Positions 1 to 64,000 of a DNA stretch of 64,000 nucleotides are shown piece by piece. Both the position numbers and the translations under genes were made by a program. The stretch comes from Pleurocapsa minor GSE-CHR-MK 17-07R (GTDB lineage: Bacteria > Chloroflexota > Anaerolineae > Aggregatilineales > Phototrophicaceae). Where the stretch lies: the NCBI GenBank assembly GCA_019359125.1, contig JAHHHY010000001.1, positions 868,001-932,000 of the forward strand, in the 5' to 3' direction. The notes beneath the pieces were generated by a model. That model was given only the letters and a program-made list of their open reading frames with translations. It ran no database searches and was not told the origin of the DNA. How positions within the stretch are numbered: the first letter of the stretch is position 1; every line of letters begins with the position of its first letter.

Positions 1-178
1 TCTTGACATCGAGGACGGTCACGCCGCGGTAGCTTCCACACTTCATGCAAACGTGATGCGCCAGATGATAGGCACCGCAAGTCTCGCACTTGGCAAGCTG
101 TTTGAGCGTGAGCGCGTCATGAGCACGACGCTTGTTGCGTCGGCTGGGGGAGATTTTTTTCTTAGGTAACGGACCCAC
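1..178 (-). CDS. rpmF: 50S ribosomal protein L32, C-terminal end cut by window edge
   Basis: Large-subunit ribosomal protein L32. The visible 59 residues start with a GTG codon (M-GPLPKKKISPSRRNKRRAHD) and contain the zinc-ribbon half CETCGAYHLAHHVCMKCG, with paired CxxC motifs typical of the zinc-binding form of L32. The GTG start is supported by an AGGAG ribosome binding site 7 bases upstream (positions 186-190, minus strand) and by the GPLPKKK opening usual for this family. It follows a strong promoter at 223-252. The last few codons lie outside the window. Identification is secure. No alternative start fits, because the next Met is inside the zinc ribbon. Confidence 0.95.
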   Translation of the reverse strand, partial: MGPLPKKKISPSRRNKRRAHDALTLKQLAKCETCGAYHLAHHVCMKCGSYRGVTVLDVK

Positions 179-222
179 GATTGCGCTCCTGTAGTGCACA
201 CAGTTCGTACAATAACGGACCC

Positions 223-252
223 ATTATACGGGTCACTTTAGCCGTGTGTCAA
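223..252 (-). promoter_or_regulatory. Sigma70-type promoter for rpmF
   Basis: On the minus strand a perfect -35 hexamer TTGACA (252-247) and a perfect -10 hexamer TATAAT (228-223) are separated by 18 bases. A transcript would start near 216 and carry a leader of about 38 bases with the AGGAG site before the GTG of rpmF. The agreement with both consensus hexamers fits the demand for a ribosomal protein gene. Confidence 0.85.
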
Positions 253-290
253 TTGCGCTTCCCCCAAAAACACGAGGAATTCTGCGCCTG

Positions 291-1124
291 TTATGGAATC
301 GGAATTCCGGCGCGGCGCAGCTTGACCTCGATGCTGTTACGCGTCTCGCGCATGCTGTCGTCCAGATAGGGCAGCGCCAGCCAGATATTCATAATGCCAA
401 ACAACGCGCCTGTCAGCAGCCTGAACACAGGCAGCGTCTCACGTGGAGGCCACAGGTTAAAGGGCGGATAGCCCAGCAACTGGCTCACACCGTCGATGCC
501 AATGGGCCCGATGCCCAGAATCAGATACAGCCATATGGGGACTGGCCGCAGGCGGCGGCGCACGACGGGCAGCGCATACAGCATCACCCCGCCAAACATC
601 GCCAGATAAATGGCCACGTCGCGGGCGCACAGCGTCGTCTTGTAGCCCATCGCCTCGCTGCCGACGAAGTCTTTCGAGGCAAACTGATACCACGGCGTGA
701 ACGTCGAGGCCAGGTCAGCTTCCGTCACCGATGCCGGCGGCGCGCCGCCGTTCGACCGGCGATAGTAGAAATCATAACTGGACAGAAACTCCGGCTCATT
801 GACCACGACCGCTTCAAACGGCACCGTGTCCATGCCCGCCACCGCACGCGGATAAGTGGCCTGTGGGCCAAACAGCCAGAGCGAGCGAAAGCCGAACTGA
901 TGGCAGAACGGTGCATAGAACGTATACAGCGCGCGGGCGGGCCCGGTCAGGCCTATTTTCATTAGGACAGGTGTGATAATCGGCAGCGTGGAATACAGGC
1001 CTAGCACCACGATCATGATGCGTAGCCAGTGCTTCGTCGTCCACAACAGGCCCTTGTTCACGCGCACGGCAAATGGACGCGGCGGGCGCGGGGGCTGCGG
1101 GGCAATCTGGGGAGTCTGCGTCAT
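291..1124 (-). CDS. DUF2085 family membrane protein
   Basis: Predicted polytopic membrane protein of 277 residues. The family is recognised by the segment FYAPFCHQFGFRS near residue 90 and a second motif CARDVAIYLAMFGG near 165, the two Cys-containing signatures of DUF2085 proteins, whose function is unknown. Hydrophobic segments occur near residues 33-55, 165-185, 195-215 and 235-255. Its ATG overlaps the TGA of the TlpA-like gene upstream (ATGA), and an AGGA site lies 6 bases before it, so the two are probably translationally coupled. The position behind CcdA and TlpA hints at a role linked to thiol redox or cofactor handling, but that is inference only. Confidence 0.8.
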   Translation of the reverse strand: MTQTPQIAPQPPRPPRPFAVRVNKGLLWTTKHWLRIMIVVLGLYSTLPIITPVLMKIGLTGPARALYTFYAPFCHQFGFRSLWLFGPQATYPRAVAGMDTVPFEAVVVNEPEFLSSYDFYYRRSNGGAPPASVTEADLASTFTPWYQFASKDFVGSEAMGYKTTLCARDVAIYLAMFGGVMLYALPVVRRRLRPVPIWLYLILGIGPIGIDGVSQLLGYPPFNLWPPRETLPVFRLLTGALFGIMNIWLALPYLDDSMRETRNSIEVKLRRAGIPIP

Positions 1125-1693
1125 ACATTGTCCTGAAGGGTGGTTATAAGTTGTTGAAGCGTCGTCGGGCCAAAGTATATCGCATCTATGGCGCCCTCTG
1201 GCGAAATCACGAAAGTCGTCGGCTGCCCGCGAATAGCAAAATCCCGCGCTGCCTGCCCGTCCACATCAAACAAGACGTCCAGCGTCAGGCCACGGGCGGC
1301 CAGCCAGGCCATCGCCTGGGCGGGCGGCTCTCCCACATTGACGGCCAGCACGCGCACGTCCGGGCGGCTGTCGGCAAGCGCCTGAAGCTCAGGCATTTCG
1401 ACTTCGCACGGGACGCACCAGGTCGCCCAGAAGTTGATCACGACCGGCATCCCGCGCAGCTCAGACAGGCGAACAGGCGGTCCCTCTCTGCCCGGCAGCA
1501 CAAGCTCTGGCGCGACACCGCCGGTTGCGGGCGTAAACCAGCTGCTTTCAAGGCGAATCAGCCCTGCCCCGGACGCGTCACCCACGGGTGTCAGCGCGAT
1601 GATGCCAGCACCAACCGCCAGGCTGATGGCCCCGGCGATGGCAAGCAAGACACGGCGCAGGTTACGTTCCGGCACTGGTGGGAGCGTCACCAT
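1121..1693 (-). CDS. TlpA/ResA-like membrane-anchored thiol-disulfide oxidoreductase
   Basis: A 190-residue thioredoxin-fold protein with one N-terminal membrane anchor (about residues 14-34), so the catalytic domain should face outside the membrane. The active site is WCVPC (Cys93 and Cys96) after the usual INFWATW strand, and the cis-Pro loop appears as GQPTTFVI. Proteins of this group reduce disulfides in apocytochrome c or other exported partners using electrons from CcdA or DsbD. Its start lies 32 bases inside the end of the upstream ccdA-like gene, which makes that partnership very likely here. The cytochrome or other client is not visible in the window. Confidence 0.9.
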   Translation of the reverse strand: MVTLPPVPERNLRRVLLAIAGAISLAVGAGIIALTPVGDASGAGLIRLESSWFTPATGGVAPELVLPGREGPPVRLSELRGMPVVINFWATWCVPCEVEMPELQALADSRPDVRVLAVNVGEPPAQAMAWLAARGLTLDVLFDVDGQAARDFAIRGQPTTFVISPEGAIDAIYFGPTTLQQLITTLQDNV

Positions 1694-2741
1694 TCACGCA
1701 GGCGGGAAACTCACCCAAGTTGATGGTGCCGTTAGACAGCTGCACAGCACATTCTTCCAGGCGATACGACAGGTCGGCAAACTGGACGGCGGCATTTTGA
1801 CTGAGAAGCTGCAACTGTCCGCTGGCCACCAGGATACCGACAGCGATCATGAAGATGCCCGCGACACGTTCAATCGTCGGCAGTGCCTTGCGCATACGGC
1901 GCAAAAAGCCCTGCGCGCCATCCAGCGCCAGCGCGGCGATCAGGAAAGGAATGCCCAGGCCGAGCGAGTAGGCCACCATCAACCCTGCTGCCTGGCCAAT
2001 GTCCGAGCCATTGGCAGCCAGCGTGAGGATGCTGCCATAAATCGGGCCGATACACGGCGTCCAGCCAGCGGCGAAGATGATGCCCATCAGCACAGACGAC
2101 AGCAGCCCGGCGGGGCGTCCGTTGGCGGCATCCATCTGGCGGCGCGTGTCGGCATACAGGCCGCGCTGCAAACGCGTGAATGCCCGCGTCCAGAAGTCCT
2201 CTGGCGTCTGGAATGCATTGCCCAGCACAAACCACACCAGCACCACGGCAATCAGCGGAATCGCGAACAGGATGTCGACCATCGCCCACAGCGACAGGCC
2301 GATCAGCAGGGCCAGCATGACGCCGGTGAAGACGATGCTGCGCGTCCAGCCACGGGCCTGAATGCGGGTGATGGCGATGCCCAGCAGGCCGGAAAACTGC
2401 AAGCCAAAGAAGATAATGAGCAGACCGCCAGCGCGACCGATGATGTCGCGAAACAGGGCAATATTCTGCCCGCCAATCTGAAACAGGAAGGCCGTCGTCG
2501 CCAGGCCGAACACCACAAACACCAGCGTGAAGCCCAGCACAAACGCCATGCCGTGCATCAGGGTATTGATGCGCATTGCGACTGGAATCTGCACAGCGGG
2601 GCCACCAGCGGTCTGTACGGCCACCGTGCGCGTCACGCGACCACTCATATAGCCGATGTATGCGGGAACCAGCGGAAAAACGCAGGGAGAGAGAAAAGAC
2701 ACCAGCCCCGCCAGAACCGCGATGCCAAGCGTCAATGTCAT
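1662..2741 (-). CDS. ccdA: CcdA/DsbD-type transmembrane thiol reductant transporter
   Basis: Carries reducing equivalents from cytoplasmic thioredoxin across the membrane to extracytoplasmic thiol proteins such as the TlpA-like product next to it. The first helix has the family signature LSPCVFPLVPAYIGYMSG (Cys20), and the second half has GWTPCIGPIYGSIL with the partner Cys, as expected for the paired helices 1 and 4. At 359 residues it is longer than the usual 220-250: there is an Arg-rich insert between the two halves (PEDFWTRAFTRLQRGLYADT region) and a C-terminal tail with two further Cys (ECAVQLS and FPACVNG). Its ATG overlaps the TGA of the upstream gene (ATGA), indicating coupling. Confidence 0.92.
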   Translation of the reverse strand: MTLTLGIAVLAGLVSFLSPCVFPLVPAYIGYMSGRVTRTVAVQTAGGPAVQIPVAMRINTLMHGMAFVLGFTLVFVVFGLATTAFLFQIGGQNIALFRDIIGRAGGLLIIFFGLQFSGLLGIAITRIQARGWTRSIVFTGVMLALLIGLSLWAMVDILFAIPLIAVVLVWFVLGNAFQTPEDFWTRAFTRLQRGLYADTRRQMDAANGRPAGLLSSVLMGIIFAAGWTPCIGPIYGSILTLAANGSDIGQAAGLMVAYSLGLGIPFLIAALALDGAQGFLRRMRKALPTIERVAGIFMIAVGILVASGQLQLLSQNAAVQFADLSYRLEECAVQLSNGTINLGEFPACVNGDAPTSAGT

Positions 2742-3646
2742 GAGGGAAACCTTTCGTCCACAGGCAGTGGTAATGCGCTGTCTGCCTGGACCACCTCAAT
2801 TATCGCATCGAGGTGCGTATTTTCATACAGCCACTGGGCAGCCCACATGGGCACATGCACATCTGCCCCGCCTGCTACCGGAATTTCCGGGCGGCCGAAC
2901 GCATTGTGCCAGTAGGCTCCAGCCAGATTCAACCCGTCAGCCTGCATGACAAAAGGCACGACGACGTGCGGCGCAAAGGCTGACTGCGCCTCGGCATAGG
3001 CCATACGCATAAGCGGATACCGGCCAACTTCAGGCAGATGGGACAGGCTGACAGGACAAAATTCGGTCAGCGCAGCGCGCTGCCCAACAGACAGCGTCAG
3101 CGTCGAGCGATGAATCACTATACGTGAAATCGTGGCCTGTTGATTCATCACCCAGCCCGTCCAGTGGGATGCGCGGCTCCAGCCCAGAGATTGCCCATCG
3201 CTGTCGGCCAGCTCCAGCCAGTCAGCGCCGCCCACGTTGAGCGACGAAAGTGCCAGCAGCGGCGTCCCATAGCCCGGCAGTCCTGCCAGTGACGCATGAT
3301 CGTCACAGTAGGACAGCACTGGCGCGACCGGCGTCACCACCCGGACCGGCGCAGGCAGGACGTCGATCGTCAGCTGATCGATATCATGCAACGGCTGAAT
3401 TGTTTCGGCAGGCAGCGACCCGTAAGCCGTGGCCATTGAACGTCCGTACGGCTCTCCATGCAGGGGAATGATGGTATCGGGAAGCAGCAGGCTGCCGTCG
3501 GCAAGCGTGACAGGCGCCAGCACCCGCCCGCGTGAGAAGCGTGGGGCATGAGCGGCAGTCAGCCCAAATGATGGCAGGCGGGCAAAGGGCAAACTGGCAG
3601 CACCGGCCCCAACGGACGAGAGAAAGCCACGGCGCGAAATCGTCAT
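2738..3646 (-). CDS. Tat-exported L,D-transpeptidase-like protein lacking the catalytic Cys
   Basis: A 302-residue exported protein. The chosen ATG gives a twin-arginine signal (MTISRRGFLSSVG then a hydrophobic stretch) and overlaps the TGA of the upstream SUOX-like gene (ATGA). The middle resembles two short SH3-like segments. The C-terminal third resembles a YkuD L,D-transpeptidase: IVIHRSTLTLSVG, then GAYWHNAFGRP, then AAQWLYENT. In active enzymes the stretch after FGRP is S-H-G-C-V-x-M/L. Here it reads EIPVAGGADVHVP, with no Cys and no His-Gly-Cys. I infer a catalytically dead relative, perhaps a binding or structural protein. The family call is moderately sure, the missing residue is seen directly. 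Confidence 0.55.
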   Translation of the reverse strand: MTISRRGFLSSVGAGAASLPFARLPSFGLTAAHAPRFSRGRVLAPVTLADGSLLLPDTIIPLHGEPYGRSMATAYGSLPAETIQPLHDIDQLTIDVLPAPVRVVTPVAPVLSYCDDHASLAGLPGYGTPLLALSSLNVGGADWLELADSDGQSLGWSRASHWTGWVMNQQATISRIVIHRSTLTLSVGQRAALTEFCPVSLSHLPEVGRYPLMRMAYAEAQSAFAPHVVVPFVMQADGLNLAGAYWHNAFGRPEIPVAGGADVHVPMWAAQWLYENTHLDAIIEVVQADSALPLPVDERFPS

Positions 3647-4338
3647 GCCAGCACCGCCGAAGATACTGCCGTGACAGCGGCGTGTGGTCGCCCGGCATAG
3701 CCAGGGGGAAGCGGCAGCGTCCAGCGCGTAAACGCCCCGGCGCGGCCGGTCATTCCAAGATGCACAGCAGGCCCGTGATTCAGGCGCACCGCCACGCCAG
3801 TCAGCCCATCCACCCCGTGAAAGGCCAAACCTGTGACCGCGTGTGGCAGCACATCGGTCACCCAGGCACGCGTCGGCAGTGATGGCAATGCCGGGGCTGT
3901 GGCTTCCTGCACGACAATGCGCGACAGGCCATGCAGCATCTGGCACACAGGCAGGCCAGGCACAATCAGGCGGGCGTCAAATGGTATAGCGGGGTCTGTT
4001 TGGGAAGGGAGCGCGATCACGGCATCCCCCAGCGCGCTGAGGGGCAGCGTGACGGATGCCCCGCTCAGGCTGATGAACTGTGCCGACCGTGCGCTGGCCA
4101 ACGGACGGGACTCATCCAGCAGGGCCGTCACGGGCACGCCGTACCAGGTGCCAGCCTCAAACTGCGTCTGATCATCCGGCGCATGAGCACAGTACGCGAC
4201 GGCGTGGCGGCCAACGATGGGCATCTGCGCCAGGTCTGAGGCAGACCAGATGCGCGGGACATGCACACTGGACAGACAGGCCAGACCCCACTCAGCGCGC
4301 TTCAGGCTGCGTTTATTTGCGGCATCCCACTGACACAT
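3643..4338 (-). CDS. SUOX/YedY-like molybdopterin-binding-domain protein
   Basis: A 231-residue protein resembling the oxidoreductase molybdopterin-binding domain. Features: Cys50 in VAYCAHAPDD followed by TWYGVPVTALL, matching the C-x-x-G-W ... W-x-G-V-P-L pattern that supplies the molybdenum ligand in YedY-like proteins, then FISLSGASVTLPLSAL and RLIVPGL ... SRIVV strands. The last 75 residues (GLAFHGVDGLTGVAVRLNHGP) look like the Ig-type dimerisation domain of sulfite oxidases. No signal peptide is visible, which is odd for this family unless it is exported with the Tat-targeted partner encoded next. No strong ribosome binding site precedes the ATG, so the start is uncertain. Divergent member, and cofactor binding is not assured. 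Confidence 0.6.
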   Translation of the reverse strand: MCQWDAANKRSLKRAEWGLACLSSVHVPRIWSASDLAQMPIVGRHAVAYCAHAPDDQTQFEAGTWYGVPVTALLDESRPLASARSAQFISLSGASVTLPLSALGDAVIALPSQTDPAIPFDARLIVPGLPVCQMLHGLSRIVVQEATAPALPSLPTRAWVTDVLPHAVTGLAFHGVDGLTGVAVRLNHGPAVHLGMTGRAGAFTRWTLPLPPGYAGRPHAAVTAVSSAVLA

Positions 4339-4425
4339 AGGGCAAATTCACCGTTCGATTGCAGGTATCGGACGTCGCAATAAGCGTAATTTTTGTACTG
4401 CGGTTGTGTTGTATTTTGCTGACGA

Positions 4426-4749
4426 CTACTGGGCTGCCTCAAGACACTTGGCGCCGGTCGAGCCGACAATCGCGCTGTGGCGCACACCGGCGGGAATTTC
4501 CACCCGGTCGCCCGTTTTCAGCTTTACACGCTGGTTGCTGTCGGGAAATGTGAATTCGAGGACGCCCTCGACCACATACATGATTTTCTTGTAATTGTGA
4601 GAACGCACCGCATAGCGGTAATTGGGGCTGTTTTCCCACAGGAAGGGACGAAGTCCCTCTTTCTGCATCGTCCGCGATATCGTTGACACTGTTGGGTGCT
4701 GTCCACCCGTCCATCGCATGACGCGTACCGATTGTTGTTCGGTTGCCAT
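4426..4749 (-). CDS. Small single-domain cupin protein
   Basis: A 107-residue cupin. The conserved double-stranded beta-helix is visible as IMYVVEGVLEFTFPD (first half) and LKTGDRVEIPAGVRHSAIVG (second half with the G-D-x-x-x-I-P-x-x-x-x-H motif). The first motif has SHNYKKIMYVVEG rather than H-x-H, so metal ligands are incomplete and enzyme activity is doubtful. Such proteins often bind small molecules or act as simple isomerases or dioxygenases. An AGGAG site lies 10 bases before the ATG. It is transcribed alone, with a TATACT hexamer at 4797-4802 as a possible -10 but no good -35. The 87 bases downstream, before the SUOX-like gene, hold nothing I can name. Confidence 0.8.
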   Translation of the reverse strand: MATEQQSVRVMRWTGGQHPTVSTISRTMQKEGLRPFLWENSPNYRYAVRSHNYKKIMYVVEGVLEFTFPDSNQRVKLKTGDRVEIPAGVRHSAIVGSTGAKCLEAAQ

Positions 4750-4818
4750 TCAGGTAATGCTCCTAGCCGATCTTCCGTTGAGCATACATAAGTTCCAGTA
4801 TACACAGCTTCATTCAGT

Positions 4819-5346
4819 TTAACCCATGAAGAGTGTTTTTTCCAATACCCATGACGGTTCCGTAACTTTTCGTCGTTTTCCGTGTTGGTCGACGTACATC
4901 CACTCCCCTGAGTCTTCCCCGTACACGGTGTAGCCGAGCCGCTCATACAGCGCCCGGGCACGCTGATTGGTTTTGGCCACGCCCAGCGACATGACCACAC
5001 AGCCCTGCTCCCGCGCATGGCGTTCAGCCGAGTGAATCAGCGCAGTGCCGATGCCCTGCCCGCGAAACATGTCCATCACACGCAGTGAATACATATACGC
5101 GCGCGCGCCATGTTCCGGACGTTCACCATTATGGAAAAAGACAAAGACCTGCCCGATCGGAAATCCGTTACATACCGCCAGCAGCATCAGCCGCTCACCA
5201 CGCTGCTGCTGCTGAAACGTGCGCCAGAACACGCGCCTGTATTTGGCATAACGGCCGTACCATTCCAGCAGCGGCAGGTCCTGCGCCACAGCACGCCGAA
5301 TGACAATGGGCAGCGCGAGCGTTAATTCCTCACGCACGGGGATCAT
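4819..5346 (-). CDS. GNAT family N-acetyltransferase
   Basis: A 175-residue acetyltransferase of the GNAT fold. The acetyl-CoA pyrophosphate loop RGQGIGTALI follows the strand YMYSLRVMDMF, and the C-terminal part has the typical NQRARALYERLGYTVYG segment. Substrate unknown. The ATG is preceded by AAGGA at 7 bases and lies 17 bases inside the 3' end of the upstream tRNA nucleotidyltransferase fusion gene, so the two share an mRNA. Placement with a tRNA-maturation enzyme leaves open an RNA or protein substrate, but nothing in the sequence decides it. Confidence 0.88.
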   Translation of the reverse strand: MIPVREELTLALPIVIRRAVAQDLPLLEWYGRYAKYRRVFWRTFQQQQRGERLMLLAVCNGFPIGQVFVFFHNGERPEHGARAYMYSLRVMDMFRGQGIGTALIHSAERHAREQGCVVMSLGVAKTNQRARALYERLGYTVYGEDSGEWMYVDQHGKRRKVTEPSWVLEKTLFMG

Positions 5347-7927
5347 CGCACCATCCTTCAGCCACTGCCTGCTTCACAAACGAGATCTCATCTTCCTGCG
5401 ACTGAATCTGCCCGTCCAGGCGATTATCCCGCAGGGCATCCAGCAGCCTGCGGATACACGGGCCAGACGGGACGCCTGCTGCCAGCAGGTCATTGCCGTT
5501 CATGCCCGGCCGCACGCGATGGCCCTTCTTCTGATACCAGGCGATACGTTCCAGCACCAGCGGCTCATGCAGAAACACGAATGACGCATTCAGCGACGCC
5601 TCGCTGAATCCACGCAGCAGCCCGGCCACCTGGGAGGGTTTCAATACAGGATCCATCAGGGATGGCGCAGTTTCGCGCAACGTCGCGGCATCCACCAGCG
5701 ACTGGCCCCGGCCCCGGCCCATCAACAGCGACTCCGTCAGCAGGCGCACAACCTGCGGAGACAGACCAGACATCCACACGTGCCACAGCAGATCAGCCGT
5801 GACGACCTGAGGTGCCCTGGCGCGCTCAAACAGCCGTGCATGCCGCTCATCAAATTCAAGCTCCGGATGAATCTGCTGCAGCACGCCCATCTCATCCAGC
5901 AACCGCAGTCCTGTTTCCGGCTGCGCTTCTTCCAGCTGATAGGTCAGTTCATTGCGCACGCGCTCGCCCAGCACCTTCGTGACGAAAGGCACAGCCCCAT
6001 GCAGCAGCTCCAGCGTGCGCGGTTCAATCGCAAATCCCAGGCGCGAGGCAAATCGCACCGCGCGAAAAATGCGTGTCGGGTCATCGACAAAGCTGACGTT
6101 GTGCAGGATGCGAATCAAGCCAGCATGCAGGTCATCCACACCGCCTGCATGATCGACAATCTGGCCAAAGCGTGACGGCGGAGACACATGCATCGCCAGT
6201 GCATTGATGGTGAAGTCGCGCCGCCGCAGGTCCAGCTTGATCGATCCTTTATACACCGTCGGCAGGCGGGCCGGCTCGGTATAGTATTCATTACGCGCGG
6301 ATACGAAGTCGACAGTCGAGGCAGAGCCGACGGGTTGCGGCAGCGTCCACACGGCCGTGCCGAAGGCGTCGTGCGGCATCACGCTGCCGCCATGCCGTGC
6401 AGCGACCAGATTCGCAAAGCCGATGGCATCACCTTCGATGACGAAATCCAGGTCCAGATTGGGGCGCTTCAGCAGCAGGTCGCGCACCACCCCGCCCACC
6501 AGATACACCGTCACTTTCTGCTCAGCGGCCAGCTTTTGCACCCGCTCCACCAGCAGCGCGGCATCCAGCCCCAGCACCTGCTGCAAGTCTGGCATGGTGA
6601 GCTGCGGCGGCCGCGCCTGCGCCCCTTCCCGCGTGCGCACCCAGTGACGCATCACGTCCGTGCGCGTGACGATGCCCAGCAAGTGCCCGGCCTCGTCCAC
6701 CACCGGCACCTGCCCGATGCCCCGATGCACCATCAGGGCTTCCAGTTCACTCAGCGTGGCCGTCGGGCCCAGCGTGATATCCCCGGTCTGCATGATATCG
6801 CGCACGCGGGTGGCCAGCAGCTCATGCGACGCGATCCGGTCCGCGTCACCGCGCACCAGTAGCCCGACCACACGACCGTCAGCGATAACCGGGTAGCCTT
6901 CGTGGCCGATCCGGCGCATATTGAGCAGGATTTCCGATACCAGCACGTCAGCATCGACAGTATGTGCGGAATTCGACATCAGATCGCGCACGCGCACGAT
7001 CCCGTCAGACAACGCAATCATCGCCCCCGTCTCAGACCACACCTGCGTAACCAGGGCCTCCAGGCTGTGGCCGCGAATCACCGCAGCTGCCGCACGCGGA
7101 TGTCCGCCACCGCCCAGCGCCGCGGCCACGACACCCACATCGACGGCATCGTCACGCGAGCGCGCCACGAAATTGGTCATCTCAGGGGAAGAAACCAGCA
7201 GGAAAATCGCGGCCGGGTCGAAGATATCCATCAGCTTGTGGGCGATATTTTTAAGTTCCGGCATCACCTGCTCGGTCACAGCCGTGCCCACGATGACCGT
7301 GAATCCCTCAATGACCCTGGTTTCGGCGCTGCGGATGAAATGCTCCAGCAGGCGGCTTTGTTCCGGCGTCAGCGGGGGCTCCAGAAAGCGGCGCACCGTG
7401 TTCAGGTCGGCGCCCTGTTCCAGCAGCCAGGCACAGGCGCGCACATCACGCGGGGTGGTCGCGCCATAGGTCAGCGAACCCGTGTCTTCGTAGATGCCCA
7501 GCAGCAGCAGGGTCGCTTCAATGGGCGCCAATACCACGTCCGCCTTCTGCAAGCGTTCGGCCAGTAAAGTACTGGCAGCGCCAATCACTTCGCCATCATA
7601 CAGGTCGATACGCGGATCCAGTGTCTGCGTGACCGGATGATGATCGATCACGTGGACACGGGTATATTTCTTGATGCCCCGGAAGGACGGAATCTGGTAG
7701 GTATCGGTGACGATCACGTTGTTGATGCGGCCGCTCGGCAGTGCGTCCGTCTCGACAAACGGCAGTGTGCCCCCATACAGCGCAAGAAAGCCACTCACAT
7801 TGGCATTCTGCCGCTGCGACAACACTGGCGTATAGCCTGGGAACAGGCGTGCGGCAGCCAGCATGGAGGCCACGGCATCGAAATCTGCGTTTTCATGACT
7901 GAGGATGATATTCACGGTCGCCAGCAT
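5330..7927 (-). CDS. DHH-CBS-tRNA nucleotidyltransferase fusion (CCA- or A-adding enzyme)
   Basis: An 865-residue three-part protein. Residues about 1-320 form a DHH/DHHA1 phosphoesterase module (NADFDAVASML, VTDTYQ, VIDHHPV, and GGGGHPRAAAAVIRG). About 320-440 hold two CBS domains. About 470-865 form a class II tRNA nucleotidyltransferase: VYLVGGVVRDLLL with NLDLDFVIEGD (catalytic Asp pair), then DFTINALAM and RIFRAVRFASRLGF. The C half should add A or CCA to tRNA 3' ends. The DHH part resembles NrnA-type nanoRNases or DHH phosphodiesterases, and the CBS pair may sense adenine nucleotides. This architecture is known in deep-branching bacteria. A TATAAT hexamer at 7952-7957 suggests a start about 18 bases upstream of an ATG that lacks a clear ribosome binding site. 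Confidence 0.92.
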   Translation of the reverse strand: MLATVNIILSHENADFDAVASMLAAARLFPGYTPVLSQRQNANVSGFLALYGGTLPFVETDALPSGRINNVIVTDTYQIPSFRGIKKYTRVHVIDHHPVTQTLDPRIDLYDGEVIGAASTLLAERLQKADVVLAPIEATLLLLGIYEDTGSLTYGATTPRDVRACAWLLEQGADLNTVRRFLEPPLTPEQSRLLEHFIRSAETRVIEGFTVIVGTAVTEQVMPELKNIAHKLMDIFDPAAIFLLVSSPEMTNFVARSRDDAVDVGVVAAALGGGGHPRAAAAVIRGHSLEALVTQVWSETGAMIALSDGIVRVRDLMSNSAHTVDADVLVSEILLNMRRIGHEGYPVIADGRVVGLLVRGDADRIASHELLATRVRDIMQTGDITLGPTATLSELEALMVHRGIGQVPVVDEAGHLLGIVTRTDVMRHWVRTREGAQARPPQLTMPDLQQVLGLDAALLVERVQKLAAEQKVTVYLVGGVVRDLLLKRPNLDLDFVIEGDAIGFANLVAARHGGSVMPHDAFGTAVWTLPQPVGSASTVDFVSARNEYYTEPARLPTVYKGSIKLDLRRRDFTINALAMHVSPPSRFGQIVDHAGGVDDLHAGLIRILHNVSFVDDPTRIFRAVRFASRLGFAIEPRTLELLHGAVPFVTKVLGERVRNELTYQLEEAQPETGLRLLDEMGVLQQIHPELEFDERHARLFERARAPQVVTADLLWHVWMSGLSPQVVRLLTESLLMGRGRGQSLVDAATLRETAPSLMDPVLKPSQVAGLLRGFSEASLNASFVFLHEPLVLERIAWYQKKGHRVRPGMNGNDLLAAGVPSGPCIRRLLDALRDNRLDGQIQSQEDEISFVKQAVAEGWCDDPRA

Positions 7928-7951
7928 TCGGTGAAACCGTCACAGTTTCAG

Positions 7952-7957
7952 ATTATA
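7952..7957 (-). promoter_or_regulatory. Candidate -10 box upstream of the DHH-CBS-nucleotidyltransferase gene
   Basis: TATAAT on the minus strand (7957-7952), 24 bases before the ATG at 7927. No good -35 is seen at 16-18 bases (the nearest is ATTCAT). The predicted leader is short and has no AGGAGG-like site. Confidence 0.35.
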
Positions 7958-7997
7958 CGGCTATCGGGGGCAGAATGAATCAGTGTTATTGAACTAC

Positions 7998-8756
7998 TCA
8001 CGGTGCCGATAACGCGGCAATCAGGCCAGCGGCATCCACTTTCACCGAGGCTGGATTCACCCAGACAGACAGCGTCAGGCTAAAGCCTTCAATCAGCCCA
8101 TCCGGGGAAGCTTCGCGGGCAGCCTGAATGGCTTCCGGCGCATAAAGCACCTGCACGGCAGGCGTCAGGTTGCGATTATCAAAAGTCAGCACCCATCCGG
8201 CAGATGCCAGCAACGCGGCCTGGTCAACAGCTGCGGGAGCGCCTGCTAGCGCGATGCCATCCGGGTAGCCGACATTGGCCAGCGCAATACGGCTGTCCCG
8301 GGCAGACAGGCTTCCCACGGCCGCGTCGCGCAGGAAACGCCCTGACAGATCAAACACATTGGCATCAGTCAGGGGAGGTTGTGTGCGGTCCAGCAGCAGG
8401 GCGACGGGCAGCACGATCGGCACAGTGACAGATGCCCCATCGGCCGGCACAATCTCGCGGCCAAACACGACATCCGCCTGCGGACTGCGTGCAATCGGGC
8501 TGTCATAGTCTGTGGCGGGGATAATGTCTGCGTCGGGATAGAGCGCCAGCAGCCGCTGGCCCAGCAGCGACTCGGCCAGTCCGCTGACATACATGACGGG
8601 CCCACGGCTGGCATCCGCGCTGACCGGCAGGGGCGTCGCGGTGGCGGTGGGTGCCGCGGTGACGACCGGCAGCGGCGTCGGTTCGGGCTGGCATGCCGTC
8701 AACAGCAGCATGCCAGCACACACGACCACACGTTTCGCTATGCTGAGGGAAGCCAC
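7998..8756 (-). CDS. Lipoprotein of unknown function
   Basis: A 252-residue predicted lipoprotein. I chose the GTG at 8756 because it yields a normal signal peptide (basic AKR, hydrophobic VVVCAGMLLL, lipobox LTAC with Cys22). Starts further upstream would put a long hydrophilic stretch before it. The GTG lies 19 bases inside the end of the upstream membrane-protein gene. After the lipid anchor comes a Pro/Thr linker (EPTPLPVVTAAPTATATPLP), then a mixed alpha/beta region with no catalytic motif that I recognise. A periplasmic-binding-like fold (ADVVFGREIVPADG, and a C-terminal SLTLSVWVNPASVKVDAAGL) is possible but weak. The downstream 70 bases carry no obvious terminator. Confidence 0.6.
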   Translation of the reverse strand: MASLSIAKRVVVCAGMLLLTACQPEPTPLPVVTAAPTATATPLPVSADASRGPVMYVSGLAESLLGQRLLALYPDADIIPATDYDSPIARSPQADVVFGREIVPADGASVTVPIVLPVALLLDRTQPPLTDANVFDLSGRFLRDAAVGSLSARDSRIALANVGYPDGIALAGAPAAVDQAALLASAGWVLTFDNRNLTPAVQVLYAPEAIQAAREASPDGLIEGFSLTLSVWVNPASVKVDAAGLIAALSAP

Positions 8757-9133
8757 GGCCCCACAAGCCCGCGCTGCACCATGCTGATGGCCGTCGCGCC
8801 ATTGAAGAAGCACAGGATCGCAAAGGCGATCGCGGCGCTGCGGTCATCGCGGCCGCGCAGGATGGTGAACAGGCCGGGCATAATCACCACCAGCCAGCCC
8901 ATATACAGGAAATAGGTGAACAGGCGCGGCAGCGTCAGCCCGCTGAGCGCCATGATGATGCCCAGCACGGCGGTGATGCCTGCCAGCACCGCAAAAGTGG
9001 CCACTGCCCCCCAAAAGTTTCCGGAGACAGAACGACCACGGGCGGCCATTACAGCCGCCCAGATACCCAGCGCGAACGAGTACATAATGCCCGCGTTGAA
9101 CATGATCTGATGAATCGAGTTGAGGCCATCCAT
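8738..9133 (-). CDS. Small four-helix membrane protein of unknown function
   Basis: A 131-residue hydrophobic protein with four predicted membrane segments (about residues 12-30, 42-62, 68-88 and 100-118) and short charged loops such as LRGRDDRSAA. No family signature is evident to me. It starts 4 bases after the stop of the UbiA-like gene and overlaps the start of the lipoprotein gene, so the three appear to form one operon. It could be an accessory membrane partner of the prenyltransferase or lipoprotein, which is inferred from position only. Confidence 0.65.
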   Translation of the reverse strand: MDGLNSIHQIMFNAGIMYSFALGIWAAVMAARGRSVSGNFWGAVATFAVLAGITAVLGIIMALSGLTLPRLFTYFLYMGWLVVIMPGLFTILRGRDDRSAAIAFAILCFFNGATAISMVQRGLVGPWLPSA

Positions 9134-9137
9134 AGAG

Positions 9138-10058
9138 CTAGACGAGTGTCACCTGCTGGATGATGGCCACGACAAACCACGCCATGATCGTCAGGTTGAG
9201 CACCATGACCGCCTGCCCCTGCATCGCGCCGCTGACATCGACCGTCGCCGTGCCGCGCATATCCGTTTTCGGGCGATACACGAGCGACACCAGCACGACC
9301 GATCCGATCAGCACTGCCGCCAGCCAGAACGGGAAGACTCCGCGCACAATCGCCACAATCAGGCACACCGCAGCCAGTCCAACCGCCAGATACATGGCGC
9401 GGCGCGTATTGATCTCGCCCAGCATGATCGCGGTGTTCTTCAGGCCGGCGGCCTTGTCCATGTCGTAGTCGCGCAGCTGGTTATACAGCTGGCCATACAC
9501 GGAAATCAGCGTAGCCCCCGCGGCGACAAACCACACCATGCCGGGATTCACGTCATACAGGAAGTAGCCAGCCAGCAGCAGCAGGCCGCTCAGCATCAGC
9601 GAATGCGACAGGATGTCAGTGACCGGCCACGCCTTCAGGCGCACCGGGCGCCATGAATACAGGTGCGAGAGCAGCAGCGTCGCCACACCAATCAGCAGCA
9701 CCCAGGACCCGCCCAGCGCATACAGCACCAGCGTCACCACCGCCACCAGGCGGCAGGCCGCGTAACCAAATTTCACCCCGATGCGCCCCATCGTGATAGG
9801 ATTGCGTGCTGCGCGATCCGGATCGCGTGCATCATCGGGCGCATCTTCGATATCATTGATCATAAAGGCATAAGCAACGGCAAGAATATTGGCCAGCGTG
9901 ACGGCGATAATGCGCCAGTCGATCCCGGCCGTTTCGGGGCGGGAGGCCAGCAGCGCGCCGACAAACGTCAGCGGCACGACAAAAGGCACATATTCTTTCC
10001 AGCGGGTAAGCTGTACCAGTCCCGCGATTTGGTCTTTAGTGGTGGTCGTTGTAGTCAA
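9138..10058 (-). CDS. UbiA-type prenyltransferase
   Basis: A 306-residue polytopic member of the UbiA superfamily, which attaches isoprenoid chains to aromatic or other acceptors in the membrane (quinones, chlorophylls, archaeal-type lipids). The two Asp-rich motifs are present: MINDIEDAPDDARDPDR (first N-D-x-x-D) and YNQLRDYDMDKAAGLKN (second D-x-x-D). Seven to nine membrane helices are visible. Translation most likely begins at TTG (10058), because a textbook GGAGG site lies 6 bases upstream and no ATG fits. The acceptor cannot be told from sequence, and no quinone-pathway genes flank it. Confidence 0.88.
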   Translation of the reverse strand: MTTTTTTKDQIAGLVQLTRWKEYVPFVVPLTFVGALLASRPETAGIDWRIIAVTLANILAVAYAFMINDIEDAPDDARDPDRAARNPITMGRIGVKFGYAACRLVAVVTLVLYALGGSWVLLIGVATLLLSHLYSWRPVRLKAWPVTDILSHSLMLSGLLLLAGYFLYDVNPGMVWFVAAGATLISVYGQLYNQLRDYDMDKAAGLKNTAIMLGEINTRRAMYLAVGLAAVCLIVAIVRGVFPFWLAAVLIGSVVLVSLVYRPKTDMRGTATVDVSGAMQGQAVMVLNLTIMAWFVVAIIQQVTLV

Positions 10059-10171
10059 CCTGATCCTCCGCCTTGTAATTCATATGAGCGTCCGATAAGA
10101 ATAACACACTCGATGAATGAATGTTACGGGCCACTTTCCATTTTGGTGATGATAAGCGAGCATAGCAGCCG

Positions 10172-11779
10172 ATGACCAGCATCATTTTCCGCACTTTTGC
10201 CTTCTTCCTGTTTTTGCTGGGCACTGCCTGCACCAATAGCACCACTGCTGCCCTGCCCCCCACGCCCACCACACTGCGTGTGGTCGAAGCATCGACAGCC
10301 ATTCCAGAAACGCGCAGTATTCAGCCGGTCACCCCTGCCCCGCCCACCGACACCCCCGACGCGAATCAGGTGGCATTGCTGCCCACAGACTCTATCCCGG
10401 TGAACGAATGTGATCACGACAACACGCTGCCTATCGATCAGCATCGTCTCGCTCTGGTTATTGACTATGCGAACCATGTGGTAGAGGCTGTGCATGAGGT
10501 CATCGTGTACAACGGTTCAGATAGCGCCTACGACTATGTCGTGTTCAGTGTGGAGCCAAACCGACTGCTCGATGTCTTCAGCATGGCCAGCGTCACCGTG
10601 GATGATGACGCGCCGCAGTCTGCCGAGCTGACCGGACGTCGCCTGACGGTGGTGCCGCTGGAGCCTTTGCAGCCGGGTTGCAGCCTGACCGTTTCGATGA
10701 CCTACACGCTGACTGTCCCGGCCATCGGCTCGGTATCGCCCGCCACACAGGGCTATTTTGGCTTCGGCGCGCGCCAGTTCAACCTGGGCAATGCGTTCCC
10801 GACCGTCGCGCCGCGCTTCAATGGCCAATGGATCACCTATGACCCCGCCACCATCGGCGAACAGGTCACCTCGCCGGTCGCCAACTGGCAGGCCAGCATC
10901 ACTATCGACAACGGCCCGGCGAACCTGGTCCTGGCCGCGCCGGGCATCGTCACCAGCGATTCAGACGGCGCGTGGCAGGTCATCACCCGGGGGATGCGCG
11001 ACTTCGCCTTCACGCTCAGCCCGACGCTGCAAATGGCCTCACAGGTCACCTCTAACGGCGTCACCGTGGAATATTACACCTACAGCGATGCGCCGGTGCA
11101 GGCGGACAACGGGCGCATCTACAACGGCCCGGCGCACGCGCTGGAGGCCGCTTCACGCGCCGTGGAGATGTTCAGCGACCTGTTCGGCCAGTATCCGCAC
11201 AGTCGGCTGGTGCTGGTGCAGAGTGAATTCCCCGACGGCATGGAATTCGGCGGTATCGTCTATGTGGGCGGTGAATGGTTCCGCACCTATAACAACAGCC
11301 CGGCGTCGTACCTGTTTCTGATCACCATTCACGAGGTGGCGCATCAGTGGTGGTTTGCGCGCGTGGGCAGCGACCAGGCCAATGCGCCGTGGCTGGACGA
11401 GGCCCTGGCTACCTACAGCGAACTGATTTTCATCGAGGAATTCTATCCGGACCTGCGCGACTGGTGGTGGGATTTCCGGGTGGGCACCTTCGTACCTGCG
11501 GACTTTGCCGGGCCGTCGGTCGCCAGCACGGTCTACGACTTCGCCAGCGTGCGCGACTACATCAATGCGGTCTACCTGAACGGTGCGCGTATGCTGGAGT
11601 CTCTGCGCACAGACATCGGCACCGAAGCATTCTTTGCGTGGCTGGCGCGTTATGCCGCCGCTGGGGCAGACCGCATCGTGCAGCCGGGCGATATCTGGCG
11701 ACTGCTCTCGCTGGAGGAACTGGCAGCCACCGAGGCCACGCGCATGCGCTATCTGGGTACATCTGCCCTGCCCGGCTAG
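10172..11779 (+). CDS. M1-family (gluzincin) metallopeptidase, lipoprotein
   Basis: A 535-residue predicted cell-surface lipoprotein: signal FAFFLFLLGTAC with lipobox Cys20, a Pro/Thr-rich linker, a beta-rich N domain (VEAVHEVIVYNGSDSAYDY) and a gluzincin domain. The zinc site is HEVAH (His387, Glu388, His391) with the third ligand Glu410 in WLDEALATYSE, the spacing of M1 aminopeptidases. The substrate-recognition segment FGGIVYVGG corresponds to the G-x-M-E-N loop, with a changed sequence, so aminopeptidase specificity is not assured. The C-terminal helical domain of full-length M1 enzymes is largely missing. Only a weak ribosome binding site precedes the ATG. It converges with yifB, and the two stop codons overlap in the palindrome CTAG. 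Confidence 0.88.
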   Translation: MTSIIFRTFAFFLFLLGTACTNSTTAALPPTPTTLRVVEASTAIPETRSIQPVTPAPPTDTPDANQVALLPTDSIPVNECDHDNTLPIDQHRLALVIDYANHVVEAVHEVIVYNGSDSAYDYVVFSVEPNRLLDVFSMASVTVDDDAPQSAELTGRRLTVVPLEPLQPGCSLTVSMTYTLTVPAIGSVSPATQGYFGFGARQFNLGNAFPTVAPRFNGQWITYDPATIGEQVTSPVANWQASITIDNGPANLVLAAPGIVTSDSDGAWQVITRGMRDFAFTLSPTLQMASQVTSNGVTVEYYTYSDAPVQADNGRIYNGPAHALEAASRAVEMFSDLFGQYPHSRLVLVQSEFPDGMEFGGIVYVGGEWFRTYNNSPASYLFLITIHEVAHQWWFARVGSDQANAPWLDEALATYSELIFIEEFYPDLRDWWWDFRVGTFVPADFAGPSVASTVYDFASVRDYINAVYLNGARMLESLRTDIGTEAFFAWLARYAAAGADRIVQPGDIWRLLSLEELAATEATRMRYLGTSALPG

Positions 11780-13332
11780 CTTGACCCTACCAGCGACGCG
11801 GCTGGCCGGTACTGGATCGCCTCAGCAGCGTGTGGCAGCTCGATAATGTCGGTGTCCGCCAGGTCAGCAATCGTGCGCGCCAGCTTGAGGATGCGGTGAT
11901 ATGCCCGCGCGCTCAGCTGCATCCGCTTGACTGACAGCTCCAGCAACTGGCGGGCATCATTCGTCAGGCGACAGAAGGCATCGATATCGCGGATACGCAT
12001 ATCGCTGTTGGCATACATGCCCTCCATACCAGCAAAGCGCGCACGCTGGCGTGAACGGGCATTCTCCACGCGGGCACGCACATCGGCAGACGACTCGGCG
12101 CGTGTATCGGCCATCAGCTTGTCGTGGTCCAGCCGCGGCACCGTGACGTAGATGTCGATGCGGTCCAGCAGCGGGCCGGAAATCTTGCTCAGGTAGCGGG
12201 CGATCATCGTCGGCGTGCAGGTGCAAGCGCGAATCGGGTCGCCATAATAGCCGCACGGGCACGGGTTCAGCGCCAGCATGAGCAGGAAATTGGCCGGATA
12301 AGTGATGCTTGTCGTGGCCCGGCTGATCGTGACAACTTTGTCTTCAATTGGCTGGCGCAGCACTTCAATCACGCGGGTGGGCGCCTCGGCCACTTCATCG
12401 AGAAACAGCACGCCGCGGTGCGCCAGCGTGACCTCGCCGGGGCGTGGCACACTGCCTCCGCCAATCATGCCAGCATAGCTGATCGTATGATGCGGCGCAC
12501 GGAACGGGCGATTGCGCATCAGCGGCGTATTGCCCACCAGCAGGTCGGCCGCGTTGTACACACGCGTGACTTCAAGCGCTTCTTCCATCGACATCGTCGG
12601 CAGGATGCCAGGCATCGCCCGGGCCAGCAGCGTCTTGCCGGTGCCCGGCGGCCCGCTGAGCAGCACGTTATGGTTGCCGCCCGCGGCAATCTCCAGCGCG
12701 CGCTTGATGTGCTCCTGCCCGCGGATATCGGCAAAGTCGGTGATGCCGTCGGGTGGCTGAGACGCATCGAGCAGATGCAGCGTGGAGCGGTCAACCGGCG
12801 CTATGGCCCGCATGCCATACAAATGCTCCACCAGCTCGCCCAGGCTGGTCACGGGAATCACATCGATATTGGGCACGAGCGCGGCGACAGCGGCATCTTC
12901 GGCAGGCACATAGACCGTACCCAGCCCGGCGGCCTGGGCCGCATACGCCATCGACAGTGCCCCGCCCACATGGCGCACAATGCCATCCAGCGACAGCTCA
13001 CCAATGAACATCGCATTTTCTGTGCGCGCCATCGGGGCCTGATCGGTGGCGGCCAGCACCCCAACCGCAATCGCCAGGTCGTAGGCCGTGCTGGTCTTGG
13101 GCAGGTCCGCCGGGCTGAGATTGACGATATAGCCTTTGGGGGGAAACTGAAGCCCGCTGTTCTTGATCGCCGCACGCACACGCTCGCGGCTTTCCTTGAC
13201 AGCCGAATCCGCCAGGCCAACGATGATAAACGAGGGGACTCCGGCACGCGGATTAAAGTCAGTCTGCACCTCGATGATGTGACCATCCAGGCCGACCAGC
13301 GCACAGGCGCGCACGATCGAAAGCATATGCAT
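11776..13332 (-). CDS. yifB: YifB/ComM-type Mg-chelatase-like AAA+ ATPase
   Basis: A 518-residue member of the YifB/ComM family. ComM acts as a hexameric helicase promoting branch migration during natural transformation. Layout: N-terminal domain (residues 1-180) related to Lon-type protease folds (FNPRAGVPSFIIVGLADSAV), the AAA+ core with Walker A GPPGTGKT and Walker B LFLDEVAEAP, a Cys-rich CPCGYYGD segment typical of the family, and the C-terminal Mg_chelatase_C domain (LELSVKRMQLSARAYHRIL). GGAG lies 4 bases before the ATG at 13332 and 10 before the in-frame ATG at 13326, so either may be used. A comF gene is at 54.7 kb, but other transformation genes are not in the window. Confidence 0.95.
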   Translation of the reverse strand: MHMLSIVRACALVGLDGHIIEVQTDFNPRAGVPSFIIVGLADSAVKESRERVRAAIKNSGLQFPPKGYIVNLSPADLPKTSTAYDLAIAVGVLAATDQAPMARTENAMFIGELSLDGIVRHVGGALSMAYAAQAAGLGTVYVPAEDAAVAALVPNIDVIPVTSLGELVEHLYGMRAIAPVDRSTLHLLDASQPPDGITDFADIRGQEHIKRALEIAAGGNHNVLLSGPPGTGKTLLARAMPGILPTMSMEEALEVTRVYNAADLLVGNTPLMRNRPFRAPHHTISYAGMIGGGSVPRPGEVTLAHRGVLFLDEVAEAPTRVIEVLRQPIEDKVVTISRATTSITYPANFLLMLALNPCPCGYYGDPIRACTCTPTMIARYLSKISGPLLDRIDIYVTVPRLDHDKLMADTRAESSADVRARVENARSRQRARFAGMEGMYANSDMRIRDIDAFCRLTNDARQLLELSVKRMQLSARAYHRILKLARTIADLADTDIIELPHAAEAIQYRPAASLVGSS

Positions 13333-13442
13333 TCAGCTCCATGGGTAGCGTCATGTCAGGCGTGGTAAGCGTGCCAAGCTGCGAAAAGCCTGTTCATGAA
13401 CGGGATAGACACGCAGCAGCGCATCCGGCCGCCGCGCGGAAT

Positions 13443-13889
13443 TCAGCCAGATGTTGTGTCGGATGTCGGGTCATAGGTGATGATTTTGTCCCACTCGTCC
13501 GCCGCAGAGCGTGCCACGATCGCGACCACGTGCTCGGTATCGCTCATGTTATACACCTCGTGCGGCACCCCGGGCTCGATGAAGATGAAGTCCCCTGCTT
13601 CATTGAGCAGTTCCTGTTTCAGGCCAGGGCCAAAAATATGGCGCACGCGACCCTCCAGGATGTACAGCATGACCTCGAAGCCGTCATGAATGTGGGCTTT
13701 AGCCACCGCGCCCGGCGGAATTGTCGCGACATTCATCGACAGGCCCTGCGCGTTCACGTTCTTGCCAGACAGGCCCTGCTTATAGTGGATGCCATTCCAC
13801 TGGCGGTTCATGCCGCCGCCGCGCAGCGTACTGATGCCGTTGTAATGCTCCACATTTGCGCCAAGGGGTGACGCGGGTTCGTTTGCCAT
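13443..13889 (-). CDS. Cupin-domain protein
   Basis: A 148-residue protein with a single cupin fold. The start at 13889 (MANEPASPLG) is preferred because everything upstream in this frame is hydrophilic read-through into the divergent promoter region. Metal-binding motifs are well kept: KAHIHDGFEVMLYILEGRVRHIFG (two His and a Glu) and GDFIFIEPGVPHEVYN (final His). Proteins like this can be isomerases, dioxygenases or sensors. The N-terminal GISTLRGGGMNRQWNG region resembles nothing I can name. It is divergent from rarA. The 110 bases between this gene and yifB show no recognisable element. Confidence 0.8.
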   Translation of the reverse strand: MANEPASPLGANVEHYNGISTLRGGGMNRQWNGIHYKQGLSGKNVNAQGLSMNVATIPPGAVAKAHIHDGFEVMLYILEGRVRHIFGPGLKQELLNEAGDFIFIEPGVPHEVYNMSDTEHVVAIVARSAADEWDKIITYDPTSDTTSG

Positions 13890-13930
13890 AATCAGGCTCG
13901 TCTTCTCCGAAATCGGGTGCTGGCGTAGAG

Positions 13931-13936
13931 TATAAT
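13931..13936 (+). promoter_or_regulatory. Candidate -10 box for rarA
   Basis: A perfect TATAAT lies 32 bases upstream of the rarA ATG in the 79-base divergent gap. The -35 position (CGAAAT at 17 bases) is poor, so the site would rely on an activator or on the -10 alone. Confidence 0.4.
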
Positions 13937-13968
13937 AACGCTTCGCATGAACTTCAAAGGACTGGTGT

Positions 13969-15228
13969 ATGAAGAGTAAAGCGCGGCCAACAGCCAGCCA
14001 GCACAGGACTCCCAATGAGGCACAGCCGCTGCCGGAACGGGTGCGGCCTTCCGGGCTGGACGCATTCGTGGGTCAGCAGCATCTGGTGGCCGAGGGCAAG
14101 CCGCTCTATCAGATGGTGACCACCGGGCGGCTGTCATCGATGATCCTGTGGGGGCCGCCCGGCGTAGGCAAGACGACGCTGGCGCGCATCCTCGCGCTGG
14201 CTACCGGCCGCCAGTTCTTCGAGCTGTCGGCTGTCTCGGCGGGCAAGGACGAGATCCGCGCTATCATCGAACAGGCCCAGCGTGCCAGCGATCCGCCGCG
14301 CGATATGTTCAGCATGATGCAGACGGCCGACAAAGCCCCCGCCGCACCGGTCCTGTTTCTGGATGAAATCCACCGGTTCAACAAGGCCCAGCAGGATTTC
14401 CTGCTCCCCTATGTCGAAAACGGTACGCTGGTGCTGATCGGCGCCACCACCGAGAATCCCAGTTTCGAGGTCATCCCTGCGCTGCTCTCGCGCTCGCGCG
14501 TGTTTGTGCTGGAGTCGCTGTCAGCAGACGACATTCGCGTAATTATCCGGCGCGGGGCTGGCGCCCTGGGCATCAGTGTCGACGAGTCAGCCGAGGATTT
14601 TCTCGTGTATTACGCAGGTGGAGACGGACGCCAGGCGCTGAACCTGATGCAGACGGCCGCCGAGCTGTATGCCGGGGACAGCCGCGTGCTGGACGTGGAA
14701 GGCCTGAAAAACGCCGCGCAAAGCAAACATCTGCGCTATGACAAACAGGCAGAAGAGCACTACAACACCATCAGCGCGTTCATCAAGAGCATGCGCGCCA
14801 GCAACCCCGACGCCGCGCTGTATTATCTGGCGCGCATGGTGGCCGCCGGTGAGGATCCCGTCTTCATCGCGCGGCGCATGGTCATTTTCGCCAGCGAGGA
14901 TATCGGCATCGCGGATGTGAGTGCACTGCCGCTGGCCAACGCGGTATTCGCGGCGGTTCAGTCGATCGGCTATCCGGAGGCACAGATTTCGCTGGCTCAC
15001 GGGACAGTCGCGCTGGCCCAGGCACCCAAGAGCCGGGCCTCGTGCGAAGCATTTTTCGCCGCGCTGGACGAAGTTAATCTGTCTGGCGCGCTGCCGATTC
15101 CGCTGCCGCTGCGCAATGCACCAACAGGCCTGATGAAACAGCTCGGCTACGGCGCGGGCTACGACATGTATACCGATGACGACCTGCTGCCGGACGCGCT
15201 GAAGGGCCGCCGTTTCCTGAAACCGTAA
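13969..15228 (+). CDS. rarA: RarA/MgsA replication-associated recombination AAA+ ATPase
   Basis: A 419-residue clamp-loader-like ATPase acting at stalled replication forks. Evidence: the opening [18 protein letters not shown], Walker [10 protein letters not shown], Walker [16 protein letters not shown], sensor 1 [13 protein letters not shown], and the C-terminal tetramerisation region ([36 protein letters not shown]). Length matches the family. AAGGA lies 7 bases before the ATG. A strong bidirectional hairpin terminator follows 25 bases after the stop, so it is probably monocistronic. Confidence 0.96.
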
Positions 15229-15253
15229 CCCGCAGTAACTGGGGACGAAGCAC

Positions 15254-15288
15254 AAAAAAGACACCCCCATGACCGGGGGTGTCTTTTT
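15254..15288. terminator. Bidirectional intrinsic terminator between rarA and tadE
   Basis: Perfect 9-bp stem GACACCCCC / GGGGGTGTC (15260-15268 and 15275-15283) with a 6-base loop, flanked by six A on the left and five T on the right. It can end rarA on the plus strand and the TadE-stalk operon, whose stop is at 15311, on the minus strand. Confidence 0.92.
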
Positions 15289-15310
15289 GCTTATGGATGA
15301 TCCGGGACGA

Positions 15311-18300
15311 CTAGCAGGTGCCGTCCGAGCAACCGCCACCTGGATCCGTCGGTTCCAGCGTCGGCGTAAACGTCGGGGTGCGTGATGGCGTCGGTGAGGC
15401 CGTTGGCGTACGTGTGGCCGTCGGCGAATTCGTCGGCGTAAAGGTAGCTGTCGGCGGCAGCGCCGTGTTGGTCGGCGTGAACGTCCGGCTCGGCGTCAGC
15501 GATGCGGTCCGCGTTGGCGTGAAAGTCGACGTCGGCGGAATCGGCGTATTGCTGGGCGTGAACGTGCGCGACGGCGTGTTACTCGGCGTCCACGTGTTGG
15601 TCGGTGTGCGCGTCGGCGTGTTCGTCCGTGTATTCGTTGCCGTAAACGTGTTGCTCGGCGTGAACGTGTTGCTCGGCGTCAGCGTGATCGTCGCGGTCGG
15701 CGTGAACGTAGGCGTAAATGTACTCGACGGCGTCAGCGTGATCGACGGCGTCAGCGTAATCGTCGGCGTCAGCGTAAAAGTACGCGTGCGCGTTGGCGTG
15801 CGGGTACGCGTTGGGGTGCGGGTATTCGACGGCGTGCGCGTCGGCGTGCGCGTCGGTGTGAACGTACGGGTGAACGTGTTCGACGCCGTGAACGTGGCCG
15901 TGAAGGTTGGCGTATTCGACGGTGTGAACGTAAACGTACGCGTGAACGTGCTGGTCGGCGTGAAAGTCTGAGTGAACGTGCTCGACGCCGTAAAGGTCGC
16001 CGTGTTTGTCGCCGTGAACGTGCTCGTCGGGGTGAATGTGCTCGTCGGCGGGTTCTGCGCGTTCACCGAGACCACGTCACCGCACTCCGGACGCAGCAGG
16101 TACACGATCGTGTTGTTGTAGTCGGGCGGCTGTGCACCAGGCGCATTTTCTGGCAGCGAACGCAGGGCATCACTGCCATCGATCGCAAAGCGCATATACA
16201 TCAGCAGCGTCTGGCCGGGGCCGACAGTCACACGCACCGGGTTGCCACCGGGCGCCTGCCACTGGCCTTCAACCGAGCTGCTGACCGCCGCATAGCCGGG
16301 CGCGGTCGGGTCATACCCTACCGTATCAGCCGTGTTGTCCTGGGTGGCGATGTCGTTCGAGCTCCACATCATCTGGCTGCCCAGGCCCGACGACGGCCCG
16401 GTGCCACCTGCCCACACGTGCGTCAACCACATACCCGGCGGGTCAATCTGCACCCACTGGAAGTTGAAGCCAACGATCGTCTGCACCACGGTACTGTTGT
16501 TGGTCACATACCACACGACCGTGTTATCAAACTCGTAGTAGCGTGAGAAGCCGGTGCGCACCGTGCCCGCGACGCAGTCTGGCGTGCGTGTCGCTGTCGG
16601 AGTAGCCGGCGTGCCACTGGTCGTCGGTGACGGGACCACCGGCGGTGCGGTATAGATCAGCGCGCAGTCATTGTCGCTGTCCGGGTCGTCAATGTAGAAG
16701 GTCGTCCCGTTAAAGTCAGACTGCGTCAGCACATCGGAGATATTCGCGCCAATGTTGTTGACCAGGGCAGTGAAGATTGTGTTGCCATTGCCTGCCAGTG
16801 TCAGGTTCGCCGAACCAGCAAACGGATACTCGGCAGCCGGCAGTGCGGGCAGGATATCGTCACGCCCGACGACGGTCTGGCTGTTCGGATCGTTACCGCT
16901 CCAGATGGGTGAACCATCCAGCGTCATGCTGGTGATGGCCGGAGACAGCGGCGGCATGTTATCCGGCCAGCTCAGCGCGACACGCTTCAGCTCGGTTTCC
17001 TGCAGGGCGCTGTTCAGGATCGGGAAGCGCACGCTCTGGCCAGTAAAGGTGGCTGCGCCCACGGACAGGCTGGTGCACTCGAATGGTGGCACATCGGTTG
17101 GCGTAAAAGTGGCCGTATTGGTCGGCGTATTCGTCTGGGTGCCGGTTTCCGTCGCCGTCGCCGTCAGCGTATTGGTCGGGGACTGGGTGGGCGTGGGCGT
17201 ATCGGCATTGACGTTATTGCCCGGCTGGCTGCCTTCCAGGTTCAGCGGACGCGGATTACGGAAGGTTTCGTTGACGCCTGTACGGCGGGCCGTCAGCGGC
17301 AGGAAAGGCGCCACGCGAATCGGCGTAATCAGCGGATGATTGAACGTGATGACGATCCACACAGTATCGCCAGGGCCGCCGGCATCCATCCACGGGACAC
17401 CCGCCGTGCCATCGCCACCGTTGCGGGCGAATCCGGCATTGTCAGCCGTGCTGTTTTCCAGCGGTTCCTCGCGCAGCAAACAGACCGGTACTCGCGGGTC
17501 GCCTTCCTGGAAATATTCGTTGCGCGAGAAGCGCGTGGCGGCGTCGGTATTCACGCCCGGAGCCGGAATGTTATTGATGTCAATTTTCGGACGCGACGAG
17601 CAGATAGCCACGTCAAAGAAGCCAGCCACATCGCTGCCGACAATATCGGTGTATTCGGCAGGAAGCGGGCCTGCGCCATCGGGATCACCAGGCACAGGGC
17701 GGAACCACTGGCGGAACCAGGGGATATTGGCAATCGCCACCGGGTCGATTTCGCCAGTGCCCGTCACGGTGATGCCGGACATGCCACCGCTGTTGCCCAC
17801 AATCGGGACGCCGAGGTTCTGGTCGTTCAGCGCCAGACCAGCAGCACCCACACGGGCTTCATCGTAAATCGAGAGCAGGCGCGCCATGTCTTTACGGCGG
17901 TCCTGGTCTTCTGGGTCGCTGGGGTCGCAGTCGTCGCCACCATACCAGGTGGCATACAGGCTTTCGACGCCATTCACATACACCTCAATGACGTCAGCCG
18001 GATTGCCATCGTCGTTGGGATACACGTTCACCTGCTGGCCACGCTGCGCCAGTACCAGGGCGTTGAAGTTTGCAGCTGCGGGATCCGTGAATTCGCAGGG
18101 CACAATCGAGTTCAGGTCGCCCTGCCCGGTGCCGCCGCTGGGGTCATACACGAATTCCAGTTCAAGGTCATACGTGCGCTCATCATAGGCGCCGGTCGTC
18201 GCCAGTCGGATGGCCGCGCGTGCAGAGTTCTGCAGCGTCACCCAAGCCTGAAAGATGCGACCGAACTCGATAATGCCGAACAGCAGCAGCAGCAGGATCG

Positions 18301-18376
18301 GCAGCGTGATGGCAAATTCTGCCAGTGTCTGTCCGCTGCGCCTGTGGCGGTCGATCGAAAGCTCTTGCTCGTTCAT
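15311..18376 (-). CDS. TadE-like pseudopilin fused to a Thr-Pro stalk (surface adhesin)
   Basis: A 1021-residue surface protein. The N-terminus is TadE-like: [40 protein letters not shown], with Glu after the Gly-Gln-Thr-Leu-Ala start and a single membrane helix. Residues about 60-420 are a globular region with scattered Cys. A short Pro/Thr linker sits near 420-455, then a second globular region, and from about 776 to the end a 246-residue Thr-Pro stalk of TFTPT-type units. It ends [10 protein letters not shown], a two-Cys tail. The start at 18376 ([11 protein letters not shown]) has GGGA 4 bases upstream. Last gene of a three-gene operon. Likely a Tad-associated minor pilin or adhesin with an extended, probably O-glycosylated stalk (inference). 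Confidence 0.82.
15345..16051 (-). repeat. Degenerate tandem repeats encoding the Thr-Pro stalk
   Basis: About 700 bases of short imperfect direct repeats, written on the plus strand as variants of gtcggcgtgaacgt. They code for a run of Thr at nearly every second residue (T-F-T-P-T, T-R-T-P, T-N-T). Such arrays expand and contract easily by slippage. The opposite strand stays open by chance because of the repeat composition and is not a gene. Confidence 0.9.
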
Positions 18377-18428
18377 AGTATCCCTTTTCGTCCCCCGAAA
18401 TCTGCTCAGGTTCGATCCAACCGCTGGC

Positions 18429-21278
18429 CTACTGCGCCAGGCGTGTGAACATCCGCGATGAAATCTGGTTAAACACAAAGTCAAGCTGGCCGATATTGGA
18501 AACATCGGTCACCACAAAGTAATTGCCGCAGGCCGTCGCCGGGGACTGGGGACGCCATGATCCGCGTGTGCCCGTCGTCGCCTCACACTCGCCAGGCGGC
18601 CCCCAGTCAGCTCCACCGGCCGACGGCGCGGCATTGGGGATGCGCGATGTGGTTGGCGACAGGTTCATCACCTGCTGCCAGTAGTCGTTATCCAGGCGGG
18701 CATTGTCGCCCACGTCAGAGATATAGCGCAGCAGTTCCTCGCCCAGATAGTCGCCAATGTTGTTGATGCGGCGGTTGCAGTCGCTGCGTTCCTGGCTCAG
18801 AGGTGCGAATGCGCCGCACTGGGTCGGATTATCACGCGTGTTGGCAAACGGCAGACCAAAGCCGATGGTGAAGATCGTCGGCAGGCGCTCGTCACCAAGC
18901 TGGTTGCTGGAGCCCTGAATATTCAGATTGGCCAGGCCCACGAAGTCGGCCCAGTCACGCGCATAGTCGTCCACGTCATACACCTGCTCACAGGTCAGGT
19001 TTCGGGCTGAATCCGAGATATACAGCGGCAGCGTATTGATCGGGCGCAGGCGCGGGTTCACGGTGGCTTCGCTGCAGAAATAGCGTGTTTCGGGCCGCTC
19101 GTCGGAGCAGTAGGGGAACACGAGGTCGCTGGTCAACTCGGTGGGATTGGCCTGGGTGCCATACGGGCACAGGCCGTAACCGCCGTATTCACCCGCGATC
19201 GGATTCACGCCATAGCCAGCTTCTGCATGGGGCACACCAAACGCGTCGGCTGTGATCAGCTGGAAGTCATTATAGAAATTCGGCGCGTCAGCAATGTCCG
19301 TGCTGGTCACCTCGCCCAGTGCGTTGAAGTACTGGCGGCGGATCGGGTCGGTCGCGCCGGCAGCACCGTCGCTCAGTAGCACCATGATCCACACCGAGCC
19401 TTCGCGGCGGCCGTACAGGTAGAACGCAGCGGCAGCTTCTTCCAGCGATGCGGCGATGTTGGTACCACGGCAGGCCGCGCGGAACTCGTACGACAGCTGG
19501 CGATAGTTGGTATACGGCAGACCATTGGCAGGATTCAGCACACTGCTGATCCAGGGCGGGTTGGCAACATTGTCGAGCGGCGTGTCATTCACACCGGCAC
19601 GGGCATCGCCCCAACCCGCTGTCGCCGACGTGTAATAGTCGATCGAGGTCAGGTTATTGTGTGTGAAGGCACCGTCGATCGGGCAGCTTTCACGCACCGG
19701 ATGTTCAAACATCAGGTTAATGGGCACGTTATCGTAGTAATTGGCGGCATCGTCAAAATCGAGGAATGTCACCGGTGTGCTGGTCCCGTCGATGATGGTA
19801 GTGCCGGACTGGATTCCAGGTGCCCAGGAAGCGCCACCACCCGTGACTGGACTGGTGACGCGGAAGCCGTCCCACACGCCGTCATTGTTCATATCGACGT
19901 AGAAGGCGGGCTCACTGCGCACACCCACGCGATCTTCCAGTACTTCAGTAGCGCCAATGCGCAGCGGCGTGGCCGAGCCACCCGGATCAGGAATATTCTC
20001 CAGCGTTTCGATGAAGGCATTCTGCAGGCCAGTGCCGGCACCGGTGGACGGGCCGTCCGGGTCCATCAGGTGCGAGGTGCGGTCGAAGGTGACCAGCGCC
20101 ACACGGTCACCGCGAATGAAGTCCAGGCGGTCGAGGAAGTTGCGGGCCGAATCGCGCACGATACGGAACGGCTGGCACACGAGGTCATCAAAAGTACCGT
20201 TGCCATCCGGGTCATTGCAGCAGCCGTAGTAGTCAAATGTGGGAACGAAGCCGACCGAGCGAATCTGTCGATCGCCGGCGGCATTAGTCAGCACAATCAT
20301 GTCCTGGAACGGAATGTTCGTTGGAATGTTGGGCTGATACTCGCTGTCGTAAAGCCCCACATTCACGGGAAACTGATTGTACTGAGAGCGCGGCCAGATG
20401 CGCGTCTGGCACTGATTGCGGATGGTGCGGGCAGTGCCGTCTGTGGGGGCATCACCTGGGCGCCAGCTTTGAATGCCGCCGGGAATACCAGCTACGATCT
20501 GCGATTGCGACTGGTTCAGCAGAGGGATCCACGGCACAGTATCCTGCAGGCCACTGGCATTACGGATTTGAGGCGGGTAATAGCGGTCCCAGTAATTTTG
20601 GCCCTCATACGAGTCGAATGTGGTGTTGTACACCATCGATTCAGACACGTCGATCATCAGCACCACATCGATGACGGCGGTCTGCGAGATGGCCGATTCC
20701 TGCAATGTGACCGAGCGGAAGCCGAACAGATACAGGAACACCGTCGGCGCTTCGATCTGGGCGGTCACGCGCACCAGCTTCAGCTCGTCACGCGTGCACA
20801 GCTCCTCGTAGTCGAGGCGGTCTTCGTTGTTTGCCAGCGGATTCGGGCCGGTGACCGAGCCATTCGCGTCGTACAGGAACATTTCGACGCCAGCGCGGTC
20901 CAGCGGGCGGTCAGGGTTAGTGGCAGACAGCGCGACATCCTGCGTATAGCAGGTTTCCACCAGCACCGTCTGCGGGTTCAGCCCGTAATATTCGATGAAC
21001 TGGCGCGCCGCCAGATTCAGGTTGGCTATACTGGCCGCCTGAATTTCGTTTTCAGTCGTCATGGTGTCGTCCACCACGCGCCGCATCTGCCCGGCAGCCG
21101 CAATCGCTGCCGCGTCCACGGCGCGCCGCAGCGTGCTGTAGCGCACGAACAGCAGCGACACGTCAGTCACGATGCCGACAAAGGCCAGCAGCGCCAGGAA
21201 GCCAATCGCCAGAATGACGATCGACTGGCCGGTCTGACCTTTTTTGAACAGTTTGGACCACTTGCGAGACGTACCCAT
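18429..21278 (-). CDS. TadG-like pilus-associated protein with a von Willebrand factor A domain
   Basis: A 949-residue membrane-anchored surface protein. Residues 13-63 match the TadG N-terminus ([20 protein letters not shown], one membrane helix, then [14 protein letters not shown]). From residue 203 there is a vWA domain whose metal site DVSES begins [11 protein letters not shown] (Asp210, Ser212, Ser214). The domain is much enlarged: about 550 residues of insertions separate its parts ([26 protein letters not shown] near 365 and [11 protein letters not shown] near 630). vWA proteins bind ligands through a divalent metal, so this is a strong adhesin candidate at a Tad pilus. AAGG lies 7 bases before the ATG. 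Middle gene of the operon. Confidence 0.85.
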
Positions 21279-21298
21279 CGCTGCGCCTTATTCTCTAG

Positions 21299-22474
21299 TT
21301 AGCCTGGAGGATTGAACTGGATGTTGGCCTGCGCGGCCTGCATCGGGAAAGCTGCCCACACGTTAATCTCGGCATTCTGTTCCAGCACCGTGAAGAACGG
21401 CAGGTTGAGCAGCAGCTTGTGCTGCCAGAAGACTTCCACCAGCACCATGCCCTGTCCGGGGAGGAAAATGCGCTGATCGGTCGTCTGGATGAAACTATTC
21501 AGATTGAAACGCTGTTCCACATCCGCGATGCGGAAGTTGCTGCCGATGCAGTTGGTATCCGGGATGCGGCGGTTGCCCGTCCACACGAAGCCAACCTGGC
21601 GCTCTTCGAAACCAGGCGAACCCGGCGCATCGAAGCCCCACGCCACCGTACCCGCATTTTCATCACCATTAAACAGCTCACTGTAATCATCGTTCCAGAT
21701 ATAGCCGAGGGCATAGGTGCGCGCTGTCGGCGCATACACATCGATCAGGCCATTTTCGTTGAAGTCAAACGGGTCACGCGGCTCCAGACGCGGGCCGGCG
21801 ATCGTGGCATCACATTCGTTGGCGTTAGACGGGTAGCGCCCGACGACCACCATCTGCGGCAGGTCACCCGTGATCGGGCGGCTGACACCCAGCCAGGCCG
21901 GGCTGCTGCCAGGGGCGCCATTTTCGCGCGGGTCCACCAGTTCAATCGCGAAACCGGAAATCACGATGTCATCCACCCCGTTCGAGGCGTCAAACTCCAG
22001 CGGCTGCATCGTTTGCAGCATCAGACACACAATTTCGTTGTAAAACGCCAGCTCGCCGGCAAAGGCCGCATCACCCGGGCACAGACGGAACCGGTTGCGC
22101 GCGGCAATCTCGGCATCCTGAGCCGGACCGGGCAGTGTATTGGTATAAGGCATCACGCCAATGCTGGCAGCCTGGTAATCAGCAGGCAGCTCGCCAACAG
22201 GCATGTACACGCTGGCCCTGAAGTTGTCTTCCCAGGTCGTCACCGAGACATCGTCCTGCAGGGTGGCGCCACGGCGCGCACCGGCACGGGCCACGTCCAG
22301 CAGCGTGAGATAATTGTTGGCAAACCAGCCGATTTCCACCAACCCGGCAAGCAGCGTAATCAGGATCGGGGTGATGAGCGCCAGCTCCACCACGCTCTGA
22401 CCGGCCTGTTTAGGACCAGTGACGACGGGTGTTCCGTCCAGTATTTCAACGAGGCGTTTCAACAGTTTTCGCAT
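21299..22474 (-). CDS. TadE-like minor pseudopilin
   Basis: A 391-residue protein beginning MRKLLKRLVEILDG, with TadE signature GPKQAGQSVVELALITPILITLLAGLVEIGWFANNYLTLLDVARAGARRG: a Glu at the canonical position before a membrane helix. The remaining 330 residues are extracytoplasmic with several Cys and no known domain, much longer than classical TadE (about 180-200). The start at 22474 is preferred because it gives a normal basic N-terminus, but an in-frame ATG at 22501 is possible. The ribosome binding site (GGGAG, 11 bases) is not ideal for 22474. First gene of the tadE-tadG-tadE operon. Confidence 0.82.
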   Translation of the reverse strand: MRKLLKRLVEILDGTPVVTGPKQAGQSVVELALITPILITLLAGLVEIGWFANNYLTLLDVARAGARRGATLQDDVSVTTWEDNFRASVYMPVGELPADYQAASIGVMPYTNTLPGPAQDAEIAARNRFRLCPGDAAFAGELAFYNEIVCLMLQTMQPLEFDASNGVDDIVISGFAIELVDPRENGAPGSSPAWLGVSRPITGDLPQMVVVGRYPSNANECDATIAGPRLEPRDPFDFNENGLIDVYAPTARTYALGYIWNDDYSELFNGDENAGTVAWGFDAPGSPGFEERQVGFVWTGNRRIPDTNCIGSNFRIADVEQRFNLNSFIQTTDQRIFLPGQGMVLVEVFWQHKLLLNLPFFTVLEQNAEINVWAAFPMQAAQANIQFNPPG

Positions 22475-22531
22475 CGCTGGCCACACTCCCTGACAATCCA
22501 TACGGAAAGCGCAAGACTTTCCTGCAATTTG

Positions 22532-22540
22532 ATCATACCA
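22532..22540 (-). promoter_or_regulatory. Candidate extended -10 promoter for the tadE-tadG operon
   Basis: On the minus strand TGG-TATGAT (22540-22532) forms an extended -10. The upstream -35 (TTCCGA at 18 bases) matches only in part. The leader would contain the small hairpin GGAAAG/CTTTCC at 22504-22522. Confidence 0.4.
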
Positions 22541-22630
22541 TAGCGCCTTTTTCTCGGAACACGCCTACTGTAAAGATGTTGATAGAGTTTTGTGCAGACA
22601 ATGACAAGCAAAGCACCCCTCGACAGCAAA

Positions 22631-22662
22631 ACGGGCACAACAGCCATAAACTGTGTGCCCGT
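22631..22662 (-). terminator. Intrinsic terminator after the OmpR-type regulator
   Basis: Perfect 9-bp stem ACGGGCACA / TGTGCCCGT (22631-22639 and 22654-22662) with a 14-base loop. On the minus strand the stem ends in GTTTT, giving a short T-tract. It lies 31 bases beyond the stop of the regulator gene at 22693. Confidence 0.7.
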
Positions 22663-22692
22663 CCGTGATTATAACGGCTGTATTACAAACGC

Positions 22693-23412
22693 TCAGCTCA
22701 AGCCGAGCGCGTAGTCATTTTCGATGCGGGGATTGGCCTTGACCACGTAGCCCCGTCCATGGCGCGACTGCAAAATCAACGGGCGTTCAGGGTCGATCTC
22801 AATCTTTCGGCGGATGTTGCGGATGTGATTACGCACCAGCGCAGCATCCCCCACCCCATCCGGGTAGCGCCACACGCGCGCCAGCAGGTCCTCAGCTGTA
22901 TACATTTGAAAGGGCGTCTGGCACAGGAAGCGCAGCAGGTCAAATTCCATGCGCGTCAGCGAAATTACGCGTTCGCCGATGATGACCCTGCACTCGGAAG
23001 CGATAAGCTGTATCGGGGTGGCATTACGTTCATTATACTGGGCCGTGCGGCGGATGAGCGCGCGCACCCTGGCAACCAGCTCACGAGGCATAAAAGGCTT
23101 GCGAATGTAGTCATCGGCACCGCTGTCAAGCGCGCGGTCCGGGGAGAGGCTTTGTGTCGCAATGCCCGTCAGGAAAATAATCGGGTGCCGGGCTGTATCT
23201 GGCCGTTCGCGCAGCTGCCTGCACAATTGCACGCCATCCACGTTTGGCATCATCACGTCAATTACAAATAAATCCGGGACATTGGTGTCCACGAGTTGCA
23301 GCGCAGCTTCGGCCGAGTTCGCACGGAGGACATGATAGCCCTCGCGTTTCAGAACAATTTCGACCATATCCAGCATCTGGACATCATCATCGACTATCAG
23401 GATTTGATACAT
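22693..23412 (-). CDS. OmpR/PhoB-type response regulator
   Basis: A 239-residue two-domain regulator. The receiver (residues 1-120) has the acidic pair ILIVDDD, phosphoacceptor Asp in LFVIDVMMPNVDG, and conserved Lys in YIRKPFMPRELVARV. The C-terminal winged-helix domain (130-228) shows LTRMEFDLLRFLC and the recognition segment ALVRNHIRNIRRKIE ... SRHGRGYVV. It is the last gene of a signalling cluster, 92 bases after another regulator. That gap holds TATATACT as a possible -10, so it may have its own promoter. DNA targets unknown; the nearest downstream gene set is the tadE-tadG operon. Confidence 0.95.
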   Translation of the reverse strand: MYQILIVDDDVQMLDMVEIVLKREGYHVLRANSAEAALQLVDTNVPDLFVIDVMMPNVDGVQLCRQLRERPDTARHPIIFLTGIATQSLSPDRALDSGADDYIRKPFMPRELVARVRALIRRTAQYNERNATPIQLIASECRVIIGERVISLTRMEFDLLRFLCQTPFQMYTAEDLLARVWRYPDGVGDAALVRNHIRNIRRKIEIDPERPLILQSRHGRGYVVKANPRIENDYALGLS

Positions 23413-23504
23413 CGGTAACCCACTTTTTCAAGCCATCCTGCTACTCACTGAGTATATAGGATTGGGCCTGAAATAATCCGAAGCCGCTATGAAATTATCG
23501 TGAA

Positions 23505-24188
23505 TTATCCGGATATCATGTAGCCGACACCGTGAATGGTCCGGATGTACTTTCTTGTATTGCCGTGTTCCACCTTCGCGCGCAGGTTGCGCATGTGGGC
23601 ACGCACAAGGTCAGCATCGCCTGTATTGGGCGGATACTCCCAAACGGCCTGGAGCAGATGGCCGGGCGACAGCGCCTGGTCAGGATGCTCCATCATGTAA
23701 CGCAGCAACCGATGTTCCGTCGATGTGAGCTGGATTTCGCGGTTATCCACAGCGACACGATACGTATCCGAATCCAGGCGCAGGTCGCCCAGCTGAAGCA
23801 CATTCGCCACGCGGTCGCGGATACTGCGACGCAGCACCGCGGCAATACGGGCTCGCAGCTCAGGCACCTCAAACGGCTTGGGGATATAGTCGTCCGCGCC
23901 AGCCTCAAACCCGATCACAACATCGTCTGTGGTGCCACGCGCCGTCAGAAACACAATCGGCAGCGCGATAAAACGGGGGTCAGCGCGCAGGCGGCGGCAT
24001 ACGGTGATGCCATCCATCTCAGGCATATTGATATCCAGCACCACCAGGTCAGGCGGACGTTTCTCCAGCTGATCGAGCAGCTTGGCCGGATGATCGAGCA
24101 GCAACACTTCGTAGCCTTCAAACTTCAGCACACGGCCAACAGCATCCAGCACATCGACTTCGTCATCCACCACACAGATAAACGCCAT
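23505..24188 (-). CDS. OmpR/PhoB-type response regulator, partner of the adjacent kinase
   Basis: A 227-residue receiver plus winged-helix regulator. Receiver: VVDDEVD acidic patch, phosphoacceptor in LVVLDINMPEMDG, Thr in FLTARG, Lys in YIPKPFEVPEL. DNA-binding domain: LTSTEHRLLRYMMEHPD and LVRAHMRNLRAKVE ... IHGVGYMIS. Its ATG shares one base with the TAA of the upstream histidine kinase gene (TAATG), the tightest coupling in the cluster, so it is the most likely cognate partner. Similar in design to the regulator that follows, probably by an old duplication. Confidence 0.95.
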   Translation of the reverse strand: MAFICVVDDEVDVLDAVGRVLKFEGYEVLLLDHPAKLLDQLEKRPPDLVVLDINMPEMDGITVCRRLRADPRFIALPIVFLTARGTTDDVVIGFEAGADDYIPKPFEVPELRARIAAVLRRSIRDRVANVLQLGDLRLDSDTYRVAVDNREIQLTSTEHRLLRYMMEHPDQALSPGHLLQAVWEYPPNTGDADLVRAHMRNLRAKVEHGNTRKYIRTIHGVGYMISG

Positions 24189-26797
24189 TACCTAGCCTCC
24201 CCGTTGCGCACAGGCAGCGTCACAATAAACTGCGTGCCTGAACCCACCACACTCTCAACCCGAATTGTGCCACCCACCCGATCAATCACCTGTTTGGCAA
24301 TATGCAGCCCCAAACCTGTACCCTCACCCCTCGGCTTGGTCGTGAAGAAAGGCTCAAAAATCTGCGCCCGAATGGCTTCCGGAATTCCGGGTCCATTGTC
24401 CCACACGGTCACCACAATGGCGCCGCGTTCTCCTGATGCTTCGGCGGCGAGGCCAATCTCACCCCCGCTGGAGCCAGCCAGCGCATCGGCCGCATTCAGC
24501 ATCAGATTCAGCCAGACATCTTCCAGTTCACCAGGGACGGCATACACCATCGGCAGCGGCCTGTCGGGCAGGTGCTCAATCAGGCGCACGCCTGCCCGAT
24601 AAATATGCGGACGCACCAGGGCCAGCGTCTCGGTAATTGTGCTGGTGACATCCACATCATCATACCGATCAGCCGGGCTGCTGCGGACCGCGCCCAACAG
24701 GCGGCGCACAACTGCGCTGGCGCGCTTGGTCGAGCGCACAATCGAATCCAGCACCTCAAACTGCGGTGATTCCTGCGAGGCAGCCTCCAGCAGAAGCTGG
24801 CTGTTAGAGAGAATTGCTGCCAGCGGATTATTGATCTGATGTGCAACAGCCGCCGAAAGCTCGCCCATCGCCGACAGCCGCTCCGCTTTGATCAGCCGAG
24901 ACTGCGTCGCCTTCAGCTCTTGCAGGCTGTCCTGGAGGTCATGATACAGGCGCGCGTTATCCAGCGACGATGCCGCATGATGCACGAACGCACGCGCCAG
25001 ATCGACTTCACGCGGGCTGAAGAAATGGTCATGTTCCGAATCGCCTACCAGCATCAGGCCAGTCACCGTGCCGCGCTGCATGAGCGGCAGGCCCAGCAGC
25101 ATATTGGTCGTGGCGTAGTCCATCAGCCGTCGCAGCGTCTCGGGAACGTCCGGTCCAGTTCGATGCGCATTCAGCAGATTCTGTGCCGCGACCGCATCGC
25201 GCACGGGATCACCGACACTTAATTCTAGCGTAAGTGCACGCGATTGCATCCACGTGGCCATACCCACAGATGCCTGAATCGTCAGCTTTTCCCCATCCTG
25301 GCTGATGCCCAGATCGCACCAGTCGCTCCCGATCAGACTGTTGATTTCGTCCATCGTGCGCGTGATGACCGTGCTGGAACGCTCCCGCCCTTTTGACAGC
25401 TCACTCACGACCTTCAAGGCCAGCGTCCGAATCGATTTATGTATCTCGTCACTGACATGCGCCATGTTCAGCGCATTTTCGTTGACCGCATAGGCCAGCA
25501 GCACACCAACCATCTGTCCGCTGCTGGATACGGGCAGAATCAGCATGCTGCCAGCGCCGCTGTTGCGCAGCAGTTCAGATTCTTCACTGGGATCATTCAA
25601 CCTCACCAGCACCAGGCGCGACTTTTCCGTCACCTGCCTGATCTGGTCATACTGACGCAAACGCAGCGTGGGCTCCTGCCCCGCCCGCCAGATGAGCTGG
25701 CGCCGACGGGACACCAGCCTCAGGCTGCCCCGCTGCGCATCCCATTCCAGCAGCATGGCATCGTGCACATTCAGCACGGTCACGATCTGGTCGCACACTG
25801 TGCGCAGCGTACTGTCCAGCGCCAGTGTCTCATTCATGCGCTCGCTGGCATCCACCAGCAGCTTCAACTCGCGCGCCCGCTTTACCGACTGACCATGCAC
25901 GCGCGCATTCTCAATGCCGATCGCGGCAAAGGCCGCCATGTTCAGCAGCAGCGCCTGATGTCGCTCTGTGAACGTGTCATCACGCTGCTTGTTGTTTACG
26001 CCGAGCACGCCAATCGGCTTGCCATTGAGCATGATCGGCACATACAGCAGCGATTTGACGAAATACTCGGTCTTCACCTTCTGCGGCCCACTATGCCCAA
26101 CCAGGGCGGGCTCGCCGTGCCGATACACATAGCCAGCCAGATTATCCTCGGTTTTCACGCGGAAATTCTGGGCAATATTGATGTCCATACCCACGCGGGC
26201 GCGCAAATAGAGTTGATCACTATCGCCATCCGGCAGCAGGATCATGCCAGCCTCGGCATTGGTCAGGTCGCGCGCAGCGGTCACGACACGATTGAGCACC
26301 TCGCTCAGCTCCAGCACCTGTGTCAGCGACTGTGTCAAGCGCAGAAACGTCTGCACTTCTTCCGGCGTCCAGTGAGCCTCGGTTTCCAGCGAGGCGTTGT
26401 CGCCAATGCCACCGGTGGCCAGTGAGCCACTGTCGCGGCGCATGATATACCGGACAGCCCGCTGTAATGAGCGGTCATCCAGCGTGGCGACTGTCAGCGT
26501 GCCATTGACAGGCTTGGCGGGCCCCTGGTTGAGCATGGCCGACTGGGCCATGTAAATCACGCGGGGCATATCCTGCGCCACCCGGTTAAAGACCGCATAC
26601 GTCGGTTCGCCGGTGCGTCGATCGCTCATCGCGGAATCGATAAATGCCCCGTCGAACTGATGAATATTCAGCAGATAGATGGCATCGAGATGAGAATAGG
26701 TCGGCTGAATGGTGACATTTTCCGACGCAAATGCGCCGCGTATGCGCTGTAGTACGTCATAGTCCCCGGTGGCCACCAGAATCTTCGCGGTTTGCAT
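24188..26797 (-). CDS. Multi-GAF histidine kinase with a degenerate receiver at its N-terminus
   Basis: An 869-residue cytoplasmic sensor kinase without membrane helices. Residues 1-120 resemble a receiver (KILVATGDYDVL, FIDSAM) but lack the full acidic pair and the Lys-Pro motif. Three GAF domains follow (about 140-300, 310-470, 490-620). The kinase core has H-box AVAHQINNPLAAI, N-box WLNLMLNAADAL, G1 VWDNGPGIPE, F-box FEPFFTTKPRGEGTGLGL, and a normal C-terminus. The start at 26797 (MQTAKILVATG) lies 4 bases after the upstream stop. GAF domains usually bind cyclic nucleotides, haem or other small ligands. Expected to phosphorylate the regulator encoded directly after it. Confidence 0.92.
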   Translation of the reverse strand: MQTAKILVATGDYDVLQRIRGAFASENVTIQPTYSHLDAIYLLNIHQFDGAFIDSAMSDRRTGEPTYAVFNRVAQDMPRVIYMAQSAMLNQGPAKPVNGTLTVATLDDRSLQRAVRYIMRRDSGSLATGGIGDNASLETEAHWTPEEVQTFLRLTQSLTQVLELSEVLNRVVTAARDLTNAEAGMILLPDGDSDQLYLRARVGMDINIAQNFRVKTEDNLAGYVYRHGEPALVGHSGPQKVKTEYFVKSLLYVPIMLNGKPIGVLGVNNKQRDDTFTERHQALLLNMAAFAAIGIENARVHGQSVKRARELKLLVDASERMNETLALDSTLRTVCDQIVTVLNVHDAMLLEWDAQRGSLRLVSRRRQLIWRAGQEPTLRLRQYDQIRQVTEKSRLVLVRLNDPSEESELLRNSGAGSMLILPVSSSGQMVGVLLAYAVNENALNMAHVSDEIHKSIRTLALKVVSELSKGRERSSTVITRTMDEINSLIGSDWCDLGISQDGEKLTIQASVGMATWMQSRALTLELSVGDPVRDAVAAQNLLNAHRTGPDVPETLRRLMDYATTNMLLGLPLMQRGTVTGLMLVGDSEHDHFFSPREVDLARAFVHHAASSLDNARLYHDLQDSLQELKATQSRLIKAERLSAMGELSAAVAHQINNPLAAILSNSQLLLEAASQESPQFEVLDSIVRSTKRASAVVRRLLGAVRSSPADRYDDVDVTSTITETLALVRPHIYRAGVRLIEHLPDRPLPMVYAVPGELEDVWLNLMLNAADALAGSSGGEIGLAAEASGERGAIVVTVWDNGPGIPEAIRAQIFEPFFTTKPRGEGTGLGLHIAKQVIDRVGGTIRVESVVGSGTQFIVTLPVRNGEAR

Positions 26798-26801
26798 GAA
26801 A

Positions 26802-27416
26802 TCACCGCTTGCTGAGGCGGGAGAGACGCTGCGCCATATCATCGTCGGGCGGATCCTCACGCGATGCAGGCGGGGGATCGGGGGGTGCCTGCGCGGACTC
26901 CGTTGCTTGCCCGCGTGTCTCGGCAGAGGCAGTGAATCGCTCGCGTGCGCGGCGCAGAAAATCGCTCACGGTGTCCATAGCAGCGGCCGCACGACTGGCG
27001 CTGGCGGGCTCTTCACCCTGCTGCTCAAGGATCTGTTCCAGCTCAAACACCGCAGCTTCAAGCTGAAGCGCGGATGCTTTGTGTTCGCGAAGGTCGGCGC
27101 GCGTCATGGTCAGCCGGTTCTCAGCCCGGCGAATCGCATCCGAGACCACGCGCGCCCGTTCGCGCAGACCGTCACGAATGGCTGTCTGCTCTTCAACGCG
27201 CATGTCGCCGATTTCCACTTCCAGCGTCTCGATGCGGCGGACCAGCGTATGCTCATACGCCAGCGCATCATCCAGACGACGCTGCAATTCCGGCAGGTCG
27301 CGGCGCAGGCGCGAACGCACATCACCGCCGCTGCCGGGGGCCGAATGGTCAACGCCGCTGGTGTCATTCAGCGTCGCCTTGACCAGAACAGAGAGTTTCT
27401 GCATCAGGTTTGTCAT
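26802..27416 (-). CDS. PspA/IM30-like coiled-coil protein
   Basis: A 204-residue protein, almost all helical coiled coil. The first residues MTNLMQKLSVLVKATLND resemble the amphipathic membrane-binding helix of PspA/Vipp1 proteins. The central part is charged heptads (RIETLEVEIGDMRVEEQTAIRDGL is one stretch, split across helices), and the C-terminus is Pro- and Asp-rich. PspA relatives bind stressed membranes and scaffold signalling. The gene lies 4 bases before the multi-GAF kinase and so opens the signalling operon, which fits a link to envelope stress (inference). No ribosome binding site precedes the ATG; the promoter at 27427-27454 would give a nearly leaderless mRNA. Confidence 0.65.
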   Translation of the reverse strand: MTNLMQKLSVLVKATLNDTSGVDHSAPGSGGDVRSRLRRDLPELQRRLDDALAYEHTLVRRIETLEVEIGDMRVEEQTAIRDGLRERARVVSDAIRRAENRLTMTRADLREHKASALQLEAAVFELEQILEQQGEEPASASRAAAAMDTVSDFLRRARERFTASAETRGQATESAQAPPDPPPASREDPPDDDMAQRLSRLSKR

Positions 27417-27426
27417 ATATGAACAT

Positions 27427-27454
27427 TGTATAGTCAGAATCAACAAAGAAACAA
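27427..27454 (-). promoter_or_regulatory. Candidate promoter giving a leaderless mRNA for the signalling operon
   Basis: Minus-strand TTGTTT (27454-27449), 16-base spacer, TATACA (27432-27427). The expected transcription start lies within about 5 bases of the ATG at 27416, and no ribosome binding site is seen. Confidence 0.4.
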
Positions 27455-27493
27455 TATTTTACGACAAGTAATAGTTATTCACCAACAAGAGGC

Positions 27494-29035
27494 CTATGGG
27501 GGACAGTCCGCATCCCATGAGATGCGATAGACACTCATCTTTTCTCCTCCTGCCACCGCCGCCGCATTCCCTTCTGACTGATATATCAGACACAGACGTG
27601 AATCACGGGTAGCTTCTCCTGGAAGCTGATCGGGCAGCGCCATCAGATACTGCGCGCCCTGCGCCTCAATAAATGCCCACATGGCATCCGCATCCCCGAT
27701 GAGTGGGACGATTTCCGGTGTGACCAGGCCAGCGATGTCCACAATTGGCCGGGGTGCGAAATAGCCCACCGCGCCAATATCATGAACCGCCAGCAGGTCT
27801 TCAGGGGGCACATTGGCAGCGATCCACTGTGCCGGCGCAACCATTTCGTCCTCAATCACACGGACGTCCAGGGCGTAGGCAGACAAGCCCAGCGTGAACA
27901 ACATGAGCACAAACACCAGGGCGGCAGACAACGCCAGCACGCGAGAGAACAACCTCGGCAGTAGTTGTCGACGTGCCTGCACGACCAGCATGACCATGCC
28001 TGCCGCCCCGCACCAGATAAAGGCAGGCAGTGCCGGGATAACATAGCGGCCATGCTGAAAGTTCAGCGGCAGCCACCAGGCATACAGCAGCACCAGGGCG
28101 GGGCCCCATAGCAGCGCAGGCAGCAGCCGAACCATTTGGCGATTGCCTGCCAGCCCACGCGCAACAAAGCTGACCAGCACCACATAGCCGGGAATCAGCA
28201 GCAGTTGGCCGCCTGCCACCAGCGGCAGCGTCATCTGCTGGAAACCCCACCACAGCCCCAGGGCGCGAATCGGCTGGGCATAGGCCTGCTTGGCGGCGGC
28301 GGTATCCGGCAGCAGGCCACCCGTCTGCGCCAGATTAAAGGAGAGATAGGGTGCCAGCACGAGAGCACAGGACACGAGGGCTACCCCGGCAAACACGACC
28401 AGCCTGGCAAATCGGTCGGCGCGCCACGAGGCAGCGATGCACAGCCCGCTGATACCCAGCAGCAGCGCCCCTTCCGGCCGTGCCAGCGTCATCAGCCCGC
28501 CGACAGCCCCGAAGGCGATGCCCAGCCCGATCAGGCGGCGCGTCTCGTCGGCCACTTCACGTGAGCCGGATGCCCACGCCAGCGCAATCGTCGCCATGGT
28601 GAGCGCGCTGAAGACTGCCGTCTCCATGCCGCTGGCGGCCGCCCACACCAGATGCCACGAGAGTACGATTGCGAGGCCGCAGGCCAAGCCGATACCCTTA
28701 TAAGCAGGAAATGCCGCCGATGCCAGCCGCCGACCGATGATCCCCGCCGATGCCAGCGCGGCAGCACCCAGCGCATGGGTCCAGATGAGGAACGGCACCC
28801 CAAGCAGATAGCCTGTCGCCAGCAGCACCGTATACAGCGGCGATGTCGAGGCGGCACTGGGCACGCCGGGCACAAAGGACCACACGCCCGTCTCGGCCAG
28901 ATTGCGCGCATAGGTCTGATGAATCCACGAGTCATCCAGCGGAAAACCGCCCTGCCCTGCGGCTGCATAAATCGCGGTTACCAGCACGGCCAAAAAAGCA
29001 ATCAGGCTGTCAGGGAGCAGGCGACGTAATTTCAT
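27494..29035 (-). CDS. GT-C-type membrane glycosyltransferase-like protein
   Basis: A 513-residue polytopic protein with about ten membrane segments. Near the N-terminus, after the first helix, is GGFPLDDSWIHQTYARNLAETG: an Asp-Asp pair in the first extracytoplasmic loop, the hallmark of GT-C enzymes, which use polyprenyl-phosphate sugars. The C-terminal 90 residues (VIEDEMVAPAQWIAANVPPEDLLAVHDIGAVGYFA region) form a soluble domain seen in many such proteins of this group. Substrate unknown. It is the last gene of a tightly packed eight-gene block; its start overlaps the upstream gene by 26 bases. Confidence 0.75.
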   Translation of the reverse strand: MKLRRLLPDSLIAFLAVLVTAIYAAAGQGGFPLDDSWIHQTYARNLAETGVWSFVPGVPSAASTSPLYTVLLATGYLLGVPFLIWTHALGAAALASAGIIGRRLASAAFPAYKGIGLACGLAIVLSWHLVWAAASGMETAVFSALTMATIALAWASGSREVADETRRLIGLGIAFGAVGGLMTLARPEGALLLGISGLCIAASWRADRFARLVVFAGVALVSCALVLAPYLSFNLAQTGGLLPDTAAAKQAYAQPIRALGLWWGFQQMTLPLVAGGQLLLIPGYVVLVSFVARGLAGNRQMVRLLPALLWGPALVLLYAWWLPLNFQHGRYVIPALPAFIWCGAAGMVMLVVQARRQLLPRLFSRVLALSAALVFVLMLFTLGLSAYALDVRVIEDEMVAPAQWIAANVPPEDLLAVHDIGAVGYFAPRPIVDIAGLVTPEIVPLIGDADAMWAFIEAQGAQYLMALPDQLPGEATRDSRLCLIYQSEGNAAAVAGGEKMSVYRISWDADCPP

Positions 29036-30620
29036 ACACCCTCACACGTTCATCGGAAAAAGGCAGTCGCCGCAGAAACGCGGCCGGCGACTCAAAGGCG
29101 GGTGCCATCTGGACGGTAAGCCCGGCCTGCTCCAGCACAACATAGTCCAGGTCATAAGCTTCCGCAAGCGCAGGAATGACGTCCTGCGGGCTGGCCGGCA
29201 CGACCGCCCCGCCCAGCCCGGTGTAGTAGTACAACGCAGACGGATCGTTAATCATCACGCGGGCATCGGCTGGCAGGAGCGCCGTCAATTCCTGGTAGAA
29301 CGATGGCATCACATCAGAGGCAGGGACGCCGGCGCGTGAGGCGATCAATGCGCTCAGCACGACCGTATAGGCCATCAGCGCAAACGAGAAAAATGCGGTC
29401 GCGCTGGCTGGCCGCCACGACCGCCGACGCTTCGCCACCCACAGCACAGCGTCCGCCGTGCCCAGCAGGCCAAGTACCGCCCAGAAGGGCATCAGCGCAG
29501 AGGCAGCATGCAGCAGGCCGCCGCGCACGCCGGGAAAAGGAAACGCCAGCGTCATGGCAGCATGAATGCCGATTGCGAACAAGAGGAATGGCCACAGGAA
29601 GACCTCGCGCCGCCGCTTCCACGCGCCCAGCAGCATCAGCGGCCCCATCACGATCATGCCTTCCACGGCGATGAAGGTGCCCAGATTGCCAGACAGCAGG
29701 CCGCTGTTTCCGGCGAATGCTTCCCAGCGCGTTTGCACAAACAGCCCCAGCCCGCCAGCCGACCAGAACTTCCCAAGCGACGCTGTTTGCGGCCATACAA
29801 ACAGATCATCGTAGGTCAGAAACCAGGCAGATGCAGTCCCGCCAAGCGGCAGCGGCGTCCCGATTGCACCCAGGTTGCGGGCGAACCAGGGCAGCATCAC
29901 CAGCAGATACAGTCCGGCAAACAGTGCGAGAGACGCCAGAATCATGCGCGCGGACGCCCAACTGCGCACCAGCCCAAGCAGCAGCAGCGCTATACCCACC
30001 AGCAGCATCAGCAGGCCGTCGGGACGGGTGAGATGCGCGCAGGCGGCCAACCCGCCGGCCAGCGCCCACAGGGGTAGCGTGGCACGTCCGCTCTGGGCTG
30101 TAGTCAGCCGATGCAGGCCGATGCCCAGCACAAACATGCACCCGCCGCCCAGCAGCGCATACGGCGCAAACGTATCAGTCGTGCCCCAGAAGCGCGCATA
30201 AAAGCCGCCCCCAAGCACGATGATGCCGGCATACCACGCCGTGCGTACCTGCGCGGCATCCAGCCTGCGCGCAGTCGCGTAGGCGATCAGCGAGGCCCCC
30301 CACAGGCTGAGCGAGAGCAGAAACTGTGCAGCCATGAACGCTTCGCTGCCCGTGATGGCCATGCCGAACGCAGCCATCAGGCTGCTCATTGGCATCCAGT
30401 ACAGGTGCGATGGAAATGTCCCATCCGGGGAAATAGTTGCAGGCGCGCCTGTGTAGGTCCACAGATACGGCTCGTTCAGGCCGCCACCTCTGGCGATACG
30501 AACAGCAGCGTTGTAGTGATAGTATGCATCGGTGAAGGCAGGCGCACGCACAATGCCCGAAGTCATGACCAGTGAGGCGATCAGCGCCAGGATGGCGAAC
30601 CACGACGCCGGGCGTTTCAT
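29010..30620 (-). CDS. GT-C-type membrane glycosyltransferase-like protein
   Basis: A 536-residue polytopic membrane protein. The ATG at 30620 overlaps the TGA of the upstream gene (ATGA) and starts a typical basic N-terminus MKRPASWFAILALIAS. The first outside loop has FTDAYYHYNAAVRIARGGGL, the acidic plus His/Tyr pattern of GT-C enzymes, followed by a second loop motif SHLYWMPMSSLMAA. The last 90 residues are soluble (LLPADARVMINDPSALYYYTGLGG region), resembling the C-domain of the neighbouring gene product. Probably transfers sugar from a lipid-linked donor to an envelope glycan or glycoprotein. Acceptor unknown. Confidence 0.75.
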   Translation of the reverse strand: MKRPASWFAILALIASLVMTSGIVRAPAFTDAYYHYNAAVRIARGGGLNEPYLWTYTGAPATISPDGTFPSHLYWMPMSSLMAAFGMAITGSEAFMAAQFLLSLSLWGASLIAYATARRLDAAQVRTAWYAGIIVLGGGFYARFWGTTDTFAPYALLGGGCMFVLGIGLHRLTTAQSGRATLPLWALAGGLAACAHLTRPDGLLMLLVGIALLLLGLVRSWASARMILASLALFAGLYLLVMLPWFARNLGAIGTPLPLGGTASAWFLTYDDLFVWPQTASLGKFWSAGGLGLFVQTRWEAFAGNSGLLSGNLGTFIAVEGMIVMGPLMLLGAWKRRREVFLWPFLLFAIGIHAAMTLAFPFPGVRGGLLHAASALMPFWAVLGLLGTADAVLWVAKRRRSWRPASATAFFSFALMAYTVVLSALIASRAGVPASDVMPSFYQELTALLPADARVMINDPSALYYYTGLGGAVVPASPQDVIPALAEAYDLDYVVLEQAGLTVQMAPAFESPAAFLRRLPFSDERVRVYEITSPAP

Positions 30621-31867
30621 GCGAGCACAGCTTTCTGGCGCAGCTTCTGATACAGCCCGACGCACGCGCCGACCAGAGTCAGCGTGCGCGCGATGACCAG
30701 GATGGCATACGGCGTCACCAGCGCGCCAGTCATCACGCCACCCGTATCCCCTGTGCGAATCCATAGAAAAGGATACTCGGCAAACGTGACCGCGCTCAGC
30801 AGCACAATCGTCAGGATGCCGTCGCGCGTGGGAAAGGCCAGCAGCAGCAGCGGCACAATCTGCGCCAGCCACTGCGGGCTCCAGCCCTGCGCCTGGAGAA
30901 AGAAAATCACCAGCGTGATGGCGGCAAAATACACCATGCCTTTGTCATCAAAGCGGCGCGTGCGGGCAAAAATCAGCAGGCCGATGGCCGCAGCAGCAGC
31001 CAGGCGCAGCCACCCCGGCACGACGCTGGGATTGCCAATCAGCACAGCGGCATTGGCCGGGTCGAGACGCTCGTCAATACTGCCAAAATTACCCGTGCGA
31101 TAGTTACCGTCCAGCAAGGCCCACACCGTCTGATAGCTGGCTTTGCTGAACTGCGCGGTCACTGACGGAGCGGTCATCGCCGCGTTCTGCACGAACAGCA
31201 GGCCGTACACGACGCCAAACACAGCTCCCGCGACCACGGCCACGCGGGCAAACGATCGCCCCGCCCGATAGCGCAGCAGCGCGCCCAGCAGCAGCGCCGG
31301 GGTGAACTTCACCAGCGCGCCAAAGCCGATCATCGCCCCTGCCCGGAGGTCGCGCCCTTCCAGCAGCCAGCGCAGGCCCAGCAGGAATGTCAGCGCGACC
31401 AGCGGCTCAAACGTCCACCAGATGAGCACCAGCGGCGCGGCCAGCAGCGCATAAATCCAGGCCAGTGCCATACCCGTCTGCGCGCCGTGTATGCGCGACC
31501 CAATCGCACGCACCTGCGCCAGAATCAGCGCATCGCAGGCCAGCATCAGCAGGCCGTACAACATGGCGAAACCGGTGTATCCAGCGCGGCCGCCCAGCTG
31601 AAACAGCAGCACATTCAGCGCAGACGGAACAGGCGGAAACTCGCTCCACCAGTCGCGAAACGGCAGCAGGCCATCGGCGCTCAGCGAGCCGAGCTGAAAA
31701 TAAGTCAGGAAATCACCACCTGCCGTGATGCCGCGTTCGCCGCCATCCAGCACAATCGGCTGGTGAACCACCAGCAGCAGCAGGCGCAGCGAGACAGCGA
31801 GAATCACCAACAGGCGAAAATCGGAGAACAATGCGCTGGGCGAAATCGTCTCAGCTGCCCGCTTCAT
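30617..31867 (-). CDS. DUF2029/GT87-like polyprenol-linked glycosyltransferase
   Basis: A 416-residue protein with about ten membrane helices. Family-type motifs: GGDFLTYFQLGSLSADGLLPFRDWWSEFPPVPSAL in the first outside loop (split here as GGDFLTYF and PFRDWWSEFPP) and GFGALVKFTPALLL in a later helix, both typical of GT87-type mannosyltransferases that use polyprenyl-phosphate-mannose. The TGA overlaps the next gene and its own ATG overlaps the previous one (both ATGA), so synthesis is coupled. Likely part of envelope glycan synthesis. Confidence 0.78.
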   Translation of the reverse strand: MKRAAETISPSALFSDFRLLVILAVSLRLLLLVVHQPIVLDGGERGITAGGDFLTYFQLGSLSADGLLPFRDWWSEFPPVPSALNVLLFQLGGRAGYTGFAMLYGLLMLACDALILAQVRAIGSRIHGAQTGMALAWIYALLAAPLVLIWWTFEPLVALTFLLGLRWLLEGRDLRAGAMIGFGALVKFTPALLLGALLRYRAGRSFARVAVVAGAVFGVVYGLLFVQNAAMTAPSVTAQFSKASYQTVWALLDGNYRTGNFGSIDERLDPANAAVLIGNPSVVPGWLRLAAAAAIGLLIFARTRRFDDKGMVYFAAITLVIFFLQAQGWSPQWLAQIVPLLLLAFPTRDGILTIVLLSAVTFAEYPFLWIRTGDTGGVMTGALVTPYAILVIARTLTLVGACVGLYQKLRQKAVLA

Positions 31868-33336
31868 GAGGCATCCCCGATCGGCTCACGGCGCAGCAGC
31901 AGCGTCGCCAGATCATCCGTCGTGACCGTCTCCCATTCAGGGTCAGCCATCAGCAGGCGGGCCAGACCGCTGCCCGTCTCCACCAGCACGATGTTCACGC
32001 CGTATTCGGTCAACACCTCCGGCGTACGCGAGCCCCCCAGCGCGACATGCAGATAGTCATCGGTCAGGAACGCATCACCGTACAAATCAGTGCGGCCATC
32101 AACAAACACCGGGTATTCCGGCAGCGCATAAATCAGGTAGCCGCCCCAGTTGTAGCTGTTGAACATCGTTCCAGGCGGACGACGCTCCTGAAGGGCGGTC
32201 ACAGCCGCCGTGGGATAGGTGTCGTCCAGCACTTCCTGCACCAGCCGGGGCAGCACCACCGAGGCGACTTTCAGCAGGCAGAAGGCGCCAATCACGACGA
32301 CAATCACGATGTTCAGCGCGCCAGAGAGTGCGGTCACGCGCTGCAGCGGACGCAGCACCCAACCGCGTTCGCGCAGGTAATCGTCCACATGCACGGTAAA
32401 CATCGGCGTGACGGCCACAGCGAATACGGCGATATTGCGCCCAGCCGAAAAGGCCAGAAAGCCGGTGCCCGCCAGTAGGAAGAATTCCGTCCAGGTGATG
32501 CGCTGCCGCGAAAGGCCCAGCGCAGCGGCCGCACCAAACAGCAGCGCAAGAAACGGCCACGTCTGACGCGCGTGAAAATTAGGCGAGTTCCATTCCTGGA
32601 TGAAGTTTTGCAGCGCGCCAATGCCCACCGTCTGAAACGGAACGGCCAGCATTTGCAGGCCATAAGGGTTGATGCACAATGCCACGATGCTGAGTGCAAT
32701 GACGAGCACCAGCCTGCGCAGCTGCGGCCAAGTCAGCACCGTGCGTGGCGTGCGCGCCAGGCGCGAGAGCGTATCGCCCACCAGAAACGCGCCCATAAAG
32801 ATGAAGCCAATGGAGAAGCCGGCGTGTAGGTTGCCCCACACGCCCATGATCGGCACCAGCCACCACAGCCGGTCACGTTTTCCGGGGGTACGCGCCTCAC
32901 TCAAAATCCAGAATACAACCGCGCTGAGGGCAAACGAAAGCATCTGCGGGCGTGGCGACCAGAACACCGCCGCCGTGGCAGCGCACAATATCATCGCAAA
33001 GGCGCGCAGATAGGTGTTTCCCGCGCTCGACTTCCACACGAAAATCAGCCCAATCGTCGCCAGCCCGGCCATGTACACGACCAGGCCAGTGTAGCCGGCC
33101 AGCGACCACGCCGCGTACAGGATCACCTGTGCGCCCCAACTGTGGTTCACCCACGGCGTGCCATCCACGCTGTGCGAGAAAGTGTCGGCCCGGATGATGC
33201 CGTTTTGCAGGGTTTCGCCGCCGCTGCGGATATGCCACCACGTATCTGTATCCAGCGGCACGCGGGCGGCCATCGCAAAAATCAGCATGAACACGATCAG
33301 CGCAACCGTCTTTTCGATGGTAAAACGGCGGATCAT
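31864..33336 (-). CDS. Polytopic GT-C-like membrane protein
   Basis: A 490-residue membrane protein with about ten helices. The first outside loop contains PLDTDTWWHIRSGGETLQNG followed by DGTPWVNHSWGAQ, a pattern shared by a group of uncharacterised GT-C-like proteins. The soluble C-terminus (about 390-490) includes NSYNWGGYLIYALPEYPVFVDGRTD, a motif common to the tail of those proteins. Function is not established; by context a glycan-building enzyme. Overlaps its neighbours on both sides by 4 bases. Confidence 0.7.
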   Translation of the reverse strand: MIRRFTIEKTVALIVFMLIFAMAARVPLDTDTWWHIRSGGETLQNGIIRADTFSHSVDGTPWVNHSWGAQVILYAAWSLAGYTGLVVYMAGLATIGLIFVWKSSAGNTYLRAFAMILCAATAAVFWSPRPQMLSFALSAVVFWILSEARTPGKRDRLWWLVPIMGVWGNLHAGFSIGFIFMGAFLVGDTLSRLARTPRTVLTWPQLRRLVLVIALSIVALCINPYGLQMLAVPFQTVGIGALQNFIQEWNSPNFHARQTWPFLALLFGAAAALGLSRQRITWTEFFLLAGTGFLAFSAGRNIAVFAVAVTPMFTVHVDDYLRERGWVLRPLQRVTALSGALNIVIVVVIGAFCLLKVASVVLPRLVQEVLDDTYPTAAVTALQERRPPGTMFNSYNWGGYLIYALPEYPVFVDGRTDLYGDAFLTDDYLHVALGGSRTPEVLTEYGVNIVLVETGSGLARLLMADPEWETVTTDDLATLLLRREPIGDAS

Positions 33337-34778
33337 ATGCCACTCATGCTGAGGACTTTGCCCACTGTGCGCAGCAGGATATTCACATCCAGCAGCAGCG
33401 ACACGTGGCGCACGTAATACAGGTCATATTGCAGCTTCACCATCGCATCCTCGTCGGTAGAGCCGTAGCTGTAGCGCACCTGTGCCCAGCCGGTCAGGCC
33501 GGGGCGCACGATATGGCGCGTGCGGTAAAACGGGATTTTCTGCATCAGGCGGTCGACATGCTCCGGCCGTTCCGGGCGCGGGCCCACCAGGCTCATATGC
33601 CCGACCAGTACGTTATATAGTTGGGGCAGCTCATCTATGCGCGTCTTGCGCAGAAAACGCCCTACCTGCGTCACACGGGCATCACCCTTCTGGGCAAAGA
33701 CTGCGCCGGTGGCCCGTTCTGCGTTCTGCACCATCGTGCGCAGCTTATAGATCCTGAATATCGCGCCATTTTTGCCCACGCGCTGCTGCGTATAGAAGAT
33801 GGGCCCGGCGCTGTTCAGGCGAATCGCCAGCGCGATAAACGGCAGTATCAGCGCAAAAACCAGCAGGCCGGCCAGCGACAGCCCGACATCGATCAGCCGC
33901 TTCAGCACGCCATAGGCATCCAGATTATCGCCGGATGTGTTCTGCAGAAAGATGACCGCCCAGTCATTGTTGACGTGTTCAACCGGCACCCGGCCGGTGA
34001 TCGCCTCATACAGGATGCTCATGGGCACCACGCGAATGCCGCGTTCATAGGCATCCATCACGCCCTGAAACAGCGATCCATTCAGGCCGCTCGTTTCAGT
34101 CACCACCAGCTCGGTGATGCCGTCGCGCAGGACGAAATTCATCAGGTCGGCGCCAGACCCGACCACCGGCAGGTCGGCAATCGTCGTGCCCACGTCATCC
34201 GGCAGCGCGATCACGCCGCGCAACTCATATTCATCGGTAGCGTATTCGCGCACGGCCTCGATTATAGTTTGTGCAGACCAGCCAGAGCCCACGATCATCG
34301 TCCGCCGGGGCTGGCTGACCCAGCCGACCAGCGCTGGGCGGGCAAAACGCCACATACCGATCAGCGCGAACGAACCAACGCCGTAATACAAGATGAACAG
34401 TCGCGGCAGGGCATCGCGCGGCGAAACAAAAAACACGATCATGTACACGATGACCAGCTGCACCTCAATAATCAGCAGCTTGCCAAACGACTTCCATGGC
34501 TTTGACGCCAGCCGCAGGTCATAAAAATCATTGGCGCGTGCCAGCAGCACCCACAGCAGCACCAGCACCGGGAACCACACCGCCTGCTCCAGCACAAAGC
34601 CCGCCGAGAAGTCGCGTTCGGCCACGGCCGCCCAGATACGCAGCGCCAAGAAGATCGCCGCGCATATCGCCAGCACATCGCCAGCCAGAATCACTAGCTT
34701 GCGCTCTGAAAACTGCAGCTGACGCCCTTTGCGTCGGTTGATCGGGCTGTAATACACGGGGAACTTATTCTCTCTCAT
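33333..34778 (-). CDS. Polyprenyl glycosylphosphotransferase (WcaJ/WbaP-type initiating sugar transferase)
   Basis: A 481-residue enzyme that starts polysaccharide synthesis by moving a sugar-1-phosphate from a nucleotide sugar to undecaprenyl phosphate. Four N-terminal membrane helices, a CoA-binding-like cytoplasmic domain ([17 protein letters not shown]), a further helix, then the catalytic domain: [49 protein letters not shown] and [10 protein letters not shown], all classic for this family. It is the only phosphotransferase in the block, so it probably initiates the repeat unit built by the surrounding GT-C-type enzymes. Confidence 0.93.
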
Positions 34779-37015
34779 GCTGCCGTACTGTCTCTATTGT
34801 AAGCGCTCCTGAGCCTGTCCCCCATAAAGAGCGTCACCAGCAGCACAAGTCCGCCCAGCGAGACAAACACCGCGGGGGTCAGCCATACAGGCTGATAACT
34901 GAAGACGACCTCGTGCGTCCCGGCAGGCAGGGGGACAGCGCGGAAGGCCAGATTTGCGCGAATGATATCAGCGGTTTCGCCGTCAATGGTCGCACGCCAG
35001 CCAGGATAGAATGTATCACTCGTGACCAGCCAGCCGGGGGCATCGCTGACAACCGTGAACCCCTGTCTATTGGCCAACTCAGTAACCCGTGCATTCCCTT
35101 CTAGAGTACCCTCTGCCTGCCCTGCCCCGGTCAGAATAACCTGCCTCGACGGGTCAAAAGCAGGATTCGCCAGCAGCGCAAAGGCTTCCTCATCGTCCCC
35201 CGCAAAGATGGCTTCCGTCACGAAAAAGGCGCGCGCGTCCGATTCGAAGATGGTGACGCCGTCAAGATCGCGACGCTCGGTGATGCCAGCCGCGCGATGC
35301 AGGCCGTCATGCGCCGGATGTGCTTCCAGCAGGCGCACAAAGGCGGCATAGTGTGCCGGCAGCAGCGGATCAAAATTGTTGAACAGCCGCGTCCCGGTAA
35401 TTAGATTCACATTCGGCAGGCGGCTGGCGACGATCTCGGCATGGCGCCCCAAGGAAGCAGGATAATCCTCAAACCTGAAATACTCACCATAGGCAGTCTG
35501 CTCGACCGCCTCAGCAGTCCAGTAGATGCGACCATCGCTGACAGCAGCTTCTCTGGCCGCGCTGTCGCCAACGGCCTCCATCACATTCAGGCCGTTGTGC
35601 GCCACGGCAAGGTCGAGCGCGACCAGCCCGATTATGGCCAGCGGCCAGCGGTTGCTCCTGGCCGTACGTCCGTGCTGCAGGCGAATGGCGACGGTATACG
35701 CAATGCCGACGGTTCCAGTCAGGCAAAGGGCGCGCATGAGCACGGCACTGGGCTCACGTGAGGATAATCCGGCGCCGGCCCAGCCAACGCCACCCACCAG
35801 CGCCAGCGCGACGCTCACGATTTGCAGGCGGCGCACGACGCGCATCGATTTCCGCGAGCCAGTCCACCATGTCAGGCCGAAGGCCGCCAGCACGCACCCT
35901 GCGATGACCACCCAGATCAGCCAGCGCGCAGGCGCCTGGAACAGATCGAAGGTTGGGATATTCCGGTACAGGAACGGAAACACGGGCGTGCGGTCGCCCA
36001 GCGCAAACAGTAGCCCAATCGCCCACAAGACGACCCAGAAGACGACATCGCCTCGCTTTCCCGCCGCTCCGTGTCGCAACCCTTGCCACGCGGCAGAGAC
36101 TGCGGCGCTGATCGGCAGCAGGCCAATATACGCAGCCACCTCAAAGTAGGCCCCGCCGGTCAGGAAGGACCCGTCTGCGGGGGTGCCAAACAGATTCGGC
36201 GATAAAAACGTGAGCAGGCTAAGCGGAGACAAGCTGTAATTCATAGCAAACGCAAAATCGACGCCGTCGCTGCGCTGCGAGACGCTCAGCAGTTCAGCGG
36301 TCGCGGACAGCTGCACAGCCGATACCGCCAGCGCGACCAGCCCGCCTAACGCCAGCGGCAGCAGTCGCAGCGGCTTTCTGAGCTGAACGACGCGCCACAG
36401 AGAAAACAAGCCAACCAGCAACCCGGCATACCACATCGTCTGCGCGTGTCCCGCCAGCAGGCCAAACGCGACAAACAGCGAAAACCAGCCCGCATCACGC
36501 AGCCGGCCAGCAGACAAAACGCGTTGGGCCGCCCACAGCATCCACGGGATCCAGGTCGCGGCCAGGATGATCGGATATGTGCCCAGCCGGGCGACCATAT
36601 AGCCACTCAGCGCAAAGGCCACACCGGCTGCCGATGCGCCCAGCACATTGGCACCCAGCGCCCGCGTCAGCAGCGTCATGCCCGCGCCTGCGGCCAGCAG
36701 ATGCAGCACGGCCAGCACGCTCATCGACCAGGCAGCAGGCAGTAAAAATGTGACCCAATTCGGCGGATACAGCAGCGCGCTCTGGTAATTGGCCAGCAGC
36801 GGCGCGCCTCCGCCATTGAGCAGGTTCCACAGGGGAAACTGTCCATCAGCAAGCTGAACCGCGGCCAGCTCGCGCCAGGGCACAAATTGCAGCGTCGGCA
36901 GTCCCCACGTAAATGACGCACCGGCCAGCAGCGGCCAGAACAGCACCCCCAGCGCCAGCATCAGGATGGGCATCCACGCCCAGGCAGACCAATCTCGTCT
37001 CACAGCCGCCGCCAT
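34775..37015 (-). CDS. YfhO-family membrane protein
   Basis: A 746-residue protein with about 12 membrane helices and a soluble C-terminal part. Family marks: FPLWNLLNGGGAPLLANYQSALLYPPNW near residue 65, GLLAGHAQTMWYA near 190, and the tail GWRATIDGETADIIRANLAFRAVPLPAGTHEVVFSYQP typical of YfhO proteins (quoted in parts). YfhO members are linked to lipoteichoic acid glycosylation in Firmicutes, so a glycan role is likely here. The start may be ATG 37015 or GTG 37024; both overlap the previous gene, and no good ribosome binding site decides. Confidence 0.82.
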   Translation of the reverse strand: MAAAVRRDWSAWAWMPILMLALGVLFWPLLAGASFTWGLPTLQFVPWRELAAVQLADGQFPLWNLLNGGGAPLLANYQSALLYPPNWVTFLLPAAWSMSVLAVLHLLAAGAGMTLLTRALGANVLGASAAGVAFALSGYMVARLGTYPIILAATWIPWMLWAAQRVLSAGRLRDAGWFSLFVAFGLLAGHAQTMWYAGLLVGLFSLWRVVQLRKPLRLLPLALGGLVALAVSAVQLSATAELLSVSQRSDGVDFAFAMNYSLSPLSLLTFLSPNLFGTPADGSFLTGGAYFEVAAYIGLLPISAAVSAAWQGLRHGAAGKRGDVVFWVVLWAIGLLFALGDRTPVFPFLYRNIPTFDLFQAPARWLIWVVIAGCVLAAFGLTWWTGSRKSMRVVRRLQIVSVALALVGGVGWAGAGLSSREPSAVLMRALCLTGTVGIAYTVAIRLQHGRTARSNRWPLAIIGLVALDLAVAHNGLNVMEAVGDSAAREAAVSDGRIYWTAEAVEQTAYGEYFRFEDYPASLGRHAEIVASRLPNVNLITGTRLFNNFDPLLPAHYAAFVRLLEAHPAHDGLHRAAGITERRDLDGVTIFESDARAFFVTEAIFAGDDEEAFALLANPAFDPSRQVILTGAGQAEGTLEGNARVTELANRQGFTVVSDAPGWLVTSDTFYPGWRATIDGETADIIRANLAFRAVPLPAGTHEVVFSYQPVWLTPAVFVSLGGLVLLVTLFMGDRLRSAYNRDSTAA

Positions 37016-38928
37016 CCGCGCCACGCGCCAATGAAACCCAGCACCAGCCAGCCCGCAGCGGACAGCGCATAAGCAGCAGTCGTCACATCAGCACCGGCAG
37101 CACGGCGCGCCTGCGCAGCCTCATTCACGCGACTCTCCCCCGTATAGCGTTCGTTGGCATAGATGAATACCGCATCGCTCTGCCCGGCCAGCGCCAGCCC
37201 GGCCACATCAAGCGGATAGGCCGCAATCACATGACTGACTCCCCCGGCAGCCAATGCCTCGGCATCGGGCACCGCGTCCCGGTTGGCTGTCGAGGGGTCG
37301 CCATCCAGGCTGCCCAGCAGCGGCGGGATGACAATGCTGTAGCCCGTTGCATTCTGCCCGCCAGCCCGCATGATGGCATCCGAGGCAACCGCCAGCTGAA
37401 AGGGATCGACTCCGCCGTACAGCTTCACGCCATACGTCTCGGCTGCTTCCTGCGGCAGGCTGTAAGTTGGCGAATACACGCGATCCGCATCCAACGAAAC
37501 GAGCGTCTCTGCCAGCGGCTGATAAGGCGCCAGCCAGGCATTGACCCCGCGCCATTCCACCCAACCGCGTGCAAAGACCAGCCCATCGAGGGAGATGAGC
37601 GCGCAAGCTGCGGGCACCAGCCACGGGCGATGTCCCCGACTTGTACGCATCGTCAGCAGCACCGCCAGCCCCGCGCCCAACAGTCCGAACACCAGCGCAT
37701 GCAGGCCGGAGGCCCGCGCAGCCGGAATGGCAATCAGCGCAAATGCCCCGGTCGCCGCGCATGCCCCGCCCAGCGCAATGATGAGCAGGCGTGCCCGGCG
37801 AACCTGCCTGGCGGTCAGCAGCCCCAGCGATGACACGCCCCAGCCCGCCAGCAGCGGCACGATGAACGCGACAATCAGCCACGCGCGGGCCGGGACGCGC
37901 AGCCAGTTCAGGGCCGGAATCAGCCCGTTCAGCGCCTGCCAGACGATGCTGTTCTGGCCCAGTCCCCAGAGAACAGCCGCCAGCAGCGCGACGATCCAGA
38001 AGGCATGCCTGCGCGGCGATAACACCAGCGCACAACCAGCCAGCAGCAGCGCCACCAGCCCGGTATACGTCACCAGCTCCGGATTGCCCATCGGCTGAGG
38101 CAGCAGCACGCCAAACAGCGCGGCCGTGTCCAGCGAGAACAGGCCGCTGTCGGCCTGTGTCAGCCCGGCCCGCGAGAGATAGGGCCACCAGTACAGCAAG
38201 GGCGCCCACAGCGCGCTCGTCAGCACGAGTACCAGCCCCCAGGCCAGCATCACCCACAGCACGATCTTCATCCTCAGCAGGGCCGGCGCACGACCGTTGC
38301 CAAATAGCCCGTAGGCCCCCGCCAGTAAAAAGCCGAGGAAAGCCAGGCGCAGGTCTGCCGTCACCATCAGCGCGGCAAACACGCCCGTTGTGATTGCACT
38401 GCCTCCGCCCGGCTGACGCACCAGCGTATGCGCCGCAGCCATCAGCCAGGGAAGCCATGCCAGCGCATAGATCAGATCCAGATGACCGGCCCCCAGCGTG
38501 GTGAACCAGCGCGGCGTGAAGGCCCAGGCCAGCGCGGCAACCAGTGCTCCCCGCCCGGTCATGCCCAGCGTCCGCGCGAAACGCCACATGCCGACAAGGC
38601 CAATCAGGCTGTGCACGACGATCATGACATTCAAGTGCGTAATAGGAGGCAGCACGATGGCCAGCCACTGAAGCGGATAGGCCGTTTTGTTGAGGGGATT
38701 GGCGGCGAAAGGCGCGCCACCCATGAAGGTCTCACGCCACTCCGGGAATTCGCGCTCGGTCAGCACCGTGTCGCGCAGATACAGCGCCGCCGGATAATGC
38801 GAAGTCGCGGCATCGCTGTAGCGTGACCCGGGGGTGAATGGCAGTCCATTAAGTGCAATCAGCAGCAGGAGTGCAACGACGGCGCAGGCCAGCAGGCCCG
38901 CCCAGCCCCAACGATGGCTAACGCCCAT
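37000..38928 (-). CDS. YfhO-like membrane protein
   Basis: A 642-residue polytopic protein related in layout to the next gene product. Residues 32-75 hold SRYSDAATSHYPAALYLRDTVLTE and PEWRETFMGGAPFAANPLNKTAYP, the outside-loop pattern of this group. A later GAGHLDLIYALAWLPWL helix corresponds to GHAQTMWYA in its neighbour. The C-terminal soluble part is short and ends in a final helix (YALSAAGWLVLGFIGAW). Likely a paralogue that handles a different donor or acceptor. Overlaps the upstream gene by 11 bases. Confidence 0.72.
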   Translation of the reverse strand: MGVSHRWGWAGLLACAVVALLLLIALNGLPFTPGSRYSDAATSHYPAALYLRDTVLTEREFPEWRETFMGGAPFAANPLNKTAYPLQWLAIVLPPITHLNVMIVVHSLIGLVGMWRFARTLGMTGRGALVAALAWAFTPRWFTTLGAGHLDLIYALAWLPWLMAAAHTLVRQPGGGSAITTGVFAALMVTADLRLAFLGFLLAGAYGLFGNGRAPALLRMKIVLWVMLAWGLVLVLTSALWAPLLYWWPYLSRAGLTQADSGLFSLDTAALFGVLLPQPMGNPELVTYTGLVALLLAGCALVLSPRRHAFWIVALLAAVLWGLGQNSIVWQALNGLIPALNWLRVPARAWLIVAFIVPLLAGWGVSSLGLLTARQVRRARLLIIALGGACAATGAFALIAIPAARASGLHALVFGLLGAGLAVLLTMRTSRGHRPWLVPAACALISLDGLVFARGWVEWRGVNAWLAPYQPLAETLVSLDADRVYSPTYSLPQEAAETYGVKLYGGVDPFQLAVASDAIMRAGGQNATGYSIVIPPLLGSLDGDPSTANRDAVPDAEALAAGGVSHVIAAYPLDVAGLALAGQSDAVFIYANERYTGESRVNEAAQARRAAGADVTTAAYALSAAGWLVLGFIGAWRGWRRL

Positions 38929-40576
38929 ACACCATTACGCCCTGTGCATTGTATTCCAGGCGCAGGGAGTCAGTGCAGGCGGCCTCCCCCAGCAGGCGCT
39001 CCTGCGGGCCCATCACCACGAAGCGCACACGGTTATTGGTCAGCAGTGTTTCGCAATCGACGCTATCCGGCGCGGCATACCAGGCGCGCACCGCAGGCAG
39101 GCGATTGGCGGCATCCATCGTCTCATACGGATGGCCATACACCACCCGCAGACCGGTCTCCGCAGGGATCCACGCGCTCACAGGCGGGGCGGCCAGCACG
39201 ACATCATTACGGTCGCCGTTAGCGGCCATCCACGCAAAAGCATCCTCATATCCGCTTTCCAGGATAATCCCGGCGGACTCCTCTGGCATGGCGCGCAGGC
39301 CCAGCGCAGGGACCAGCATCAGCAGCATCGGACTGAGCGCCATGCCCGTGATCGCCACACCTGTCAGCAGCTTCCGCGTCTGGCCCCTGAAACGGGGCAT
39401 CCACACATCTGCATAAGCGCGTACAGCGAAATAGCCCAGCGGCACCACCATGCCCACAGCAAAGCGGCGCTGAATATTACTCGGGAAATAGACTGCCGCG
39501 ACGATCATAACCAGCCACAGCAGCATCAGGCGGTCGCCGTCTGCCTCCATTCGCCGCAGCGCACGATACATCGCTGGCAGGCCAATCAGCAGCAGGATGG
39601 CGAAGCCAGCGAGAAAGACAAATAGCGGCGGCGCAGCCGTTACATTCTGGCTGTTCCATTCCCGCAGGATGGCGTCCTGGCTGACGGCCAGCGCGACATA
39701 ACCGGCATACGGCACGGCCACGACCAGGATCGCCAGCAGACAGCGCACCGCAGGTAATGGCAGTCGTCGGTCACGCAAATAGGTCAGGCCGATGCTGAGC
39801 GCGAGCGCGGCCACCAGCGGCACCAGCCCCTGCGGATACAGCAGGCAGATGATTGCGGCCAGGCCGCCGGCCGGAATCCAGGCCCGCCGAAGCGACGGGT
39901 CGCGCCGCGATTCCGGGCGCACGGTGCCCAGCAGCAGCACAGACAGCAGCGCCAGACAGCCAATCGTCATCGGGAAATGCACGTTCATCAGCGAACTGTA
40001 GAATGGATACGCTTCCGGCAGCAGCGCAAAGTCAGGGAAGTCGCTGATACCCGTCAGAGGCGCGAGCAGCCAGCCCAGTCCGCCACCAAAGGCCGTAAAC
40101 AGGAAGAAGATGCGCCGCGTGCTCACCCGCCACCAGATCATCGCGCCAAACTGATACAGCGCGGCATACATAAACAGCCCCGCGAACGCGCGCATGATGT
40201 GAAACAACACCACATCAGGCAGCGCCGTGATGCGCGACAGATATCCAAGCAGCGGATACAGCGTCTGGATGAATGCGCCTTCATGCAGTTCCGGCGTGTG
40301 CAGGAACGACACCATCAGCTCGCCATCTGCCCCCAGGCGCATCTTGGAGAAATAGCTTGCGCCGTCCAGATAATTGTAGAGCACACCATTGAAGCGATAG
40401 CCCGGCTCCACTGTCAGGGCGGCAATAATCACGGTTACGCTGGCCAGCAGCACCAGCAGGCCGCCTACCATCATGACCCAGCGCCATTCAGCAGGCATCA
40501 CATGGGCCCCTTCCACAATCGGCTGGGCATCCTGTGGCACGCGAACTTTAGGCTGAATGTGAGTTGGCAGGTTCAT
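38918..40576 (-). CDS. Polytopic membrane protein, GT-C-like
   Basis: A 552-residue protein. The ATG at 40576 (MNLPTHIQPKVRVPQ) is supported by GGAAAGG 8 bases upstream. A short cytoplasmic lead is followed by about ten helices. The first outside loop reads GYRFNGVLYNYLDGASYFSKMRLGADGE, with Asp and Tyr residues as in lipid-sugar-using transferases. The C-terminal 100 residues (GYEDAFAWMAANGDRNDVVLAAPPVSAWIPAET region) resemble the tails of the two GT-C proteins at 27.5-30.6 kb. First gene of the eight-gene glycan block, divergent from the NACHT-like gene. Confidence 0.7.
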   Translation of the reverse strand: MNLPTHIQPKVRVPQDAQPIVEGAHVMPAEWRWVMMVGGLLVLLASVTVIIAALTVEPGYRFNGVLYNYLDGASYFSKMRLGADGELMVSFLHTPELHEGAFIQTLYPLLGYLSRITALPDVVLFHIMRAFAGLFMYAALYQFGAMIWWRVSTRRIFFLFTAFGGGLGWLLAPLTGISDFPDFALLPEAYPFYSSLMNVHFPMTIGCLALLSVLLLGTVRPESRRDPSLRRAWIPAGGLAAIICLLYPQGLVPLVAALALSIGLTYLRDRRLPLPAVRCLLAILVVAVPYAGYVALAVSQDAILREWNSQNVTAAPPLFVFLAGFAILLLIGLPAMYRALRRMEADGDRLMLLWLVMIVAAVYFPSNIQRRFAVGMVVPLGYFAVRAYADVWMPRFRGQTRKLLTGVAITGMALSPMLLMLVPALGLRAMPEESAGIILESGYEDAFAWMAANGDRNDVVLAAPPVSAWIPAETGLRVVYGHPYETMDAANRLPAVRAWYAAPDSVDCETLLTNNRVRFVVMGPQERLLGEAACTDSLRLEYNAQGVMVYGR

Positions 40577-40761
40577 GCCGGTGGCCTTTCCTGGCAGTGC
40601 ATGCGTCTTTGGCCATTGTACGCGAAGAATCGGCCTGCAATTTCTCAAGATTTTCCAGCAAAAGCCTAATCCTAACACTATCCTTACACAGACAACGCTA
40701 CAATTTACGAATCGCAGAAATTTACGCCCGTCCGTCAGGGCGGGGAATACAGGGGCGCGCG

Positions 40762-43461
40762 ATGGGGTTTGATGTCGAAAATTTCGGCCTGGGGATGCTG
40801 GCAGGATGGGCGTCTGCCTACGGTGTGTATCGTTTCCGGCGCCAGCTCAACGGCGTGTATCTGTCTTTACGCGGCGGCGCAGCCACAGCCGGGCAGTCCG
40901 CCACGCGCACGTCTGATGCCCGCTACATCAATGACGTCATTGACATGGCCGAGTCGGCCCACCTGGGCGGCCTGAATATTCCGCTCAGCGCCGTGCTGGT
41001 GGAGCCGCGCTTCATCCCTGCGCCCTCACTGACGCGTCCGCCTGATGACGAGACCATCCACGACATTTTCCACGTGCTGCCCACCATTCACGATCACCCG
41101 TTCATGCATGCGCCCTACAACCTGGAGACGCTCTCGATTGCTGAGCTGGGGGCTGGCGACAATGCGCTGGCGCTGCTGGGTGAGCCAGGCAGCGGCCGCA
41201 CGACCGCCCTGATGGCCATGGCGCTCTACAGCCTGAACAAGGTTGATTTCAAGCCACCGGCGGACAAGATTCAGGCGAAGATGGACAGCGAAGAGGCCGC
41301 CCTGAATGAAAAGGAACGGGCCGTCCGCGTGAAAGAGCGCATCACCATCGAGCAGCGCGCCAAGGAACGCCTCGCCAACGAACAGGGCAACGATTTCGAC
41401 GCGACCGCCGACGCTGCGACCCAGGCGGCAGTGCCGCTGTTCAGGCGCGTGATGCCTATCTATGTGCACTTTGCGGACCTGCTGGCCGCCAACAGTGAGT
41501 TGGGCAAGGAAATTGACCCGGCCGAGCCGATCGTGCGCGCCGTGCAGTACAACGTCAAGCGCGTTACCTCCAGCACAATTCCGCGCGCTGTTTACAAACG
41601 CCTGAGCCAGGGCACCTGTCTGGTGCTGATCGACGGTTATGACGACCTGCCGCCGGGCGACCAGCAGCGCGCCCTGGTCTGGCTGGCCGCGTTCAAAAAG
41701 CAGTATGGCGCCAACTTCATGGTGGTGGCCGCGCCGGTCGTGGGCGCTGGGGACGTGCTCCAGCACGGTTTCACGCCGGTCTATCTGCGTCCGTGGAATG
41801 ACAATGATCTGGTCACCAGCGTGCAGAAATGGAAAGACGCCTGGTCGGCCTTTAACGGCCGGAAGTCAAAGAAGAAGGCAGAAACGGCGGCAGCACAAGC
41901 GCTGGAACGCGCACTGGCCAACAATCGCGGCTTGTTCCCGGCTGAAAATGTCATCAAGACATGGGCCAACCTCGAAGACTCAGTCGAGCGCCCCGGCTAC
42001 GAAGGCTGGATGCGCAACGCACTGGCGCGGCTGCTGCCCAAGGATCAGCCGCTGGAAACGACCATTTCGCGCCTGTCGCGGCTGGCAACGCTCCAGCTGG
42101 ATGATGGATTTATCACGGCAGCGCGCATGCAGACGCTAGCCATTTCCGGCATTGCAGCGCCTGCGCCATCGGCTGAAGCTGATAACGCGGCCGAGCCTGA
42201 AGCAGCCAAGGGCAAAAAAGGTAAAAAAGGCGAAGGAGCCGCCGAAGACAGCGAGACAGCCAGCGAACAGGGGCGCCTGCTGGCTTCGCTGCGCAAGAGC
42301 GGGCTGCTGGTGCGTTATCGCGGCGACAGATATCAGTTTCGCCACATGTTCCTGGCCAGCTATGTCGCCAGCCTGTGGCTGAAGACTGCCACCAAAGAAG
42401 AGCAGAATCAGCGCGCCGTGCTCACCCCGTGGCGGCAGGCCTTCGCTTATATGGGCCTGCATGGGGATGTCGAGACACTGGTGCGCAAGCGCCTAAGCGC
42501 GCCGTCGGACGTGCTCGGCATCTCGGTGCTGGACACCGCGCGCTGGATGGCTTATGCGCCGATGGATGCCAGTTGGCGCGGCGATGTGATGCGCCAGCTC
42601 AGCAACCAGCTCATTGCGCCCAACCAGTATCCGCTGGCACGCGAACGCGCGGCGGCAGCCCTCATCAGTACACGCGACAAATCCGCGCTGCTGGTGTTCC
42701 GCCGCGCCGTGCGCAATATCAATCCGGATATTCGCCGCCTCGCCTGCCTGGGTATGGGCGCGCTGGGTGACGAAGAAGCCCTGAAAGACCTCAAGCCGCT
42801 GATGAACGACCAGAACGCGGACGTTCAGCTTGCTGCCGGCATGGCGCTGGGCGCGATCGGCACAGACGAGGCGCTGGAGACGATGGTCATCAGTTTCACG
42901 CAGGGGTCAGAGCAGCTGCGCCAGGCGATGGCCGAGGCGTTCGCCGCGCTGCCGGAAGAAGGCTACCCGATCCTGTTTGATGCCATCTCGCACGAGGATA
43001 TGATGCTGCGCCGTGCGGCCGTATTCGGGCTGCGCCGCCTGCGCACCACCTGGTCGCTGATTGAAATCTATCGCGCATTTCTGGAAGATGAGCAGTGGTA
43101 TGTGCGTTCGGCCGCGCAGCAGGCCTTTCAGGAACTACAGTATGGACGAGATGTCGCGCTGACCGCCCCGCTGCCCAGCGCCGATCAGATCGAGTGGCTG
43201 GCGAAATGGGCCAGCAGCCAGGGCGAGAATATCCCGTCTGGCGATGCAGCCGTGCAAATGCTGATTCGCGCGCTTCAGGAAGGTGATCCGGGGCTGCGAG
43301 CGTTGGCTGCCGAAAATCTGGGCCAGCTGGGCGCTGTGTCAGCAGTGAAGCCGCTGTATGCAGCCCTGCGTGACCGTCACGAGCCCGTGCGTGCCGCCGC
43401 GCATCGCAGCCTGGCCCTGATTGAAGCGTATTCGGGAGAAGCACTGCCCTCCCCCGCCTGA
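40762..43461 (+). CDS. Membrane-anchored NACHT-like NTPase with C-terminal HEAT repeats
   Basis: An 899-residue STAND-type protein. The start at 40762 has AGGGG 6 bases upstream. Residues 5-30 (ENFGLGMLAGWASAYGVYRFRR) can form one membrane or amphipathic helix. The NTPase core has Walker A GEPGSGRTT (140-148, Arg in place of the usual Lys), a charged coiled-coil insert (170-205), and Walker B LVLIDGYDDL (288-296). The C-terminal side of the NTPase includes YQFRHMFLASYVASLWL, the F-x-H motif of NACHT proteins. Residues about 640-895 are HEAT-like repeats (RLACLGMGALGDEEAL, LAAGMALGAIGTDEAL). No toxin, nuclease or TIR effector is seen. Role unknown; relatives serve in defence or signalling. Confidence 0.78.
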   Translation: MGFDVENFGLGMLAGWASAYGVYRFRRQLNGVYLSLRGGAATAGQSATRTSDARYINDVIDMAESAHLGGLNIPLSAVLVEPRFIPAPSLTRPPDDETIHDIFHVLPTIHDHPFMHAPYNLETLSIAELGAGDNALALLGEPGSGRTTALMAMALYSLNKVDFKPPADKIQAKMDSEEAALNEKERAVRVKERITIEQRAKERLANEQGNDFDATADAATQAAVPLFRRVMPIYVHFADLLAANSELGKEIDPAEPIVRAVQYNVKRVTSSTIPRAVYKRLSQGTCLVLIDGYDDLPPGDQQRALVWLAAFKKQYGANFMVVAAPVVGAGDVLQHGFTPVYLRPWNDNDLVTSVQKWKDAWSAFNGRKSKKKAETAAAQALERALANNRGLFPAENVIKTWANLEDSVERPGYEGWMRNALARLLPKDQPLETTISRLSRLATLQLDDGFITAARMQTLAISGIAAPAPSAEADNAAEPEAAKGKKGKKGEGAAEDSETASEQGRLLASLRKSGLLVRYRGDRYQFRHMFLASYVASLWLKTATKEEQNQRAVLTPWRQAFAYMGLHGDVETLVRKRLSAPSDVLGISVLDTARWMAYAPMDASWRGDVMRQLSNQLIAPNQYPLARERAAAALISTRDKSALLVFRRAVRNINPDIRRLACLGMGALGDEEALKDLKPLMNDQNADVQLAAGMALGAIGTDEALETMVISFTQGSEQLRQAMAEAFAALPEEGYPILFDAISHEDMMLRRAAVFGLRRLRTTWSLIEIYRAFLEDEQWYVRSAAQQAFQELQYGRDVALTAPLPSADQIEWLAKWASSQGENIPSGDAAVQMLIRALQEGDPGLRALAAENLGQLGAVSAVKPLYAALRDRHEPVRAAAHRSLALIEAYSGEALPSPA

Positions 43462-43475
43462 TTTTCTCAGGCGGG
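43453..43475. terminator. Hairpin formed by the overlapping ends of two convergent genes
   Basis: Perfect 9-bp stem CCCGCCTGA / TCAGGCGGG with loop TTTTC. The TGA stop of the NACHT-like gene (43459-43461) and the TGA of the convergent lipoprotein gene (43469-43467, minus) are the inner ends of the stem. No T-tract follows on either side, so it is a weak intrinsic terminator or an mRNA end-protecting stem. Confidence 0.6.
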
Positions 43476-44066
43476 TTCGGTCGCTTCAGCGGTCATTTCG
43501 GGGGTGGCTTCAGCGGTTGCCTCCGGCGTGCCAAAGAAATCAGCCGGCAGCACCTCGGCATCTTCGGCGCAAGGATACACGCGGTCGAAGTCCGTGTGGT
43601 AAATGTACTCGGTGTCTCCGGCGCGCAGCACGATGCGGTAGCCATTGACCAGCGCCTGCGTATAGGCGACATCAGGCTGCGGGCAGCCTAGGCTGCCATC
43701 CGGCCAGGTCACCTGGCGCACTTCAACCAACTGCACGCGCCGCTGCGTGATGTTCAGCAATCCGCTAAGCGACCGCTGGGCCGCACTGACCAGCGACGCC
43801 GCGACCGGATCACTCTCGGCCAGTGAAGAAGGCGTCGCATCCTGGGTGGGAACAGCCTGGCGCGTATTCAGCGCCTGCGCATCGAATTGCGTTTCCGGCG
43901 TGCTGGTGGGCGGCACACGGGTGGGCAGTGGAGTCACCGTCGGCGGCATCAGCGCAATCGTCGGCTCGACCGTCGTTTCAGCCGGGGCGGTCGCACAGCC
44001 TGCCACAGCGGACATCAGCATGCAGCTCACGCCCGCACGGATGACAAATCCTCTTATGCCTGCCAT
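43467..44066 (-). CDS. Lipoprotein with a conserved GCPQP-type domain
   Basis: A 199-residue predicted lipoprotein: signal with lipobox AVAGC (Cys24), a Pro/Thr linker (ALMPPTVTPLPTRVPPTSTP), then a domain with VTWPDGSLGCPQPDVAYTQALVNGYRIVLRAGDTEYIYHTD (quoted in parts: SLGCPQP, YRIVLRAG, YIYHTD). This S-x-G-C-P-x-P signature recurs in small exported proteins of several phyla, function unknown. A Glu/Thr-rich tail (TAEATPEMTAEATEPA) ends the protein. It lies 4 bases after the DUF167 gene and may be the last gene of the yggS operon. Confidence 0.75.
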   Translation of the reverse strand: MAGIRGFVIRAGVSCMLMSAVAGCATAPAETTVEPTIALMPPTVTPLPTRVPPTSTPETQFDAQALNTRQAVPTQDATPSSLAESDPVAASLVSAAQRSLSGLLNITQRRVQLVEVRQVTWPDGSLGCPQPDVAYTQALVNGYRIVLRAGDTEYIYHTDFDRVYPCAEDAEVLPADFFGTPEATAEATPEMTAEATEPA

Positions 44067-44070
44067 CGGT

Positions 44071-44385
44071 CTAGCTGCCCAGCAGTTGATTGACGTGTTC
44101 CACGCTCAGGCCCTCGATGGTGATCAGCTTTTCGCGGCCACCTTCTCCGGCCACAATCTGCACCTTATCCATCGAAACTTCCAGCTTAGCCGCCAGAAAA
44201 CCAATCAGCTCGGCATTTGCAGCGGCATCACCCGCCTCCTGTGCAATCAAACGAATCCTGAGTATGCCATCCTGAATCGATGCAATTTCGGTGGTTTCCG
44301 ACTGGGTGACCACGCGTACGGTCAGCGCCGCTCCACCTCGCACATCGGTAATTTCAAATTTCCGCGTCATCGTCGCTCTGTCCAT
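44071..44385 (-). CDS. yggU: DUF167/YggU family protein
   Basis: A small protein of 104 residues (or 99 if translation starts at the ATG at 44370, MTRKFEITDV). Family marks: LTVRVVTQSETTEI, then LRIRLIAQEAGDAAANAELIGFLAAKLEVSMDKVQIVAGEGGREKLITIEG, i.e. the A-x-x-G-x-A-N-x-x-L pattern with the usual K replaced by G-D. Function is not established. YggU and YggT-type genes are often next to yggS, as here. Ribosome binding sites for both candidate starts are weak. Confidence 0.85.
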   Translation of the reverse strand: MDRATMTRKFEITDVRGGAALTVRVVTQSETTEIASIQDGILRIRLIAQEAGDAAANAELIGFLAAKLEVSMDKVQIVAGEGGREKLITIEGLSVEHVNQLLGS

Positions 44386-44467
44386 TTCGCAGTTTGTCGG
44401 GACAATTCCAATTGTATGCGCCTTTTGGTCGTCCTGACAACTATGCCTGCATCAACGGTTCAGCGAT

Positions 44468-44713
44468 TCAGATGACCACCTGCATCAGCACGCCGATGAT
44501 GAGGATAACGATCATCGGGCTGAAATCGATGCCCATGCCCTGCGGCAGCACCTGGCGAATTGGCTTCAGCACCGGCTCCGTCACATCGTAAATGAATTTC
44601 ACTACCGGGTGATAGCGGTCTACGTTCGGCAGCCACGTCATCAGCACACGGGCCAGCAGAATCAGGTTATATGCCGTCAGCACGTAGTAGAGAATGACAC
44701 CTATAAAACCCAT
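44468..44713 (-). CDS. yggT: YggT family membrane protein
   Basis: An 81-residue membrane protein, two helices (GFIGVILYYVLTAYNLILLARVL and SPMIVILIIGVLMQVVI) joined by YHPVVKFIYDVTEPVLKPIRQVLP, the classic YggT family loop with its P-V-L-K-P-I-R motif. The start at 44713 is chosen for AAGGA 7 bases upstream, and an earlier TTG is unsupported. The family is linked to cell division and osmotic tolerance in some organisms, next to yggS here as in many genomes. Confidence 0.92.
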   Translation of the reverse strand: MGFIGVILYYVLTAYNLILLARVLMTWLPNVDRYHPVVKFIYDVTEPVLKPIRQVLPQGMGIDFSPMIVILIIGVLMQVVI

Positions 44714-44746
44714 GGTCTGTTCCTTCGTCCCTGATACCAATACACT

Positions 44747-45496
44747 TCAGATTCGCGGGGCACGTTCGCCGAAAATGGCCCGTCCCACCCGCACCACAGT
44801 CGCACCTTCGTCAATCGCAATCGGGAAATCATCGGTCATTCCCATGCTCAGGCCGGGCAGATGCACGCCCGTTTTATCCTGAATTGCGTCACGCAGCAGG
44901 CGCAGTGACCGAAAGATCGGCCGCGCTGCCTCCATATCCTCGACGATCGGGGCCATCGTCATCAGGCCGACTGGCTGCACGCGCTCCAGCGCCATGATGG
45001 CGCGCAGTTCTTCCCCGAAACGCTGCACGATGCCCGCATCGCTTTCCCAGCCCGCCAGCTGAAAACCCTCTTTGCTGGCCTCACCGCTCACGTTGACCTC
45101 GATATAGGCTGGCAGTCGACGACCTTCAGGCACACCCTCGGCCAGCTTGCGCGCCAGCTTCAGCGAGTCCAGCGAGTGCACCACGTCAAACAGCGCACCC
45201 ACATCCCTGCCTTTACGGCTCTGCACATGACCGATCATGTGCCAGACAGGTTCTGGTGCCGGAGACTGCGCCGCCACCTGTGGGATCTTCCCCACAGCTT
45301 CTTCTACGCGATTCTCGCCAAAATGTTGCGCGCCAGCCGCCGAGGCCGCCAGCACATAGCTGGCCGGATGCGTCTTGCTGACAGCGATCAGCGTCACCGA
45401 AGCCGGGTCACGCCCGGCGCGCTCGGCTGCCTGCTGCACCCGCGCCAGCACCGCCAGATAATTGGCCTGAATCTCGCCAGCAGACAGCCCGCTCAC
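44747..45496 (-). CDS. yggS: YggS/PLPBP family pyridoxal-phosphate homeostasis protein
   Basis: A 249-residue PLP-binding protein of the COG0325 family that buffers pyridoxal phosphate and affects amino-acid metabolism. The Lys that carries PLP is in LIAVSKTHPA, followed by FGENRVEEA, WHMIGHVQSRKG (VQSRK motif), VNVSGEASKEGF and the C-terminal LSMGMTDDFPIAI. Translation starts at GTG (45496) overlapping the TGA of the PgeF gene (GTGA), so the two are coupled. Complete, normal length. Confidence 0.95.
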   Translation of the reverse strand: MSGLSAGEIQANYLAVLARVQQAAERAGRDPASVTLIAVSKTHPASYVLAASAAGAQHFGENRVEEAVGKIPQVAAQSPAPEPVWHMIGHVQSRKGRDVGALFDVVHSLDSLKLARKLAEGVPEGRRLPAYIEVNVSGEASKEGFQLAGWESDAGIVQRFGEELRAIMALERVQPVGLMTMAPIVEDMEAARPIFRSLRLLRDAIQDKTGVHLPGLSMGMTDDFPIAIDEGATVVRVGRAIFGERAPRI

Positions 45497-46281
45497 AGCG
45501 AAATCACCGCGCCGAAACGACCGGTGCGCCCTTTTTCAGCGCGATGTGAGAAGAACTCGTGATTCCGCGCTACGGTGCACAATCCCGATACTTCCACCTG
45601 TTCTACTCCCGCGCGCATCACGTCGCGCCTGTTGGCTTCCCACAAATCAAGATACGCCGTGCCATCGGCAGGGTCGCGCCGGATCAGCCCGTCTGTCTCG
45701 CCAAAATGACGACGGACGGCCGCAACCACTTCTTCGCCCACCTGATAGTATTCCGGCCCGATGCTGGCCCCGATGCCCACCTGAATATCCGCCGGACGAC
45801 TGCCCAGAAACGCGCACATCGCCCGCACGGTCGCCGCGCCCACCCCCTGCACGGTGCCGCGCCAGCCGGCATGGGCCATGCCCACGGCCCCACGCACACG
45901 ATCAAGAAAGAACAGCGGCGTGCAGTCGGCAAAGCGCATCGAGAGCGGCAGATCCGGCTGATCGGTAATCAGCGCGTCTGCGCTGCCCAGCCAGCGGCGA
46001 TTGCGCGCCGGACGCCGCGCCAGCACGACATCCGCGCTGTGCACCTGCCAGACCGAACACGCGCGTTCGTCACGCATCCCTGCGGCGGCATACATACGCA
46101 CATGATTGGCGCGCACGTTCAGCGGGTCATCCCCGATATTACCCCCCATGTTCAGCGAGTCGAACGGGGCGCTGCTGGTGCCGCCCAGCCGTGTGAACAG
46201 GCCGTGACGGATCGGGGCATCACGCCACTGTTCAAACTGATAGAACACGAGCCCATCTTTTTCGACGCGATCCACAGGCAT
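45493..46281 (-). CDS. pgeF: PgeF/YfiH-type polyphenol-oxidase-like protein
   Basis: A 262-residue member of the peptidoglycan editing factor family (formerly laccase-domain DUF152). Metal-site residues are present: VWQVHSADVV (His), MRFADCTPLFFLD (Cys) and AHAGWRGT (His). These enzymes remove wrong amino acids from peptidoglycan precursors or act on purine nucleosides. The ATG at 46281 is immediately preceded by GAAGGA with no spacing, whereas GTG at 46275 has that site at 6 bases, so the real start may be 46275. First gene of the operon with yggS, yggT and yggU. Confidence 0.9.
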   Translation of the reverse strand: MPVDRVEKDGLVFYQFEQWRDAPIRHGLFTRLGGTSSAPFDSLNMGGNIGDDPLNVRANHVRMYAAAGMRDERACSVWQVHSADVVLARRPARNRRWLGSADALITDQPDLPLSMRFADCTPLFFLDRVRGAVGMAHAGWRGTVQGVGAATVRAMCAFLGSRPADIQVGIGASIGPEYYQVGEEVVAAVRRHFGETDGLIRRDPADGTAYLDLWEANRRDVMRAGVEQVEVSGLCTVARNHEFFSHRAEKGRTGRFGAVISL

Positions 46282-46315
46282 TCCTTCATCAATTGCTCAA
46301 ACTCCCAGACGCGCC

Positions 46316-46321
46316 ATTATA
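46316..46321 (-). promoter_or_regulatory. Candidate -10 box for pgeF operon
   Basis: Perfect TATAAT on the minus strand, 34 bases before the ATG at 46281. No good -35 at 16-18 bases. Confidence 0.4.
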
Positions 46322-46416
46322 CGCATTTAGCACCATTTATTGAGAGAATTTGCCCGTTCATCGGCCTGTTCATATACTTTTCAGGATGATTGGACACAGC
46401 ATCACCACCACCTTCA

Positions 46417-46446
46417 TTCACGCCAGCGGATTTTACGCGTTATACT
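46417..46446 (+). promoter_or_regulatory. Candidate promoter for the NarL-type regulator gene
   Basis: TTCACG (46417-46422), 18-base spacer, TATACT (46441-46446). It lies 60 bases before the ATG at 46506 in the divergent gap. Confidence 0.45.
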
Positions 46447-46505
46447 AGCGGAATGAATACGGTGTACTGAACGCCGAAGATACCGTCGCGCATGCCCGGA
46501 TCCCT

Positions 46506-47246
46506 ATGAACCCAGACCACCAGCTTCATCCAGACCCTTTCATCAGGGTGATCATCGTCGATGACCATCCGCTCTTTCGCGATGGCCTGAACGCTGCCAT
46601 CTCGATAGAGGATGATTTTCGGGTGGTGGCATCCTGTGCAGACGGCGAAACCGCGCTGCGCCTGTCTGAACAGCACGAGCCTGACGTTGTCGTCACGGAT
46701 GTCAATCTGCCCAATATGAACGGGTTGCAGGTCACCCGAATGCTGCGCAGCCAGCCGCTGGCGCCCGCCGTCGTCGTGCTGACCGCCTACCACGACAGCG
46801 AACAGGTGCTGCATGCCATGCGCGCCGGGGCCTCCGCCTACTGCGCGAAAGACATCGAGCCGGAAAAGCTGATCGAGATTATCCGCATGGCGGCCGCAGG
46901 CTACTATGTTGTGGGCAATCAGCGGATGGACTGGCAGGGGCTGCAAAAGTGGATCAACCGTGGGGTGGAAGCCAGATCGCCCTATACGCCGGATCCCAGC
47001 GAGCACTACAGCCCGCTGTCGCCGCGCGAAATGGAGATTCTTCAGTTCGTCACCAACGGCATGAGCAACAAGGAAATCGCATCCAGGCTGCAAATCAGCC
47101 AGCAGACGGTCAAGAACCACATGACCTCTATTCTGAAGAAACTCAATGTGCAGGATCGCACACAGGCCGCTGTCACCGCCCTGCGTCACGGCTGGGTGCG
47201 CCTTTCAATTGATCCTGCCGATCTGCATTTACCCGAAGAAGATTGA
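46506..47246 (+). CDS. NarL/FixJ-type response regulator
   Basis: A 246-residue regulator. Receiver: VIIVDDHPLFRDGL (Asp19, Asp20), phosphoacceptor Asp65 in VVVTDVNLPNMNG, Thr-Ala in LTAYHD, Lys in AYCAKDIEPEKL. C-terminal LuxR-type helix-turn-helix: LSPREMEILQFVTNGMSNKEIASRLQISQQTVKNHMTSILKKL (quoted in parts). The gene lies 18 bases before the DegS-like kinase gene, its likely partner, and upstream of the Tad operon, which makes the pilus genes the first candidate targets. Ribosome binding site weak (GGA, 5 bases). Confidence 0.95.
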   Translation: MNPDHQLHPDPFIRVIIVDDHPLFRDGLNAAISIEDDFRVVASCADGETALRLSEQHEPDVVVTDVNLPNMNGLQVTRMLRSQPLAPAVVVLTAYHDSEQVLHAMRAGASAYCAKDIEPEKLIEIIRMAAAGYYVVGNQRMDWQGLQKWINRGVEARSPYTPDPSEHYSPLSPREMEILQFVTNGMSNKEIASRLQISQQTVKNHMTSILKKLNVQDRTQAAVTALRHGWVRLSIDPADLHLPEED

Positions 47247-47264
47247 CCAGACCGAGGAACGCCT

Positions 47265-48341
47265 ATGGATGCCTATCGCACAGACAGCCGCAGCCGCGAC
47301 GAACTCATCGAGATTGTGACGCAGGAAATGAAGCGCGTGCGCGACAAGCTGCAGGAAATGAAACTGCAGATTGATCAGACGCAGATGGTCGTCAACCGCG
47401 AAAGTCAGAAACACTCTGACGTGATGATGGAGCTGCGCACCATCCAGGACAATATCGAGACCACCCCGCGCACAGACATCCGCGCCAAGTATGATGAAGC
47501 GCTGGATGTGCGTAACCGCCTGACGACGATGCGCGGCCAGCTTGAAAAGTTTCAGAGCACGCGCGAGACGCTGGAGCGCGAACAGCAGTTGTATGGCGCC
47601 ATCCTCAGCCGCCTTCAGGGCATCGACTCGCTGCCTGCCAGCGGCGGAGACGACGCGCCAGTGGTGCCCAAGACGGCGCTGAATATCGTCCGCATCATTA
47701 CGGCGCAGGAAGAAGAACGCCAGCGCCTCGCCCGCCAGATGCACGACGGCCCTGCTCAATCGCTGACCAACTTCATCCTGCAGACAGAAATCTGTCAGCG
47801 CCTGTTTGACCGCAGCCCGCAGCGCGCCGGTGAAGAACTGAACAACCTGAAAATGGTAGCGACGACGACTTTCCAGAAGGTGCGCGATTTCATCTTCGAC
47901 CTGCGCCCAATGATGCTGGACGACCTGGGCGTTATCCCCACCGTGCGCAAGTATGTCGATTCGTTCAAAGAGAAGAATGATATCGATGTGCGCCTGGACA
48001 TCGTCGGTGAAGAACGCCGTCTGGAGACGCACCGCGAGGTGATGATTTTCCGCAGCATGCAGGAGCTGATGGGCCAGGCGCGCGACTATGCCAACGCCTC
48101 GAGCATCGAAATCAAGCTGGATATGAGCGGTACGCCGATTCGTATTCAGGTGCAGGACAATGGTCGCGGATTCGATGCCGAAGCCGCTTTTTCATCGGGT
48201 GATGAGCATTTCCAGGACCCGCGCATTCAGTCTCTGGTCACACTGCGCGAACGCTTTGAACTGGTCGGGGGCACGACCTCGATCATGAGCACCGAAACCG
48301 ATGGTACTTCTGTACGGCTTGAGATTCCCGATCATGACTGA
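47265..48341 (+). CDS. DegS-like cytoplasmic histidine kinase with a degenerate ATP site
   Basis: A 358-residue soluble sensor: residues 1-125 are a long coiled coil, then HisKA_3 (ITAQEEERQRLARQMHDGPAQSL, His160) and a C-terminal ATPase domain. GAGGA lies 6 bases before the ATG. The HATPase N-box normally has Q-E-x-L-x-N; here it is QELMGQ, with Gln271 at the Asn position. G1 DNGRGFD (298-304) is normal, but the usual G-L-x-G-M-R-E-R segment reads SLVTLRER. The His-box is intact. Kinase activity may be reduced, absent, or supported by an unusual geometry. Function in signalling with the adjacent regulator is probable. Confidence 0.85.
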   Translation: MDAYRTDSRSRDELIEIVTQEMKRVRDKLQEMKLQIDQTQMVVNRESQKHSDVMMELRTIQDNIETTPRTDIRAKYDEALDVRNRLTTMRGQLEKFQSTRETLEREQQLYGAILSRLQGIDSLPASGGDDAPVVPKTALNIVRIITAQEEERQRLARQMHDGPAQSLTNFILQTEICQRLFDRSPQRAGEELNNLKMVATTTFQKVRDFIFDLRPMMLDDLGVIPTVRKYVDSFKEKNDIDVRLDIVGEERRLETHREVMIFRSMQELMGQARDYANASSIEIKLDMSGTPIRIQVQDNGRGFDAEAAFSSGDEHFQDPRIQSLVTLRERFELVGGTTSIMSTETDGTSVRLEIPDHD

Positions 48342-48379
48342 GCGGGACAGCAAACGGGTTTCTAACCGCTGCATGACGA

Positions 48380-48392
48380 TTTCTGTCAGAAA
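48380..48392. promoter_or_regulatory. Inverted repeat just upstream of the Tad operon promoter
   Basis: TTTCTG-T-CAGAAA, a perfect 13-base palindrome whose end is 6 bases before the -35 hexamer at 48399. Its position suits an activator or class II site. Confidence 0.4.
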
Positions 48393-48398
48393 CTTTGT

Positions 48399-48426
48399 TT
48401 GACATATCGCCTGCATCGCTTACACT
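48399..48426 (+). promoter_or_regulatory. Sigma70-type promoter of the Tad assembly operon
   Basis: Perfect -35 TTGACA (48399-48404), 16-base spacer, -10 TACACT (48421-48426). Transcription would start near 48433, leaving a leader of about 78 bases before cpaB. A CACT-AA-AGTG inverted repeat (48423-48432) overlaps the -10 and could be an operator. Confidence 0.75.
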
Positions 48427-48510
48427 AAAGTGCAATACAAATAAGCAATTCACATTGCAATCGTTTTATTCTGCGCTGGTCGGCATCGCGTTACCGACGG
48501 AGGCTCTTTC

Positions 48511-49641
48511 ATGAATCGAACTCGCCTGCTCCTTATTCTGCTGCTGGTCGTTGCGCTGGTAGCTGTGGTGGTTCTGGTGGTACTGCCCGCCCTGAACCCC
48601 GCACCGGCTCCCGTGGCCACAACAGATAACTCCGCGAATCAGGTTGTTCAGGTGGCGCAGGAAACACCGCTTCCGACCGCAACGCCGATCACGTTTGTAG
48701 ACATCGTCATTGCCGTTCAGGAGCTTTCGCGCGGCTCAGTCATTCCGCCGAACGCCGTGGCCCTGCGCCAGTTCCCCGAACAGTCGGTGCCGTTTAACGC
48801 TGTCACCAACCTTGAGGATGTCGTCGGACGCATTGCCCGCACCGACATCTACCGCGAACAGCCGATCCTCTCCAATATGATCGTCGATAGCTTCCAGAGC
48901 CTGGCGCGCGTCGGCTCGGACGCAGCGGCGATTCTGCCCAGCGGCCTGCGCGCAGTCTCGCTGCCGGTGGACCGCCTGACCAGCGTCGCCTACGGCGTGC
49001 AGGATGGCGACCGTGTCGACCTGATCATCTCGCTGCTGTTCGTGGACGTGGATGAAGTCTTCCAGACGATCCAGCCGAACTCGCTCACGCTGTTCACGCA
49101 GCTTGAAGACGGCAGCATCGAGCTTCAGGAAGGCATCGAAGGCCGCGCCGACAGCAGCCAGCTTGGCCCGGTGATCGTTGGGCCGTCTGAACGCCAGCGC
49201 CCGCGCCTGGTCACGCAGATGACGATTCAGGATGCGCTCGTCGTCCATGTCGGCAACTTCCCGCCCGATGGCCGTTTCATTGGCGTGCCGCCCACCCCGA
49301 CACCGCTGCCGGTTGACGAAGAAGTTGGCGAAGGCACACCGCCGCCGCCCACCGCCACACCGTCCCGCCCCGACGTCATCACCCTGGGCATCTCGCCCCA
49401 GGACGCCGTTGTGCTGACGTGGTACATCGAATCGCGCATTCCGGTCACGCTGGCGCTGCGCTCGGTCAATGACACCAGCCGCACACCGACGACCGATGTC
49501 TCGCTCGATTACATCATGACGACCTACGGCATCGACCTGCCGCCGCGCGCGCCGTACTCGATTGAACCGGCCATCCGCAGCATCCGCCAGCTGGTCTCTG
49601 AAGATCAGGTGACACTGGATACGCAGATCGCGGCACCGTAG
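48511..49641 (+). CDS. cpaB: CpaB/RcpC family Flp pilus assembly protein
   Basis: A 376-residue pilus assembly protein with one N-terminal helix (MNRTRLLLILLLVVALVAVVV) and an extracytoplasmic SAF-like domain (about 75-160: VIAVQELSRGSVIPPNAVALRQFPE, GRIARTDIYREQPILSNMI, LPSGLRAVSLPVDRLTSVAYGVQDGDRVDL). CpaB proteins are thought to link the pilus channel to the cell wall. GGAGG lies 7 bases before the ATG. First gene of the operon cpaB-cpaE-cpaF-tadB-tadC. A strong hairpin follows the gene, so it may be expressed above the later genes. Confidence 0.93.
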   Translation: MNRTRLLLILLLVVALVAVVVLVVLPALNPAPAPVATTDNSANQVVQVAQETPLPTATPITFVDIVIAVQELSRGSVIPPNAVALRQFPEQSVPFNAVTNLEDVVGRIARTDIYREQPILSNMIVDSFQSLARVGSDAAAILPSGLRAVSLPVDRLTSVAYGVQDGDRVDLIISLLFVDVDEVFQTIQPNSLTLFTQLEDGSIELQEGIEGRADSSQLGPVIVGPSERQRPRLVTQMTIQDALVVHVGNFPPDGRFIGVPPTPTPLPVDEEVGEGTPPPPTATPSRPDVITLGISPQDAVVLTWYIESRIPVTLALRSVNDTSRTPTTDVSLDYIMTTYGIDLPPRAPYSIEPAIRSIRQLVSEDQVTLDTQIAAP

Positions 49642-49659
49642 TACCCAAGGCTCAAATCC

Positions 49660-49688
49660 GTCACGGGGAAGCCAGACTTCCCCGTGAC
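49660..49688 (+). terminator. Strong hairpin between cpaB and tadZ (terminator or attenuator)
   Basis: Perfect 12-bp stem GTCACGGGGAAG / CTTCCCCGTGAC (49660-49671, 49677-49688), 5-base loop, followed by ATTTTC. In the 132-base gap between cpaB and cpaE, so it probably ends part of the transcripts and lets others through. Confidence 0.65.
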
Positions 49689-49773
49689 ATTTTCACTGCA
49701 ATCCCTATGGATGTGACCCTCGGTCAGTCTCTTCGTTCCTGAAACAGCAATCATTATCAAAAGGTGAAGCGTC

Positions 49774-51075
49774 GTGATTAGTGTCTTGTTGGTAGACGAC
49801 ATTCCCGAAACCAGAGAAAATATCAAGAAGCTGCTGGCCTTTGAAGACCAGGACTTCAAGGTAGTTGGATCGGTCGGTACCGGTCGCGAGGCGATCAAGG
49901 CCGCGCTGGAATTTCGGCCGGATATTATCATTATGGATATAAATATGCCGGACATGGACGGCATTACGGCGACGAACGAAATCACCAAGCTCGTTCCCGC
50001 CGCCGCCGTCATCATGATGTCTGTGCAGACAGACGCAGATTATCTGAAGAAGGCGATGCAGGCAGGCGCCCGTTATTTCCTGAACAAGCCTGTCGCGCCG
50101 GATGAACTCTACGGCACCATCCGCGAAGTCTATAAAAATCATGCGCCCTTCCGCCAGCAGGCCCAGCAGATGGCGTCCATGCCCGCGGAAGTCGTCACCC
50201 GCAAATCATCCGTGCAGACGGAAGAAGGCGGTGTGCGCGCCGGGCACATTGTCGTCGTGTACAGCCCGCAGGGCGGCACCGGCGTCACCACCATCGCCAC
50301 CAACCTGGCCAGCGGCCTGATGAAAAAGAATATCAAGGTGCTGCTCATTGACGCTGACGTGCAGTTTGGCGACGTGGGCGTATTCCTGAAGCTGCAATCC
50401 CAGTCCACCATTCTGGATCTGGTGTCAAAGGTCGAGGACCTCGATACCGATTTCTTCGACAGTGTGGTCTCCACGCATGAAAGCGGCCTGAAAGTGCTGC
50501 TTGGCCCGCAGCGCCCGGAATTTGCCCAGGACGTGGAAGCCAATCCACGTGCGATTGCATCGATTATCGAGAAAGTGGCCGACGCCTACGACTTCATCGT
50601 CGTTGACACCAGCCGCCGCCTCGATGAACTGCTGCTATCGATCACCGACATCGCCACCAAAATCGTGCTCGTCAGCACGCCCACGCTGTCAAGCATCAAG
50701 AACAGCCGCTTCGTGCTGGACCTGTTCGACAAAATGAATTATTCGCCCGAAAAGACGATCTTCGTCCTCAACCGGGTGGAAGACGAACGCGCCAAGAATC
50801 GCGTCACCATTCCTAGCGACGTCATCGAGCGCCATCTCAAGCGCCGTATCGAAGCCAAAATCCCGGACAACGAACCGATCATTCTGTCTGCCGTGAATCG
50901 CGGTGTCCCGCTGGTCGCCAACGTGCGCGAACGCGGCAAGTCACCTGTAAAAGAGCTAATGGAGCTGTCTGACCACATCTTCAATATGCTCATGGCGAAC
51001 GAGGAAGAAGAAGAGCGCAAGAACGACAGCGGCGCGAAGAAATCAGGCATCGGCCTGCGCCTGGGCAAGAACTGA
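49774..51075 (+). CDS. cpaE: TadZ/CpaE: receiver-MinD-type ATPase of the Tad pilus
   Basis: A 433-residue polar localisation factor of the Tad system. Residues 1-120 form a complete receiver: Asp8-Asp9, phosphoacceptor Asp55 in IIMDINMPDMDG, Ser83, Lys105 in FLNKPVAPDEL. Residues about 155-400 form a MinD-like ATPase with a deviant P-loop YSPQGGTGVTT (165-173), lacking the Lys of classic MinD, which is common in TadZ, and the DTSRRLDELL and NRVEDERA segments. The C-terminus is charged. Start codon GTG, with AAGGTGA 6 bases upstream. The intact receiver is unusual, as the family's receiver is often degenerate. Confidence 0.92.
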   Translation: MISVLLVDDIPETRENIKKLLAFEDQDFKVVGSVGTGREAIKAALEFRPDIIIMDINMPDMDGITATNEITKLVPAAAVIMMSVQTDADYLKKAMQAGARYFLNKPVAPDELYGTIREVYKNHAPFRQQAQQMASMPAEVVTRKSSVQTEEGGVRAGHIVVVYSPQGGTGVTTIATNLASGLMKKNIKVLLIDADVQFGDVGVFLKLQSQSTILDLVSKVEDLDTDFFDSVVSTHESGLKVLLGPQRPEFAQDVEANPRAIASIIEKVADAYDFIVVDTSRRLDELLLSITDIATKIVLVSTPTLSSIKNSRFVLDLFDKMNYSPEKTIFVLNRVEDERAKNRVTIPSDVIERHLKRRIEAKIPDNEPIILSAVNRGVPLVANVRERGKSPVKELMELSDHIFNMLMANEEEEERKNDSGAKKSGIGLRLGKN

Positions 51076-51163
51076 CGCTCACCGAATCCTTGATTGACGC
51101 GTAAGCCATAGTTGCCTTATCGTATAGAAACAAGAGTGTCAATTGCACGGGGAGTCAAGAAAC

Positions 51164-52633
51164 ATGTCTTTGCTCAACCGTATTCAGGGTGGCGGCGGTG
51201 CTGCCAAACCCCCTGGTGGTGGTGGTAACGCAGGTGGTGGCAACGAGCCGCCGCGTGGGCCGCAGGATCCTGGCGGCGGTGGCGCGGCAGACGAATCTCG
51301 TCTGGCAGCCATGCGCGCGCGCAACCAGGCGCTTCAGGGCCGCGCTGGCGCACCTACCCGTCCCGAAAACAACTACATGGACCTCAAGTCCCGCGTGCAG
51401 AGCCGCCTGCTGACCGAAATCAGCCAGGACGGCATGGACATCTCGCGCAAGCATGAAGTCCGCGCCCACATCCAGGAACTCTTTAACGCGATCCTCGCTG
51501 AAGAAAGCATGGTGCTGGCACGTGCCGAACGCGAGCGCCTGTTCGAACAGATCGTCGCTGAAATCCTCGGCTTCGGCCCGCTGGAGCCGCTGCTGGCAGA
51601 CGAGTCGATCACCGAAATCATGGTCAATGGCGCCAAAAATATCTTCGTCGAGAAAAAAGGTATCATCACGCGCGCACAGGTCATGTTTGAAGATGACGAT
51701 CACGTGCTGCGCATCCTCGACCGTATCGTGGCGCCTCTGGGCCGTCGCGTGGACGAAAGCTCGCCGCTGGTCGACGCCCGTCTGCCGGATGGATCTCGCG
51801 TGAACGCGGTCATTCGCCCGATCGCGCTGGCCGGCCCCACCATCACAATTCGTAAATTCTTCAAGAAACCGCTTACGGTGGAAGACCTCATCCGCTACGG
51901 TTCGATCACCAAGGAAATCGCCGAATTCCTGCGCGCCTGCATCATTTCGCGCCTGAACATGGTGGTCAGCGGCGGCACGGGTTCCGGCAAAACGACCCTG
52001 CTCAACATCCTCTCCAGCTTCATCCCGAATGACGAACGCATCGTCACCATCGAGAATGCGGCCGAGCTTCAGCTTCGACAGGAACATGTGGTCACACTGG
52101 AAAGTCGCCCGCCCAACATTGAAGGCAAAGGCCAGATCACCATTCAGGACCTGGTGGTGAACTCGCTCCGTATGCGCCCCGACCGCATCGTGGTTGGTGA
52201 GTGCCGTTCCGGTGAAGCACTCGACATGCTCCAGGCCATGAACACGGGCCATGACGGCTCCCTGACCACCCTGCACTCCAACAGCCCGCGTGACACGATC
52301 GCGCGCCTGGAAGTGATGTGTCTAATGGCAGGCATGGACTTGCCCATCCGCGCTATTCGTGAGCAGATCGCCAGCGCGGTTGACTGCGTGGCGCATCAGG
52401 AGCGTCTGCGCGACGGCACGCGTAAAGTCGTCAAGATTTCGGAAGTCCAGGGCATGGAAGGTGACATGATCACCATGTCCGACATCTTTGAATATGAGCA
52501 GACGGGCGTGGAAGACGGCAAGATCGTCGGCCGCATCCGCCCGACCGGCATCCGGCCCAAGTTCACCGATCGACTGGAAGCTGCCGGCATCTACCTGCCG
52601 CCCCAGGTCTTCGGCGTGGGTCGCACGTACTGA
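51164..52633 (+). CDS. cpaF: CpaF/TadA secretion ATPase
   Basis: A 489-residue ATPase driving Tad pilus extension. The start at 51164 (MSLLNRIQ) has GGGAG 9 bases upstream. The first 50 residues are Gly/Pro-rich low complexity ([18 protein letters not shown]). The core has Walker [13 protein letters not shown] (269-280), an Asp box, Walker [20 protein letters not shown], His box [12 protein letters not shown] and the C-terminal [13 protein letters not shown]. Length and motifs match the CpaF subgroup. The gap before it has TTGACG at 51094-51099, but no good -10. Confidence 0.96.
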
Positions 52634-52653
52634 TTTAGTTTTGGGAGTGTGGT

Positions 52654-53652
52654 ATGACTGGCATTCAGATTGTCATTATCGCAGCCGCCGCTGTCGCCGC
52701 CGTAGGCATCATCATCTGGGGCATCGTCAGCGTGCGCTCCGAAAAGGACATCATCGAGGAACGCCTGGGTCGCTATGAAGAAGGCAACCAGTTTTCGCTG
52801 GAGCTGACCGAAGACCCGGAAGAAAAGCGCCTGCGCGAGAAAGAAGAACGCAAGCAGTTCCTGCGTGACCGCATCGACAAGATCGTGGAAGACCGACCGT
52901 TTGCCAAGGGCTGGCGCACGCAGCTTGCCCGCGCCGATGTCAAGCTGACGGTGGCTGAATTTGCCGCGCTGCATGTGATCAGCATGTTCGGCTTCTTCTT
53001 CCTGGGCTACTTCGTCCTGTTCGGCCAGCAGATCGTGATGGGCATTCTGTCCGGCTTCGTCGGCTTCTTTGCCCCGCGCATTGTGGTGTCACGCAAGATT
53101 CAGACGCGCCTGGTCAAGTTTGAAACACAGCTCCCGGATACGCTGGGCCTGTGGGTGAACGCGCTCCGTTCCGGCTACAGCGTGCTCCAGTCCATGGAAG
53201 CCATCGGCCGCGACTCACCGGAGCCGACGGCCAGCGAATTCCGCCGTGTGGTGCAGGAAGTCTCGCTTGGCATCGACCAGGAAGACGCGCTGGCGCATCT
53301 GCTCAATCGCATGGAAAGCGAAGACCTCGACCTGGTCATCACCGCTGTGAATATCCAGCGTGAGGTCGGTGGCAACCTGGCAGAAATCCTCGATGTCATC
53401 AGCCACACCATTCGCGAGCGTATCAAGCTGAAAGGCGAGATTCGCGTGCTGACGGCGCAGGGACGCATCACCGGCTATCTGATCAGCGGCCTGCCGATCG
53501 TGCTGGCGCTGTTCCTGTATGGCATCAACCCCGACTACATGGGGAATCTGTTTGAAAACCGCGGCTGCGGCTGGCCGATGCTTGGCATTGGTCTGGCGAT
53601 GATCGGTATTGGTATGGCCGTGATTCAGAAAATCGTCGATATCGAGATCTAG
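52654..53652 (+). CDS. tadB: TadB-type inner-membrane platform protein
   Basis: A 332-residue member of the type II secretion F family, subgroup TadB. Two N-terminal helix pairs, the T2SSF domain (FETQLPDTLGLWVNALRSGYSVLQSMEAIGRD split here, then VQEVSLGIDQEDALAHLLNR and VNIQREVGGNLAEILDVI) and two C-terminal helices. Forms the membrane platform with TadC and the ATPase. GGGAG lies 8 bases before the ATG. 20 bases after cpaF. Confidence 0.94.
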   Translation: MTGIQIVIIAAAAVAAVGIIIWGIVSVRSEKDIIEERLGRYEEGNQFSLELTEDPEEKRLREKEERKQFLRDRIDKIVEDRPFAKGWRTQLARADVKLTVAEFAALHVISMFGFFFLGYFVLFGQQIVMGILSGFVGFFAPRIVVSRKIQTRLVKFETQLPDTLGLWVNALRSGYSVLQSMEAIGRDSPEPTASEFRRVVQEVSLGIDQEDALAHLLNRMESEDLDLVITAVNIQREVGGNLAEILDVISHTIRERIKLKGEIRVLTAQGRITGYLISGLPIVLALFLYGINPDYMGNLFENRGCGWPMLGIGLAMIGIGMAVIQKIVDIEI

Positions 53653-53663
53653 AGGATTATTGT

Positions 53664-54608
53664 ATGGATCCGCTGCTTATTCTGATTATCGCTCTGGTAG
53701 GCATGGTGATCGTTGTCACCCTGGTCTATGTGGGCATGCGCGACGACAAAGGCCGCGACCCGCTTCAGGAACGCCTGGCCCAGTTTGAAGACAAGGAAAT
53801 GCCCCAGTCACTGGAAGACATCGAATTATCGCTGTCCTTCCGCGACCGCATCATTTTGCCAATGGTGCGTAAGGTTGCTGAAATCACGACGAAATTCACC
53901 CCGCAGAAGCAGATCGAAGACACCCGTGCCAAGCTGGAATTGGCGGGTATGTCCACCGAACCGGGCGCGTTCTTCGCCATGCGTATCGCCCTGACGATCG
54001 CGCTGGGCCTGGCTGGCTTCTTTGTCTTTTTCATCAGCAGCCCGTCGACGCCAAAAGGCACCGCCCTGCTCTACACGATGGGTTTTGCTGGCCTCGGCTA
54101 CATTTTGCCGCAGATGTCGCTCAGCAGCCGCATCAAGCGCCGCCAGAACAATGTCATCAAGGCGCTGCCAGACGCGCTCGACCTGCTGGTCATCTGCGTG
54201 GAAGCCGGCCTCGGCTTCGACATGGCAATGGGCAAGGTGTACGAGAAGTGGGACAACGACCTGGCGATTGCCTTTGGCCGCGTGCTGAAGGAAATTCAGC
54301 TGGGCAAGCAGCGCCGTGAAGCCATGCGCGACATGGCCCGCCGCATGGATGTGCCCGATGTGACCGGCTTCGTCGCCGCCATTATCCAGGCCGACCAGCT
54401 TGGCGTAAGTATGTCGAAGATCCTGCGCGTCCAGGCCGACCAGATGCGCACGAAGCGCCGCCAGCGCGCCCAGGAAAAGGCCCATCAGGCCCCTGTGAAG
54501 ATGATGCTCCCGATGGTGTTCCTCATCTTCCCGTCGCTCTGGATCGTGCTGCTGGGCCCCTCGCTGATCATTATTCAGGGCAGCAGCGCCGTCAATTCAA
54601 CCTTCTGA
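53664..54608 (+). CDS. tadC: TadC-type inner-membrane platform protein
   Basis: A 314-residue T2SSF family protein, subgroup TadC: ALPDALDLLVICVEAGLGFDMAMGKV and VAAIIQADQLGVSMSKILRVQADQMRTKRRQRAQEKAHQAPVKMMLPMVFLIFPSLW (in parts), ending with one helix. Partner of TadB. Ribosome binding site AGAGGA, 7 bases, and an 11-base gap after tadB. Last gene of the operon, followed by a hairpin. Confidence 0.95.
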   Translation: MDPLLILIIALVGMVIVVTLVYVGMRDDKGRDPLQERLAQFEDKEMPQSLEDIELSLSFRDRIILPMVRKVAEITTKFTPQKQIEDTRAKLELAGMSTEPGAFFAMRIALTIALGLAGFFVFFISSPSTPKGTALLYTMGFAGLGYILPQMSLSSRIKRRQNNVIKALPDALDLLVICVEAGLGFDMAMGKVYEKWDNDLAIAFGRVLKEIQLGKQRREAMRDMARRMDVPDVTGFVAAIIQADQLGVSMSKILRVQADQMRTKRRQRAQEKAHQAPVKMMLPMVFLIFPSLWIVLLGPSLIIIQGSSAVNSTF

Positions 54609-54666
54609 TTCTCGCCAGATGCAGGTGTAACAATGCAGGCGAAGCAGTTCACACAGTAATGTCCCG

Positions 54667-54690
54667 GAAGCCCATGTTCGCGTGGGCTTC
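54667..54690 (+). terminator. Terminator-like hairpin after tadC
   Basis: 8-bp stem GAAGCCCA / TGGGCTTC with an 8-base loop, followed by TGCTGTTT, a poor T-tract. It lies in the 113-base gap before comF. Confidence 0.55.
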
Positions 54691-54721
54691 TGCTGTTTAA
54701 AGCACGAGAGTCGCTGCACTT

Positions 54722-55393
54722 ATGGTACTGAACAGGCTCTTTCAGGAAACGCTCGACTTCATTTTCCCCCCGTGCTGCGCCGGCTGCGGGCGTGTCGATC
54801 ACGCGGTCTGCCCGTCTTGTGCACAAAGCATCACGCACGATGCCTCTCCCATTATTCGCCCGTCAGACGGTCTGTTATCCGGCTCTGTCAGCACGGGATG
54901 GCATGAAGGCATCCTGCGCGAATGTGTGGTGACACTGAAGGATACTGATCCTGAGGGACTGGTGGCGTTTCTGGCTGCGCGGATGCACGAGGCATTACAG
55001 CAAACGCCCTGGGCTGATGAGCCCACCCGGATTGTGCCGGTGCCGCTGCATGCCCGGCGACTGCGCGAACGAGGCTTCAACCAGTCGGAACGGCTGGCCG
55101 ATGTACTGTCTGTCTATTCGCACATTGCCCCTGATTATGACTCGCTTTCCCGCCTGCGCAATACCCCACATCAGGTGGGTTTATCCGGTGGGGAACGGCG
55201 CCAGAATGTGCTGCATGCCTTCTCTGCCAGCCGTCAGGCAGCAGCAGGACAGACCATCCTATTGGTCGATGATGTGTTCACCACCGGCGCCACCTTACAG
55301 GCGTGCGCGGCGGCACTGCTGGAGGCGGGCGCACAGGCCGTCTTCGGCATTACGGTATCGGCGGCAGTTGATCATTCGGCTGCCACATCTTGA
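54722..55393 (+). CDS. comF: ComF family phosphoribosyltransferase-like protein
   Basis: A 223-residue protein with an N-terminal four-Cys zinc ribbon (Cys19, Cys22, Cys30, Cys33: CAGC ... CPSC) and a C-terminal phosphoribosyltransferase fold (VPVPLHARRLRERGFNQSERLA, ILLVDDVFTTGATLQAC). ComF takes part in DNA uptake in transformable bacteria, but its reaction is not settled. Only GAGAG precedes the ATG. The next gene is 12 bases on. Confidence 0.93.
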   Translation: MVLNRLFQETLDFIFPPCCAGCGRVDHAVCPSCAQSITHDASPIIRPSDGLLSGSVSTGWHEGILRECVVTLKDTDPEGLVAFLAARMHEALQQTPWADEPTRIVPVPLHARRLRERGFNQSERLADVLSVYSHIAPDYDSLSRLRNTPHQVGLSGGERRQNVLHAFSASRQAAAGQTILLVDDVFTTGATLQACAAALLEAGAQAVFGITVSAAVDHSAATS

Positions 55394-55405
55394 AGGAGCG
55401 GTACA

Positions 55406-56008
55406 ATGGACGTCAACATTCACATGCAGGATGCTCCCCTTCCTCTGTCACTGGAGAAGTTCGCGCACAAGAAGCTCGAACGGCTGGAGAGATATCTGCC
55501 GAATATCGTTGATGTGCGCCTGGAGCTCTCGAAGGAGCGCACCAGGCGGGGTGAAGATCTGGCCGTAGCCCAGCTTACGATTCGCCATTATCGCGGCGCG
55601 CTGCTGCGCACCGAGGAACGTGTTCAGGGAGATCACGAGGCAGCCATCAATCAGGCACTCGACAAGATGTATACGCGCATTTCGCGCTTCAAGGGAAAGG
55701 TCCTCACACGCAAGGGACGCGAACGCTTCAGCGCCACAGTAGAGGAATTGTCGCAGGCCGAGGCAGAGCCCGTGCCAGCCGCAACAGAAATTGAGTACGC
55801 GGCCATCGAGGATGCGGCCGCAGAGCCGGTCATCGCCCGCCACAAGGTGATGGAGCTGGAGCCGATGACCGAACTGGAAGCCGTCGCCCAGATGGAACTG
55901 CTGGGCCACAGCTTCTTCATGTTCATGAATGGAGAGACCGGACTCGTGAACGTGCTCTATCGCCGCAGCGATAATTCGTATGGCGTGCTGATCCCGTCAC
56001 ACGCCTAG
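55406..56008 (+). CDS. hpf: Long-form ribosome hibernation promoting factor
   Basis: A 200-residue factor that makes 100S ribosome dimers in resting cells. N-terminal S30AE domain: MDVNIHMQDAPLPLSLEKFAHKKLERLERYL with VDVRLELSKERTRRGEDLAVAQLTI and AINQALDKMYTRISRFKGK (parts). The C-terminal dimerisation domain (about 145-200) is KVMELEPMTELEAVAQMELLGHSFFMFMNGETGLVNVLYRRSDNSYGVLIP, typical of the long form (in parts). Strong AAGGAG site. It converges with a glycosyltransferase gene. Confidence 0.94.
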   Translation: MDVNIHMQDAPLPLSLEKFAHKKLERLERYLPNIVDVRLELSKERTRRGEDLAVAQLTIRHYRGALLRTEERVQGDHEAAINQALDKMYTRISRFKGKVLTRKGRERFSATVEELSQAEAEPVPAATEIEYAAIEDAAAEPVIARHKVMELEPMTELEAVAQMELLGHSFFMFMNGETGLVNVLYRRSDNSYGVLIPSHA

Positions 56009-56050
56009 TTCATCAGCGCAGGTCTGTCAGCCAACAGGGTGTTTTCGGAG

Positions 56051-56827
56051 TCAGTTACCGGCCCCTGTCGGCTGATTGTTTTCCCGGATCAGCCCGGCCA
56101 GCCTGCGATATTTCACGCCTTCGTACCACGCCATCAGCAGGCTCAGGCGCAGCCCGTGCAGGCCGTCGCGGTAGCCCTTCAGCGTGACAAAACGCCAGAT
56201 GAAATGGCGCACCGGCTGTGTAAAGGGTGTATACACTTTAGGCCGCATGCCCTGCTCAAACAGGATGCGGGCGTCGTAGGCCGTGTAGCGCGCCTGCTTG
56301 GCCGCAAACTGGGCCGCATCGCGATAGTTATAATGCACCAGCGGCTGGCTCAGCGTGCCGGTCTCACCATCCACCAGCACCACCTCATGCACCAGCACTT
56401 TCGGGTCATACTGCACCCTGCCCTGCCGAAGCAGACGCGTCTGGAAATCGGGATACCATCCCGCGCCCAGCGTCAGCCTGCCAAAGATATAATTGTGGCG
56501 CGGAATGCGATATGCCGTTGCACTGCCCGTGGCGATGACCGAGCGCACTTCCCCGGCCAGCGCGGGAGTCACCCGTTCGTCAGCATCGACAAACAGCACC
56601 CATTCCCCTGCGCCGATAGCATCGAGGGCCGCGTTGCGCTGGCCTGCATAGTTGTCAAACGGGCGTTGAACCACCGTTGCACCGGATGCGCGGGCAATCT
56701 CAACCGTTGCATCTGTGCTGAACGAGTCAAACACCATCACGCGGTCTGCAAATGCAGCCGACTCGATGCAGGCACGAACGTGTTCAGCTTCGTTGTAGGT
56801 CAGGATGCACACGGTCAGCGCGGTCAT
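56051..56827 (-). CDS. Family 2 glycosyltransferase (WaaE/KdtX-like)
   Basis: A 258-residue cytoplasmic GT-A enzyme. Marks: TVCILTYNEAEHVRACIESA, DSFSTDATVEIA, the D-x-D-equivalent VLFVDADERV, and the family-specific GWYPDFQTRLLRQG and HEVVLVDGETG, as in proteins that glucosylate lipid A cores or related acceptors. The ATG overlaps the stop of the preceding glycosyltransferase gene (ATGA), with GGGGAG 8 bases upstream. Confidence 0.9.
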   Translation of the reverse strand: MTALTVCILTYNEAEHVRACIESAAFADRVMVFDSFSTDATVEIARASGATVVQRPFDNYAGQRNAALDAIGAGEWVLFVDADERVTPALAGEVRSVIATGSATAYRIPRHNYIFGRLTLGAGWYPDFQTRLLRQGRVQYDPKVLVHEVVLVDGETGTLSQPLVHYNYRDAAQFAAKQARYTAYDARILFEQGMRPKVYTPFTQPVRHFIWRFVTLKGYRDGLHGLRLSLLMAWYEGVKYRRLAGLIRENNQPTGAGN

Positions 56828-57780
56828 GGCAGCATCTCCCCGGCCAGCACAGCTACCTGCTGATACGCCTCAATCACGGAGGCATCCTGGCCTTCACGCT
56901 GCGCCTGCTGCACACGCCGACGCATCCCGATACGAATCATCTGCCCGGCAATGCGCTGCTTCCAGAGAGGATACATGCGCGCAAACAGCGTCAGTCGGCT
57001 GGTCCACAGGCGCAAAATCGTCTGCGGGCGCACCTGCCCGGACGACTGTCCGCCCAGATGCGTGACCAGCGCCGACGGATCGCACAGCACGCGATAGCCC
57101 GCGCGATGCATCCGCCACGCCCAGTCAATTTCCTCGCAGTACATGAAGAAGGCTTCGTCCAGCATACCCACCCGGCGCACCACATCAGAGCAGGCCATCA
57201 TCGTCGCGCCCAGCACAAAATCGACCTCGAACGGCGTCGAACTGGCATATGCCGTGCGCGGGTAGCGCCCGTTCAGCCGAGACTCGTACAGTCGGCCCGG
57301 CGCAGGAAACAGCTCCATCCAGAGCTGGAACAAGCCGGGAAACATGAATGCGCTGTGCTGAAATGTCCCGTCCCCAAAACGCAGGCCGGCGCCGGCCAAC
57401 CCAGCGCGCGGGTCGGCCATGAGCGCATCAAATAGTCTGCGTGTCGCGCCTGGATGGGTGACCGTATCGGGATTAAGCAGGTAGACGGCACGCGGGCCGT
57501 TGTCATCTGCGCCCAGCCCGAGCATGGTCATACCCAGGTTATTGGCGCGCACAAAGCCCAGATTTTCGTCGCTGGCAACAACCTCTACATCGGGGAGCTC
57601 GACGCGCAGCGCCTCGACTGTGCCATCTGCCGATCCGTTGTCTACCACAATGATACGCCAGTGCAGCCCGCTGTTCAGCAGGTCATCGCGCAGGCTGCGA
57701 ACAGCATTCAGGGTGTCGATGCGCGTATTCCAGCTCACGACGACAGCGCCGATATCGAGCGGCTCAGATGGGTTCAACAT
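56824..57780 (-). CDS. Family 2 glycosyltransferase (rhamnosyl-type)
   Basis: A 318-residue GT-A enzyme: GAVVVSWNTRIDTLNAVRSL, IIVVDNGSADGTVEAL, NLGFVRANNLGM, LLNPDTVTHPG, DFVLGATMMACSDVV and FMYCEEIDWAWRMHRAGYRV. This set is typical of dTDP-rhamnosyl and similar transferases (WbbL group). Acceptor unknown; may belong to the same surface glycan as the block at 27.5-40.6 kb. Confidence 0.92.
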   Translation of the reverse strand: MLNPSEPLDIGAVVVSWNTRIDTLNAVRSLRDDLLNSGLHWRIIVVDNGSADGTVEALRVELPDVEVVASDENLGFVRANNLGMTMLGLGADDNGPRAVYLLNPDTVTHPGATRRLFDALMADPRAGLAGAGLRFGDGTFQHSAFMFPGLFQLWMELFPAPGRLYESRLNGRYPRTAYASSTPFEVDFVLGATMMACSDVVRRVGMLDEAFFMYCEEIDWAWRMHRAGYRVLCDPSALVTHLGGQSSGQVRPQTILRLWTSRLTLFARMYPLWKQRIAGQMIRIGMRRRVQQAQREGQDASVIEAYQQVAVLAGEMLP

Positions 57781-57792
57781 TCCAGTTGCGCT

Positions 57793-58827
57793 TTACGTGC
57801 CCTCAGCATCGACCAGCGGCACACCCGCGCGCTGGAGCAGCGCGTCAAAGGCTTCAAGCGCACTCTCGCCCACAGTTTCGAAGGCAGTCCCGCCGATCAG
57901 CGTATCAAAGGCATCTTCGGCCTCTCCACGCGCAGCAGACAACCCGCTTGCGAACTCATCGCGCTCGGCCAGCGGCACCGACGAGGTATAGACAATCACA
58001 CCATACGGCACGCTGAGACGGGCGTCTTCAATTACGGAAATCTGGCGCGACTGCGCGCTGGTCGCTTCTTCTTCCAGATTGGAGGTAGTCATCGCCCCGC
58101 CCTGGCAATCACCAGACGCGACGGCGGCGATCATTTCACCATAGTCGTCCACATCGCGTACGAAGCCCAGGCTCGTCGTCGGGTTGACGCCATTGGCGCG
58201 CAGAATCAACGAGGGAATCAGCCAGGTTTCCACATCCTGATAGTCCAGGCGGCAGAACGTGCCGGCCTGTAACTCGCGCACACGCGTGATGCCTGCGGCG
58301 CGCGGAGTAAAGACATCGATATCCTGCAGCACGCGGCTGCCCTGCGCCAGCAGCAGCGACGGTGATGCGCAGTTCAGCCCGGCAAGCTGGGCATAGCCCC
58401 ATGCATCCAGCAGCGCGGCGGTCGGGCTGGACAGGCCAGCCTGGCACAGGAACAGCACCGCGTCGGACTGGGTATTCACGAGTTCGACAGTCACGGTCAG
58501 GTCGGACGCTTCAGACAGCGCCTCGGCAATATCAGAGGCAGCCGCCCGGCCAGCCGCCGTGCCAACGCCTTCCGGGCGCACCAGCACCAGCGTCAGCGGG
58601 TTGTCTTCAGAGCCAACCTGCGGCGTGGGCGTTAACTCTGGCAGCGGTGTGGAGCGCGGCGTGGGCGTGTCAGACGGAATCACAGTTGGCACAGACCCGC
58701 GTGGCGCGCGACATGCGCCCAGCGCCAATGCAGTCAGCATGAGCACAAACAGCAGGAACGTCAGCGAATGAAAGGTTGGCCTGCGGTTAATGGCACACTC
58801 TCCCGCGGTGAGCAAGGCTTTACACAC
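57793..58827 (-). CDS. PhnD-like substrate-binding lipoprotein
   Basis: A predicted lipoprotein of up to 344 residues: signal RRPTFHSLTFLLFVLMLTALALGAC with lipobox Cys, a Pro/Thr linker, then a type II periplasmic-binding fold similar to PhnD/phosphonate-binding proteins (LVRPEGVGTAAGRAAASDIAEALSE, VNTQSDAVLFLCQAG, SVPYGVIVYTS). The GTG at 58827 gives an unusually long n-region. A GGGAGAG site instead sits 6 bases before an in-frame ATT (58791) that would give a normal signal peptide. No transport ATPase or permease is next to it, so it may be a sensor or an orphan receptor. Confidence 0.7.
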   Translation of the reverse strand: MCKALLTAGECAINRRPTFHSLTFLLFVLMLTALALGACRAPRGSVPTVIPSDTPTPRSTPLPELTPTPQVGSEDNPLTLVLVRPEGVGTAAGRAAASDIAEALSEASDLTVTVELVNTQSDAVLFLCQAGLSSPTAALLDAWGYAQLAGLNCASPSLLLAQGSRVLQDIDVFTPRAAGITRVRELQAGTFCRLDYQDVETWLIPSLILRANGVNPTTSLGFVRDVDDYGEMIAAVASGDCQGGAMTTSNLEEEATSAQSRQISVIEDARLSVPYGVIVYTSSVPLAERDEFASGLSAARGEAEDAFDTLIGGTAFETVGESALEAFDALLQRAGVPLVDAEGT

Positions 58828-58876
58828 TTCATGCTAACTGTACCGAGAAACAGCGCATGACACAATCAGGCGTTTC

Positions 58877-60283
58877 TTAATTCGTATCCTCTGCCGTTTC
58901 AGACAGGTCTTCCAGGAAGATGCGGCGCGGCCCCACCGACGCATTGAGCTGGCTGATGCCCACATCTTCATGAATCAGGCCCGCCCAGCAGTTCTGCGGA
59001 TTGCGCGCTTCCACCTCGGTCATACGAATGGCGCCCCACACCACCACGCGCGCGCCCGCTGGCAGATAGTAGAACGTGTCGCCAGTGTCGGGGTCATCGA
59101 CCGTGAGAATCTGCTCATCGGTGCCCAGTCGCCAGCGCCACGGATAGTCACTGGCCGCGGTGTCGCAGTCGATGCCCACGCGCCATGCGCCAGACTGGTC
59201 AAATTCGCCCAGCGTGGCGGCCCGCTGCGTCCAGTCATAGACCGTGCCTGGGGGAGACCCGGCCGTGCGAATCGGGATATCGCTGTAATTTTCCACAGTG
59301 AGCTGAAATACCAGCATATCGCCCACATTCATAGTGATGGCATTGGTGCTCAGCCCGGCCGGGCTTTCGGGCTGGCCAATCAGCGCGCCGCGTGTCTCGG
59401 CCGTCGTGTAGTAGGCTTCGTCGTACGGCTGCGCCTCAAAAATCACGGTTGCGCCGCTGGGCTGGGGCACAATCTGCGCGAACGGCTTGCCGCCATTCAG
59501 CAGTGTCAGCGTCCCCGTGCGCTGCACCCGCTGGCCGACGGCATCCTGCGCCAGCGCGACCACGGTATACTCGCCATCCGGCGGCGGATCCGCGCCCAGG
59601 TCGACGCCGCCTTCATAGTCAAACAGGTGGCGCAGCATGGAGGCATTCGAGTCGTTCACTTCCAGGCGCTCTGGCACAAAAATCGGCTGCATGCCCTCGC
59701 GCTCCAGATACACCTGCAATTCAGACGGCTTGCTCAGCCCCACGTTAATGGCCGTGCGGTCGGTGATGCCGTCCTGATTGGGTGTGAACACTTCCGGGAA
59801 AATGGTGAATTCATAAATTTCCGGCAGGGCAGGCTCGCCGTCCGTCAGCGTCAGTATGCCAGTGGCCGTTTCCTGCGCGCCAGAGGCTTCCGTGGCGATC
59901 ATCTGCCACGTGTAGTCACCATCGGGCATCAGGCGACGCAGGACTTCGCCCTGCACCGTCTCGCCCTCGTTCAGGTAGCCATCGACGACGCCGCTGAACA
60001 GCACGCTGTAATCGCCCGCCGTACGCGCTTCATCTTCGCGGAAGACAAACCGCCGTCCGTCCGTATGTTCAAACAGGATGGTCACGCTGGCCGCGCGCGA
60101 CAGCGAATAACTGACCATCGTCACATCGTCACTGCCATCGGCATTGGGCGAAATAACGGCCGGCTCCACCGCCGACGCTGCGAACAGCGCCGATGAGGGG
60201 CGCAGCAGCACGGCAAGGGCGGCAGTCAGCAGCACAGCCACGGCCAGCGCGGCAGGAATGATCCATTTGAGCGAAAGGCGCAT
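58877..60283 (-). CDS. Secreted/anchored protein with FlgD-type Ig-like domains
   Basis: A 468-residue protein with one N-terminal membrane helix (LKWIIPAALAVAVLLTAALAVLL), so the bulk lies outside. GGAAGGG lies 5 bases before the ATG at 60283. At least two Ig-like repeats with the FlgD-type opening ISPNADGSDDVTMVSYSLSR and FTPNQDGITDRTAINVGLS; each has a Gly-x-Tyr-Thr-W/V strand (DGDYTWQMIA, DGEYTVVALA). The C-terminal half (about 270-460) is another beta-rich region (NAITMNVGDMLVFQLTVENYSD). Function unknown, possibly a cell-surface scaffold. Confidence 0.75.
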   Translation of the reverse strand: MRLSLKWIIPAALAVAVLLTAALAVLLRPSSALFAASAVEPAVISPNADGSDDVTMVSYSLSRAASVTILFEHTDGRRFVFREDEARTAGDYSVLFSGVVDGYLNEGETVQGEVLRRLMPDGDYTWQMIATEASGAQETATGILTLTDGEPALPEIYEFTIFPEVFTPNQDGITDRTAINVGLSKPSELQVYLEREGMQPIFVPERLEVNDSNASMLRHLFDYEGGVDLGADPPPDGEYTVVALAQDAVGQRVQRTGTLTLLNGGKPFAQIVPQPSGATVIFEAQPYDEAYYTTAETRGALIGQPESPAGLSTNAITMNVGDMLVFQLTVENYSDIPIRTAGSPPGTVYDWTQRAATLGEFDQSGAWRVGIDCDTAASDYPWRWRLGTDEQILTVDDPDTGDTFYYLPAGARVVVWGAIRMTEVEARNPQNCWAGLIHEDVGISQLNASVGPRRIFLEDLSETAEDTN

Positions 60284-60317
60284 ACTTACCCTTCCAGAAA
60301 TTTCGGCATCGTGGGTG

Positions 60318-60345
60318 ATCCTATTCGGGCCACGCAGTCTGCCAA
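60318..60345 (-). promoter_or_regulatory. Candidate promoter for the Ig-like protein gene
   Basis: Minus strand TTGGCA (60345-60340), 16-base spacer, TAGGAT (60323-60318), 34 bases upstream of the ATG. Confidence 0.5.
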
Positions 60346-60389
60346 GTCTAATCAACCCTGCGCCCCAGTGCCAGATGAAAAGCCTCCGC

Positions 60390-60418
60390 TTTACCCTGCT
60401 ACCCCCCTGCGTTACAAT
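60390..60418 (+). promoter_or_regulatory. Candidate promoter for lon
   Basis: TTTACC (60390-60395), 17-base spacer, TACAAT (60413-60418), 44 bases upstream of the likely TTG start. No CIRCE-like inverted repeat is seen. Confidence 0.5.
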
Positions 60419-60462
60419 ACTCAATCCCATTTAAATTGCTATTCCAGGCAGGATCAACCGAT

Positions 60463-62907
60463 TTGAACGCGCCTTCAGGCATGCAGGATTTCCAGAATAT
60501 TTCCGACGCGGCAGCAGACAGCGAAGGACTTTTCGTCCGCCCTTTCGTGCCGCTGTACAACATGGTGATGTACCCTCGTATCGTGGCCCCGCTCGCGCTG
60601 GAGTCACCTGCCGCCGTGGCCGCCGTCACGACCGCCCAGAATTTGCGCCAGACGGCCATCTGCGCCCTGATGAAGTCCGAGGACTTTGACAGCGATGTGC
60701 TGACGATGAGCGATATCCACGCGTTTGGCGTGGAGATGGCCGTCAGCCGCGTTATCAACATGCCAGATGGCACACAGAATGCGTTCGCCCAGGGCCGCCG
60801 CCGCGTCGAGATTATGGCGCTCCAGCCCAATGGCGACATGATGCTGGCGCTCTGCCGCGTGGTCGACGAGAAGCTGAGCGCATCGCGCAAGGTGAAGGCC
60901 ACCATGCAGGTGGTCTCCAACCTGTTCAGGCGGCTGGTGGAACTGAACGACAGCGTGCCCGAAGAAGTGCTGTTCTTCATACTCAACGCTGAAACGCCTG
61001 GTCATCTGGCCGACATGGTCGCCTCGTCGATGTCAATCTCGCTCGACCAGCGCCAGCGCATCCTGCAAATCACAGATGAATCGCGCCGACTGGATGCGGT
61101 CAGCAAGCTGCTGGCCGAAGAACTGAAGGTGCTGGAGCTGCGCAACGAAATCTCCGGCCAGATTCAGCAGGAAATGGACCGCAGCCAGCGCGAAATGTTC
61201 CTGCGCGAACAAATGCGCGTCATCCAGGGTGAGCTGGGCGAGGAAGACCCGTTCCAGGCCGAGCTGACCGAAGTGCGCGAACAGATCATGAATGCCAGCA
61301 TGCCCGCCGAAGTGCAGGAAAAGGCGCTGAAAGAAGTGTCGCGGCTGGCGCAGATGGCGCCGATGGCCCCCGAATTTGGCATGACGCGCACGTATATCGA
61401 CTGGCTGACGGAAATTCCGTGGACGAAGGAAACCGATGACCAGCTTGACGTGAAGAAGGCCGCGAAAATCCTCGATGAAGGTCACTTTGGCCTGAACAAA
61501 ATCAAGGACCGCATCCTCGAATTCATCGCCGTGAAGAAGCTGGCTGGCGACGATATGACCAGCCCGATCCTGTGCTTTGTCGGGCCGCCAGGCGTGGGCA
61601 AGACATCGCTGGGCAAGAGCATCGCCGAGGCGCTGGGGCGCGAATTCGTGCGCGTCAGCCTGGGCGGCGTGCGCGACGAAGCCGAAATCCGCGGGCATCG
61701 GCGCACGTATATCGGCGCGCTGCCCGGCCGCATCGTGCAGACCATGAAGCGCGCTGGCACGATCAATCCCGTCTTCATGCTGGACGAAATCGACAAGCTG
61801 GGCAGCGATTTCCGCGGCGACCCGGCGTCGGCGCTGCTGGAAACGCTCGATCCCGAACAGAATAACGCGTTTATCGACCATTACCTCGATGTGCCTTATG
61901 ACCTGTCGAAGGTCATGTTCATCACCACGGCCAACGACCTCGAGCCGCTGCCCCCTGCCCTGATGGACCGCCTGGAAATCATCGAGTTCACCGGCTACAC
62001 AGACGAGGAAAAGCTGGCCATTGCGCGCCAGTTCCTGATCCCGCGCGAGTTAAAGGCGCACGGCCTGTCCGACGCCAGCATCACCTTCGACGAGTCGGCC
62101 TTGCAGGCGCTTATACGCGAATACACCTATGAAGCGGGCGTGCGCAACCTGGACCGCGAAATCGCCAACGTGCTGCGCAAAATCGCCCGCCAGATCGCTG
62201 AGGATCGGGCCTATACGCATCGGCTGAGCGCGCGCCACATCCGCAAGCTGCTGGGCCCGGCCCCGTTCGATGACCTGTACGCGAACGACAAGGACAGCAT
62301 CGGCGTGGCGACCGGCCTGGCCTGGACGCCCTTCGGCGGGGACGTGCTCACCATCGAAGTCTCGGTGATGCCCGGCAAAGGCAACCTGCTCATGACCGGC
62401 TCGCTGGGCGAAGTCATGCAGGAATCGGCGCAAACCGCGCTCAGCTATCTGCGTTCGCGCGCCGAAGACCTGGGCGTGCCCAACGACGATTTCGACTTCT
62501 TCGATGTGCATGTGCATGTGCCCGAAGGCGCCGTGCCCAAAGATGGCCCGTCTGCCGGCGTGACGCTGGCGGTGGCGCTCATCAGCGCGTTCACCGAACG
62601 ACCGGTGCATGCCGCTTTTGCCATGACCGGTGAGGTCACCCTGCGCGGCAAGATTCTGCCCGTGGGCGGCATCAAGGAAAAAGTGCTGGCGGCCAGGCGT
62701 GCGCGACTGAAGCGCATTCTGATTCCGAAGCAGAATGAGCGCGACCTGGAAGATATTCCCAAAGCGGTGCTGAAGGAACTGGACATCATCCGCGTGGAAG
62801 ATATGCAGCAGGTTTTAGATGCCGTGCTGGGCACCGCGCCCGAAGAACGGCGGCTGGAACGCCTGCGCCGTGAGCGCGAAGAACGCGAAGAAAAAGAAGA
62901 AGAATAA
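60463..62907 (+). CDS. lon: ATP-dependent Lon protease
   Basis: An 814-residue Lon A-type protease. N-domain (LFVRPFVPLYNMVMYPRI), AAA+ core with Walker [10 protein letters not shown] (about 374), GALPGRIVQTMKRAG and LDEIDKLGSDFRGDPASALLE, then a protease domain with Ser about 697 in PKDGPSAGVT and Lys about 740 in GGIKEKVLAA. The C-terminus is a charged run (RREREEREEKEEE) beyond the usual end. The TTG at 60463 is preferred because AGGA lies 9 bases before it. An ATG at 60481 has no ribosome binding site. Degrades misfolded and regulatory proteins. Confidence 0.96.
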   Translation: MNAPSGMQDFQNISDAAADSEGLFVRPFVPLYNMVMYPRIVAPLALESPAAVAAVTTAQNLRQTAICALMKSEDFDSDVLTMSDIHAFGVEMAVSRVINMPDGTQNAFAQGRRRVEIMALQPNGDMMLALCRVVDEKLSASRKVKATMQVVSNLFRRLVELNDSVPEEVLFFILNAETPGHLADMVASSMSISLDQRQRILQITDESRRLDAVSKLLAEELKVLELRNEISGQIQQEMDRSQREMFLREQMRVIQGELGEEDPFQAELTEVREQIMNASMPAEVQEKALKEVSRLAQMAPMAPEFGMTRTYIDWLTEIPWTKETDDQLDVKKAAKILDEGHFGLNKIKDRILEFIAVKKLAGDDMTSPILCFVGPPGVGKTSLGKSIAEALGREFVRVSLGGVRDEAEIRGHRRTYIGALPGRIVQTMKRAGTINPVFMLDEIDKLGSDFRGDPASALLETLDPEQNNAFIDHYLDVPYDLSKVMFITTANDLEPLPPALMDRLEIIEFTGYTDEEKLAIARQFLIPRELKAHGLSDASITFDESALQALIREYTYEAGVRNLDREIANVLRKIARQIAEDRAYTHRLSARHIRKLLGPAPFDDLYANDKDSIGVATGLAWTPFGGDVLTIEVSVMPGKGNLLMTGSLGEVMQESAQTALSYLRSRAEDLGVPNDDFDFFDVHVHVPEGAVPKDGPSAGVTLAVALISAFTERPVHAAFAMTGEVTLRGKILPVGGIKEKVLAARRARLKRILIPKQNERDLEDIPKAVLKELDIIRVEDMQQVLDAVLGTAPEERRLERLRREREEREEKEEE

Positions 62908-62942
62908 ACCGGGCAAGACCGTACATCGCTTGTGGGGGCAAC

Positions 62943-64000
62943 ATGACCGTATCATCAGACGAACTCAGCCAACTGTTGAAGCAGGGCAAAAGCCCCCGCC
63001 TTGACTGGTTTCCTGAGAGCGCCCCCCAGGACGCCATTGCGCTCACGCTGACGGCTCTGGCCAATTCCGGCGGCGGCACCATCGTCGTCGGCATTCTGGG
63101 GCCAGCCGCGGCCGTCATCGGCGTGAAGGATGCGCGCGCGGCGCTTGACCGCATCGTGCAGGCAGCCCTGTCTGTCGAGCCGCGGCTGGTCATCCCGTAT
63201 CCCGACGTGGTCAAATATCAGGACAGATCGCTGGTGGTGGCCACGGTCCCGCGTGGCATGCCCCATGTGTACAGCTTCGAAGGCCGCTTCCTGGTGCGCA
63301 GCGAATACGAAAACGTGCCGCTGAAGCCGCGCGATCTGCGCCGCCTGTTTCTGGAGCGCGGCGAACTCTCGTTTGAGACCGAACCTGCCGCCCACGCCAC
63401 GCTTGAGGATATCGACTGGTCTGCTGCCGATGCCTATGCCGAGAAGGTCAGCAGCACGGGGCTGGCGGGATCGACCGAAAATGTCCTGATTCGCCGCGGC
63501 TGCCTGACCCATGCCGATGGCAGCCTGCGCCCCACCCATGCGGGCATCCTGCTGTTTGGCAAATTCCCGCAGCAGTTTGTGCGCACCAGCGAGATCACCG
63601 CGGCCCGTTTCCACGGCGAAGTTATGGAAGACCGGCTGATCCGGCAGGACATCACCGGCACCCTGCCCGATCAACTGCGCAAGGCCGAAGCGTTCCTGAA
63701 AGACAATCTGCGTAAAGAACTGCAACTGGGCCGCACGATGGCGCGCGCCGAAGCCTTTGAGGTACCGCTGGAGGCCGCCCGTGAGCTGGTCGTGAATGCT
63801 GTGGCCCATCGCGACTATGACCAGACCGGGGACTGCGTGCATCTGAACCTGTATCGGGACCGACTGGAGATCGTCAGCCCCGGCGGGCTGCCCGGCCCCA
63901 TCACCGTCGATAACATGACGCACGAGCGCTTCTCGCGCAATCCGATCATCGTGCAGGTGCTGTCTGACATGGGCTTCATCGAGCGGCTGGGCTATGGCGT
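62943..64000 (+). CDS. AlbA/Schlafen-like DNA-binding protein with ATPase-like C-domain, cut by window edge
   Basis: The open frame runs from the ATG at 62943 (GTGGGGG 4 bases upstream) to the window end, at least 352 residues. The N-terminal AlbA_2 domain (about 1-120: LTALANSGGGTIVVGILGP, GRFLVRSEYENVPLKPRDLRRL) resembles the DNA/RNA-binding part of Schlafen-like proteins. The second half has the HATPase_c_4 pattern: EVPLEAARELVVNAVAHRDYDQTG with LEIVSPGGLPGPI and RNPIIVQVLSDMGFIERLGYG. COG2865-type proteins are often called transcriptional regulators; real activity unknown. It follows lon by 35 bases and may be cotranscribed. Confidence 0.8.
   Translation, partial: MTVSSDELSQLLKQGKSPRLDWFPESAPQDAIALTLTALANSGGGTIVVGILGPAAAVIGVKDARAALDRIVQAALSVEPRLVIPYPDVVKYQDRSLVVATVPRGMPHVYSFEGRFLVRSEYENVPLKPRDLRRLFLERGELSFETEPAAHATLEDIDWSAADAYAEKVSSTGLAGSTENVLIRRGCLTHADGSLRPTHAGILLFGKFPQQFVRTSEITAARFHGEVMEDRLIRQDITGTLPDQLRKAEAFLKDNLRKELQLGRTMARAEAFEVPLEAARELVVNAVAHRDYDQTGDCVHLNLYRDRLEIVSPGGLPGPITVDNMTHERFSRNPIIVQVLSDMGFIERLGYG

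Follow-up and report, generated by a model that had tools for sequence, protein, structure and literature searches.

The five genes analysed here form a conserved unit in a little-studied bacterial group, in which a membrane thiol-reduction pair (CcdA and TlpA) and a DUF2085 protein are accompanied by a SUOX-like protein and an L,D-transpeptidase-like (LDT-like) protein that appears to be dead. They lie in a window, by which we mean the whole stretch of 64,000 nt that was analysed, taken from Pleurocapsa minor GSE-CHR-MK 17-07R (GCA_019359125.1, contig JAHHHY010000001.1, positions 868,001–932,000, forward strand). All five genes are on the minus strand and overlap (Table 1). The original prediction of a five-gene coupled cassette was borne out: the ATGA overlaps at 3643–3646, 2738–2741 and 1121–1124 are real, and the longest start of tlpA does fall 32 bp inside ccdA, with a later in-frame GTG (codon 7) also possible. 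The range of 1121–4338 originally given for the cassette leaves out the DUF2085 gene itself. Four-base gene overlaps are by themselves common in bacteria; what stands above chance is the conserved gene order in relatives rather than the overlaps.

Table 1. Genes and motifs of the cassette, in window coordinates
Feature	Position	Strand	Basis
SUOX-like P0001	4338-3643	-	PF00174 28.1 bits (cut-off 24)
LDT-like P0002	3646-2738	-	Pfam: no family at E <= 1
CcdA P0003	2741-1662	-	PF02683 (DsbD_TM) 31.0 bits (cut-off 27.1)
TlpA P0004	1693-1121	-	AhpC-TSA 84 bits (cut-off 26)
DUF2085 P0005	1124-291	-	DUF2085 47.9 bits (cut-off 25)
Twin-arginine motif RRGFL, LDT-like residues 5-9	3620..3634	-	alignment
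Ruined LDT active site (Ala242, Asp262; WHN 246-248 kept)	2861..2923	-	alignment

Among 40 loci fetched from the window's taxonomic order, picked mostly for SUOX or LDT matches, all five genes are contiguous and in the same order in 25, the largest gap being 157 bp; these contiguous loci come from two families, and variants of the arrangement are found in two further families. The neighbourhood comparison proposed with the original prediction was run in this way, and it did not yield scattered genes or an order unique to the window. Across 151 genomes searched, SUOX, LDT and CcdA adjoin in 27 of the 39 with a SUOX match; counted from the LDT side the figure is 42/45, which is biased, the 45 genomes having been picked from 74 with a match and C-terminal-part matches elsewhere having been omitted. 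Three loci fetched without an LDT match near CcdA (L156, L163 and L164) have no LDT there. CcdA and DUF2085 lie no more than 4 kb apart in 108 of the 131 genomes with both among the rows listed, which covered 134/141 CcdA genomes and 143/144 DUF2085 genomes. Contig breaks may account for some of the 23 pairs that are not adjacent. In many relatives CcdA is fused to a thioredoxin.

Judged from their sequences, CcdA, TlpA and the DUF2085 protein are intact and carry invariant cysteines, and the membrane thiol-reduction pair originally recognized in the window stands. CcdA (359 aa), the sole match when the genome was searched for PF02683 (six frames, 26.1 bits), has Cys20 and Cys230 invariant (39/39). 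TlpA is a TlpA/ResA-type membrane-anchored thioredoxin of 190 aa, with a hydrophobic stretch at residues 15–33 and CVPC at 93–96, whose CXXC is kept in 33/33; its scores do not reach the NCBIfam cut-offs for ResA, DsbE or StoA (59.8 bits against the StoA model, cut-off 210). The DUF2085 protein (277 aa, four predicted transmembrane segments) has just two cysteines, C74 (CHQ) and C166 (LCARD), both in a predicted outside loop and both invariant (37/37); comparison of its structure with the PDB gave no match at E <= 0.001.

The LDT-like protein (302 aa, with a Tat signal) has the L,D-transpeptidase (YkuD) fold and is by motif a pseudoenzyme, as the description "dead transpeptidase" had anticipated. 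Its sequence profile gave no match in the PDB at E <= 0.01; in a Foldseek search against the PDB with the AlphaFold model (pLDDT 86), every one of the 50 matches listed was an L,D-transpeptidase, the best at E 4.4e-6 with a probability of 1.00, although global TM-scores were only about 0.3. The Tat signal model gives 16.0 bits, slightly below the cut-off of 16.7, and R5, R6, F8 and L9 of the motif are invariant across 31 aligned rows, the window included. Ala242 occupies the column of the catalytic His, and Asp262 that of the catalytic Cys (SHGC). In the dead-type LDTs of the window's taxonomic order the catalytic His is kept in 0/34 and the Cys in 1/34, whereas both are present in 16/16 live cassette LDTs and in 14/14 other LDTs. 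L161_10994, a frameshifted f6 copy whose other piece retains the His, and L034, a live LDT elsewhere, were left out of the tree and of these counts, and L162_2989, a live LDT, was counted in neither the dead nor the live group. The dead LDTs form a single clade that has kept its place in the operon (SH-aLRT 98, members from five families); one dead-type LDT (G007, L243) has no CcdA adjoining.

The window unit also shares its architecture with an LDT-CcdA-(TlpA)-DUF2085 operon of other families in the class, where the LDT is intact. Of 19 loci selected outside the window's taxonomic order, 16, belonging to four families, have LDT-(CcdA)-(TlpA)-DUF2085 and an LDT whose active site is intact; the 19 were mostly taken from the top 30 DUF2085 loci (350 genomes searched, 137 with a match), some having been taken for an LDT match already known nearby. 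None of the 19 cassettes had a gene labelled as SUOX, and among the loci examined a SUOX-fold gene upstream is confined to the window's taxonomic order. Both f6 genomes fetched carry a dead and a live LDT in tandem. The data do not reject a topology that joins the dead LDTs to the live LDTs of the cassettes (p-AU 0.425), but the tree does not demonstrate that the former derive from the latter.

We consider it somewhat probable that the cassette is an extracytoplasmic thiol-reducing operon descended from a live-LDT cassette, in which the LDT-like and SUOX-like proteins are now a binding or scaffold pair without their original chemistry. The window cassette would descend from the LDT-CcdA-(TlpA)-DUF2085 operon of the class, with electrons passing the membrane via CcdA to TlpA, and the ancestral TlpA would have held the catalytic cysteine of the wall transpeptidase reduced. 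The LDT would then have turned pseudoenzyme and the SUOX-fold protein become part of the cassette, while the present-day TlpA may reduce the exposed cysteine pair of DUF2085. Because this CcdA is the only one found in the genome, CcmG, too, is probably supplied by the module, for cytochrome c. The remaining two proteins, LDT-like and SUOX-like, may act together as a binding or scaffold pair, and the data suggest that a dead wall enzyme and a weakened relative of molybdenum enzymes have both been retained for a new, non-catalytic job.

A possible account, though one that we hold to be rather unlikely, is that CcdA-TlpA is a general outward reductant (for cytochrome c maturation or copper-site assembly) with DUF2085 as its partner, and that SUOX and LDT are decaying passengers kept by operon position only. 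The single CcdA found in the genome and a Ccm locus elsewhere speak for this account. The same CcdA and TlpA-type proteins serve as the reductant of cytochrome c maturation (CcdA with CcmG or ResA), but here the Ccm genes are on another contig (C5) with their own CcmG-like thioredoxin, and a Pfam search found no ccm or ccs gene among the five cassette genes. It had been argued that, with no maturation gene near, the client may be the SUOX-like or the transpeptidase-like protein; since the Ccm locus lies elsewhere and the cassette holds the only CcdA found, the absence of a nearby Ccm gene is no pointer to such a client, and this argument is not supported. A link with a transpeptidase does find support in the operons of four other families of the class, in which the LDT is intact; the window LDT has no catalytic Cys to protect. 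PF01578 cytochrome-assembly genes are present in 149/151 genomes and CcdA in 141/151, and a CcdA so nearly universal may have cytochrome c as its sole client. In many genomes of the window's taxonomic order (among them genus group g6), CcdA and DUF2085 are matched but neither SUOX nor LDT is, so the core does not require either of the latter.

Rates of evolution bear on the same account in both directions. Compared with its nearest relatives, the window shows 30–31% identity for SUOX and LDT, 39–43% for TlpA and 63–65% for CcdA or DUF2085, and the LDT is split or truncated in 3 of 11 same-genus loci fetched (G093, G133, G088); this fast divergence and these broken genes fit decay. As a counterweight, TlpA also evolves fast despite its intact CXXC (dN/dS 0.07–0.37). 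Against passengers, dN/dS is well below 1 for those pairs of relatives that allowed its calculation (0.14–0.44 for dead LDT; 0.20–0.23 for SUOX, including pairs of Cys-less SUOX), the dead LDTs of the relatives being under purifying selection; the window's own values for SUOX and LDT, 0.35–0.42, come from saturated sites. The five-family span of the dead clade, its invariant Tat motif and the His of its WHN motif (34/34), distinct from the lost catalytic His, also argue against decay, in which so long-kept a frame, order and export signal would be unexpected.

We regard as doubtful a further reading, in which the former enzymes make up an exported non-catalytic complex, the dead LDT taking the signal-less SUOX through Tat as a hitchhiker and DUF2085 acting for CcdA-TlpA as a thiol partner of a new kind. 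There are some hints of hitchhiking: by pattern search the Tat motif is absent in 14/32 SUOX-like proteins, against the invariant RR-F-L of the 31 LDTs, and a 4-bp overlap with the LDT start is in excess in Tat-less SUOX (8/14 vs 2/18 others; Fisher p 0.008, the sequences not being independent by kinship, and a kinship control leaving 2 usable pairs only).

It is very unlikely that the SUOX-like protein functions as a molybdenum enzyme with CcdA-TlpA as its reductant, for instance as a sulfite dehydrogenase or as a sulfoxide reductase similar to MsrP. Like the SUOX-fold enzymes SorA, SoxC and MsrP it belongs to PF00174, and a profile built from relatives matches sulfite:cytochrome c oxidoreductase (E 2.1e-41); Cys50 (bases 4189–4191) is kept at the column of the molybdenum-cofactor ligand, Cys, His, Arg and Lys are all retained in 12/33 sequences, MobB adjoins SUOX in the f4 locus scanned, a multihaem cytochrome is present at the f7 locus scanned, and MoaC, present in the window's genome, suggests that the cofactor could be made there. 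Unlike those enzymes, the window protein is short (231 aa), has no hydrophobic export signal and has lost most of the pterin-loop residues examined, with a gap, Pro and Gln in place of His, Tyr and Lys, and Arg kept. The ligand Cys, present in 22/33 sequences, is absent in 11/33, for which the tree needs no fewer than 5 changes, and one Cys-less case (G012) lies directly beside MobB; the SUOX-free class cassettes also speak against such an enzyme. A link to cofactor synthesis, with loss of the Cys following loss of MoaC, was rejected by the distribution of MoaC: it is present with Cys-less SUOX in G004, G012, G086, G091, G110, G138, G142, G144 and G147, and the search gave no MoaC match in G025, G088 and G102, whose SUOX keeps the Cys.

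Most improbable of all is a new kind of catalysis in which the LDT-like protein uses another residue to cross-link or bind the wall, with TlpA acting on the remaining C114: the WHN Trp is kept in 32/34 beside its invariant His and C114 is found in 20/35, but the known catalytic pair was lost together, and R, F, L, P, G, W and H are the only invariant residues, none of them an alternative nucleophile.

In Bacillus subtilis the wall transpeptidase SpoVD, an active penicillin-binding protein rather than an LDT, is kept reduced by the TlpA-like StoA with CcdA, neither DUF2085 nor SUOX being known to take part; the DsbD, DsbG and LDT genes of E. coli are scattered, and the clients protected by DsbG reportedly include L,D-transpeptidases. 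As in E. coli, a membrane thiol reductase and an exported thioredoxin-fold protein here stand beside an LDT, which in the class relatives has its catalytic Cys; unlike in E. coli, where the LDT is active, the genes form one operon, with SUOX and DUF2085 as extra members. As in Bacillus, CcdA and a TlpA/StoA-type thioredoxin are linked with a wall transpeptidase, but the partner in the window is a dead LDT, with DUF2085 and SUOX added. An active transpeptidase kept reduced, as in both systems, is not what the window holds, its LDT being without the catalytic Cys. The protection of single cysteines by E. coli DsbD-DsbG (DsbC) is the subject of Depuydt 2009 (account in PMC8945050, cited in PMC3463561), and work on the CcdA-StoA-SpoVD system is cited in PMC3906833. 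The original statement that no described system with this membership was known agrees with our literature searches, which gave no description of the five-gene set, nothing relevant on YkuD with CcdA and TlpA, on the sulfite oxidase family with CcdA or on Anaerolineae D-transpeptidase sets, and a passing mention only of DUF2085.

In conclusion, DUF2085, a family barely covered in the literature searched, is tied here to CcdA-TlpA in several families of one bacterial class, and the loci offer a series: a live LDT in an operon for thiol reduction, then live and dead copies in tandem, then a dead LDT that has been kept. This makes it possible to test whether the LDTs of these bacteria are guarded by thiol relays and what use is made of a retained pseudo-transpeptidase.

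The original prediction had described five coupled genes encoding a SUOX-like protein (P0001), an L,D-transpeptidase (LDT)-like protein (P0002), CcdA, TlpA and DUF2085, and these were found as described, in the same order on the minus strand, with ATGA overlaps joining three of the gene pairs and the tlpA start inside ccdA; the proposed range, 1121-4338, holds four of the genes but the DUF2085 gene lies beyond it. Pfam scores support four of the five. P0002 has no Pfam match, and all 50 PDB rows listed for its predicted structure (pLDDT 86) are L,D-transpeptidases, matched locally with global TM-scores of about 0.3.

Coordinates of the cassette genes in the window and of tandem LDT genes in family f6
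Feature	Location	Strand	Remarks
SUOX-like gene	4338-3643	minus	first in transcription order; Pfam score
LDT-like gene	3646-2738	minus	second; identified by predicted structure
CcdA gene	2741-1662	minus	third; Pfam score
TlpA gene	1693-1121	minus	fourth; Pfam score
DUF2085 gene	1124-291	minus	fifth; Pfam score
f6 dead/live LDT tandem	L162:2204-7797 (G006); L161 (G013)		upstream of CcdA and DUF2085

Among 151 genomes of the order Aggregatilineales, matches were obtained in 39 for P0001, 74 for P0002, 141 for CcdA and 144 for DUF2085. An LDT match lay within 3 kb in 29 of the 39 SUOX-positive genomes, SUOX, LDT and CcdA stood together in 27, and neither neighbour was seen in eight (among the rows listed), some of which are perhaps explained by contig ends. 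All five genes were contiguous, in the window's order and never more than 157 bp apart, in 25 of 40 fetched regions (24 of them in the window's family, the other in family f8), with the LDT truncated or split in three of these. The four loci of family f4 keep the order SUOX, LDT, CcdA, DUF2085 with extra genes between SUOX and LDT, including MobB in the one locus scanned, and three have no separate TlpA after CcdA. In the sole f7 locus with SUOX, genes for a multihaem cytochrome and two thioredoxin-like proteins separate it from the LDT and no DUF2085 adjoins. SUOX and a dead LDT, i.e., one that has lost its catalytic His and Cys, also occur in an Anaerolineae MAG (L031), by which the group is assigned to Chloroflexota. 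The genes are not scattered in relatives and their order is not unique to the window: the neighbourhood search that the original prediction proposed found it conserved in distant families. The cassette is real and conserved, beyond what could be seen from the single stretch.

Several neighbouring features were also observed. The f7 insert, with its multihaem cytochrome c, occupies L154:6055-7978 (G047), and in f4 genome G012 MobB (L150:7073-7576) lies directly 3' of a SUOX-like gene with Ser for the molybdenum-ligand Cys. Window positions 5330-7927 encode an 865-aa protein in which, by eye, a DHH phosphatase part is combined with CBS domains and a part of poly(A) polymerase type; many relatives have a frame of similar length close to the cassette.

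When 350 genomes across the phylum were searched with a DUF2085 profile, 137 gave matches. Beyond the order, the best 28 loci all belong to the same class, and in 25 of them a gene of CcdA or TlpA type lies no more than 1.5 kb away; 16 of the 19 fetched with longer flanks (families f34, f58, f61 and f62) carry a same-strand upstream LDT, in the arrangement LDT-(CcdA)-(TlpA)-DUF2085, the CcdA of two having been found in the 1.5-kb neighbourhood scan and one locus being without it. All 16 LDTs are live, keeping the catalytic His and Cys.

At the cassette position in the window's order, none of the 34 aligned LDT sequences retains the catalytic His and 33 lack the Cys, whereas every one has the WHN His; in L243, which is among the 34, the LDT is not flanked by CcdA. 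Dead LDTs form one clade (SH-aLRT 98). A tree uniting them with the live LDTs of cassettes is not rejected (p-AU 0.425), so descent by position is permitted, though the tree falls short of showing it. In each of the two f6 genomes fetched, a dead LDT is paired in tandem with a live one close to CcdA and DUF2085, which looks like an evolutionary intermediate; one f6 dead copy, split over two frames with the His still present, was left out of the 34. The live YkuD domain of L161 lies inside a 1015-aa frame also matching GAF and SpoIIE domains. The window's genome has five other YkuD genes, three with the SHGC motif in a motif scan, and therefore does not have to rely on P0002 for LDT chemistry.

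The thiol module has invariant cysteines in CcdA (C20/C230, 39/39), TlpA (CXXC, 33/33) and DUF2085 (C74/C166, 37/37). The window's DUF2085 has only these two cysteines, placed in a 115-residue loop that hydropathy and charge predict to be outside; its structure, modelled with confidence (pLDDT 93.5), matched no PDB entry at E <= 0.001, and one paper in the literature searched names the family. The cassette's CcdA is the single PF02683 match in a genome about 98% complete, from which a second CcdA could be missing. The window lies on contig C22; contig C5 of the same genome carries a Ccm locus with CcmE, F, H, B, an ABC ATPase, a CcmG-like thioredoxin and a second, CcmC-type, PF01578 protein; as PF01578 occurs in 149 of the 151 genomes, most of the order may need CcdA for cytochrome c. 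A thioredoxin motif lies within the CcdA frame in 26 of 39 fetched relatives (e.g., L139:5872-7491), mostly besides a separate TlpA, and is absent from the window's CcdA; a C-terminal Cys pair (331, 348) occurs in 27 of 39 aligned CcdA sequences.

A profile of the SUOX-like relatives matches sulfite:cytochrome c oxidoreductase (E 2.1e-41). In the window's protein the ligand column still holds Cys50, but His, Tyr and Lys of the pterin loop are gone and there is no hydrophobic signal. The ligand Cys is retained in 22 of the 33 sequences compared, and 12 have all of Cys, His, Arg and Lys; at least five changes on the tree are needed to explain the Cys states. Judged from these features, an active molybdenum enzyme is unlikely here but possible in relatives.

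Between pairs of relatives, including some with SUOX Ser for the ligand Cys and several with dS > 1, dN/dS was 0.14-0.44 for dead LDT and, where computable, 0.20-0.23 for SUOX, ratios that favour continued selection on these two former enzymes; TlpA gave 0.07-0.37, and CcdA and DUF2085 0.04-0.22. The window's own SUOX and LDT gave 0.35-0.42 at saturated sites, and are 30-31% identical to two same-genus relatives, versus 63-65% for CcdA and DUF2085 and 39-43% for TlpA. This rapid divergence of both, and the split or truncated LDTs in 3 of 11 same-genus loci fetched, count against such selection.

In the best-supported scheme, CcdA would hand electrons to TlpA, which would deliver them to DUF2085 and, elsewhere, to CcmG. 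The relay's original exported client would have been the transpeptidase, which, once its cysteine was lost, may have been retained for a non-catalytic role. A bolder reading, from sequence comparison, is Tat hitchhiking, by which a Tat-less SUOX-like protein might be exported with a Tat-bearing LDT: a 4-bp overlap with a Tat-bearing LDT gene occurs for 8 of 14 Tat-less versus 2 of 18 Tat-bearing SUOX genes, rows that are related and include too few independent pairs to set kinship aside. The relay scheme has known counterparts, as in DsbD-DsbG-LDT and CcdA-StoA-SpoVD a wall transpeptidase is the exported thiol-relay client, resembling the proposed ancestral cassette. The discussion of one study states that HP0231 reduces a putative LDT in vitro (PMC3463561). 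The cassette is best read as a thiol relay beside a wall transpeptidase, which is a known kind of system, here with an uncharacterised membrane partner and a retained pseudoenzyme.
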